Source: a virus
Virus record (IMG/VR): IMGVR_UViG_3300005613_000163
Location: 1 to 39,986 of that record
Direction: 5' to 3' (one strand)
Length of the DNA stretch: 39,986 bases
Numbering within the stretch: position 1 is the first letter of the stretch; the number at the start of each line of letters is the position of its first letter. The translations under genes and the position numbers were made by a program. Below are positions 1 through 39,986 of this stretch, in pieces. The notes under the pieces were generated by a model. The model was not told the DNA's origin and ran no database searches. It saw nothing but the letters and a program-made list of their open reading frames with translations.

Positions 1-20
1 CCTTTTGGTGTAAGTGGCAT
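1..20 (-). CDS. 5' end of a small phage protein (partial, runs off left edge)
   Basis: An ATG at 18-20 overlaps the TGA of the upstream neck gene (TGATG), the coupling seen throughout this operon. Only seven residues are visible, MPLTPKG. Short conserved phage proteins that begin like this and continue with a Lys-rich stretch are common near head-tail connector genes, but seven residues cannot prove it. Function unknown. Confidence 0.4.
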
Positions 21-901
21 CAGAACATCGTGAAGGCAGGTGGCTCTTCAATTTCAGATAGAAGCTCTTCTTTGAGCTTTTCTTTTTCTTGCTCACTTTG
101 TTGAGTAAGAGCAGCGCCATTTAGACTTGCACCTCCTCCTGGCGAGGGAAGGGAGGAATACTTACCTCTGATCTCACCAAGGACCCCCTTAGCGACAGCT
201 AGAGCGTATCGTTGAATCCAGTTCTTATAATAAGGATGTATCGTTGCTGTATCTAAACCACGATAAACAAGGATAACAGTTTCTCCATTATAAGAAGGAG
301 TTGGATATAGTTGTAAAACATTACCGTTGATGAGATCCCAGGAACCTTCTTGGCTTAGAATCTTTCTGATCATCTCTAAGTTCATTTGCATTAGATAAAA
401 ATCAGATACGGCAAAATTACTAAATAGGAAGTTATCTTGGAAGTATTTGATAAAGAAATCAAACTCCAAGGTTCCTGCCATATTTTGAATGCTCAATAAG
501 GACTTCTTGTATGCACAGTAGGTAAGGTTGTTAGCGATGTGCAGAGGTAGCATATAGGCATTGATTCCTCCTGAGGTTTCAAATGCAGCCATCTGAGTAC
601 ACCAGAAAGGAGCATGATAGTCTAGATTAGTAATAGACTCATCAATTGCCGACTTGATTTGGAAGTCTGTAAGCTCCACCCGAACTACTGGATGTCCTAG
701 TCTCCCAAGGATATAATCCTTGATTGTTTGTTCAAATTGAGTAAGCTCAATTCCACCTTCAAAGGTACTATTATTGAGTTTAGATGTATCAATAGCAGTC
801 GAGTAAATATCAGTATCCCCTAAGTTCCTACCTGCATAGGTTCCAAAGGTGTCTCCATATCCTAGTAGCCTAGGATCTACTCTTGGTGCTGCTGCTGGCA
901 T
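20..901 (-). CDS. Neck / head-tail connector protein, T4 gp13-like
   Basis: A 293-aa protein with no signal peptide or membrane segment. Residues of about 50-95 carry a pattern familiar from T4-type neck proteins: a helix ending in DYILGRLG, then HPVVRVELTDFQIKSAIDES, in which a conserved Gly-x-Pro turn precedes a helix that starts a set of Asp-containing positions. T4 gp13 is 309 aa, so the length fits. It follows the capsid gene and one small gene in the late operon, as neck genes often do. The C terminus is a charged Lys/Glu helix. The start at 901 overlaps the end of the upstream 70-aa gene by about 30 bases. It probably joins the filled head to the tail. Assignment is by sequence feel and context; another connector protein is possible. 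Confidence 0.55.
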   Translation of the reverse strand: MPAAAPRVDPRLLGYGDTFGTYAGRNLGDTDIYSTAIDTSKLNNSTFEGGIELTQFEQTIKDYILGRLGHPVVRVELTDFQIKSAIDESITNLDYHAPFWCTQMAAFETSGGINAYMLPLHIANNLTYCAYKKSLLSIQNMAGTLEFDFFIKYFQDNFLFSNFAVSDFYLMQMNLEMIRKILSQEGSWDLINGNVLQLYPTPSYNGETVILVYRGLDTATIHPYYKNWIQRYALAVAKGVLGEIRGKYSSLPSPGGGASLNGAALTQQSEQEKEKLKEELLSEIEEPPAFTMF

Positions 902-1082
902 CTAATTTCTCCGTTGCTTTTTTTGAAGGTCTACCCAGTTTTTTGGGTTCACTAACTAGCTCTAAGTATCTAGACTCTACAGGGCCTTTTGATTCAAAAA
1001 GCTCTGAAGGTCTTATCTCAACCACTTCCCCATCTATATGAAGAAGCATATTCCAACGGCATTTGCTTCTATACTTATACAT
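870..1082 (-). CDS. Small conserved head-tail region protein (70 aa)
   Basis: A 70-aa protein located immediately after the capsid terminator and overlapping the neck gene. The core YKYRSK followed by HIDGEVVEIRPSELFESK looks like a small beta-rich domain (a short strand, a DG turn, then IRPSE.FES) seen in little proteins encoded near phage head genes. The C-terminal 20 residues are Lys/Ser-rich and probably disordered, with a GRPSKK stretch resembling a DNA-binding AT-hook core. The ATG at 1082 is preferred because the YKY strand appears to be part of the fold. A second ATG at 1049 would remove 11 residues. Neither has a strong Shine-Dalgarno. Function unknown. Confidence 0.6.
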   Translation of the reverse strand: MYKYRSKCRWNMLLHIDGEVVEIRPSELFESKGPVESRYLELVSEPKKLGRPSKKATEKLDASSSTKSRS

Positions 1083-1110
1083 AATCTTTCTAGTTTATAT
1101 AGGAAAGAAA

Positions 1111-1144
1111 GAGGGCCAGAGGAACAAAAAAACCTCAGGCCCTC
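1111..1144 (-). terminator. Intrinsic terminator after the major capsid gene
   Basis: A strong hairpin starts 21 bases past the capsid stop. Arms GAGGGCC and GGCCCTC (7 bp, perfect) enclose a single A/A mismatch and then GAGG/CCTC (4 bp), with a 10-base A-rich loop in plus-strand reading. On the minus strand the stem is followed by TTTCTTTCC, a U-rich tract. It is placed to end or reduce transcription after the most highly expressed gene, with readthrough or a new promoter serving the neck genes. Confidence 0.85.
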
Positions 1145-1165
1145 ATAATTAGTTACCTAATCAGA

Positions 1166-2809
1166 TCAGCTTACTGAGCCACCAAGAACTCTGGTGTTTC
1201 TAGCGAATGGGCTGAAGAGGTAGTTGGCAGTTGGGCCAACGATACGGATGATGCGATAGAACCTGTTCATGGGCTCAATCTGGACCTTACCGTAACGGGT
1301 AAGGATACCCTTCCTTGGCTGGAAGGACTCAGGATCCGTAATGGTTGGAAGCTGCTGTAGTGGGATGTATGGAGCGTAGATATAACCAGCGTCCATAGCG
1401 TTAGCACCTTTGTAGCCAACCATAATTTCATCAGTTGGGTACATTGGGTCAACATACAGGTCGTAGCGACCCATAAACTTACCCTTGTACTCAATTGAGT
1501 TACCACCAATGTTGGTGGGGCCATCAGCAGGCTGAACACCACCCTCAAGCTTTGCGGCACTCTCAAGTAGAGAGGCTACAAGGGGAGAGGTGAGGAGCCA
1601 GTTGCCTGGACCACGCATAGTGGTGCGGTAGATGTCCTGCGAAGCAAGGTTGATGATTGCAAGCAGGTTAGCATATACCTCACCGACATGACGGGGGTAG
1701 AGAGCAAGGCTAGACTGGCTAAAGTCGATAACAAAAATGTTAGAACTCTCAGAACCAGTGGAGTTAGTGAGATCATCACTAAAGTCGTAGGTAAACTGAG
1801 CAGGAACGAAAGTGGTTGAATCAGTAGCGTTCGTAGCTCCACCTAGACCAGGGAAAGTAGTGCCAGTTTGACCAAGATTGATGTAGCTAGAATCCATAAG
1901 ATTCTGGTTTACACCACCAAGGTTACGACCACGAAGACCGTAAGCGATCATACGAAGGTCTTCGATAAGCTCACGGTCGATCTCAAGCTGAAGCTCCTTG
2001 CTAAGTAGATCAGTAAGTTCGCGCTCAAGATCAAGGTTGTGATAAGCCTTGAGATCCTGTGAAGCCTCAAGAGTCCAAAGAGCACGCATCTTACGAGTGT
2101 TAGCAACAACTGCTTCCTGCTCGATGTGGAAGGTCATCTCGGGAATACCTGTTCCAGTTAGACGCTCACCAGCAGAAAGAGTGTAACCCATAAGAGCATC
2201 GGGGTTAGGCCAGCCAGCGATACGACCACCAAAAGTACCCGATGGGGCACCAGCACCGACCATTTCTGTTGAACCAGAAAGAGTGTTAAGTACGTTGGAG
2301 ACATCAAAACCGCTTTGAGCGGCATCACCATCAAGGCCAGTAGCAGTACCAATACCCGAGTCGGTTTGGAAAATACCACCAGCAGCACCACCAACAGCAC
2401 CATCAGAACCGATGGAGGAAGCGGTAAGACCTCTGTAGGTCAGGTTGAACTTGCTGTAAATAGTTTGTACATTACCAGCACCACCACCGCTCTTAGCGCG
2501 GCTGTTACCGAGGTAGAAAACCTGAGAAACTGGACCCTGCATGGGCTGAACGCCAACAAGGCTGTTGGCTAGAAGTTGGGGATAAACCCGACGAACAAGA
2601 GGGAAAGCAAACTTTTGGAAAGTACCAAGCTGACCAGTGGTGGTAGCAGCAGCGGTAATATCCTCAGAAAGTCGCTCCTCGACAATAGACTTTGCTTGGT
2701 TCTCAAGAAGTTGAGCGGTAACTCGACGGGTATAATCGTTGTCGATGCCCTCAAGGACAGGCTCCCACTTCTGGACTAGCGAATCGTCAGTGCGATGCAT
2801 CATTTCCAT
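1166..2809 (-). CDS. 23: Major capsid protein (T4 gp23-like)
   Basis: A 547-aa precursor of the main shell protein, HK97 fold as known for T4 gp23. Diagnostic segments are a gp23-type GVQPMQGPVSQVFYL around residues 85-100, and FHIEQEAVVANTRKMRALWT followed by EASQDLKAYHNLD around 230-265. A Gly/Ser-rich stretch between them (about 105-210) fills the place of the gp23 insertion region. The N-terminal 49 residues are charged and end in LSE|D, a partial match to the (I/L)xE|(A/G) site cut by T4 prohead protease, so an N-terminal propeptide is likely. LLE|N at residue 36 is a weaker alternative. A good AAGGAA ribosome site lies at 2819-2824. It follows the scaffold gene by 15 bases and precedes a strong terminator. 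GC is higher than in nearby tail genes, as expected for high expression. Confidence 0.95.
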   Translation of the reverse strand: MEMMHRTDDSLVQKWEPVLEGIDNDYTRRVTAQLLENQAKSIVEERLSEDITAAATTTGQLGTFQKFAFPLVRRVYPQLLANSLVGVQPMQGPVSQVFYLGNSRAKSGGGAGNVQTIYSKFNLTYRGLTASSIGSDGAVGGAAGGIFQTDSGIGTATGLDGDAAQSGFDVSNVLNTLSGSTEMVGAGAPSGTFGGRIAGWPNPDALMGYTLSAGERLTGTGIPEMTFHIEQEAVVANTRKMRALWTLEASQDLKAYHNLDLERELTDLLSKELQLEIDRELIEDLRMIAYGLRGRNLGGVNQNLMDSSYINLGQTGTTFPGLGGATNATDSTTFVPAQFTYDFSDDLTNSTGSESSNIFVIDFSQSSLALYPRHVGEVYANLLAIINLASQDIYRTTMRGPGNWLLTSPLVASLLESAAKLEGGVQPADGPTNIGGNSIEYKGKFMGRYDLYVDPMYPTDEIMVGYKGANAMDAGYIYAPYIPLQQLPTITDPESFQPRKGILTRYGKVQIEPMNRFYRIIRIVGPTANYLFSPFARNTRVLGGSVS

Positions 2810-2824
2810 TTGAATAAATTCCTT

Positions 2825-3469
2825 TTATTTTTGGGAGGAAAAGGGCATGAACTTCATGACCTCATCAGTTAAAAACTCGTTAGAAGGACGAGTTTTCGAT
2901 TCGTTGATCTCAACATCAGCGTGAGATACAACAACTGCTTGTTCAGAGGATGCAAATGCCTCATCCCTAGCAGCTACCAGATTCTCAACTTCTTCGAGAA
3001 GCTGTGCTTTGTGGCCTTCAAGCTCTTCGACAACATTCTCTTGAATAGAAATTTTGTCGTTGAGAACCTTAATGGTGTTTTGAAGTTTTTCGTTTTCAAC
3101 TACCAGGGTATTGACCTGACCAGTCAAAACATCAAACTCTTCCTGAAGTTCCCCATGTTGTGAGGTCATCTCAGAAAGAGCATTATCTTCGTCTGCGCCA
3201 TTTAGTTCTAGGGCCATCAGAGTTCTTACTGACTCAAATAAGCGAGCGTTACGGAAAACCTCGCTTTCTTCGCTAAGTTCAGCAAGAGCTTGTTCCTTTA
3301 GCCGATCAACCTTAGTTCTAAGATAGGCGTTTACTTTGGCCTCAAGTAAACCTACCTTTTCAGCGACTTGTTCATTGATAGTAAAATCTACCAGTTCAAA
3401 AACAGCTTGAATGGTAGATTCATCAAGTCCTTCAGGAAGAATATCGGCAATATTCTTTATATTACTCAT
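2825..3469 (-). CDS. 22: Prohead core scaffolding protein (T4 gp22-like)
   Basis: A 214-aa, Glu-rich, almost entirely helical protein between the prohead protease and major capsid genes, exactly where T4 gene 22 lies. Residues of about 25-70 form one charged helix, and about 95-170 form a long heptad coiled coil with LQEEF, LVVENEKLQ and VVEELEGHK repeats. The C-terminal segment DEVMKFMPFSSQK resembles the conserved end of gp22-type scaffolds. It should form the inner core on which the capsid protein assembles, and be degraded by the protease on maturation. Several LxE positions are present (LKE, LAE, LSE), though followed by Q, L or E rather than A/G. AGGAG at 3478-3482 sits 8 bases before the ATG. 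Confidence 0.88.
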   Translation of the reverse strand: MSNIKNIADILPEGLDESTIQAVFELVDFTINEQVAEKVGLLEAKVNAYLRTKVDRLKEQALAELSEESEVFRNARLFESVRTLMALELNGADEDNALSEMTSQHGELQEEFDVLTGQVNTLVVENEKLQNTIKVLNDKISIQENVVEELEGHKAQLLEEVENLVAARDEAFASSEQAVVVSHADVEINESKTRPSNEFLTDEVMKFMPFSSQK

Positions 3470-3494
3470 GAGTAGATCTCCTAGATTCTATTGG

Positions 3495-3502
3495 TATGTA
3501 TA
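3495..3502 (-). promoter_or_regulatory. Possible T4-type late promoter box for scaffold and capsid genes
   Basis: On the minus strand the 77-bp gap before the scaffold gene contains TATACATA, one base from the T4 late consensus TATAAATA. It lies 26 bases before the ATG, leaving a short leader that includes the AGGAG site. T4 also has late promoters in this part of its head cluster. AT-rich 8-mers with one mismatch are common by chance, so this is only a candidate. Confidence 0.3.
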
Positions 3503-3546
3503 AGTGAATTCTCTAAAGCGTGATTTTTTTTAGAAAATGTATGTGA

Positions 3547-5355
3547 TCAGGGTCGTGAAGGTTCAGAGGGGTCACGATATTTCTTAACGGTCCTCCTTCC
3601 AGGCTGAGGTTTTCCTTCCTTATCCAGTCTGCTGCCTGATCTGGGCTCTTGTCCTGTGCGCTTACGATGAGCAGTTCGTCTACGAGCATCCTCCCTGGCA
3701 GCAGCATCACGGCGAGCATCTCTAACAGCAGTTTCTGCCTGATCCTCACCAATAAGACCGAAAGCTTCTGCAAGGTAAAAGCCAAACTGGCGATAGACTT
3801 TTTTTTCTACAGCTACTGCTTGCTGTGGTGTAAGCTTGACCTTCTTACCAGTCTTGCGCTCTCTACGAGCGATAGCCTTTCGAGTTGCTTGGCGGGAAGC
3901 TTCATCTTCTTTTGATTTAGCACCTACACCAGCACCAAAGGAGCCTTTTCTACCCATACTTGCTGAGGTTGCAGCTTTGTTAGCTGCTCTACGCTTAATA
4001 TCAGCAGTATCAGCGTCCATCTGTGCTCTACCAGCAGCCTCAGCGGCTTTCGACTTAGAAGCATCAGCTTTCGACTTAGAAGCAGCAGCTAGACGAGCAT
4101 CACGATCAGTCTTATTTCTTGCAGCGATGTTACTCTTGGCCTGTTGCTGCTTCATGCCGCGAACTTTGGCCTTACCTAAACGCTCGCCAAACTTCTCAGC
4201 AGCCTGAGTTGTTTTTTCAGCAGCACTCTTGATCGCACCAGGGGCTTTCTTTGTAGCAGATGCTATAGCCCTTCCTGCGGCACCAGCGGCAGCAGCAGCT
4301 TTCTCACCACCAGTTACTGGCTTACCAGCAGCAGCAGCATCCTGAGCTTTTTGTCTAATGCGAGCAGATTTGACATCGCCCTTTGCAATAATTTTTGAAC
4401 CCTTAGCAACTCCTTTTGCGCGAGCAATTTCCATCTTCTTTGCTTGGGCCCTTGCACGCATGTTAGCAAGAATACCTCCTTTATCAGAATCAGGTGACTG
4501 GCTCATTCTTTCGTTGGAATCAGACCTTGATTTTTCAAGCTCATCAGCGAAAGCCTCAGCAAGAGTATAGGCAATTTTGTGCCAACTTCCATCGGCTTTG
4601 ACAGCCTCCATCATGCCCTCTTTGCTTCTTCTAAGAGCAGCAAGATCAGAAGCTTCAATCTTGCCATCACCATCAGTATCAAGAGCTTCTTGATTTCCAG
4701 GCATATCTTTCTTAGCTTTTTTCTTCTTGGTCTTAGCTTCTTCAATCCAAGGATCATAAGCCTCACGAAGTTTGGAGCGAAGCATTGTAACAAAGTTTTG
4801 CTCTTTCTCTAATTTACTTTGGCTCTCTCTTGCAAACTGAGATTGAGTGGACTCAGAGAGACCTGGGAAAGCTCCACGGGTGGAGGGATCGGCAACAAGA
4901 TCGAAGGTGACTAGGCGGAAATCTTCGTTGACGATCTTGTTACCTTGGGCATCCTCAGATAATGTACCCATACCACGGGAAGAAATACCAATCTTTACAC
5001 CACCTTCAATTAGAGCTTTGGCAGTAAGGCCAGCAGGAGTTTTTAGGATTTCAGCTTCACCGATAAGTTCATTACCCTTCATCTCAAGCTTAGTGATAAG
5101 ATGAGAAGCGTTTGAAAGCTTTACAGTATCGTTCTGTGGGTGATCAAGCTCTCCACATAAACGACGCTCTGAAATAAGAGGTTGAACTTTGCTCAATTGG
5201 CTCTCAAGAACTTTGGTAGGATAAATACGACCGTTGTTATTCTTTTCGTTACAGCGACCAAAGATCCCTTTGATCTTCATAGTATCGCTCTTAGAACCTT
5301 CAGTTAGTACCTGAAGATTTTCAACAATAAATACATCTTGAATTAGGTGTGTCAT
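3547..5355 (-). CDS. 21: Prohead core protease (T4 gp21-like) with a long basic C-terminal extension
   Basis: Residues 1 to about 170 are a phage prohead serine protease: RIYP around 43-46, GELDHP with the catalytic His near 72, GISSRG with the catalytic Ser near 125-126, and FDLVADPS around 151-158. The usual protein is about 200-220 aa; this one is 602. The extension contains LRE|A (about 196-199), IEE|A (about 204-207), an EF-hand-like loop DTDGDGKIEASD (226-237), LAE|A (about 265-268), a roughly 250-residue Lys/Arg/Ala-rich histone-like region, LAE|A again (about 528-531) and a very basic Arg-rich end. All four sites match the T4 protease consensus (I/L)xE|(A/G). The tail is in one open frame with no sign of frameshift. 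The start overlaps the previous stop (ATGA). Expected roles are processing the core and capsid, then self-cleavage; packaging of the released basic fragments is inference. Confidence 0.9.
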   Translation of the reverse strand: MTHLIQDVFIVENLQVLTEGSKSDTMKIKGIFGRCNEKNNNGRIYPTKVLESQLSKVQPLISERRLCGELDHPQNDTVKLSNASHLITKLEMKGNELIGEAEILKTPAGLTAKALIEGGVKIGISSRGMGTLSEDAQGNKIVNEDFRLVTFDLVADPSTRGAFPGLSESTQSQFARESQSKLEKEQNFVTMLRSKLREAYDPWIEEAKTKKKKAKKDMPGNQEALDTDGDGKIEASDLAALRRSKEGMMEAVKADGSWHKIAYTLAEAFADELEKSRSDSNERMSQSPDSDKGGILANMRARAQAKKMEIARAKGVAKGSKIIAKGDVKSARIRQKAQDAAAAGKPVTGGEKAAAAAGAAGRAIASATKKAPGAIKSAAEKTTQAAEKFGERLGKAKVRGMKQQQAKSNIAARNKTDRDARLAAASKSKADASKSKAAEAAGRAQMDADTADIKRRAANKAATSASMGRKGSFGAGVGAKSKEDEASRQATRKAIARRERKTGKKVKLTPQQAVAVEKKVYRQFGFYLAEAFGLIGEDQAETAVRDARRDAAAREDARRRTAHRKRTGQEPRSGSRLDKEGKPQPGRRTVKKYRDPSEPSRP

Positions 5356-5771
5356 TTGTACTTTAGTCCTCGTTCTTTCTTGATAGATCTACTACCGTAT
5401 TTTTGAGCTAACTTATCGGAAGCCCTACCATAGCGAAGCATGGTTCTCGCAGCGTGCTTTTTGACGCTACCCCAATCGGCTGATGGAGTTGCGCTCCCTT
5501 TTGTGAATCCCTTAGCAATCTTTCCCTTACCGCTCTTAGCCCCCCATTTGCCTTTGGAGATTACATAAAGTCTACCTGCCGCTTTGGTAGTAAAGATATC
5601 GCCATACTTACCATCAGAAAGAGCTTTCTTTATACTATCGTAGGTACGGACTCGACCTTTGAAAGCCTTTTTAGTATCACGCTTTGCGCCTTCTCTAGAG
5701 GTATAAGTTTTTCTACCCTCTTTTGAGCCTCGCGCTTCGTTAATACTATCAATAGCCTCCGTCAGTTTCAT
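5352..5771 (-). CDS. Basic probable internal head protein with a capsid-targeting-like N terminus
   Basis: A 139-aa protein with very high Lys/Arg content. It begins MKLTEAIDSINEARGSK. T4 internal proteins begin MKTYQEFIAEA, a short targeting sequence cut after the Glu by the prohead protease. Here INE|A (residues 10-13) sits at nearly the same distance and matches the (I/L)xE|(A/G) rule; LTE|A at 3-6 is a second match. The rest has a compact-looking centre (SDGKYGDIFTTKAAGRLYVI) and conserved-looking SADWGSVKKHAARTMLRYG. It overlaps both neighbours by 4 bases inside the head operon, just before the protease. Likely a DNA-associated protein packaged in the head and possibly injected. That is inference from the N terminus, charge and location; no enzymatic motif was recognised. 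Confidence 0.65.
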   Translation of the reverse strand: MKLTEAIDSINEARGSKEGRKTYTSREGAKRDTKKAFKGRVRTYDSIKKALSDGKYGDIFTTKAAGRLYVISKGKWGAKSGKGKIAKGFTKGSATPSADWGSVKKHAARTMLRYGRASDKLAQKYGSRSIKKERGLKYK

Positions 5772-6265
5772 CTCTTCTTTAGCTTGCTCCTGATAGACTG
5801 TTTTAGAATATCTTTTTTGCTAGTAGCGGGTCGTGCGGAAATATACCCATACTTCTTCTCAATGGCTTGAGTTGAGGTTTTCTTTTGAGGACCAGCTAGA
5901 TTTACACCTAGTTGACCAGTTGTAGTCATAGCGCCGCTCATCTCTTTTAGAAGAGATCTTACCTCTTCTAAAAGTGGAATAAGCTGTTGAGCAGTTTCCT
6001 CAGTTAGAGACTGTGGTTGCTGCTCAGGCTCACTATCACTCCAAACTAGTTCAGGAATAGAATCTGCGGCAGGGGTATCTTGTGGATGAAAACTTTCACC
6101 CAGAATCTCTCGCATGAAAGAATCAGGAACTTCAACCTTTGAAATATCTTTACCAGCAGGAGCTAGACCATTACCCTTAGCTTGAGGAGGAAGTTCTTTT
6201 CCTTCCTTGATGCTTTGGGTTTGGTTTAGGATTAGCTGTTCCGCAAAGTCTCCGATACTTTTCAT
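5768..6265 (-). CDS. Probable prohead core protein (T4 gp68 position)
   Basis: A 165-aa protein lying between the acidic core gene and the basic internal protein, the position of gene 68 in the T4 order 67-68-21-22-23. It has no recognised enzymatic motif. Visible features are IKE|G at residues 19-22, a possible protease site ending a 21-residue propeptide; an acidic Pro/Gln-rich linker (about 60-90); an amphipathic helix (TAQQLIPLLEEVRSLLKEMS); the heptapeptide TTTGQLG at 114-120, also found just after the predicted cleavage site of the capsid protein; and a basic C-terminal tail. It overlaps the next gene by 4 bases. Gene 68 equivalence is positional only. Confidence 0.6.
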   Translation of the reverse strand: MKSIGDFAEQLILNQTQSIKEGKELPPQAKGNGLAPAGKDISKVEVPDSFMREILGESFHPQDTPAADSIPELVWSDSEPEQQPQSLTEETAQQLIPLLEEVRSLLKEMSGAMTTTGQLGVNLAGPQKKTSTQAIEKKYGYISARPATSKKDILKQSIRSKLKKR

Positions 6266-6284
6266 CCGTAGATCCTCCCTGTCC

Positions 6285-6683
6285 TCACTCTTCGTCTAGA
6301 TCTTGAAAAAGAAGCTCGGCAAGAGTTTCGTCAATAACGGACTCGATATCCTCTTCACCCTCTTGAAGTTGGGTAAGACGATCAACTAGGCCAACAACGA
6401 CATTGAGGTGTTCAAGGATACGCTCCTCATCAATGGACTCGTCAAGCTGAGAAGTGCAAAGGGGACAAACATGAACGGCCTCTTCAAGACCCTCACCTTC
6501 GACCTCTTCGGCCTCTTCCATTTCCATTTCCTTCTTCTTTGCCTTCTTCTTGGCGGGCATTTCGCTGTCATCAGCGCAGCTTGATTTCTTCTCGTCTAGG
6601 CGAGGAGTGACACCAGCCTTTCCCCAGGCAGCGTTCTCTAGTAGTTGTTGACGGAGTTCGTCACTTAGTCTGTAATGATCCAT
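6285..6683 (-). CDS. Acidic prohead core protein (T4 gp67 position) with a CPLC motif
   Basis: A 132-aa, strongly acidic protein that opens the head operon. A short basic run (AKKKAKKK, about 44-51) is followed by a Glu-rich stretch and LEE|A at 66-69, a match to the prohead protease consensus. Cys73-Pro-Leu-Cys76 could form half of a metal knuckle, perhaps across a dimer; Cys36 is the only other cysteine. The C-terminal half is helical (NVVVGLVDRLTQLQEGEEDI). T4 gp67 is a small acidic core protein at this place in the gene order, which makes a core role likely. No close family was recognised. The ribosome site before the ATG is weak. Confidence 0.6.
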   Translation of the reverse strand: MDHYRLSDELRQQLLENAAWGKAGVTPRLDEKKSSCADDSEMPAKKKAKKKEMEMEEAEEVEGEGLEEAVHVCPLCTSQLDESIDEERILEHLNVVVGLVDRLTQLQEGEEDIESVIDETLAELLFQDLDEE

Positions 6684-6761
6684 TTTTCTATCTCATAAAA
6701 AATGATGTGAAGATTTGCATCTCTAAACATATCTAGCGATCAAATCCATTATTCTCGATTT

Positions 6762-6770
6762 TATTTTATA
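6762..6770 (-). promoter_or_regulatory. Possible late promoter box before the head operon
   Basis: The gap between the last fibre gene and the head operon (6684-6779) is very AT-rich. On the minus strand it has TATAAAATA, a T4-late-like box with one extra A, about 80 bases before the first head gene. No convincing terminator hairpin was found in this gap, so the fibre operon may read through. Weak evidence. Confidence 0.25.
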
Positions 6771-6779
6771 TTTTGTGAA

Positions 6780-9341
6780 TTAGCGATAGGGGACGAATCC
6801 ACCAACTCCATCCTCATTAGGCGATACAATCGTAAGTCCTGTATTCGTCGCCTTGATCTGTCTAAAAGTATCAGGCAGAGCGGTAGTTTTCCTCTGAACT
6901 AGCTGAGTCTTGTTGAAAGAAATTCTTTTATCTGCTCTACTAACTGGTGGAATTATTTTGACATTATTGATTAGACCATTTTGAATAGCTTTTTTGATAG
7001 TATTGAAGCTCTCTAATCTAGAAAGCTTATTGAACTGCTCTAGCGTGAGTCTGCTGAATACATCAAACTCAGTAAGAGATTTACCAATACCATTTATGGA
7101 AAGCTCGTAATTAGTATCAAGTTCATTGATAATTTCTCTAATCAATCTAAATCCTGTCTTCTTTCTCTTGGGAGTATAGTCTGATGTTCCCTTGAGTTCT
7201 CCTCGATCTCGATATGCTTGTTTGAATGGCCTATCCTGGATATTGATTATAGTTGTTCTAGCCTGTGTATCTTTTACACCATAGACATCTACCCCATCTC
7301 GATCTACAACATCATATCTAATAAATTTATTAGTTTGCGATTTAGAAAATTCAGGTACAATACTAGTTCTGCATCTTAGGATCCTAGTAATTGATCCATC
7401 TCTAGAAATATCTTCAATTTTAGATTTAGAATTGAACAGGTTATAGTCTGTCCGATTGGTAGGATACAACATAATGTACCAGGGAATTTGTCGAGTCAGC
7501 AGAGGTATACTCTTGTTCTCTTTGGGAGAATCAAAAAGAATATCGGTTTGAGTTAGATTTAGAGACGAAGTTGTTTCAACATAATCTAATAGAAGGTCCG
7601 AATCATCAATCAAGAAAACTCTTTTATTAGCTTTATATTTTATAAACTCGTCTGCCTCGCTCCTACCTTCGACAGTAACAGTATCCATGAGCTTATACTC
7701 AACGGTAGTATCTTTGAGTAAGAATGTTTCAGACCGAGAGGGGCGTGTGTAGAGAGAACTAAGATTACAGCTTAGAAGATAGTATGCTTGTCTAGGGGCA
7801 GAAAGAGAGGATTCAAACTCAATCCCCGATGCTACTGACGCTGGAGCACTTACCTCAAGCGTTCTGCCACTTTGTCCACCTAGTAAACTAATAGCTTTTT
7901 GCCGTGTGCGTTCAGGAAGAACAAAAGCATGATCTTTTTCTGATTTTGTATACAGACGCTCTGATTTACCACCAATAGTAATATCAAAATAATCGCCATC
8001 ACGCAAAGATAAAGTTACACGATCAATGAAAGTTCCATCATCGTTGATGTAATATTTTTTTTCTACTCCTCTAATAACAACAGGAATATACATATCCACA
8101 TCTGATGGCAGAACTTTCCAGTTTTTTATAATCTCTTTATCACGACCAGAAAGTTTATTTTTATCTACAGAAAACTTATTCTTATCAATAAGAGATAGAA
8201 CTGCAATTTCATTCACTCTAGGAATGGTAGAGGGTTTTATAACGACTGGATTTTGTTTTATACTATTTTCTGCTAGACTGATTAGATCTTTTTTAGACAG
8301 AGTACTCAAAGTTCCATCCAAAACTCTAGAACCAATTAGATTGAATATCTGATTGATACTCAACTTAGTTCCATCATAGTTTTTGATTTTATCTAAAATG
8401 TCTCGAACTTCGCTATTCAAATTTTCATAAATAACCGCAGGAGTAATTCCAAACGCTTTTCTGCTATCCCAGTTTCCTGGATTACGACGATTCTTTAGAA
8501 CATAATGTAGATTGCTATCTATGTTATTTCTAAAAAATTCTCTAAATCCAGAATCATTAGGAACTAAATCTGGAGCTTCTGGAGTGGTAAGAACAGCGAT
8601 TGTACTATCTTGAACACCATAAGGATTTTTTCTAAGAATAGCGGCTGCTAAAGTAGGATCATTTAGATTTATCTCCCCAGTACTTATTGCATTATTGATT
8701 ATAAAATTACCATCTAAACTTTCAGATCTTACTAGACCGTTACCTGCCTGATCCTCAGATCCAGGTTGATCCCTAAATGAGGTATTAGTTCTGACATTAC
8801 TACCAGCATCAAATAAGGCTCCTCCCGTTGAAATAGAGCCACTATCTAAAGTAGGAGTTCCGTTACCTCCTCCTCCAGCCCCATCTCCAGCCCCATCTCC
8901 AGCCCCACCTCCGTCAATCGTTGTTATTGTTGGTGGAGCTAAGTCCTGATCGGTAACAGAACCATCAACAAAAATAATACCACCTCCACCACCTCCATTA
9001 GTACTTATTGTTGGTGGAGCAGGGCCTTGAGGACCAGGAGTAGATGGACCTCCGCCACCACCTCCAGGAGGAGCAGGACCTCCAGGACCAGGGGTAGCAG
9101 GACCTTGAGGATCAGTAGGAGATTCACCAGAAGGACCACCAAGGCCACCACCTCCAGGACCACCTCCATCCCCTGGAGGCTGAACTGGATCAATAGGGGC
9201 TTTTGGGTCGGTAGGGGTTACTGTGGTGGTGTCGTCACCTCCACCAGCATCAATAGTTCCTCCACCATCGAATTCAGGAATATTTCCAGGCCCTAGACCA
9301 GGAAGAAATTCTCCGCATCCAAAAGTAACCTTGTCAGACAT
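6780..9341 (-). CDS. Gly/Pro-rich tail fibre or structural protein (853 aa)
   Basis: The last gene of the tail block. Residues of about 20-170 are low-complexity Gly/Pro/Asp with short collagen-like GPQGPA stretches, poly-Gly runs and two related units, APPTISTNGGGGGG and APPTITTIDGGG. This is likely a flexible or triple-stranded stalk. Residues of about 200-850 have mixed composition with many Asp/Ser/Thr, short strands and charged helices, and no recognised catalytic motif or membrane segment. The ATG at 9341 overlaps the stop of the upstream fibre gene. Location after the wedge and beta-helix genes suggests a virion surface role (distal fibre, whisker-like protein or fibre adaptor). The family was not recognised. 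Confidence 0.6.
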   Translation of the reverse strand: MSDKVTFGCGEFLPGLGPGNIPEFDGGGTIDAGGGDDTTTVTPTDPKAPIDPVQPPGDGGGPGGGGLGGPSGESPTDPQGPATPGPGGPAPPGGGGGGPSTPGPQGPAPPTISTNGGGGGGIIFVDGSVTDQDLAPPTITTIDGGGAGDGAGDGAGGGGNGTPTLDSGSISTGGALFDAGSNVRTNTSFRDQPGSEDQAGNGLVRSESLDGNFIINNAISTGEINLNDPTLAAAILRKNPYGVQDSTIAVLTTPEAPDLVPNDSGFREFFRNNIDSNLHYVLKNRRNPGNWDSRKAFGITPAVIYENLNSEVRDILDKIKNYDGTKLSINQIFNLIGSRVLDGTLSTLSKKDLISLAENSIKQNPVVIKPSTIPRVNEIAVLSLIDKNKFSVDKNKLSGRDKEIIKNWKVLPSDVDMYIPVVIRGVEKKYYINDDGTFIDRVTLSLRDGDYFDITIGGKSERLYTKSEKDHAFVLPERTRQKAISLLGGQSGRTLEVSAPASVASGIEFESSLSAPRQAYYLLSCNLSSLYTRPSRSETFLLKDTTVEYKLMDTVTVEGRSEADEFIKYKANKRVFLIDDSDLLLDYVETTSSLNLTQTDILFDSPKENKSIPLLTRQIPWYIMLYPTNRTDYNLFNSKSKIEDISRDGSITRILRCRTSIVPEFSKSQTNKFIRYDVVDRDGVDVYGVKDTQARTTIINIQDRPFKQAYRDRGELKGTSDYTPKRKKTGFRLIREIINELDTNYELSINGIGKSLTEFDVFSRLTLEQFNKLSRLESFNTIKKAIQNGLINNVKIIPPVSRADKRISFNKTQLVQRKTTALPDTFRQIKATNTGLTIVSPNEDGVGGFVPYR
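8873..8908 (-). repeat. 12-bp tandem repeat within the Gly-rich stalk
   Basis: The plus strand shows CTCCAGCCCCAT twice and then CTCCAGCCCCAC, in frame within the 853-aa gene, coding GAGDGAGDGAG. Copies are 8873-8884, 8885-8896 and 8897-8908. Gain or loss of a copy would change the stalk by four residues without breaking the frame. Confidence 0.85.
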
Positions 9342-11836
9342 TAGCTCTTCACAGAGATTGTGGGATTAGTTGCGTTGAGGTTTCCAAACAAGAATCCTGA
9401 ATCAGTTTGTGGAATACCTGTCATTTTCCACATTATTGTAGGATAAGTACATTTTCCTATTCGTGGGTTTCCGACATAACCGTTTCCTAAATTTCCAAGA
9501 GATTCTGTATCGGAATAAAGAATATCACTTACAGGGACAATAAATCCTGAGAACCTCTCACCTGCTCTGTCAGACACGGTTTGTGTCACTGTTTTCTTTT
9601 TCTTCTTTCCTGAAACGGTGTATTTTAGTGTGTGTGGTGCTGGAAATCTAGGACTAAGGTTGCCGTAGTTGTTATTATCATCACTTGCGAATGCTACATA
9701 AATCGTAAATTCATCAAAGCCTTTTTCTACCCAAGTTCCAGCATAGTTTGCTGGAGTTATATGATTTCCATTATGTCCTGTAGTATTTTGAGCTATACAA
9801 TTTACTAGTGAGGGCTCAACGATATAATCTGCTAACCATGCTGGGCGGTTGAATTTGATTCTTTTAGAAATATAATGAAAGTTTACCTTAGATGCGGTGT
9901 TGCTTTGAGAGACTTGGGTATTATCAAAATTCGACAATCTAGATGGAACTCCTCCATCTAGCGTAGTTCCAGAAGGATTTACTGCTTGGCTATAACTTCC
10001 TGCAACTATACTAGGATCTGCGGCACTCCCTCCAGCCTTTCCTGAGATAAAAGTATTGATATAGTCATTAGGGTACAGACCCTTATCATCAAGTTCTTGA
10101 ATAATACACCATTGAGCAAGATCCCAATCAGGATAGGAAGGAATATTTACAGAAGCACCTTGACTACCAATACCATACTTGGATGTTATATATTGTTTTA
10201 TGTAAGCATCAGAATCAGTAGATTGAAATGTATCGTCAGCAAATATTGTTTGGTAGTAATCATATAAAGCACCTTCTGGTCCAAAATTCCAACCACCAAA
10301 AATATATCCAGTAGCCAGAATATTCATGGAGTTCTGAGCATCAGACGCATTAGCAAGAACATCTAATTGACCTTTGATAGAATCATAAGTTCGCTTTAGC
10401 TCATAATCAAGTTGACCCTTGCCTACTGCTGGATTCGCAAGAGATAATTGTGGATAGGCAGCACCAATACCTGCACGCTCGTTGTAGGTTAGCTCGGCTG
10501 TTCTAAAAAGAGGACGAATATCAACTACATCCGTGCTGAGAACAACTTGAGAATCACCTTGAACAAAGACATAGGCAACAGGTAGGATGGACTGACCTAT
10601 AAGCTCATAAGCATTGTCCTCTAGCTTCTCAGAGATAAGAGGAGCTAGGTTGAGCAGATCATCAGGAGCAGGGAAACTTCCTCGAATATTCTCTACAATA
10701 TCATTAGCAGAGGTGCTGGTGAATCCCATAGTATCTGAGAACTGATCCCCAGGAGCAGCAAGAATAGAATCATTTGAGTTCGTCTTGTACCCAGAGCCTA
10801 CTTCCGTAAATTTTGCTTCAAAGTTAGCTCTAATGCCTGCACCCTTTACAATACCAAGGGTAGGCTCAGTAATTTTTTGAACCGTTCCGCCTTGAATAAT
10901 CTGCACCGCGCTAGTGTCGATTGGCTTACTGTATATAAAGACAAGATCAATTCTTTGTTGAACCCCATCAACAGCAACAGTAGATCCCTCCTCATCAGTG
11001 TATGAAAAATCTGCTGCATCAAATCCAGGAACTTCGACACTAATCTCATCATCAATATCAACAATGGCAAGTCGTGAAACACCACGCCAAGCTTTGATAA
11101 AGTAGCTTTCTGTCATTGGGAATTTAGCCCAACCATTATTGATATTAGTAATTTCAAAGCTTGGAAGAGTAACTTCAGATAGCTCCGATCCTCTAGATTT
11201 GGCCCAAACGATAGCTTCGGTAATGGGGAATGGGGACAGCTTTGCACCACCACCTGGGATGTTCACATCGTATCCTCCATAAGATAGCCAGGATTTAGTA
11301 GTATCTAAATCAGCCCCGTCACCATCAACAACACGATCAGAATCGACCACGGGCCAAGTAAATGCCCTTTCAACTAGTCCGTTCATTCCAAGGGCATCTT
11401 GGGCTAGGATAGACTTGAACTTCTCTAGAGCAGCCTCTAGATCCACATTACCTCCGTTAGGAAAGCTTCCAGGGTTTGGAGTAGCAGCAGCCCAAGCATC
11501 AACATCACCAATAGCTTCTCCCATCACTTTTCGTAGATAAGCTAAAGGTTGGCGTGTAGAAGCATCGTTGATTCTGGCGGTATATCTTCCTGGCTTGACA
11601 CGAACTAATCTATCTGCTCCAGTGGCGTATGGACGAAGCTCGTCAATATCAGACCGCTTCACTCCTAAAAGTTCAGTAGCATTTTTTCTTACTTGATCTT
11701 TTAGCCAAAGACAGTTTTCTTGAAGTTGCTTTAGTGGAATATTATCTACTTCAAAGTAATAAGGATCATTAGCTTTGAAGAAACGAATTGGATCAGTAAA
11801 TCTATAATTACTTTCTTGATATATTTGTTCAGCCAT
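9341..11836 (-). CDS. Tail fibre / baseplate-attached structural protein (831 aa)
   Basis: Residues of about 15-50 contain PYYFEVDNIPLKQLQENCLW, which matches the pattern Y..E.DN.PL..L.E in the N terminus of the next upstream gene (1193 aa), so both probably dock on the virion through the same module. The rest is Asp/Ser/Thr/Gly-rich with many predicted strands and no recognised enzyme motif. A KKKKK run lies in a loop near residue 760. It overlaps its neighbours at start and stop (1 base each), consistent with coupled translation of a fibre set. Likely a fibre, a fibre adaptor or a gp9/gp10-type baseplate protein; the exact type was not recognised. Confidence 0.6.
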   Translation of the reverse strand: MAEQIYQESNYRFTDPIRFFKANDPYYFEVDNIPLKQLQENCLWLKDQVRKNATELLGVKRSDIDELRPYATGADRLVRVKPGRYTARINDASTRQPLAYLRKVMGEAIGDVDAWAAATPNPGSFPNGGNVDLEAALEKFKSILAQDALGMNGLVERAFTWPVVDSDRVVDGDGADLDTTKSWLSYGGYDVNIPGGGAKLSPFPITEAIVWAKSRGSELSEVTLPSFEITNINNGWAKFPMTESYFIKAWRGVSRLAIVDIDDEISVEVPGFDAADFSYTDEEGSTVAVDGVQQRIDLVFIYSKPIDTSAVQIIQGGTVQKITEPTLGIVKGAGIRANFEAKFTEVGSGYKTNSNDSILAAPGDQFSDTMGFTSTSANDIVENIRGSFPAPDDLLNLAPLISEKLEDNAYELIGQSILPVAYVFVQGDSQVVLSTDVVDIRPLFRTAELTYNERAGIGAAYPQLSLANPAVGKGQLDYELKRTYDSIKGQLDVLANASDAQNSMNILATGYIFGGWNFGPEGALYDYYQTIFADDTFQSTDSDAYIKQYITSKYGIGSQGASVNIPSYPDWDLAQWCIIQELDDKGLYPNDYINTFISGKAGGSAADPSIVAGSYSQAVNPSGTTLDGGVPSRLSNFDNTQVSQSNTASKVNFHYISKRIKFNRPAWLADYIVEPSLVNCIAQNTTGHNGNHITPANYAGTWVEKGFDEFTIYVAFASDDNNNYGNLSPRFPAPHTLKYTVSGKKKKKTVTQTVSDRAGERFSGFIVPVSDILYSDTESLGNLGNGYVGNPRIGKCTYPTIMWKMTGIPQTDSGFLFGNLNATNPTISVKS

Positions 11837-14800
11837 TAGTTATCCCTCGAAAGGTCGAAGATTGCAGCGGATTTGAATCCTAATGAGCCTGATGTATCAC
11901 CTACATAGGCTTCTGAAAGTCTGTTACTAGAGGAGTCCGCTCTAGCTCTTATTATAGTAACCTTTCTAGGGGTTCCCGCAATATTGATACTCGCATGTTG
12001 AGCATTAGCAAATGTTCTTGCAGCAGACTCATCTAGAATACATTGTGTTGGATTTTCATCTAACATTTCTGAGCAGTAATAGAATCCAGAAGTCCATAAT
12101 TGATCTGGTATACCATCTCCATCAGAATCATAACTTAGTCTAAGTAGGTCAGGGTAATCACCACTAGCATTAGTAGCACCTGTTGGGAACACCGCAGACA
12201 GATCAGCAGAGCAGTTATACCCTTGAGCGAACAGTTGATACGCTGGACCTAATACGCCACTTATTGGTCCATCTGCTGCGTGCTGTAGTGGAGATCCTTT
12301 TAGATATCCACTTAGGTCTGTTTGTAGGGCTCTAGCACTTGTTCTAGGAGTCCAATAAATTCTGAATACACCTTGATTATTACTTGTATGTGGTGTCGAT
12401 CCGATTTTGTATGTAGTAGTTCCACTAACATTGATGCCCGCTTGAGTTAGCGCAGACGCAGTTTGATCATTAACAGTTCCAGAAATTGGATAGAATCTAT
12501 TAAATGTAGAGTTTATGTCTACACCAGAAGGAACAACCCATACGGAACTTCCTGCTCCAAATGCATCAAGAACACTCAACGAACCAGTTCCTGGAGTTCC
12601 TAAAGGTGCTCCAGAGGCAGGAACATCATATGCTGAACCCTTATTGGTTCCATCCACGGATGATGCCCAGATTGCACTAGGTCCGTGATATTGAATACTT
12701 GCTGGGTGCATACCGCTAACAGAAAGGTGGGAAGCATTCAATCTAGAGGTATCAGCAATATTCCAAATCATCAGTCTATTACATAAGGATCCACTAGTAG
12801 TATAGTAGAAACCATCTAATGGACTATCATTTGTTCCAAGTGGGAAGTGAACATTTTTGACATTGACCACACTATCCTCTGTAGCCCTAACACATACACC
12901 TCCTTGAGTAAGATTTTCAACTTGATTATTGGTTGCAACAGAACCAATAACTGTATTAGTATCAAAGAATCTTAGAATAGCTCCTGTATCAGTAAATGTG
13001 GGATTATTTGCTGGAGTAAATGATTTGCCCGTAGCTAGATCATCTAAATTAAAATTTGAAATTGCGGTTGTATCCTGTGGGTTAGGATAGAACTGTAATG
13101 ATCCAGACACTGTGTAAGCACTAATGTCAAAAGTATCTACTGGGTAATCTGATCCATTCTCTAAATATAGAAGACCTGTATTTGTTCTGGCCCAGTTAGA
13201 TGGATAAGCTCCCAAATCGGCCATATTTATAGTAGAGTTTTTATTTGCTACTAGACAGGCGCGAGTTGCATGAAGTTCAACAGAAGTATGATTTTCTCCA
13301 GAGCTTAGGTCAAAACCACTAACCTCTAGACCAAACTTATCTCTTTTTCTAGCTGGTTCGATATTGAGAACTGAGTTGTTTTCAACAAGGATATCAACCC
13401 CAAACTGGCCCATAGCAGTAGGACCGTGGATACTAATTGTTGAATTATTTTCTCCATAGATACCAGCCATCTTTTGTTGATAAGTGTATCCTGCTGGTCC
13501 ATAAACAAAGGTACATCCTGTTTTACTTCCAAATAAGCTAACTTTTGAAGAGTTGCTTGCTTTTATTGCTCTACCGTAGGAAGGTGCGTCTTCAACATTT
13601 TCAGAAGTACCGTTGACTTGGATATTTGGGTGAACAAGGTCTAGAATAGATCCATCATTCACTGAGAATGCAGGAAGAGCTACTTTATTTTGAGCATTCC
13701 AAGAAATAACCCCGTGAGCAACAACGAACTTAGAGTTTCCATAAAGTTGTGGAATATTATTCTTTCTTCTAAAGGTGAATATACTATTACCTTGTAGATC
13801 TAAGTGTTGTCCATTAGCCGACATATCCAACTGGCGTCTGTCGGACTGCCCACCAGCGGTTGGTCCAGCTACGGAGTCAAAAATAAACTCGGAGTTTCTG
13901 CATCTGATAGCTTCATTACTATGAGCATCTACACAAAGGTTTTCAAACACAAACTTAGAGTTGTCTGCTTGGATTCCTTTGTCATTTCCATAAATATCAA
14001 TCAAACCTTTGACATTAACTTTTGAGTTATCTAAAAGGAAACCATAACCTGTATTTAGCTCTGATGCTAGTACACTACCTCTAGCAGACTCGGTTGCAAT
14101 CAACCTTCGGACACCTCCAGTTAGCTTTGAATTATCGAGGACAAAGCCCGCATAGTTTCTTGAAGCAACAATCTTACAATCAGATCCAGATGCTCCGTTG
14201 TCTCCTATAGAAGTAAAATCTTCACCAAGGGGTAACGAGCTAATCGAAACATCACTATTTACTGCATGGAATCCATATCCTAGTTCTGGGTATCTATCAT
14301 TTACCGAGGATATAGAATAGTTTCTATAAGAGAAGGCTGACCTTGATAGAACAACCTTAGAGTTGTTGAATTTCCAACCAGCAAGATTAGCTCTCATCGC
14401 TGTGCAGTTTTCAAGAAGCACATCTGAGTTTATAATTTCAATACCGTAATTATTGACTGCTGCTGTATTTTTAGCTGCATCAACAAAGAAGTTTCTAATA
14501 TAAATAGGACCATCACAGTTTTTGACTGTAATCTTTCCAAGTGTATTGATGTATAAACAACCTCCTAATCCTACTTCATTAGTTCCAAGGACATCTCTAT
14601 AAATAGTATTAGTAGTTGCCTGATTTGTTGCACTAATATCAATACTGCCTAAAGTATTATCAAAGGCTGTATAATCAAGTGCTTCATACGGAGCTAAATC
14701 AAATCTATTTACTGTAGCCCCACCAAGCACAGTTTGTCCTAAAGCAACAGACAATGGAGCTTTTCTTAGATTATGTTTTGGATAAAGAACCCTATTGCCA

Positions 14801-15417
14801 TTATTTGTTGATCTTGTGTCGCCAGCACTGCTCAATACTGTAACACCAAGATGAACACAAGAAGTATCGGTTAGTGTATTACTTGTATCTAAAGAACTAA
14901 CTCTATATGCTAGATTGTGAGACTGATTGTAAGATGGATTAACTGATACGATTTTGCTTTCACTAGAAACATCATACATTCTAGCAAAATTTCTATTGAT
15001 AATCTCAATAGAGCCACCCTCCTCAATTCGGAAATTGTGTAGCTCTAAATTACCAAGGTCTCCAAAGCTACCAACTTCAACAAGAACAGGAAATCTTACA
15101 ACTTTAGGAATAGCCGCAATACAGGAACTGAGATTGGTAAAAATATTTCTATTTGCAAGCAAGGCAGCTTGACCTTCAGGTGTGTTAGCAGCGTCGGCAG
15201 AGACAGTAAGAGCTAACCCAGGGATACCAGCAGAAGTATTGTACCCGTTCTGCTCCCAAAGCTCGTAGGTGCGCTCCTCTAAATCGTATAGAGGCAGGTT
15301 GTCTTGCTCCCAGTTATAGAAAGAGCTTGTGTCAAACTTGGACACATAAGGAACCCACTCGTTGAAAAGCTGAACGCTTCCGCTACTGGTATAGATATCG
15401 TTTCTATTGAAAGGCAT
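11836..15417 (-). CDS. Right-handed beta-helix tailspike / fibre protein (1193 aa)
   Basis: The N terminus (about residues 25-60) has YNWEQDNLPLYDLEERTYEL, the shared virion-docking pattern. Residues from about 300 to 720 show the spacing of a parallel beta-helix: repeated rungs with Asn-Ser-Lys/Asp turns such as INSDVLLENC, FNNSKVVLSRS, VNSDVSISS, LDNSKLTGG, LDNSKVNVKG, ADNSKFVFEN and CRNSEFIFDS. Such repeats occur in phage tailspikes that bind or cut surface glycans. No acidic catalytic pair could be picked out reliably. The C-terminal third is rich in Gly/Ser/Thr and probably forms trimeric tip domains. It sits between the small paralogous tail proteins and a second fibre gene. A receptor-binding role is likely. 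Confidence 0.8.
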   Translation of the reverse strand: MPFNRNDIYTSSGSVQLFNEWVPYVSKFDTSSFYNWEQDNLPLYDLEERTYELWEQNGYNTSAGIPGLALTVSADAANTPEGQAALLANRNIFTNLSSCIAAIPKVVRFPVLVEVGSFGDLGNLELHNFRIEEGGSIEIINRNFARMYDVSSESKIVSVNPSYNQSHNLAYRVSSLDTSNTLTDTSCVHLGVTVLSSAGDTRSTNNGNRVLYPKHNLRKAPLSVALGQTVLGGATVNRFDLAPYEALDYTAFDNTLGSIDISATNQATTNTIYRDVLGTNEVGLGGCLYINTLGKITVKNCDGPIYIRNFFVDAAKNTAAVNNYGIEIINSDVLLENCTAMRANLAGWKFNNSKVVLSRSAFSYRNYSISSVNDRYPELGYGFHAVNSDVSISSLPLGEDFTSIGDNGASGSDCKIVASRNYAGFVLDNSKLTGGVRRLIATESARGSVLASELNTGYGFLLDNSKVNVKGLIDIYGNDKGIQADNSKFVFENLCVDAHSNEAIRCRNSEFIFDSVAGPTAGGQSDRRQLDMSANGQHLDLQGNSIFTFRRKNNIPQLYGNSKFVVAHGVISWNAQNKVALPAFSVNDGSILDLVHPNIQVNGTSENVEDAPSYGRAIKASNSSKVSLFGSKTGCTFVYGPAGYTYQQKMAGIYGENNSTISIHGPTAMGQFGVDILVENNSVLNIEPARKRDKFGLEVSGFDLSSGENHTSVELHATRACLVANKNSTINMADLGAYPSNWARTNTGLLYLENGSDYPVDTFDISAYTVSGSLQFYPNPQDTTAISNFNLDDLATGKSFTPANNPTFTDTGAILRFFDTNTVIGSVATNNQVENLTQGGVCVRATEDSVVNVKNVHFPLGTNDSPLDGFYYTTSGSLCNRLMIWNIADTSRLNASHLSVSGMHPASIQYHGPSAIWASSVDGTNKGSAYDVPASGAPLGTPGTGSLSVLDAFGAGSSVWVVPSGVDINSTFNRFYPISGTVNDQTASALTQAGINVSGTTTYKIGSTPHTSNNQGVFRIYWTPRTSARALQTDLSGYLKGSPLQHAADGPISGVLGPAYQLFAQGYNCSADLSAVFPTGATNASGDYPDLLRLSYDSDGDGIPDQLWTSGFYYCSEMLDENPTQCILDESAARTFANAQHASINIAGTPRKVTIIRARADSSSNRLSEAYVGDTSGSLGFKSAAIFDLSRDN

Positions 15418-15418
15418 T

Positions 15419-16021
15419 TTAGAAGTTCAATGTCCACCTAAAGATGAGACTAAAATCATTAGTCTTTCTGATATTACTAAATGTACGATAACAAACTAAA
15501 ATGGATCTGTCAGTAGTATTCCCTGTTGGATTTTTCATAAACATCCCAACTTCATTGATATTAGCATCGTTACCATCTCTAGTCAAATCATTACAAGCTT
15601 CTTCATCAAGAACTAGAGTGTATCTCACTGAAGAATCACCAATTCTGGTTATTTTGTTTTTTGGAATAAGAGCAAACGCTCTATCTGTAGTTAGGGATCC
15701 ATTCGTAAGCTGGCCGTTTACACTTATGAATAGGTTGCTTCCCGCTCCGTATTCTGTATTGGTTAGTTGCCCTGAGAGTTCATAAATAGAACTGGTTACA
15801 CCTCCTGTAGGAGGTCCTGAGACCCCTACTTGGAAACGATCAATTTGATAATCAAGAACACTATCAGAGCCAGATCCAGTAAAAAGATAGGACAGACCAA
15901 CGCCCATTCCTGATACAATTATGTTACTATCATCTAAAAGGACTTCTTCCTGACCCGTATTCCATCTACGAATAATCGTCAGGTGTCCATTGATACCCAT
16001 GTCATCAACAAAATTTTTCAT
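15419..16021 (-). CDS. Small tail protein, paralogue of the upstream gene (200 aa)
   Basis: A compact beta-rich protein. N-terminal GHLTIIRRWNTGQEEVLLDD, then NIIVSGMG, YQIDRFQVGVSG near residue 85 and a C-terminal FRWTLNF parallel the 378-aa protein just upstream (GVVEIWEGDNLLLQEPN, NMLVDGAG, YRVQAISFGTG, LKWKVYF). The two are probably diverged copies. Proteins of this type (short strand, DG turn, FG.G strand, final aromatic strand) are encoded near tail fibre and baseplate genes of many myophages. Stop and start overlap (ATGA). Probably a baseplate-fibre connector or tip protein; function not established. Confidence 0.6.
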   Translation of the reverse strand: MKNFVDDMGINGHLTIIRRWNTGQEEVLLDDSNIIVSGMGVGLSYLFTGSGSDSVLDYQIDRFQVGVSGPPTGGVTSSIYELSGQLTNTEYGAGSNLFISVNGQLTNGSLTTDRAFALIPKNKITRIGDSSVRYTLVLDEEACNDLTRDGNDANINEVGMFMKNPTGNTTDRSILVCYRTFSNIRKTNDFSLIFRWTLNF

Positions 16022-17154
16022 CTAAAATATACCTTCCACTTAAGCGTGAGATCTTTATATTCGGTATCATCTGTAATAAAGCACAGATTTTTTGATAGTC
16101 CTTTTCTACAGAATAATTTATACTTCCTAGGATTATTTAGTACACTAAAGCCGAACGGTGGACTATTTCCATTTTGAATAGACTTCTGCATATCTATAGA
16201 CCATAGCCCAATATGATAAATTCCTCCATATGCATTTACATGCCCTAAATCTCCAGAGCCAATAAGTAAGGAATATTCTACAAAAGGGAAACCCTCATAA
16301 GCTTCTTCTGCTGGTGCGGACAAGCATAAACCGCTTGATGTACTACTCATTTCGTAAGTTGCATCAGGAACAGAAGACATTACATTAGTAACGAAGCCAG
16401 AAACATCCATAGAACTGGCTTCATTGAAAACCCCAACAACCTTAGTTGTAGGTTTGATGCTTGTATCAGAATAATATATTCTTACTGAATTATTGATGTT
16501 ACTATAAGGTGTACTACTGCCCTCTGGAAATGCTCCCAGTAAACTAGCAGCGGTATAATAATCTTCAATAGTTGAAGAAAAAATAGTATTTTCCATAATA
16601 GCACTCATAATAGCTGAAGGCAAGAAATTACAATGTTGCCCATTTCCAGGGAATATAGAACTAACAGAAACTCCCGCTACTGTAGCTGATATATCTGTAT
16701 TTTTTTCTAAAGTTCTTAGTGCTGGATTGGGTGCTGTTGGAAGCTGGTCCAATGTAGCTTCATCTATTCTTAGAGATACTCCATCTTTACTATTAGTAAA
16801 GTTTGGGTGATAATATACAAAACTAGCAACCTTTGGAGTATAAACAAAGGGAGCTATAGCTATACTACCAATATTCAATAAATTAGCATAAGTGTTTGTT
16901 ATAAGGGAAGATTTTCTAGAATCTAACTTTCTAGCACCATTATTATAATAATAAGAACCTGTGCCAAAAGAAATTGCTTGGACTCTATAGTTAGAAGCAT
17001 CTAAAATAGAAGAAGTTGCATGATCCTCGATACCAGAAAGAGATGGGGATACTGTCATTATATCCGCTAATAACTCTCCTGCACCATCAACAAGCATGTT
17101 GGGCTCTTGTAATAGAAGATTATCTCCCTCCCAGATTTCTACAACGCCTCTCAT
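16018..17154 (-). CDS. Tail-associated protein, longer paralogue (378 aa)
   Basis: It shares the N-terminal and C-terminal pattern of the 200-aa protein that follows it (GVVEIWEGDN..., NMLVDGAGELLADIM, AISFGTGSYY and final LKWKVYF) with an inserted Ser/Thr/Asn-rich middle of about 170 residues. No signal peptide, membrane segment or catalytic motif is seen. The ATG at 17154 overlaps the stop of the giant wedge gene. By position it acts between the baseplate wedge and the fibres. Function inferred only from context. Confidence 0.55.
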   Translation of the reverse strand: MRGVVEIWEGDNLLLQEPNMLVDGAGELLADIMTVSPSLSGIEDHATSSILDASNYRVQAISFGTGSYYYNNGARKLDSRKSSLITNTYANLLNIGSIAIAPFVYTPKVASFVYYHPNFTNSKDGVSLRIDEATLDQLPTAPNPALRTLEKNTDISATVAGVSVSSIFPGNGQHCNFLPSAIMSAIMENTIFSSTIEDYYTAASLLGAFPEGSSTPYSNINNSVRIYYSDTSIKPTTKVVGVFNEASSMDVSGFVTNVMSSVPDATYEMSSTSSGLCLSAPAEEAYEGFPFVEYSLLIGSGDLGHVNAYGGIYHIGLWSIDMQKSIQNGNSPPFGFSVLNNPRKYKLFCRKGLSKNLCFITDDTEYKDLTLKWKVYFR

Positions 17155-20100
17155 TAGTTCTCAAACTCCACTTCTGTATAGTTTTCGTATGTACCATCTT
17201 TGGTGTGTGGTCCCCACTCTGGATGAATTCTATAGTTAAGTCTGCTACCACCACTAACCTCTAGCGTTCCAGATGTAATTGTTGCATCTCTAGAGGCAAT
17301 ATTAGTTGCATACTGTCCAACACCTTGTCCTATCAATCCATTATAGAATTTTAGAATATCATGAAGTTGATCTTTTGATAGTTCTAACTTATTTTCTTTT
17401 ACAAAAGGTCGTAAAGGCGTACCGCTACTTTTTATTCCGTGACCAGTTCCTATCCCAGCGTAATCCCGTAAGGTTAGATCTTGAAGCTCTATGGAATCTA
17501 GAAGCATATACTTTTTCTCATTTGCATTTGGAACAAAAAATATTTCTACAATATAGTTAGTATTATCTCTGTTTACTTGTTCCGTAATGCTATAATCAGA
17601 ACTTCTAATTGGAATAACATCAAGATACTCCGAGTTATTTTCTACTGTAAAGTTTCTAGTATCGAATTCTACATTGAATGTTTCAAAGTAGGACTCTTTG
17701 ATGTTGTTCAATGTATTGTTATTGACAACAGTGTCTTGTTTATAAATATTACCTAAACAATATGTTTTTTGTGATGGATCTGGATTCTTTACAGGGAACT
17801 GATAAATATGAGCTAGATTATTTGTTACTAATGGAATGGAAAGACGCTCTTCTCTAACAGGTTGCCATTTTTGATTAGGGGTCCATGTCCACAGAAGGCC
17901 ACTAACTGGTTGCGTGTGGATCCAAACTCCCAGCTTACCCCCTCCAAGAATAGGGGAGTATTCTTCAGCAACAAGCGATTTGATCCTGAGATTGAACTTG
18001 TGATCCTTGATAAAATAATTTCTTCTATCCCCGTATGAAGATAAATCAAACCGTAGTCTAGGTAGACCCCCTAAAGATTTACATTTGATTACTCGATTTC
18101 CAATAAGATAGTTCTCCATCCCAGGAACTCTATAGCTAGAATCAATATCAAAAATAGTAAACTGATTTCTTCCTGGTGCTCCTGATATATCACAGAACTC
18201 GATGCCACTAAGGATAGCAGGATTTCTATACTCTGCATTGTTTACATTTCCAGACACCCAGGTTCCTGATAAAGGAATAACGCTATCTCCAGAATCACTA
18301 GCGATAAAAGTTCCATCCCCATCTTCTTTCCAAACATTAGCAGCATTGATTGCACTTGCTGTAGTAACACTTGATGCTACTAGATTTCCTACAGCAGATC
18401 CATCTAGTTTGAAATCACAGTTATATAATCCAAGTCCGAACACCTGGGCAAATATATTTCCGCCAGTCTTCTCAGTCTCGTTCAAACCAAGCGGGTGTTT
18501 TGCAAAATACTTGCAATAATCTCTATGCAGCTTGTGAACGCCCTTTCCAAATTGGAAATTTTCATAGTCAGCAAATGAGTTTAGAACATAACCACTTGCA
18601 ATTGCCGTATTTGCCAAGCTAAGAGCATTATTCTTCCAATAAGCATCAGCGTCATACACAGAGGTTGAAGAAAGAATTTGCAACCCATTATCCAAAGCCT
18701 TGGCTTGGAATAGCTCATGCATAGTATTGTAGATTTCTGGTAACTGTCCGCGATCAACATATCTAGCAGTAGCTGAAGTTATTTCTGGCATTTTTGCATT
18801 AGAACCTAATGCAAAAAGTCCTCTATATGGGAAGGTTGTACTTGTATCAATTCCAGAGAAAGTTCTTGATGATCCTAGTCCTTCACAAATATTCCATACC
18901 CCAGAGGGGTTGATTGGATCTACAACAGGGTGGAACTTGCCAGCAGACGCCACATAACCCAGCGTAAGCTCTCCAATAGATGAGGGCATGGAATACTCAA
19001 GCGTCGAAGGATCGTAGCTCACAGGCCCATTGAAGCCCGTTCTATCGTAGTATCCTTCGTGGGGGAGCAGATACTTGAGATTACGCCTGCGGAGGGCTCT
19101 TCGAGCTACTGAGCCTAGATCAGAAATTGTGGTGGTGCTTGATAGAAGAGCATCTGTAAAATCATTAATATCTTTCCTCTTGAAAGTATTTAGACCTCCA
19201 CGGCCATCATTTGAGCCTTGATCACCATCCCCTCCTCCAGCAGCAAAGGACATTTGCGTGCCACTAAATTCAAAGTTTCCAAATATAGAAGCTGAAGTAT
19301 AGCCCGCTCTAGTATCATCATGATCTAGACCAAGATAGTCAAACTTAGTGCTCGACATTGAGAAATCATCTTTTGCACTAGCCGTCAGGTTTACTCTGGT
19401 AATTGCATGAGCAGGAGAGAACTCTTTAGACACTCTAGCAGCTTCATACAGCGCATATTTTCCGTCCCCCTCTAGTGTAGTTTTAGAGAAATCAAAGTCT
19501 GTATCTCTAAAGTTGATAAAGAGGTGAGAGGACTTTCCGTTCCAAAGGCTGAGTAGGTTCTTCTCGTAGTCCGAGATACTCAGCATTACATCATCAAAAT
19601 TAGGAGGTGTTTGTACAGAACTAAAGAACATTAGGAACTCGTTCAAAGCTCCAAGATCAGAGCCATCAGTTACTGCACTACTGACAATGTAATCTCCTAC
19701 TTGATTAGCAAAAGCACTTTTCACCCTAAAGCATTTCAAGCGTTCTACTAGTAACTCAACTAATGGTTTAGTAACCGTGCTATCTCGATAATATTTTACT
19801 TCCTCAAAAGGAGGCATAGGATAATTTCGCCTTCCCCTATAGTTGAAGAGGAATTCAAGATCACCTTTGAACTTTAGATAGGTTGGTCTCTGACCTGTCT
19901 CTGGGTGCGAGTCTCCCGCCATGTAAACACCCGAACCTAGGGGACCAAAACCTAATGCCTCATCCCATGCTTTACTTTCTCCAAATAGTTTTGCATCCTG
20001 TTTACGCGCTTGGAATCCAGTACCAGTTACCTTATGAATATGAAACCCCTTCATAGCAGGGTCTCCAATAATCGTATATAGCCTAACCTCTCTTCCTTCG

Positions 20101-21569
20101 TTGTCTAGCTCCCAGAATTGGGGGATAGGCAGAGGCTCTCCATAAAACAAAAAATTATTAGGAAAGGCTTTATATAAATCCAGCAGGATACCATCAGTAA
20201 CAATCTTCAGATTCTCTTCTAAGCTACTAGTGCTATAGTGAAAAATCCCACTATCAGCAGCAAGGCGAGGTGTCCAGGTGTTTAGATTTTGGAATAAGGG
20301 AGACTCTGTTCCTAGCGAATACCAAATAAGGTGTGGAATATAGGATTCCCAAAGCTCTTGAACTCGACCAGAAACATCAAAGATTGAATCAACGATTAGA
20401 GCATTGATGGCAGCTTGGATAGCATCTAAGGTTCCTGATTTTTTGTATATATCTAAAGCTAAACGAAGCTGGTGCCTCCATTTGGCTGGGGAGTTACCTC
20501 GTAATCTAAAGCCGATTAGGTCCGCAATATATTGTAGGTGCTCGTCTCTAACATTCTCTATGTCGTAGATTAGTCCAATATTCTCGATTTGATTAGAAAT
20601 ATCCGCAAACTGATAACCTAAAATAGTATTGAACTTTCTATGTGCGCCTTTTGATATTTGATCATTCAGATAAGTTCCAGCCCCGATAAAGCTATCAAAT
20701 GCGTCTTTTACTGTATAATCCTGCTGATCAATATACAGAGGAGAATATACTACATCTACAAGGGTTTGTAAAGCTTCAAGCTTTTGGGTTCCACTAGTAT
20801 AGGTTGGTAGAACTCCCGCACTAGGCTCTGTAATAGCATCTGCTGTTCCAGAAATATAACTTGTAGGAATATAAGATCCAAAAGAACAAGTTTCATTATT
20901 TCTCCATAGGTACTCAGTTAGACCCTTGATTCCGTCAACAGTCTCTAAGGTTTTACCCCTATAAATATCATTGAAAGAAGAAAGAACATAACTAGATGGA
21001 GAGTAATCAAGTCCTCCATCAGCAGAAGTATTGAGAAAATAGAACCAACCTAAAGTATCAACTAGGTAGTTGTGAACTGAACTAGCATCTGGATTGTTAG
21101 TCAATGCTGATAGCGTAGTTATGTTAGCCTCTAAAGCCCCAGGCTTTGTCTGCGATGCTGGAACTATCGACGGTAGCAGAGTTTCTGATAGATAGGTATT
21201 GAACTCTGAATTCGTATCAAAGTTTGAAATAGAAACTCCTAGAGGAAGCAGAATCTTTGATTCAAATAGAAATGGAGTGATGTTGATTTTAGTAAGCTCA
21301 TTTTGCTTTACAAAATACTGTGAGATTCCGCTGATATTTCCTAGTGAACTTGTATGAGTACCGTCAACTCCAGATATTGAAATTACATTAGCAATATTAT
21401 TTGCTAGTGAGACATGACGGTTTATAAGATCTGAAACTGGATTTAGCTCCGTACCACTAAGCTCTAGATCTTTCTGTTGATAGACTTCAGGCGTGATCAA
21501 TTCAACTAACTCTACAAAATTAGTTTTGTAGTAGTTTCTAGGATTAGGTGTATACTTATTTTTGCCCAT
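17154..21569 (-). CDS. Giant baseplate wedge protein, T4 gp7 / P2 gpI-like (1471 aa)
   Basis: It directly follows gp6, as gene 7 does in T4 (gp7 is 1032 aa, so this one is unusually large). Residues of about 320-420 match the P2 gpI type of tail protein: DEHLQYIADLIGFRLRG, then RHQLRLALDIYKKSGTLDAI and IPHLIWYSLG. That family bridges the gpJ/gp6 ring to fibres. The remaining thousand residues are beta-rich and Asn/Ser/Gly-rich, with no enzyme motif noticed; long insertions may form the fibre-holding arm. The start overlaps the gp6 stop (TGATG). It likely links wedge core to fibre proteins encoded downstream. Confidence 0.75.
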   Translation of the reverse strand: MGKNKYTPNPRNYYKTNFVELVELITPEVYQQKDLELSGTELNPVSDLINRHVSLANNIANVISISGVDGTHTSSLGNISGISQYFVKQNELTKINITPFLFESKILLPLGVSISNFDTNSEFNTYLSETLLPSIVPASQTKPGALEANITTLSALTNNPDASSVHNYLVDTLGWFYFLNTSADGGLDYSPSSYVLSSFNDIYRGKTLETVDGIKGLTEYLWRNNETCSFGSYIPTSYISGTADAITEPSAGVLPTYTSGTQKLEALQTLVDVVYSPLYIDQQDYTVKDAFDSFIGAGTYLNDQISKGAHRKFNTILGYQFADISNQIENIGLIYDIENVRDEHLQYIADLIGFRLRGNSPAKWRHQLRLALDIYKKSGTLDAIQAAINALIVDSIFDVSGRVQELWESYIPHLIWYSLGTESPLFQNLNTWTPRLAADSGIFHYSTSSLEENLKIVTDGILLDLYKAFPNNFLFYGEPLPIPQFWELDNEGREVRLYTIIGDPAMKGFHIHKVTGTGFQARKQDAKLFGESKAWDEALGFGPLGSGVYMAGDSHPETGQRPTYLKFKGDLEFLFNYRGRRNYPMPPFEEVKYYRDSTVTKPLVELLVERLKCFRVKSAFANQVGDYIVSSAVTDGSDLGALNEFLMFFSSVQTPPNFDDVMLSISDYEKNLLSLWNGKSSHLFINFRDTDFDFSKTTLEGDGKYALYEAARVSKEFSPAHAITRVNLTASAKDDFSMSSTKFDYLGLDHDDTRAGYTSASIFGNFEFSGTQMSFAAGGGDGDQGSNDGRGGLNTFKRKDINDFTDALLSSTTTISDLGSVARRALRRRNLKYLLPHEGYYDRTGFNGPVSYDPSTLEYSMPSSIGELTLGYVASAGKFHPVVDPINPSGVWNICEGLGSSRTFSGIDTSTTFPYRGLFALGSNAKMPEITSATARYVDRGQLPEIYNTMHELFQAKALDNGLQILSSTSVYDADAYWKNNALSLANTAIASGYVLNSFADYENFQFGKGVHKLHRDYCKYFAKHPLGLNETEKTGGNIFAQVFGLGLYNCDFKLDGSAVGNLVASSVTTASAINAANVWKEDGDGTFIASDSGDSVIPLSGTWVSGNVNNAEYRNPAILSGIEFCDISGAPGRNQFTIFDIDSSYRVPGMENYLIGNRVIKCKSLGGLPRLRFDLSSYGDRRNYFIKDHKFNLRIKSLVAEEYSPILGGGKLGVWIHTQPVSGLLWTWTPNQKWQPVREERLSIPLVTNNLAHIYQFPVKNPDPSQKTYCLGNIYKQDTVVNNNTLNNIKESYFETFNVEFDTRNFTVENNSEYLDVIPIRSSDYSITEQVNRDNTNYIVEIFFVPNANEKKYMLLDSIELQDLTLRDYAGIGTGHGIKSSGTPLRPFVKENKLELSKDQLHDILKFYNGLIGQGVGQYATNIASRDATITSGTLEVSGGSRLNYRIHPEWGPHTKDGTYENYTEVEFEN

Positions 21570-23143
21570 CAGTCTAGTAGAATTACAGAAATAGTTAGGT
21601 TATTTAGCTGAATAATTTCGTTGAAGTCGATTGAGATATCTTGATCAAGATTATCAATCGTGGAAAATCTTACTTCGTCAACTTCAAAGATTTGTCTATT
21701 TAGCTCTGAAATATTTAGGTCTTCTCCAAAGTCCCGATTGTCTGCATTCATGTAAGTTAGAATCTTATCTCTTACCTTGGATCTAATTTGATCAAAATTT
21801 TCTTCTTCCTCTCTATCAATTTTGATTGTTACATCAAGATCTAGAGTACGAATAAGTCCATCAACAATTACTATATCATCAGTTGCCATTTTCTTTTTAG
21901 AAATAGCAGCAAGCAACTGAGTTTTGAAGTTTGTGGTAGCTCTTTGAAGTTGAATGTCAGAAGCTTTTTCAAGGACATAAATATCAATGACATTTGCTGA
22001 GGCATAGGCTTTCCTAGTAGCTGCTGTTGCTTTCCCCACAGTTCCAAAAGTACTTATAAATGTATTAGCAAATACAGAGTAGTCTTCTAGAGTTACAAGA
22101 CGGTCTTGCCTTCTAAAGTTTAGTGGAGCATATTTTTTAGCATGTTCAACAGTCTCTGCGTTAGCTCCACCAGTTCCTTTAGAAATGTTAGTAATTGTTC
22201 CTTTTTCAGATCCAACAGTTATTGAAGCATTGATAGTATCTTTTTCAATATTTCCTCTACTTCCTCCTCCAATACGGTATTCAACTCTGAAAGAAGCAGT
22301 ATTCTCTGGAGATATTCCTACGGATCCATCACCAAAAACAAGCGTAGCGTTGTAATTATCATCATATACTACTTCAAAGATCTTGTCAGATGCTCCTGAT
22401 GCAAAGTAGATATTTGGAACTTCTGTATATGCTCCCGATTGTGCCGTAGTCGGGCTAGTTACATATACAGCAACACTACCGTCAATTACAGGTCCTTGAT
22501 TGAGTCTAATAGTTTTTACACCCTCGGTTGTTGCAAAGGTTCCAGTCTCATTGACAAGAGCCCCTTCTTGCAATACTAAATTTGTAAAAACTTTTTTATC
22601 CGCATCAACAGCATCGGCAGGCAGAATTCTAATAGATCCAGTAGCATTAGCTATATCTACTAATCCATTTACAACACTATAAAGAGTATAAGTTAGAGCA
22701 CCTCCGTCTTCTGGAGAAGTAATATTTACTATTCTCTGTCCTATACTTAGTTCTAGCGGAGTAGTGACTGTATTATCCATAGTTATCTTAGCATCACAAG
22801 CAGCCGATAATGGACCCCGCATTCTAATACCGATTAGTTGAAGAAGTTTTTTTACACTAGATCTCTGTTTGGCAGTAGCTAAAAAGTTTTCATTTGCTAA
22901 CATATCTGCCTTCATGGACATTACGGCACCCATATATGCAGTGAGTTCTAAGAACATCATACCCAGATCGGATTCTACGAAATACTTATAATCGTTAGGG
23001 TATACTGTTTTAGCATAGTCGATTAGAGACTGCCGAAGTGTTGTGAAGTCTGTGGCTGCAAAATTGATAAACTGTGGTCTTTTAGAAACTGGGATATTTG
23101 CCAGCTTCATAAAGTCCGAGGCTATAGTTCCAGAAAAGTTCAT
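21569..23143 (-). CDS. 6: Baseplate wedge protein gp6-like (Baseplate_J family)
   Basis: A 524-aa protein whose first 110 residues have the gp6/gpJ hallmark: FTTLRQSLIDYAKTVYP, then ESDLGMMFLELTAYMGAVM and NENFLATAKQRSSVKKLL. The middle contains FGDGSVGISP (about 270-280), typical of the J-like core, and the C-terminal part has VTIKIDREEEENFDQIRSKV and a final strand-rich dimerisation region. T4 gp6 is 660 aa. In T4 it forms the inner ring holding the wedges around the hub. It overlaps gp25 by 4 bases and the gp7-like gene by 1, the gp25-gp6-gp7 arrangement of contractile systems. Confidence 0.92.
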   Translation of the reverse strand: MNFSGTIASDFMKLANIPVSKRPQFINFAATDFTTLRQSLIDYAKTVYPNDYKYFVESDLGMMFLELTAYMGAVMSMKADMLANENFLATAKQRSSVKKLLQLIGIRMRGPLSAACDAKITMDNTVTTPLELSIGQRIVNITSPEDGGALTYTLYSVVNGLVDIANATGSIRILPADAVDADKKVFTNLVLQEGALVNETGTFATTEGVKTIRLNQGPVIDGSVAVYVTSPTTAQSGAYTEVPNIYFASGASDKIFEVVYDDNYNATLVFGDGSVGISPENTASFRVEYRIGGGSRGNIEKDTINASITVGSEKGTITNISKGTGGANAETVEHAKKYAPLNFRRQDRLVTLEDYSVFANTFISTFGTVGKATAATRKAYASANVIDIYVLEKASDIQLQRATTNFKTQLLAAISKKKMATDDIVIVDGLIRTLDLDVTIKIDREEEENFDQIRSKVRDKILTYMNADNRDFGEDLNISELNRQIFEVDEVRFSTIDNLDQDISIDFNEIIQLNNLTISVILLD

Positions 23144-23604
23144 GATATGGTGACTCCTACATCAAACACTTCTAAGTCTGATTTATCTAACTTTAGGGTA
23201 AGAATTACTTGTAAAGAGTTACCCCCTGCTGGTCCTGCATCTCCAGTAGGAAATACAGCCAGCTTTTGTATTTTAGCTCCTACAATATAATTTCTAAATG
23301 ATGTTTCAATTTCGTTTCTAATTCCTTGAAAGGTAGTCTCGTCTAGCGGTTGAAATAGGTATCTTCGTAAATTACATCCGTAGTTTGGAAGCATAATCCG
23401 CTCTCCACGCTCAGTTAGAAGCAGTTGTTCTACTGAGTTCTTTATCATATTGATACCAGAAGATTTAGAAAAAATACCACCATACTGTGTAGAGCCTAAT
23501 GGATAATTCAATCCATATATTTCTTTTTTCTGGCTCTTGCTAGATTTGATATTATATCTTTTTTGAATAGAACCGTAGATTGTCGTTGTAGTATTAGCAG
23601 CCAT
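23140..23604 (-). CDS. 25: Baseplate wedge protein gp25-like
   Basis: A 154-aa gp25/gpW-family protein. NMIKNSVEQLLLTERGERIM, followed by PNYGCNLRRYLFQPLDE, is the family's signature, with the conserved Glu-Arg pair of the ERGER segment and the PxxG turn. T4 gp25 is 132 aa. In T4 and related injection systems it joins gp6 and the sheath end and starts sheath assembly. It overlaps gp6 (ATGA) and the upstream structural gene (TAATG). The 45-residue N-terminal extension is Lys/Ser-rich. Confidence 0.93.
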   Translation of the reverse strand: MAANTTTTIYGSIQKRYNIKSSKSQKKEIYGLNYPLGSTQYGGIFSKSSGINMIKNSVEQLLLTERGERIMLPNYGCNLRRYLFQPLDETTFQGIRNEIETSFRNYIVGAKIQKLAVFPTGDAGPAGGNSLQVILTLKLDKSDLEVFDVGVTIS

Positions 23605-26327
23605 TACATCTTAATATTTTTGAAAAATCCCTTTTGGGCATCATAGTTTTTCTTAACTTCCCCTGTATCTAGAGGTCTAGAGTAAAACTTCAAACTTCCT
23701 ATGTGACCACGAAGACCACTCACAATCCCTCCACGATCTCCACCCATGAAATTTCCATACTGATACATACCATCGGTGTATCCACCCCCAATTATCCAAG
23801 GAGTATAGAACCTATTGAGTAGCGGCCCTTGCTTGATAGTTGTTGGACCATCAACTGTTGTAGAAGAGTATTGGAAACTATTGTTCTTTTTGAATGATGG
23901 TAGTGAGATAGGCTTCCTAACATCTACTCCAAAAACTGTACTAATAGATGATGTAGCCACCAGAGCCCCATCTGCATACATCTTGATCTCGTCTCTCTGA
24001 GGATCACAAGATATGTCGATCAAAACGAATTGTGACGACACATTTCCGAATTGTGTCGCTGACAAGTCCACTTTCATTTTATAAAATGTTTCATAATCCT
24101 GACACTCATCATTATTGATGAATGACGCTGATGAGAAGTCCCTAGCCTGAGTTGGAGCTATGAAGAAGCTTAGAGATGAGGCTGGGTCGTTGTCATATTG
24201 AGCGTTGCTGTATCCAGCCGATGCTTGAGTAATCCTTCGGTCTCTACTAAATCCACAGACCAATCCTCGAACAAACTCTCCCCCCCTTTCATTACTTAAA
24301 AAATCAAGGTCTTTATAGGCTCCTGTGTGATCAATGGTAGAAGCATTTGGATTATGACCAACATTCTCACAACCAAATAAAACTTTAGTGAGAGACGAGG
24401 GGGAGGGTGTGTCTAGATTAGTACCACTTGCCCATCCTAGAGCACCATCCATGATATTAGGCACATGGACCCAACACTCTACGGTAAATCCAGTTGACGA
24501 ATAAGTTAGATCCCTAAACTCCTGAGTATCGGGAAGTTTGATATAAGATCCAAGACCAGAAGCTCCAGCAGGATCTGTGCTCTTGTTCTTTACAATACCT
24601 TCTAAGTAAGGAATAGCAAGACCTGAGAAGAATAAGGCTTTCTTAGATGGGCCAACAAGCTGTGCATTATTGTACATATTCTCTGTAGCACAGTTAGTCA
24701 CATTGAAGTTAGTAGAAGAGGGCAACTCAAGTGATGTATCTAAGAAATTATAAATTGCAAACAAACCATTAGAAACCACTTGATCCGTCAAGGATAGAAC
24801 AGTTCCTGAAGTAGCCCCTGAAGGCGAATACAGAATGCTTCCCCTACCCACAGTAGGAATCTTGAGGTGATTATAGCTTAGTGAGTCTGGGCGTTGCTGT
24901 GCTGATCTAACATACTTAGTATCAATTGGTAGCACAATGCCTTCTACTTCTGCGTGCTGAAATACCAAAGCTTTTTGCTTCTCTAAGTCCACAGAAAGGT
25001 TGTACTTTTGTAGATAGGAAAAATCATTGATTGGGACTTCACCAGGACCAAACTCGGGGCTACGCAGATCGCCATAAACCTGACCAGCCTTTACAGCTAC
25101 TTCAATCTGCTTCTTTCGACGATTGATTTTATTATTATGATTGGCTATCTCGGATATGATCAAATTTCGTTGATTACTTACAATTGAAGAATCAGCACCA
25201 TATTCAGAGATAAAAGTTTGTAGATCAGAAGACAAATCATAAACATGCTTGTCTCTTTGCTGTTTTAGTACAGCGAGGAAGTGGTCTTCGTTATAGTAGT
25301 TTTGAAGTCCTCGACTATCATCAATTCGATTTGGATCAAAAATGTTATCAGTAAACTTATCTAATGATTGTAAAGAAAGGGCTTGACCCTTACCTCCAAG
25401 GTTAGGATCGTAGTCATACTTCCAAGCATCCCCGACAGGAACCATTCCCGAAATAGATAGATATATGGGATCCAAGCCCCCATCGTACGAATCGTAATAT
25501 AGTCCATCATTGGTTAGAACATAAAGTCCAGCTTTGGTCAAAGGAGGTCCGTATGTTAGTCGGAATACTGGATCTGCCTCCTCAACCCCAGGGTCATCTT
25601 GCTCGGATCTAGGAAAGTTAGTGGCTGATAAGAAAGAATCAAGCTCTCTTGAGTCGAGGAACTTAGGCTCAAGAGATGGATCCTGAGAACGGGCTGCTAA
25701 TATATTATTGATAGTAGCAATCTGTGCATCTGCTGCCTTGATAAAGTTACTAGCTTCTGCGAGCTTTGCCTTCTCTCCAGCATACAAGGTATCAAAGAGT
25801 TCTTGAATTTCTTCTGGAGGTAGCGTAGCCTTTTGGTCGGCAGAATTGCCTGATTGAAATTTTTGTAGCTGACTGTATTTATCTAAACAATTTTTTATTG
25901 CATTGATCTCGTTTGTAACATCTGTATAGTTTTGATAAATCTGAGCACCAAAAGATGTTGCGTATTGAAAGGCTCCGAGAAGCCCAGCTAGATTATTTTT
26001 AGTTTGTGAATCGTTGTTATCTACACCCATCCAAGCAGTATCAGAACCAAACTTGAAAGTTCCTGTTTCGGTATCAAATTCAATGATACCTGTATTGAGC
26101 ATCATTTTCTTGAAGACCTCTTTTGTAACTTCATTTGCCTTAGCCTTACCTGCCTTGATCTGTGTTGAAATATCTGATAGTACAGAACTTGGTAATAGGT
26201 TCATAGCATTATTGGCTAAGTTCAGCATACAACTAGGCATACCGAAAGACATTCCAAGAGCTTGAATTGCTCCTGTTCCTGTCTGCCCTTGTACTTTGAG
26301 AAATGTATCTAAATCGAAAGACGCCAT
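23604..26327 (-). CDS. Structural protein with a C-terminal ConA/LamG-like domain (907 aa)
   Basis: The N-terminal part (about 1-420) is helical with an NPxLEPK-like linker and long coiled-coil stretches (RNLIISEIANHNNKINRRKK), preceded by a small-residue-rich segment. The C-terminal half (about 520-900) reads like a concanavalin/laminin-G domain: FTVECWVHVPN, then DISCDPQRDEIKMYADGALV (the strand pair with a DG turn), and GHIGSLKFYSRPLDTGEVKK at the end, the usual closing strand and helix. Such domains bind carbohydrate or stabilise virion parts. It lies between spike and gp25 genes, so it is probably tail- or baseplate-bound. No T4 counterpart is known to me at this position. Confidence 0.7.
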   Translation of the reverse strand: MASFDLDTFLKVQGQTGTGAIQALGMSFGMPSCMLNLANNAMNLLPSSVLSDISTQIKAGKAKANEVTKEVFKKMMLNTGIIEFDTETGTFKFGSDTAWMGVDNNDSQTKNNLAGLLGAFQYATSFGAQIYQNYTDVTNEINAIKNCLDKYSQLQKFQSGNSADQKATLPPEEIQELFDTLYAGEKAKLAEASNFIKAADAQIATINNILAARSQDPSLEPKFLDSRELDSFLSATNFPRSEQDDPGVEEADPVFRLTYGPPLTKAGLYVLTNDGLYYDSYDGGLDPIYLSISGMVPVGDAWKYDYDPNLGGKGQALSLQSLDKFTDNIFDPNRIDDSRGLQNYYNEDHFLAVLKQQRDKHVYDLSSDLQTFISEYGADSSIVSNQRNLIISEIANHNNKINRRKKQIEVAVKAGQVYGDLRSPEFGPGEVPINDFSYLQKYNLSVDLEKQKALVFQHAEVEGIVLPIDTKYVRSAQQRPDSLSYNHLKIPTVGRGSILYSPSGATSGTVLSLTDQVVSNGLFAIYNFLDTSLELPSSTNFNVTNCATENMYNNAQLVGPSKKALFFSGLAIPYLEGIVKNKSTDPAGASGLGSYIKLPDTQEFRDLTYSSTGFTVECWVHVPNIMDGALGWASGTNLDTPSPSSLTKVLFGCENVGHNPNASTIDHTGAYKDLDFLSNERGGEFVRGLVCGFSRDRRITQASAGYSNAQYDNDPASSLSFFIAPTQARDFSSASFINNDECQDYETFYKMKVDLSATQFGNVSSQFVLIDISCDPQRDEIKMYADGALVATSSISTVFGVDVRKPISLPSFKKNNSFQYSSTTVDGPTTIKQGPLLNRFYTPWIIGGGYTDGMYQYGNFMGGDRGGIVSGLRGHIGSLKFYSRPLDTGEVKKNYDAQKGFFKNIKM

Positions 26328-26328
26328 A

Positions 26329-27519
26329 TCAGTATGTTGTTACTCCTATATTGTTATATGTACTTTGAGTATCTCCAATACCTGGATTTGCTCCACCCAC
26401 ATTTGGAGGAGGAACGGTTATTGGAGTCACACTTGCCACAGTTCCTGCTATACCAGCTTGTGTTGCAAACTCAGCTTTTCCAGTAATATCGCCATTTAAC
26501 TTTGAATTGATTTCTGGCGCATTTACAGTTCCATTTAGATTAATTGTTGGAGATTGAATATTCAAATTAGAAGCTGCCGATATATCTATGTTGTTAGCTT
26601 GAATTCCTATAGAATCAGCAGCTATATCAATTTTACCATTTGTTTTTAATCTAATAGTACCCCCTGCTCCATTAGTTTCAATAATAATCTGTTGATTATT
26701 TCCACTTTCATTTAGGCACTCAATGAAGATGCGACCCTGCTCTGCTTGTGTAAAAACATTAACATCCTTCCATTTACTCTGAATATTAACATTTCCAGCA
26801 TTCACACTATTTCCGTAAGGCACACCGTTAGCATTATTGAGTAGTTGTAATTCTCTGCCTCCAGCGCCAACTAGAATATCAGTCTGTGATTCACTGCAAA
26901 TATATTTTTGAGGCCCAACAGACTCTACCTGAATTGATCTAGCAGCCGTGCTCTGATTTTGTGGATCATCTGTTAGCGTGATTCTACTACCGTTACCACT
27001 ATCAATAGTGATAGCATCAATAGTAGGCCCATCATGTAGTGTAATTTTTTTACTTCCCGTAGAAGTAATTTCAGTTTTTTTATTGATAAACTCTGGACTA
27101 TACTCATCGGACATCAAAATTCCTGCTCCTTCTGGGCTTCGGAATAAATATCTCATTGGTGTGTTGCGAGCTTTGTACATCTCTGGATCAGCACGCTCTA
27201 CAGGCATTAGAGTAGAGTCCTTCAATTCACCCCCAGATCCTGTAGGCTCTGCATCTTTTGGCTCAGAAGCAAATGTGGTGCCCATGTAGTACCAACTACT
27301 CGAACCTGTAGGCTTGCACACCAACACCTCAGTTCCAACCTCTGGAATCGCTATAAACGCTCCTGCCGCATTTGAGCCATAAGGGCTGACATAGTAGATG
27401 GTCTGCTCCTCGTTACCCTCAGCCGAGACCTTAGCCCTAAATGAGCCGCTCCTAGCAGGATCAACCCTACTCCGTACCTCAGCCAGTGATATAGCCCCCT
27501 CGTTATTGCATTCCTTCAT
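26329..27519 (-). CDS. Tail spike (gp5/VgrG-like) lacking a lysozyme domain
   Basis: A 396-aa protein. Residues of about 5-95 resemble the OB-fold of gp5/gpV spikes (RSRVDPARSGSFRAKV, AFIAIPEVGTEVLVC, WYYMGTTF). The middle is a linker with SGSKKITLHDGPT. From about 260 a triple-stranded beta-helix is suggested by short repeats with alternating hydrophobics: IRLKTNGKIDIAADSIGIQ, NNIDISAASNLNIQ and PTINLNG. T4 gp5 (575 aa) has a lysozyme domain between these parts; here nothing of that size or with its Glu/Asp/Thr triad is seen. The C-terminal 45 residues are Pro/Gly/Thr-rich and no PAAR tip is included. It sits next to the hub candidate. Confidence 0.82.
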   Translation of the reverse strand: MKECNNEGAISLAEVRSRVDPARSGSFRAKVSAEGNEEQTIYYVSPYGSNAAGAFIAIPEVGTEVLVCKPTGSSSWYYMGTTFASEPKDAEPTGSGGELKDSTLMPVERADPEMYKARNTPMRYLFRSPEGAGILMSDEYSPEFINKKTEITSTGSKKITLHDGPTIDAITIDSGNGSRITLTDDPQNQSTAARSIQVESVGPQKYICSESQTDILVGAGGRELQLLNNANGVPYGNSVNAGNVNIQSKWKDVNVFTQAEQGRIFIECLNESGNNQQIIIETNGAGGTIRLKTNGKIDIAADSIGIQANNIDISAASNLNIQSPTINLNGTVNAPEINSKLNGDITGKAEFATQAGIAGTVASVTPITVPPPNVGGANPGIGDTQSTYNNIGVTTY

Positions 27520-27520
27520 G

Positions 27521-29995
27521 TTATTCCTCTAATTTGAAATTTGGCGCGTTTTTTACGAGTTTGAATTCTGATGTTGCCGCGCTGGTAGTAATAGTATGCT
27601 TGAAGCCCATGATCTTATAGAGTCCGCTAAAGAACCTGTTCATTAGTCCCCTACTTGGACGAACTACTTGGGTTATATCCTGATCTTGTGCAAATACAAT
27701 ACAAGGACCGTTGATCGAAGCTAGTTTTGATATGTGAAAAAGCGGTAGGGTAGTGATACTCATTTGAAGAGCTTTTCTATACATATCTTCTGCTTGATCC
27801 GCTAGAATACTATTTGGATTTCCTGTTAAATGTTGATCTACCAAGACGAGCCCATGTAAATTTTTTTGTTCTAGTTCTTTGATGATAGTATAATAAGCCT
27901 TTGCAGCATCTTCTGCTGAATCTACCTCCAACTCTTCTATAAGCTCGGGGGAGATGCGACTCGCTAAATCTTGCAGAACTGCCTGTTTCTCTTCGTTTCC
28001 CATCCCCATAGAAAAGCCCTTACTCCTCAAGTATCCTATAGCTGCGCCTGTCGATCTGATGGGAAAGCTTCCAATTCCCGTAGGAAGTATACCCTCTGCT
28101 ATATTAGAGGTTAATCTAGATATCTCTTTTTGATAACCCATCTTCAAAGTAGAAAAATATACACCACCAAACTTGAATTTTAGATCAAGAATGTTTGGAT
28201 TTTGTGTATTGTATCTAAATACAGGAATACCATTCTCTTGAATATATTTTTTTTCTTGATCAGAAAAATCTTCGTCTTGAAACGCGAAGTCGTCTGGAAG
28301 ATATGAGATATCTCCAAAAGCTCCTGACCCTTTGATAACAGGATATACAATATCTCTGATCTTTTTATTATAATCCTTTTTAGCTAGTTTAGTTCTATCT
28401 AATGGGTGAAGAGGGATTTGAGCTAACGCTGCGGTGGCTGCTGCACTCTTTAGCTTATCAATAGATTTGTATTTTTGATCTAAATTTACTCCTCCATATA
28501 AGTATTCTTTGATCAAGGCGAGATCTCCAACAATAATGGCTGGACTGTCCTCTGTAAACTCATCGTACCCTGCAAATATAGGATAATTCTTATTAGCTCT
28601 ATCAGCCCATAATTTCAAAACATTCACATCGGACTCTGACATAATTGCCAGGCTTGATGGCTTATAATATTCTTGAGAGTTTTTTTTGATATTATCAAAG
28701 ATAGTTTGAAGAACTTGCTTGTGGTCTGGTATAGCTTTGTCTGCTTTATCTATGACTGCTGTAAAATATTTATCTTTATAATAAGTTTCTCCTTGAAGTT
28801 TTGCTGTTGGTTTACGCTCATTATCTAGCAAACGACCTATATCACCATGTCCCTTTGCATCAGGTTCAAGTTTTGATGCTTCATTTTTATCTATTTGGTG
28901 TAATCTTAGTCCTAAGGTTTTTAGAAAGCTTTCGACAAACACCTCATCTCTTCCCAAGCTTGTTAGGGCTAAATTATTCACATCTATAGATCTAAGATAT
29001 TTGAAATTTCCAAAACTTGCTGCTGCCACACCAACAGCAAAGTTTGATGCCTCTGCGTTAGCTGTTTTTGCAGCATCACTAATAGCTTGTCTACAAGTTA
29101 GATTTATGTTAGGTAACAATACAATAACATTTTTATTACTTGTAGCTCTCTGAACATACTGACGAATAGCGTCAATTATCATAGCATGGAAATCAAACTT
29201 TTCAATTTTATCAGCAACAGACTCAAAACCTGTTTCAGTAAGAGTATCACTAATTTCTTTTTGATAAAGTTTTATATCTTCTACTGCCCTATTTTGTAAC
29301 TCTAAGTAGTCTAACGGATTATAAGTAATATCCTCTAAAAATTTTATTTCTTGTGAGTTACCAACATAACGCATTTTGAGTCCCTGTAAATTGAGATTTA
29401 CAGGCTCATTATATGCTCCTCTACGCTGTCCTATATCGAAGGCTGCTGTGGTGGGAGTCAAGGTAAGAGTGACCTTCCTTGCACCCTTTACCGTTATGTC
29501 TGCGTTTGTTAGGACTACTCTATGAGGACCAGACCACAAATCTAAATTGTTGCCTGTTCCATAAGCTACATATAACTCTTTTTCTCCTATGGTTTTTACC
29601 AGCTCTTGCTTATATTGCGATGCAAACTCTTTTGAAAACTCTTCCTGGCTCTGCTTTACATCGTTAGGATTATCAGTAATAAAACTCTTAGTCTTTTCCG
29701 CTTGAGGATTTGAGTATCCCTCAATTAGTCTAGCAGGGTTGGTATTGAAGAATCTAGCTTCAAATTCATTTTTTGGATCAATAAATGATAGCACCATGTT
29801 CATCCCACCCCCAAGACCTAGACTGTGCTCAAAGGAAATAAAATTTGGATTAGCAACATTATTGAATAGAAGAACATCATCTTCTCCCTCAGATAGATCA
29901 GCTACTAAACTTTTATAAGTAGCTCCCTGAGTGAACAATCGCTCCATAGCTTCCTTAGTGAAAGCTACTATTACATTTGCTGTAGGTATATTCAT
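27521..29995 (-). CDS. Probable baseplate hub protein (gp27-like position, 824 aa)
   Basis: It lies between the spike and gp53-like genes. Residues of about 50-80 have NPNFISFEHSLGLGGGMNMV followed by LSFIDPKNEFE, and about 140-200 have GPHRVVLTNADITVKGARKV and TLTLTPTTAAFDIG, the beta-barrel style strand pattern of hub domains that ring the tail axis. T4 gp27 is 391 aa; this protein is twice as long, with a Lys-rich alpha/beta insert (about 250-700) containing IVLLPNINLTCRQAI. A second match to hub-like sequence is the C-terminal KIMGFKHTITTSAATSEF. No catalytic motif was recognised. The hub assignment rests mainly on position and the N-terminal domain. Confidence 0.6.
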   Translation of the reverse strand: MNIPTANVIVAFTKEAMERLFTQGATYKSLVADLSEGEDDVLLFNNVANPNFISFEHSLGLGGGMNMVLSFIDPKNEFEARFFNTNPARLIEGYSNPQAEKTKSFITDNPNDVKQSQEEFSKEFASQYKQELVKTIGEKELYVAYGTGNNLDLWSGPHRVVLTNADITVKGARKVTLTLTPTTAAFDIGQRRGAYNEPVNLNLQGLKMRYVGNSQEIKFLEDITYNPLDYLELQNRAVEDIKLYQKEISDTLTETGFESVADKIEKFDFHAMIIDAIRQYVQRATSNKNVIVLLPNINLTCRQAISDAAKTANAEASNFAVGVAAASFGNFKYLRSIDVNNLALTSLGRDEVFVESFLKTLGLRLHQIDKNEASKLEPDAKGHGDIGRLLDNERKPTAKLQGETYYKDKYFTAVIDKADKAIPDHKQVLQTIFDNIKKNSQEYYKPSSLAIMSESDVNVLKLWADRANKNYPIFAGYDEFTEDSPAIIVGDLALIKEYLYGGVNLDQKYKSIDKLKSAAATAALAQIPLHPLDRTKLAKKDYNKKIRDIVYPVIKGSGAFGDISYLPDDFAFQDEDFSDQEKKYIQENGIPVFRYNTQNPNILDLKFKFGGVYFSTLKMGYQKEISRLTSNIAEGILPTGIGSFPIRSTGAAIGYLRSKGFSMGMGNEEKQAVLQDLASRISPELIEELEVDSAEDAAKAYYTIIKELEQKNLHGLVLVDQHLTGNPNSILADQAEDMYRKALQMSITTLPLFHISKLASINGPCIVFAQDQDITQVVRPSRGLMNRFFSGLYKIMGFKHTITTSAATSEFKLVKNAPNFKLEE

Positions 29996-30294
29996 CGAAT
30001 CTTAGGAATTAGAATTGAATCTCCTTCATTGAATCCTTCAAAAGGATCCTCAATGTTATTGACTAACATTAGCAGCCACCAATTTTTAGGACTTTCGTAA
30101 AATAGATTAGAAATTAGATCTGGTCTATGAGCATACCCTGCTGGGATAAATCCAACTTGATACTCAAATGCTGTGTCCAAGCTGTCTAGCAGAGCATCAA
30201 ACTTATTGGTATTTACAATTGTAGTTGTCGTGATATTTTTATGTTGAACTTGCAACTCATCTAGACTATATGGTCCTCTATCTTGCTTTGCCAT
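29992..30294 (-). CDS. 53: Baseplate wedge protein gp53-like
   Basis: A 100-aa protein with the gp53 signature in its second half: HRPDLISNLFYESPKNWWLL, followed by LVNNIEDPFEGFNEGDSILIP. The pattern RPD.I....Y.....WW.....N.I.DP....G..I.IP is shared with gp53 and LysM-like tail proteins such as P2 gpX. T4 gp53 is 196 aa, so this is the compact form. In T4 it locks wedge and hub together. It overlaps the hub gene by 4 bases and follows the junction protein after 1 base. Confidence 0.85.
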   Translation of the reverse strand: MAKQDRGPYSLDELQVQHKNITTTTIVNTNKFDALLDSLDTAFEYQVGFIPAGYAHRPDLISNLFYESPKNWWLLMLVNNIEDPFEGFNEGDSILIPKIR

Positions 30295-30295
30295 A

Positions 30296-31318
30296 TCAAT
30301 AATATCCTGGATCCATACTGTTGGTTTCCCCTAGAACAACGGCTTCCCAACCAGCCAAGTTGTCGCGTTCAATTGGATTACCTTTTGGTGCAAACTCACC
30401 AAAGTCTCCAGTTCTAATTTCTTCGAGCTTGAGATTTACCTTGATTTGTCTTGGAAGTAGAGTGTCAAGATCATACCCTGCTGCTTCGTTGTAATCAATA
30501 GAGTAGTCTGTGCAGATGCACGGAATATTTTGATACAAAATACCGTGATTTAGTCTAATTACAGGAGGACCATAAATGGGATTCTTAGAATAGTTTACTA
30601 CACTAGACCTAATAATATTAGTCCAGTAAATAATAAGATCAATAATTCTATATTTCAAATTCTGATCTGCTTGATATCCTGCTGCTTCTTGACTAAGATT
30701 GAATACACCTAATGCAGAATTTACTACTATTCCTAATTGTGGGTTAGCTATTATTTGTTGTCCTACATAACCGTTTGCAAGATCTTGACCTAGTACTCCT
30801 TCTAAGTTGTATCGTGCAGCCAACCTGGCCTTCTCTTCTAAAGTAATACCAGTACCTGAAGCTGTAAGGTTATTTATTACTTGTTTTGCTGAATCTTTAG
30901 CTAAACTTTGTGTATATTTTGTTCCTAGCCTAAACGCTGCTCCTTCTGGGATTGAGTTATTTTTGGTAGGCTCTAAAAACTTTTGTTTTTCTAATTCAAT
31001 ATTATCTTTGTCCTGCATATAACTTACATATTTGTCTAAGTTTATATCAGGATGTTCCTCAAGTATATGCGGTAAAGATATATTAAATGTTAGATTTAGA
31101 ACTCTGGAATCAGCTCCCATGTAGCTGTACAGGTTACTAGATCTAGAAATTAGAGAATATTTTTGATACCTAGCCTTTTTGGATTCTTTGATAGAAACAT
31201 TTTCAAAGAATGGGAGTTCAACTGTGTAGTAATTATTTCCACCAGTTGGCATTGGGAAATAGAACATCAGCTTTGTTCTTTCAGAAAGTGCTCTATCTAC
31301 GATATGTCGATTAGTCAT
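30296..31318 (-). CDS. Baseplate–tail tube junction protein (gp48/gp54-like candidate)
   Basis: A 340-aa protein between the tape measure and gp53-like genes, the place of gp48/gp54 in T4 (order 29-48-54). N-terminal LPFFENVSIKESKKARYQKY and YSYMGADSRVLNLTFNISLP, and C-terminal CTDYSIDYNEAAGYD followed by LLPRQIKVNLKLEEIRTGDF, form the paired strands typical of tail-tube-like folds in tube initiators. Length fits gp48 (364) and gp54 (320). Only one such gene is visible, so it may serve both roles or the other may lie outside the window. It overlaps the tape measure stop by 4 bases. Confidence 0.6.
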   Translation of the reverse strand: MTNRHIVDRALSERTKLMFYFPMPTGGNNYYTVELPFFENVSIKESKKARYQKYSLISRSSNLYSYMGADSRVLNLTFNISLPHILEEHPDINLDKYVSYMQDKDNIELEKQKFLEPTKNNSIPEGAAFRLGTKYTQSLAKDSAKQVINNLTASGTGITLEEKARLAARYNLEGVLGQDLANGYVGQQIIANPQLGIVVNSALGVFNLSQEAAGYQADQNLKYRIIDLIIYWTNIIRSSVVNYSKNPIYGPPVIRLNHGILYQNIPCICTDYSIDYNEAAGYDLDTLLPRQIKVNLKLEEIRTGDFGEFAPKGNPIERDNLAGWEAVVLGETNSMDPGYY

Positions 31319-33087
31319 GATCCAGTATCAATCATTGAAGAGGGATTTCTATCCCCTTGTGCTGCTCTTTGCTCATTAGCTAATCTAAGCTCTTCAAGCA
31401 TTTCCTCAGCAGTAGTATCTCGACCAACACCTAGAATTCCTTCGATACTTCTTCCAAGCATATTAGCAGTTTCATCCAAGAACTCAGGAGTTGTTGCTAT
31501 CTCAGGAGTTTTTTTATTTATCTCTTTTAGTTCTTTATTTTGTTCTCTTTGAAGATCTCTACTATTAGCAAAATCATCACGCAAATCACTCAAAAGTCTA
31601 TTTCCTAGTAAGTTAGGATCTTCATTAGCTTTTTTTAGTTTTTCTGAAAACTGTCTTGCACTTTCTGCTGGGTCAGTTTTTATGATATCAAAACTTTTAT
31701 TCATGGAGTCTGCTCTATCTACTATTCGTTGACCCACACTTTCCAATTGAGAATCTACCTTTCCAATAACAGATTCCAAGTTTGCAAAGGGTAATTCATT
31801 AATAGCCGTAGCTAACGCCTTTACTATGAGTAAGAAAGCTCCATAAATTGCATCTAATCCGTTCATAAATACATCAAATGCAATTTTTACTGCTTCTAGG
31901 GGAATAACAATCCCATAATGGATTGCTGTTTGTATGCCCATAAAACTATTTTTTATTTTTGGAAAGATTTCATCTATTATGAGACCCACTTTATTTCTAA
32001 ACTTATCAAAAGTGTTTAGTCCCAGAATAGCAAAATCAATAACCGCTAGAGTTACTTTTTTAAATGCTTTATCAGCTTCAGGTAATGCGCCTTCTAAGAA
32101 GGTAGAAAATCTTTCAACAACTCTCCTAGCTACCAAAGACAAAGCATCAAATGATTTAACAATTACTGGATAAAATTTAGATAAGGCTTCTTGGAATGGT
32201 ACAAGAATCTCAGCTTTGAGGTTTGCCAAGGTCATACCAAAGTCAGCAGCATCTTCTCCCTCTTTTTTAGTTCTCTTCCCTAAATTATCAGCAACAGTAG
32301 TTAGCTGGATAGCTTGTTGTCCGAATATTTCAGATGCTACTCCAATTTGGAAGAATCCCTTGCTTGCATCTCCTGCTACACTTTTGAAGTTGTTAGAGGC
32401 TGTAACAAATGCATCTTTTAGAATTTGCTGTGCTTCCGCTGAAGATTTAGCCGCTGAAAGTCTTTCTCTAACATCTGAAATACCCAGTTTAGTTAGACGC
32501 TCGTACCCTTCCATGCTGGTGTCCATAACCATACTCATAACACTCTGAAGGGGACCAGCAAGTTGTGGGCCTAGCTCGCCTTGTAAGCCAGCAACGGCTC
32601 CCATAACCTTATCTCCCATACCTGCTAGGGCTTGGGCAGGGAATGTGGACTTGAGAGCGTCAATAGCTCCTACAAGCTTGTCTGTGCTAATCTGATACTC
32701 AGCCCCAGTCTCTATTAAGCTATTAGATAGATTATTGGTTTGATCTCTCGATAGCAGTAATGATGATTCTAACCCAGCAAAAGCTTTAGCTGTTTGTTGA
32801 TATGCGGTCCCAGTTAGCTGTTGTTGGTTGATAAGTCTAGCTACACCAGCAGTATTTCCTTGCAAACCAGCTTCAAGGCCAGCAACAGCAGCACCAAATC
32901 GCTGGTTTATATCCCCTCGAAGACCCTCCATAGTGCCACCAAGCTGCGTTCTTGTGGCTTCATAGGTCTGCCCTAATGCTAGTGAGGCTTTCTGTGCTTT
33001 ATCAGCAAAATCCATAGCTGCCCGTATCTGATTCGTCAGGGCATCCATAGATTTTGTCAATCCGCCTAATACTACATCACTAATCAT
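31315..33087 (-). CDS. 29: Tape measure protein (T4 gp29-like)
   Basis: A 590-aa protein, by chance or descent the same length as T4 gp29, predicting a tail of about T4 length. It is almost wholly helical, with small-residue-rich repeats in the N-terminal half (GTMEGLRGDINQRFGAAVAG, GMGDKVMGAVAGLQG) and a hydrophobic segment around 360-430 (IVIPLEAVKIAFDVFMNGLD, AIYGAFLLIVKALATAI) as expected for a protein released into the host membrane. The C terminus is charged and Asn/Gln-rich. It follows the small 128-aa gene with a 1-base overlap and precedes the tube-junction gene. The frameshifted chaperone gene lies upstream, as in other tailed phages. Confidence 0.88.
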   Translation of the reverse strand: MISDVVLGGLTKSMDALTNQIRAAMDFADKAQKASLALGQTYEATRTQLGGTMEGLRGDINQRFGAAVAGLEAGLQGNTAGVARLINQQQLTGTAYQQTAKAFAGLESSLLLSRDQTNNLSNSLIETGAEYQISTDKLVGAIDALKSTFPAQALAGMGDKVMGAVAGLQGELGPQLAGPLQSVMSMVMDTSMEGYERLTKLGISDVRERLSAAKSSAEAQQILKDAFVTASNNFKSVAGDASKGFFQIGVASEIFGQQAIQLTTVADNLGKRTKKEGEDAADFGMTLANLKAEILVPFQEALSKFYPVIVKSFDALSLVARRVVERFSTFLEGALPEADKAFKKVTLAVIDFAILGLNTFDKFRNKVGLIIDEIFPKIKNSFMGIQTAIHYGIVIPLEAVKIAFDVFMNGLDAIYGAFLLIVKALATAINELPFANLESVIGKVDSQLESVGQRIVDRADSMNKSFDIIKTDPAESARQFSEKLKKANEDPNLLGNRLLSDLRDDFANSRDLQREQNKELKEINKKTPEIATTPEFLDETANMLGRSIEGILGVGRDTTAEEMLEELRLANEQRAAQGDRNPSSMIDTGS

Positions 33088-33473
33088 TATACAACCTCAT
33101 TTGGGGGATTTTTACTTATTTTACGAAGTGGTCCAAAGATATTACTCATAATGTAAGTTCTATATCCTTCTTGTGGAAGTTCGCTATTGTTATATAGAGT
33201 TTCAAGAGAATCTGGGGAATATGATCCATTCTCGGGAACCTTGAACCCTGTAAGGAGTTGATTTCCAGTCTTAGCATCCTTAGTGATTGGCTCGGTCAAT
33301 AATAGGATTCTAAAGCCTCTACTTCCTTTACCTGTGCCAAGCTTGTACCTAAAGAATACAATATCTCCTGGCCCACCACAAGAGTCACTCTTGGGCACCA
33401 TAGACACCCTCAAGTCGTCGTTTGCACCAACTTGAACAAGAAAATTCTGGATTCCTTTTGAAAACTTAGCCAT
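33087..33473 (-). CDS. Small conserved protein preceding the tape measure (128 aa)
   Basis: A 128-aa protein with an SH3-like feel. The central segment DIVFFRYKLGTGKGSRGFRI is followed by LLTEPI, then LLTGFKVPENGSYSPDSLET and YRTYIMSNIFGPLRKISK. This order (a strand with F.Y.LGTG, a KV..NG loop, a final RTY helix/strand) is shared by a family of unknown function in T4-like marine phages, to my recollection. It lies directly before the tape measure gene with a 1-base overlap, suggesting a tail assembly or tail terminator role. The upstream ribosome site is weak; a TATAAATG box (33494-33501, minus strand) one base from the T4 late consensus lies about 21 bases before the ATG. Confidence 0.65.
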   Translation of the reverse strand: MAKFSKGIQNFLVQVGANDDLRVSMVPKSDSCGGPGDIVFFRYKLGTGKGSRGFRILLLTEPITKDAKTGNQLLTGFKVPENGSYSPDSLETLYNNSELPQEGYRTYIMSNIFGPLRKISKNPPNEVV

Positions 33474-33507
33474 GTCTCTATATTATATATAAACATTTAT
33501 ACTAATT

Positions 33508-33804
33508 ATGAGTTATAACCTAGATGTAGATATTATTGATTTTCTTGATCTTATCAATGAGACACTTAGCTATAGTTTTGTAGAGAAGTGGAGACATAAA
33601 TATAGTGAAAAGTTTATCAAACATTTTCAATTCAAAGTTCTTGATGCTATGAACAAGCAGAAGCCCATCAAGCTGGAGATGTTATATAACTATCTAACTA
33701 AGAAGTGTAAGTATTCACATGAGCAAGTACATAACTTCTTTGTATCTATAGACATAGATATATACTCACCGTTTATTTACGGGACTTATCCGAAGTCTTT
33801 TTAG
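33508..33804 (+). CDS. Hypothetical protein on the plus strand (98 aa)
   Basis: A 98-aa, helical and basic protein: FVEKWRHKYSEKFIKHFQ, then KPIKLEMLYNYLTKKCKYSH and a final FFVSIDIDIYSPFIYG. The N terminus has IIDFLDLI, which is somewhat like the DFL-type clamp-binding tails of T4 late-transcription proteins (gp33, gp55), but it is at the wrong end and too short to rely on. The LEMLYNYLTKKCKYSHEQV stretch resembles a winged-helix-like recognition helix. Divergent from the 128-aa gene with 34 bases between, and convergent with the exonuclease gene, whose end it overlaps by 32 bases. No clear ribosome site. Function unknown; the lack of stop codons and compact composition suggest a real gene. 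Confidence 0.55.
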   Translation: MSYNLDVDIIDFLDLINETLSYSFVEKWRHKYSEKFIKHFQFKVLDAMNKQKPIKLEMLYNYLTKKCKYSHEQVHNFFVSIDIDIYSPFIYGTYPKSF

Positions 33805-34558
33805 ATTTTAGCTCCTCTATCTTGCTCTGAACTTCATGCATTGTGCAGAACTCAGGGCAAGCACTCTTGTAGGCGCACCAGTTACAGAAGTCGTTCCTGT
33901 TGGGCTTCATGTCGTCCTTCTTACTCTTTCGGATCTTCCATACCTCGTCCACAATCTTACGGGCGTGAGCGGCAATCTGTGGCGCGGTGTACTGGACATG
34001 GACGAAGTTGTTGGTCAATGGGTAGTAATGTGCTGCGATAATCTTTGAAACAGGAACATCGTACATTTTACTGATCGCAAACACATAACCTTTGAGTTGT
34101 GTATCTTGGTACAATTCGACCTTACTCTTCTCCCGCTTGGAAGTCTTGTAGTCGATAACTAGGTATCCCCCATCCTTACCCTTGATTACACGGTCGATTA
34201 CCCCGTTCAAGGTGATATCATCTTTTACAGGCACCTCGAATACGAGTTCGCAGGCAATAGTATTCTCTAGCTGTTCGTTGAACTTGAGAAAATTCTGGAT
34301 ACACTGTAAATCCTTGCCGTCGTACTTCTGTGATACCTTGTATGTGCCCTTCACTTCTTCAGCGATCTGGACAAGCTCCTCTTGAGTTTTGGCGTTCACA
34401 CCGTCCTCAAGTATCTTGTGGATATATGATCCAAAGTGAAGAGCGTCCGTGTTGGACTCTTCTGGCTCAGGTAGCCGATCAACATAACGGTAACGATATT
34501 TCAGCTTACACTGCTTGAAAGTTTGATACTTAGATTCGGAAATAGTTTTTATGTACAT
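33773..34558 (-). CDS. PD-(D/E)XK exonuclease with an Fe-S cluster (Cas4/RecB-like)
   Basis: A 261-aa nuclease. His47 (FGSYIHK), Asp122 (GVIDR) and Asp136-Tyr-Lys138 (VIDYKTSK) form the PD-(D/E)XK centre, followed by a QxxxY-type helix (QLKGY, about 154-158). Cys17 in FKQCKLKYRYRY plus Cys225, Cys228 and Cys234 give the C...CxxC-x5-C arrangement of the 4Fe-4S cluster in Cas4/AddB nucleases; Cys238 is extra. Its likely role is processing DNA ends during recombination or replication. No CRISPR array or Cas genes are near, so a Cas4 adaptation role is not supported. Ribosome site GAGGTG lies 6 bases before the start. GC is visibly higher than in the tail genes. Confidence 0.88.
   Translation of the reverse strand: MYIKTISESKYQTFKQCKLKYRYRYVDRLPEPEESNTDALHFGSYIHKILEDGVNAKTQEELVQIAEEVKGTYKVSQKYDGKDLQCIQNFLKFNEQLENTIACELVFEVPVKDDITLNGVIDRVIKGKDGGYLVIDYKTSKREKSKVELYQDTQLKGYVFAISKMYDVPVSKIIAAHYYPLTNNFVHVQYTAPQIAAHARKIVDEVWKIRKSKKDDMKPNRNDFCNWCAYKSACPEFCTMHEVQSKIEELKSKKTSDKSRK
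34551..34558. promoter_or_regulatory. Palindromic shared start of two divergent genes
   Basis: ATGTACAT is its own reverse complement. The plus-strand primase starts at 34551 and the minus-strand exonuclease at 34558, both with Met-Tyr-Ile. Each gene's ribosome site lies inside the other's coding region (GAGGTG for the exonuclease; GGAAA for the primase), so the transcripts must overlap at the 5' ends. Confidence 0.75.
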
Positions 34559-35543
34559 TATATCACCTCAGTTTATTAGAGACTACATTACCCAAAATTT
34601 TTCTGACAAAGGTAGATTATCTTCCAACGGTCAGGAATTTATCATGGAGTCCATCTTCGTCCAGAATGATTGGAAGAAGCACATGAGCGTCAATGTAGAT
34701 AGTGGACTATGGCAGTGCTTCAAGACAGGACGCTCAGGTAACTTTGTCCGTCTGTATGCTGAGATTGAGAAGATCCCTTACTTCCGCGCATACAGGGATC
34801 TGATGATCAAGAACTTCGAGTTTCTAGGTGAAGATATTCCAGAGCAGATCAAGGAGGAGCGTCAGCTAGAGCTTGACACCAGCAGGCTAATACCTCTCAA
34901 TATTGAGTCTGGATTCTCTGAAGATCGTGATGTTCTGGCTGCGTGGAGTTTTCTTTTTCAGCGAAAGCTATTTACAGAAGAAAACCCTCCCGAAGCAGAA
35001 TACTATCTTTGCATGGAAGGTAAGTTCCACAACCGCATCATCATCCCATTCAAGAAGGATTCAATTGTATACTACTTCCAAGGACGAGCCCTGGGAGATC
35101 AGCGTCCAAAGTATCTAAACCCCTCTATTGATATTGCTCCAAATCCTTCTGAGATCCTGTATCCCTACGATGAGGAGGCTGATCATCTTGTAGTTTGTGA
35201 GGGACCCCTGGATGCCAAGTCCCTTCAGCTTCAAGGTGTCAATGCTACAGCGACCATGAAGAACTACATCAGCCCACGCCAAGCTGAGATCCTATCTACA
35301 TTCGACGGACAGGTGATCATTGGATTCGACAATGATGAAGCTGGTATCCGTGGTTGTGAGCGTTTCGATCAGCTTCGGCGTGAGCGTCTAATGAATGATT
35401 TCTGGGTATGTGATCCTCCTCCCACCTTCAAAGACTGGAATGAAGCTCATCAAAAAGGGGTGAGCCTCCCCGATTGGATCAACAGAGGAAGCTCACTTTA
35501 TAACTTTGAATACAAAATGATGAATAAAATTAGCTCACTGTGA
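34551..35543 (+). CDS. 61: DNA primase (T4 gp61-like, DnaG-type)
   Basis: A 330-aa primase. Residues of about 40-65 have HMSVNVDSGLWQCFKTGRSG, the fold core of DnaG zinc-domain primases, in which the usual CHC2 cysteines are not all present. TOPRIM motifs are clear: CEGPLDA with the catalytic Glu near 217, and GFDNDEAG with the Asp pair near 258-260. T4 gp61 is 342 aa. It makes the RNA primers for lagging-strand synthesis with the replicative helicase, which is not in this window. Its end overlaps the stop region of the minus-strand structural gene by 14 bases. Confidence 0.9.
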   Translation: MYIISPQFIRDYITQNFSDKGRLSSNGQEFIMESIFVQNDWKKHMSVNVDSGLWQCFKTGRSGNFVRLYAEIEKIPYFRAYRDLMIKNFEFLGEDIPEQIKEERQLELDTSRLIPLNIESGFSEDRDVLAAWSFLFQRKLFTEENPPEAEYYLCMEGKFHNRIIIPFKKDSIVYYFQGRALGDQRPKYLNPSIDIAPNPSEILYPYDEEADHLVVCEGPLDAKSLQLQGVNATATMKNYISPRQAEILSTFDGQVIIGFDNDEAGIRGCERFDQLRRERLMNDFWVCDPPPTFKDWNEAHQKGVSLPDWINRGSSLYNFEYKMMNKISSL

Positions 35544-36480
35544 AATAGTATGGAGGTGAGATAATAGTCTCATTCAATAGTGTATATTTGACAATCATTC
35601 TATAAGTTCCAGTAAGTCCTCCAAAGTCTGCTACTCTAGGATGTGTTGCCAAAGTTGTAGTGTCGAAATTGAAAACAATAGTGTTATCAGAGGTTACATC
35701 AATTGTAGAGCTAGTATCCGAGAATCCAGAAACAGTTACATGAGCAGGTAGAGTAGTAGAATCCTCATTTATCTTTTCGATCTTCATCATCGCGCTGGTA
35801 ATAGCAGAGTCTCTAAAGATGTTCTTTACACTATCATCAATGTCTTTGTTTTGAATCGTAATCTCAGTTGTTACTTTTAGATTTTCAATAGAACTTAGAG
35901 TTAGGTGTTTATTGATTAGTTTGTTTCTAGTAGCTAGGAGTAGAGGCTGAGTGATGCTAAAGAATGTATCCTCGTAAAGATGGAAATCGTTGATTAGCGT
36001 TTGGTAATCAGACCCAGCAGCAAACTTGACTGTCCAGCAGTCAATGTAGTCATTGACAGCACTAGCAGAGTTAGCAATTTCAAGAGAAGATCCTTGGAAG
36101 GTATAGGATCCTGAAATGTCTTGTGTGCCATCTAGAATACAGATATATTCACCCTGCTTTACTCGATAAATACCACTAAGGCAAGAGGCGTCTGTAGCAG
36201 GTAGATAGCTAGTTGGATCCAGAGCGGCACCAGCATCATTAGCGGAAGCTCCGAACTGCATCAGAATGATTGATGCTGGGACGGAACTAGAGATTAGGTT
36301 GTCACTACCGAGAACGGTGCTTGGAGTAAAGTTTGATGCTTTTTGAAAAATAGTTACACCACTAATGTCGTAGGGGTCGTAATACTGTCCATCGTTTATG
36401 AAAAATGCCCTCAACGCGACCTTCTGAATTACAGTTGGTCTGTTGTGCCTATCAACTACTGTTACTCCGTTTAATTGCAT
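35530..36480 (-). CDS. Virion structural protein of T4-like type (316 aa)
   Basis: A 316-aa beta-rich protein. The start MQLNGVTVVDRHNRPTVIQK, followed by VALRAFFINDGQYYDPYDIS, is a pattern I associate with a conserved structural protein of marine T4-like phages. A central long segment has DSVKNIFRDSAITSAMMKIE, and the C-terminal Ig-like stretch ends in GTYRMIVKYTLLNETIISPP. No membrane, signal or enzyme motif was noticed. It lies after the chaperone and before the tape measure in transcription order, with two plus-strand genes in between; the start overlaps the frameshift extension by 29 bases. Possible roles are tail terminator, sheath-related or fibre protein. Not a T4 gene I can name. Confidence 0.55.
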   Translation of the reverse strand: MQLNGVTVVDRHNRPTVIQKVALRAFFINDGQYYDPYDISGVTIFQKASNFTPSTVLGSDNLISSSVPASIILMQFGASANDAGAALDPTSYLPATDASCLSGIYRVKQGEYICILDGTQDISGSYTFQGSSLEIANSASAVNDYIDCWTVKFAAGSDYQTLINDFHLYEDTFFSITQPLLLATRNKLINKHLTLSSIENLKVTTEITIQNKDIDDSVKNIFRDSAITSAMMKIEKINEDSTTLPAHVTVSGFSDTSSTIDVTSDNTIVFNFDTTTLATHPRVADFGGLTGTYRMIVKYTLLNETIISPPYYFTVS

Positions 36481-37374
36481 CGCTTTCTCGCTCCAGATCT
36501 TCTCTTAGAAGTTTTAGAAATACTGTTCTTTCTGTACGGGTCATCTGCTTTACATCGGAATATGTAAAGTTAGCCCGTTTCACAAGTATATAGGCTTCTA
36601 GAAGAAGATTGTCTACATCAATTACTTCTTCTAGTTCACATCGAAAAAATTTGAGTCGATTGGTAGGTCCACGACCGTTACCCCTCCGCAGCTTCCGCAC
36701 TCAAATTTGATCTTAGTGTCAACGCCGAAATCAGTCTTGATGGCGTTTAGAATAGTTCTGACATCTCTAAGTGGGAGCTTATCAACAACTCTGGCGATGA
36801 TGGACTTATCAGTATGTCCGTCGATGTCAGTAACGAAGCGCCACATTTGATCTAGAGCAGTAGCTGTATCTATCATCATCTTTTCATCACGAACTCTTGG
36901 AAGCCTGACCTTGGCTTCCTTTTTTAGTGTAGGAAGCATTACCGTAATAGGATCCTGGAAATCATCAGGTACAGGGTTTACATTGAGTTGAGAGAGTTTT
37001 ACAGTAGTTGGGTTTTCAGCCTTACACTGTGAACAGATAAGGAGAGTATTATAGTCATCTCCATAGGAAATCTCTCTAAGCTTCATGATTAGATAAAGCT
37101 TATCCATTGATAGGAGATCGGGAATACGAATATTAGTAGTGCATCGTTGAAGAATAAGATTTACTGGATCGTCATTCTTACCTGCGCTAACAAGAGCCTT
37201 CTCGTCCTCAAATGTCATTGGACGGATGGTAATAGGAGCGCCTGGATCCTCTAAATTGTATACTCTACATTCTGAGGGTAGTTCTACCTCTACAGCAGTA
37301 TCTGTAGGTAGCTCTTTCAAAATTTCATCAATAACTGCCTGCTTGGCAGAATCATCAACTTGTTGGTTTAGCAT
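36452..37374 (-). CDS. Frameshifted long form of the tail assembly chaperone (307 aa)
   Basis: Reading through a -1 slip at 36646-36652 joins residues 1-243 of the 247-aa protein to 64 further residues ending at 36452. The extension (DVDNLLLEAYILVKRANFTY, followed by SDVKQMTRTERTVFLKLLRE) has the W/Y-rich helix, then ER..FL..L, of GpE/GT-type tape-measure chaperones. The extension has an internal ATG at 36700 inside the upstream gene, but the first 18 residues of that reading have no convincing protein character and no ribosome site, so it is better read as a shift product. Lambda G/GT and P2 E/E' are known precedents; for the gp26/gp51 family this is inference from the sequence. Confidence 0.7.
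36598..36634 (-). promoter_or_regulatory. Stem-loop downstream of the slippery site
   Basis: On the minus strand CTAGAAGAAG (36634-36625) pairs perfectly with CTTCTTCTAG (36607-36598). Inside, a 2-base bulge and a further 4-bp ATTG/CAAT stem close a 7-base loop. The structure starts 11 bases after the heptamer, and the zero-frame stop TAG lies in the first arm. This is the layout of a -1 frameshift stimulator, with a slightly long spacer. Confidence 0.75.
36631..37374 (-). CDS. Tail assembly chaperone / baseplate protein, T4 gp26-gp51 family (247 aa)
   Basis: Residues of about 48-62 (ITIRPMTFEDEKAL), about 82-105 (RIPDLLSMDKLYLIMKLREI) and CxxC pairs at 114/117 (ICSQC) and 226/229 (ECGSC) are the pattern of the T4 gp26/gp51 baseplate-hub assembly family (PF12322 as I recall). 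Two cysteine pairs suggest a zinc ribbon. It should be a soluble assembly factor rather than a major virion component. It precedes the tape measure region and makes a longer -1 frame product. Divergent from the helicase gene with about 40 bases between; AGGAA lies 8 bases before the ATG at 37374. Confidence 0.78.
   Translation of the reverse strand: MLNQQVDDSAKQAVIDEILKELPTDTAVEVELPSECRVYNLEDPGAPITIRPMTFEDEKALVSAGKNDDPVNLILQRCTTNIRIPDLLSMDKLYLIMKLREISYGDDYNTLLICSQCKAENPTTVKLSQLNVNPVPDDFQDPITVMLPTLKKEAKVRLPRVRDEKMMIDTATALDQMWRFVTDIDGHTDKSIIARVVDKLPLRDVRTILNAIKTDFGVDTKIKFECGSCGGVTVVDLPIDSNFFDVN
36646..36652 (-). promoter_or_regulatory. -1 frameshift slippery heptamer A_AAT_TTT
   Basis: On the minus strand AAATTTT lies in zero frame as A AAT TTT at codons 242-243 (Asn-Phe), five codons before the TAG. 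The two tRNAs can re-pair in the -1 frame as AAA TTT. It matches the X_XXY_YYZ rule exactly. Confidence 0.8.
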
Positions 37375-37414
37375 ATTTCAATTCCTGTGGGTATAATCCC
37401 TAGTCTATAATAGT

Positions 37415-38791
37415 GTGATGAAGATCCATGTCGATAATATAAATTCTCGTATAGAGACCGACAACCCCGAGCTTCTAAAAGCACTATATGAGCTATATTC
37501 ATTCAATGTCCCAGGAGCGCGGTATTCACCATCCTATAAGCGCAGACAGTGGGACGGTAAAGTTCACTTTATTAGTAGGACGGGTGTATTCAAGACTGGT
37601 TTATTATCTAGGCTTCTCACAGATCTGAAGAAAATTGACTGTGAGCCCGAGGTAGTTTGGGGAGAGTCTAGAGCTTATAATACTTTATGTATTGCTCATA
37701 AAATTGAAGGATTTACCTATTACGACTATCAAAAAGAGTTAATAGAAAAGGCTCTAACAGAGCATAGAGGGGTTATTAAATCCCCTACAGGTTCGGGAAA
37801 AACTTTGATCATGGCAGGATTGGTTAAGGCGCTCGAAGGTAGGAAGATGGTTATCCTTTTCAATGCAAAACAGCTATTGACACAGACATATGAATTTCTC
37901 ACTGGAGCTTGTGGTATGGATAACATTGGCCTTTGTTTTGGTGAGGGTTATATTTACGGTGATATCATGCTTTGTACTGTTCAGTCTATTGAGAGAATAC
38001 TTGACACCCACCTCGAAGAAGCAGAAGTATTGATGGTAGATGAGTGCCATGAGTTCTCTAACGGCAAGACAACACTAGCAGCCATCAGGAGCTTCCCTAA
38101 CGCCGTGTATCGCCTCGGATTCACCGCTACGCCTCCTAGCGAGGATATCTCCCGCTACAACCTAGAAGGGGCTCTAGGGGGCGTCCTACAAAGCGTGGGG
38201 ACAGCAGACCTCGTAGACGAAGGCAAACTAACAAAACCCATCATCCAACTAATCGACAGGCCATACGACGCTAGTGGGTTAGATGAGGACAAAGGATTCC
38301 TAGATGTTTATGATGATTACATTGTAAACAATGAATCCAGAAATAATATTATAAAGGAGATAGTAAATGACATCAGAAAACGAAACGAAAGAGCCCGCAT
38401 CCTTATTCTTACCAAATCACTTGATCATGGACGGACTCTTGAAAGTCTGGTTGGAGAGTCCGTTGAGTTCTTGGAAGGGGCTAATTCCATCGGAGAACGG
38501 TATGACTGTATATCTAGATTCCGAGGATGTTCAGAGTCTAGTGTCCTCATTGGTACTAAAATCCTCCAAACAGGGGTTAACATTGAAGAGATCACTCATT
38601 TCATCAATGCCAGGGGAATGAAATCAGAGATTGCCACTCTTCAAGCACTTGGTCGAGCACTAAGACGACATGAGAGCAAAGATGTAGTATATATCTATGA
38701 TTTTCTTGATAAGGAGAAGTATCTCTCAGATCACTCAGTAGCAAGAAAACGTCACTACGAAAAAGAGGGCCATACGGTTATAATCCTGTGA
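37415..38791 (+). CDS. uvsW: UvsW-like SF2 DNA/RNA helicase
   Basis: A 458-aa helicase (T4 UvsW is 503). The N-terminal domain (about 30-60, with GARYSPSYKRRQWDGKVHFI) is the UvsW-specific cap. Motifs are SPTGSGKT (123-130, Walker A), DECH (209-212, Walker B), TAT (237-239, motif III) and QALGRALRR (about 420, motif VI). T4 UvsW unwinds R-loops and branched DNA and shuts down origin replication late in infection. The frame opens at GTG 37415 followed by ATG 37418; either could be used. Its last bases overlap the oxygenase start (GTGA). An abrupt GC-rich patch lies at about 38041-38280. Confidence 0.93.
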   Translation: MMKIHVDNINSRIETDNPELLKALYELYSFNVPGARYSPSYKRRQWDGKVHFISRTGVFKTGLLSRLLTDLKKIDCEPEVVWGESRAYNTLCIAHKIEGFTYYDYQKELIEKALTEHRGVIKSPTGSGKTLIMAGLVKALEGRKMVILFNAKQLLTQTYEFLTGACGMDNIGLCFGEGYIYGDIMLCTVQSIERILDTHLEEAEVLMVDECHEFSNGKTTLAAIRSFPNAVYRLGFTATPPSEDISRYNLEGALGGVLQSVGTADLVDEGKLTKPIIQLIDRPYDASGLDEDKGFLDVYDDYIVNNESRNNIIKEIVNDIRKRNERARILILTKSLDHGRTLESLVGESVEFLEGANSIGERYDCISRFRGCSESSVLIGTKILQTGVNIEEITHFINARGMKSEIATLQALGRALRRHESKDVVYIYDFLDKEKYLSDHSVARKRHYEKEGHTVIIL

Positions 38792-39378
38792 TCAAAATTG
38801 AAGATAATTTTTTATGTAATGAAACTATTTTAGATGACCTGTATAGCTTCTTTCATTACGCAGGGTCATGGCAGTTTGATTTTTTTTGTGAAAAATATGT
38901 TTGGGGTAAAAAACATAAAGATAAAACAGAATCAAATATCTGCAAAGTAATCAGAGAACTTCCAAATCTTGACCCAGGCTTTACTGGAAAGGGTTACGAG
39001 GTATGGGTAAATGTTCTTGATGGTGAAAATAATCACCTAAATCACCATGTTGATTGCGACGAAGAAGCAGAAGGAATCGAACCTGCTAAGAAAACAGCAG
39101 TAATATTCCTAGGAGGCGATGAAATCGAGGGAGGTGAGCTTGTAATAGATACAGATGAATATAGTCCTGGCTATCGCTTTGAAGATAATATTTATGATTT
39201 AGTACAGCGAGCAGTAACAGATAAGTGGCTCAGAATAGATTACAAACCAAATCGTGTAGTTATCTTTGATAGTAACTATGCTCACGGTGTCCTGCCAATC
39301 AAGCACATAAAAAAAGGCACTTCAAGAATCAGTCTAATAATTAGCTGTTGGGATAAAAAAATAAAGGTACAACGATGA
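38788..39378 (+). CDS. 2-oxoglutarate/Fe(II)-dependent oxygenase
   Basis: A 196-aa dioxygenase of the prolyl-4-hydroxylase-like type. Metal ligands are His87-x-Asp89 (HHVDCDE) and His166 (YAHGVLPI), with Arg180 (GTSRISL) for the 2OG carboxylate; GGELVI (115-120) is the usual strand before the helix. The substrate is unknown; phage copies have been proposed to modify protein, nucleic acid or host metabolites. GTG start overlapping the helicase stop, and ATGA overlap with the next gene, indicate one operon. Similar oxygenases are frequent in marine T4-like phages. No signal peptide. Confidence 0.88.
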   Translation: MIKIEDNFLCNETILDDLYSFFHYAGSWQFDFFCEKYVWGKKHKDKTESNICKVIRELPNLDPGFTGKGYEVWVNVLDGENNHLNHHVDCDEEAEGIEPAKKTAVIFLGGDEIEGGELVIDTDEYSPGYRFEDNIYDLVQRAVTDKWLRIDYKPNRVVIFDSNYAHGVLPIKHIKKGTSRISLIISCWDKKIKVQR

Positions 39379-39602
39379 AAACTAGAGAATCAATTGAAAA
39401 ACAAATCTTTGCTATCTCTGAAGATGATAGAAAAACTATTATAGCTCTTTCAGAAGAAATCAAGATGGCAACAGAAACAAGAGTTGTAAATGAAGAACTA
39501 ATTCATAAATTAGATAACATTATCACAACTCTTGATAATCTGCGGGATAGTTATATGTGGAGACTACTTAGAGCAGCCAAGCAAAATCATATGATTGACT
39601 AA
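39375..39602 (+). CDS. Hypothetical small helical protein (75 aa)
   Basis: A 75-aa protein, predicted to be almost all helix: SIEKQIFAISEDDRKTII, then ELIHKLDNIITTLDNLRD and YMWRLLRAAKQNHMID. Weak heptads suggest a coiled-coil dimer. Start overlaps the oxygenase stop (ATGA) and the end overlaps the stop of the minus-strand membrane gene by 4 bases. No family recognised. It is probably co-expressed with the helicase and oxygenase. Confidence 0.65.
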   Translation: MKTRESIEKQIFAISEDDRKTIIALSEEIKMATETRVVNEELIHKLDNIITTLDNLRDSYMWRLLRAAKQNHMID

Positions 39603-39844
39603 TTCCCAATTTCAGGTGGTAGTTTTATCTCTGGGTTTTCCATCTTTAGACGGAGAGCCCAGTTTTCCATATCTCTACGAGTCCATTGATCCTCTAGCTT
39701 ACTCTCAAGTGTATCTAACTTATAGTCAATTGTATTGAGTTGGGTACTGATCCAAACTACCCCTGTACATATAGTAATTACCATACCTAAGGGAAGCATA
39801 GTATCTTTTGATACAAAACTTTTCTTTTCTGGGTGAGAATTCAT
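39599..39844 (-). CDS. Small membrane protein with one TM segment and a coiled coil (81 aa)
   Basis: An 81-aa protein with one hydrophobic segment at about 16-34 (MLPLGMVITICTGVVWIST), then a heptad-like stretch (LNTIDYKLDTLESKLEDQW) and a conserved-looking tail: RRDMENWALRLKMENPEIKL, then PPEIGN. Basic residues before the segment suggest an N-in orientation with the C-terminal part outside the membrane. Small TM/coiled-coil proteins with a WxxxDMxxW-type tail occur near lysis genes of phages, so a holin, spanin-like or lysis accessory role is possible, though no lipobox or lysis gene is seen next to it. AGGAG lies 8 bases before the ATG. Confidence 0.65.
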   Translation of the reverse strand: MNSHPEKKSFVSKDTMLPLGMVITICTGVVWISTQLNTIDYKLDTLESKLEDQWTRRDMENWALRLKMENPEIKLPPEIGN

Positions 39845-39866
39845 TCAATTTTCTCCTGAAGATTCA

Positions 39867-39986
39867 TTATCCAATCCTCTTGATTGTAAGTATGTGATCG
39901 TATCCTGGTAAGATTTCTGTTGTAGAGGTAGTAGTTGCTACTCTTTCAAAATTGATTCCAATATCATCTCCTGCTGATAAACTAAG
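39867..39986 (-). CDS. C-terminal end of a gene running off the right edge (partial)
   Basis: An open frame from the edge to a TAA at 39867-39869, 39 residues: it includes SAGDDIGINFERVATTTSTT and EILPGYDHILTIKRIG. Strand-rich with Thr/Ser, like a tail tube or fibre-type structural protein, but too short to assign. It lies upstream of the small membrane gene on the same strand with about 22 bases between. Confidence 0.5.
   Translation of the reverse strand, partial: LSLSAGDDIGINFERVATTTSTTEILPGYDHILTIKRIG

Follow-up and report, generated by a model that had tools for sequence, protein, structure and literature searches.

Several groups of T4-like phages reportedly keep a frameshift in the tail assembly chaperone, and the T4 group is said to use genes 26 and 51. 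Among the known systems close to the locus described here are gpG/gpGT of phage lambda and E/E+E' of P2 (Xu, Hendrix and Duda 2004; reviewed in PMC5009743), the likeness being drawn without sequence similarity to gpG/gpGT. Besides the lambda precedent, PMC5009743 holds an older statement of T4 as an exception. According to PMC10885494 and PMC12846349, the T4-like chaperones were assigned by Vladimirov, Gautam and Davidson (2022, Virology 566:9-15), with gp26 as TAC-N and gp51 as TAC-NC; PMC10885494 cites that work for T4-like phages with separate short and long chaperone genes, and PMC12846349 attributes to it the poly-T slip signals in the TAC-N genes of T4-like phages. The link between T4 gp26/gp51 and the G/GT logic, drawn in the initial annotation of our locus, had therefore already been published, as these two papers report it. 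What is new here is one more T4-like chaperone with a programmed frameshift signal, the mechanism itself having been reported before for T4-like phages. Since the principle is published, the value added lies in a sharper definition of the slip site, in evidence that the stem is kept as a structure, and in a wider distribution.

The window, meaning the whole stretch of 39,986 nucleotides that was analysed, is an IMG/VR virus record in its own right. It carries on its minus strand a gene which we read, with a probability of about 0.94, as that of the tail assembly chaperone in a T4-like myovirus related to cyanophages, with a short and a long form made via a -1 frameshift at T_TTT_TTC. Its parts are the following:

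36631..37374 (-), zero-frame gene of 247 aa, TAC-N or gp26-type, with two CxxC pairs (PF12322, phrog_150, AF2)
36643..36649 (-), slip heptamer T_TTT_TTC (conserved form T_TTT_TTY; 64/64 and 61/62 distinct relatives)
36646..36652 (-), A_AAT_TTT, overlapping T_TTT_TTC and not conserved (absent from the relatives L021, L031, L037 and L063-L083)
36635..36642 (-), 8-nt spacer between heptamer and stem
36625..36634 (-), 5' arm of the stem, CTAGAAGAAG, which includes the zero-frame TAG
36598..36607 (-), 3' arm of the stem, CTTCTTCTAG
36631..36633 (-), zero-frame stop TAG, 9 nt past the heptamer
36455..36643 (-), -1 frame extension of 63 aa, TAC-C, resembling the gp51 C-terminus (phrog_634, hhalign, AF2): RCELEEVIDVDNLLLEAYILVKRANFTYSDVKQMTRTERTVFLKLLREDLERESDAIKRSNSS
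36452..36454 (-), -1 frame stop TGA, end of the 307-aa fusion

The 3' end of the zero-frame ORF reads ..TCA AAT TTT TTC GAT GTG AAC TAG, and the -1 frame stays open past this TAG up to the TGA at 36452-36454, giving a predicted fusion of 244 + 63 = 307 aa. Both lengths first given for a gp26/gp51-type gene, 247 aa for the short and 307 aa for the long reading frame, were reproduced from the sequence, and the extension is open as described, but 63 residues follow Phe-Phe instead of 64. The perfect 10-bp inverted repeat 11 nt past A_AAT_TTT, with the TAG in its first arm, is likewise present, as are all three parts of a canonical -1 signal, namely a slip heptamer, a downstream stem and an open -1 extension.

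The T4-like gp26 and gp51 belong to the same TAC-N family as the window gene (PF12322, phrog_150) and have the same C-terminal domain (phrog_634). T4 gp51 matches PF12322 together with the phrog_634 C-terminal region and T4 gp26 matches PF12322 alone, so the short and long forms of T4 are two genes, 26 and 51, lying on opposite strands, whereas the window holds one gene that would give both by frameshifting. The cyanophage S-PM2 (Kyanoviridae; gp26/gp51 at 8176-8361 of the S-PM2 sequence, L090) also resembles the window: T_TTT_TTC precedes the gp26 stop by two codons, the annotated gp51 falls within the -1 frame, and downstream of the heptamer there is a perfect 13-bp stem, as there is a 10-bp stem in the window. 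Very probably, the annotated gp51 of S-PM2 is the frameshifted half of gp26. In S-PM2, a long gene that occupies the tape-measure position comes directly after the two annotated genes; in the window, unlike S-PM2, an unrelated 316-aa ORF comes next (35530-36480), its start overlapped by the end of the extension over 29 nt (36452-36480). A further parallel is the phage Adele of the Vandenendeviridae, whose TAC-N ends in the poly-T motif GTTTTT with a conserved open -1 frame (PMC12846349); this phage belongs to a different family from that of the window, and the likeness is one of layout.

For the capsid protein of the window, the nearest match is cyanophage gp23, with about 30% identity. Next to the chaperone gene stands a gene for a UvsW-like helicase, and T4 likewise has uvsW in the neighbourhood of gene 26. 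A 590-aa ORF at 31315-33087 (-) has no PHROG match and is equal in length to T4 gp29 (590 aa); it is a candidate for the tape measure protein.

Within the single sequence, the coincidence of signals is only moderate. In-frame XXXYYYZ heptamers number 64 in the minus-strand genes of the window, one other of them with a helix of at least 10 bp downstream, and TTTTTTC is not commoner in the window than in shuffled sequence. The case for a programmed signal is strong because the signal is conserved across relatives. A scan of viral contigs returned 80 relatives, 36-96% identical, 64 of them distinct, and in 64/64 either T_TTT_TTC or T_TTT_TTT stands in frame shortly before the stop and is accompanied by an open, homologous -1 extension. 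Likewise, T_TTT_TTC and the open extension are kept in 61 of the 62 distinct S-PM2-type cyanophage and huge-phage relatives. Furthermore, the wobble base preceding the slip is T in 64/64, compared with 62% T at like codons in the rest of the gene; for 38 sequences, and with kinship ignored, such an invariant T has a naive probability of ~1e-8. The slip site of lambda is G_GGA_AAG, in contrast to T_TTT_TTC in the window. Elsewhere in the window, within the ORF 23604-26327, A_AAT_TTC at 23754 (-) is followed by an 11-bp helix 5-9 nt downstream; the -1 frame closes there after 25 codons, and the site probably represents chance or a truncating shift.

The two arms of the stem are perfect complements over 10 bp and enclose a 17-nt loop, with a minimum free energy of -13.3 kcal/mol (z -2.83 against dinucleotide shuffles). 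A canonical -1 stimulatory stem is expected about 5-9 nt downstream of the slip site, and the stem, which starts 8 nt after T_TTT_TTC and 11 nt after A_AAT_TTT, falls inside this range when counted from the former. Across relatives, pairing in a fixed register was modest (65.0% paired vs 62.1% shuffled, 8/500; 47-54% when slid), because the 3' arm moves by one codon in some lineages and others are stemless; as this weakened the test, a null of synonymous recodings was used instead. The helix score about 8 nt past the heptamer then averaged 16.3 vs 11.0 +/- 0.46 for the recodings, none of the 300 synonymous recodings of the -1 frame reached the observed score, and the excess peaked at 8 nt and was weaker in control windows further downstream. 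Stem sequences are unrelated between lineages (11 bp in L068, 9 bp in L081, another in S-PM2), and in the helix comparison of relatives the stem was weak or missing in L053, L057, L060-L062 and L085; in the S-PM2-type set it is strongly maintained (MFE z -2.6). The unrelated stems and the stemless lineages thus point to a common but replaceable stimulator beside an invariant heptamer. As far as comparison of sequences can tell, the stem is maintained as a structure, not as a fixed sequence, and has been lost in some lineages.

The extension itself bears the marks of a coding sequence. In 38 non-redundant relatives, the -1 frame contains 0 stops over 41 codons, while over the same codons the 0-frame averages 6.0 and the +1 frame 3.8. 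Differences fall mainly at third positions of the -1 frame codons (370/205/947), and amino-acid identity reaches 0.84 in this frame vs 0.55 and 0.51 in the others, a pattern that indicates purifying selection on the -1 frame as protein. By all the comparative tests applied, the programmed -1 signal is real, and the initial proposal of such a shift in a gp26/gp51-type chaperone, with G/GT-like products, is supported by the conserved slip site and extension. The alignment of relatives that had been suggested as a check confirmed these two elements; A_AAT_TTT proved not to be conserved, and the stem was found to vary in sequence and to be absent from some lineages.

Profile and structure searches place both halves of the predicted fusion. 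TAC-N matches Pfam T4_baseplate PF12322 (9.2e-18, 65.2 bits, cut-off 24.5) and phrog_150 (baseplate hub, 1.7e-23); its AF2 model (pLDDT 86.9) finds the SP-15 baseplate hub subunit as the best viral structure match (2.7e-17), and T4-like baseplate hub proteins lead the viral structure matches to the short form. On these matches, the zero-frame gene is identified as a T4 gp26-type protein. Taken alone, hhalign of TAC-N vs T4 gp51 is weak (E 0.001, probability 20%), but PF12322 nonetheless links both. For the extension, phrog_634 was matched by 17 of the 22 members (best 5.2e-6), and hhalign gave E 4e-6 against the T4-type gp51 C-terminus and E 4e-8 against cyanophage gp51. The AF2 model of the extension is helical (pLDDT 89.4), and among its viral structure matches are proteins that bear the names gp51 and tail assembly chaperone, with no match reaching E <= 0.001. 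A Pfam scan of the extension gave no meaningful match, and sequence and fold searches of solved structures (PDB) gave no significant one, the TAC-N structure matching YqbN (3klu) only weakly with a probability of 0.15. The extension is thus a helical domain related to the T4 gp51 C-terminus, and the matches to phrog_634 and gp51 bear out the chaperone-like look ascribed to it at the outset.

In the mechanism proposed, most ribosomes would halt at the TAG and release the 247-aa short form, TAC-N, the equivalent of lambda gpG and T4 gp26. The stem 8 nt downstream would pause the ribosome on T_TTT_TTC, where some ribosomes could move back by one base, the tRNA-Phe pairing anew on UUU UUU. Slipped ribosomes would read 63 further codons and so complete the long form of 307 aa, TAC-NC, the counterpart of lambda gpGT and T4 gp51. 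Both the occurrence of the shift and its efficiency are inferred. On the model of lambda, the short form in many copies and the long form in few may cover the tape measure protein and bring in the tail tube subunits, which would be the role of the two forms in tail assembly.

Several other explanations of this arrangement can be considered. The shift could take place at A_AAT_TTT, as initially annotated; this heptamer does exist at 36646-36652 and in most close relatives, and a slip there gives an identical protein. However, many relatives are without it, and all of these keep T_TTT_TTY, which overlaps it one codon further on and is therefore taken as the slip site; from A_AAT_TTT the stem would sit 11 nt away, while slippage at T_TTT_TTC puts it 8 nt away, at a usual distance. 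A_AAT_TTT was consequently rejected as the conserved slip site, and a shift there is quite unlikely. Given that the slip site is a T run, it is also conceivable that transcriptional slippage on six or seven T yields a mixed mRNA, so that the shift would not be ribosomal. A run of six T is short for known transcriptional slippage, and in most relatives the run is just that, followed by C; moreover, the conserved RNA stem in the ribosomal-pausing range points to ribosomal shifting, making slippage by the polymerase very unlikely.

Alternatively, the extension could be a separate small gene begun by re-initiation or translational coupling, in line with the annotation of S-PM2 gp51 as its own 57-aa gene and with a GTG 51 nt upstream of the slip site in the window. 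A start of its own in relatives had been named in the initial annotation as a finding that would speak against a shift. However, 28 of the 39 non-redundant relatives have no ATG, GTG or TTG upstream of the conserved core from which the extension could be made separately, just 1 of the 39 has any Shine-Dalgarno-like motif before it, and several have a -1 frame that opens no earlier than the heptamer. With no start before the core in most relatives and a frame opening at the heptamer, expression of the domain needs the frameshift. A separate gene would also leave the conservation of the slip site unexplained, and T_TTT_TTC links the two annotated genes of S-PM2 itself. This explanation is highly unlikely, a separate translation start being rejected on the starts missing in most relatives. 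A gene broken by a frameshift mutation or a sequencing error, with no programmed signal, has a negligible probability: the same arrangement recurs across 64 distinct variants as well as the S-PM2-type phages, the -1 frame is under purifying selection, and this conservation rules out a pseudogene or sequencing error.

A ribosomal -1 frameshift at T_TTT_TTC also has consequences for annotation: across a large group of environmental T4-like phages, pipelines break up an essential tail chaperone or cut it short, S-PM2 'gp51' being one example; the analysis of the window supplies the exact slip site. In Stenotrophomonas phage RAS14 (L006, 3228-3486), T_TTT_TTT is present with a -1 extension annotated as a separate 55-aa hypothetical protein, and no relatives turned up when viral contigs were scanned with the RAS14 protein.

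In regard to evolution, the chances are about even that the poly-U -1 shift is ancestral in T4-like and several huge phages, and that the T4 gene pair and the apparently +1 (or -2) layout of SP-15, LIS04 and vB_SagM-GXN1 are later replacements. If so, one homologous chaperone has switched its shift direction and even abandoned frameshifting. In LIS04, SP-15, vB_SagM-GXN1 and LR756508 (L001, L002, L004 and L005), the sequence just after the gp26-type gene carries the C-terminal domain of the chaperone in the +1 frame, reachable by a +1 or -2 shift and not by -1; apparently, these represent the same chaperone family with another shift direction. The motif xCC_CGA_TTY, just before the stop, is common to LIS04, SP-15 and GXN1.
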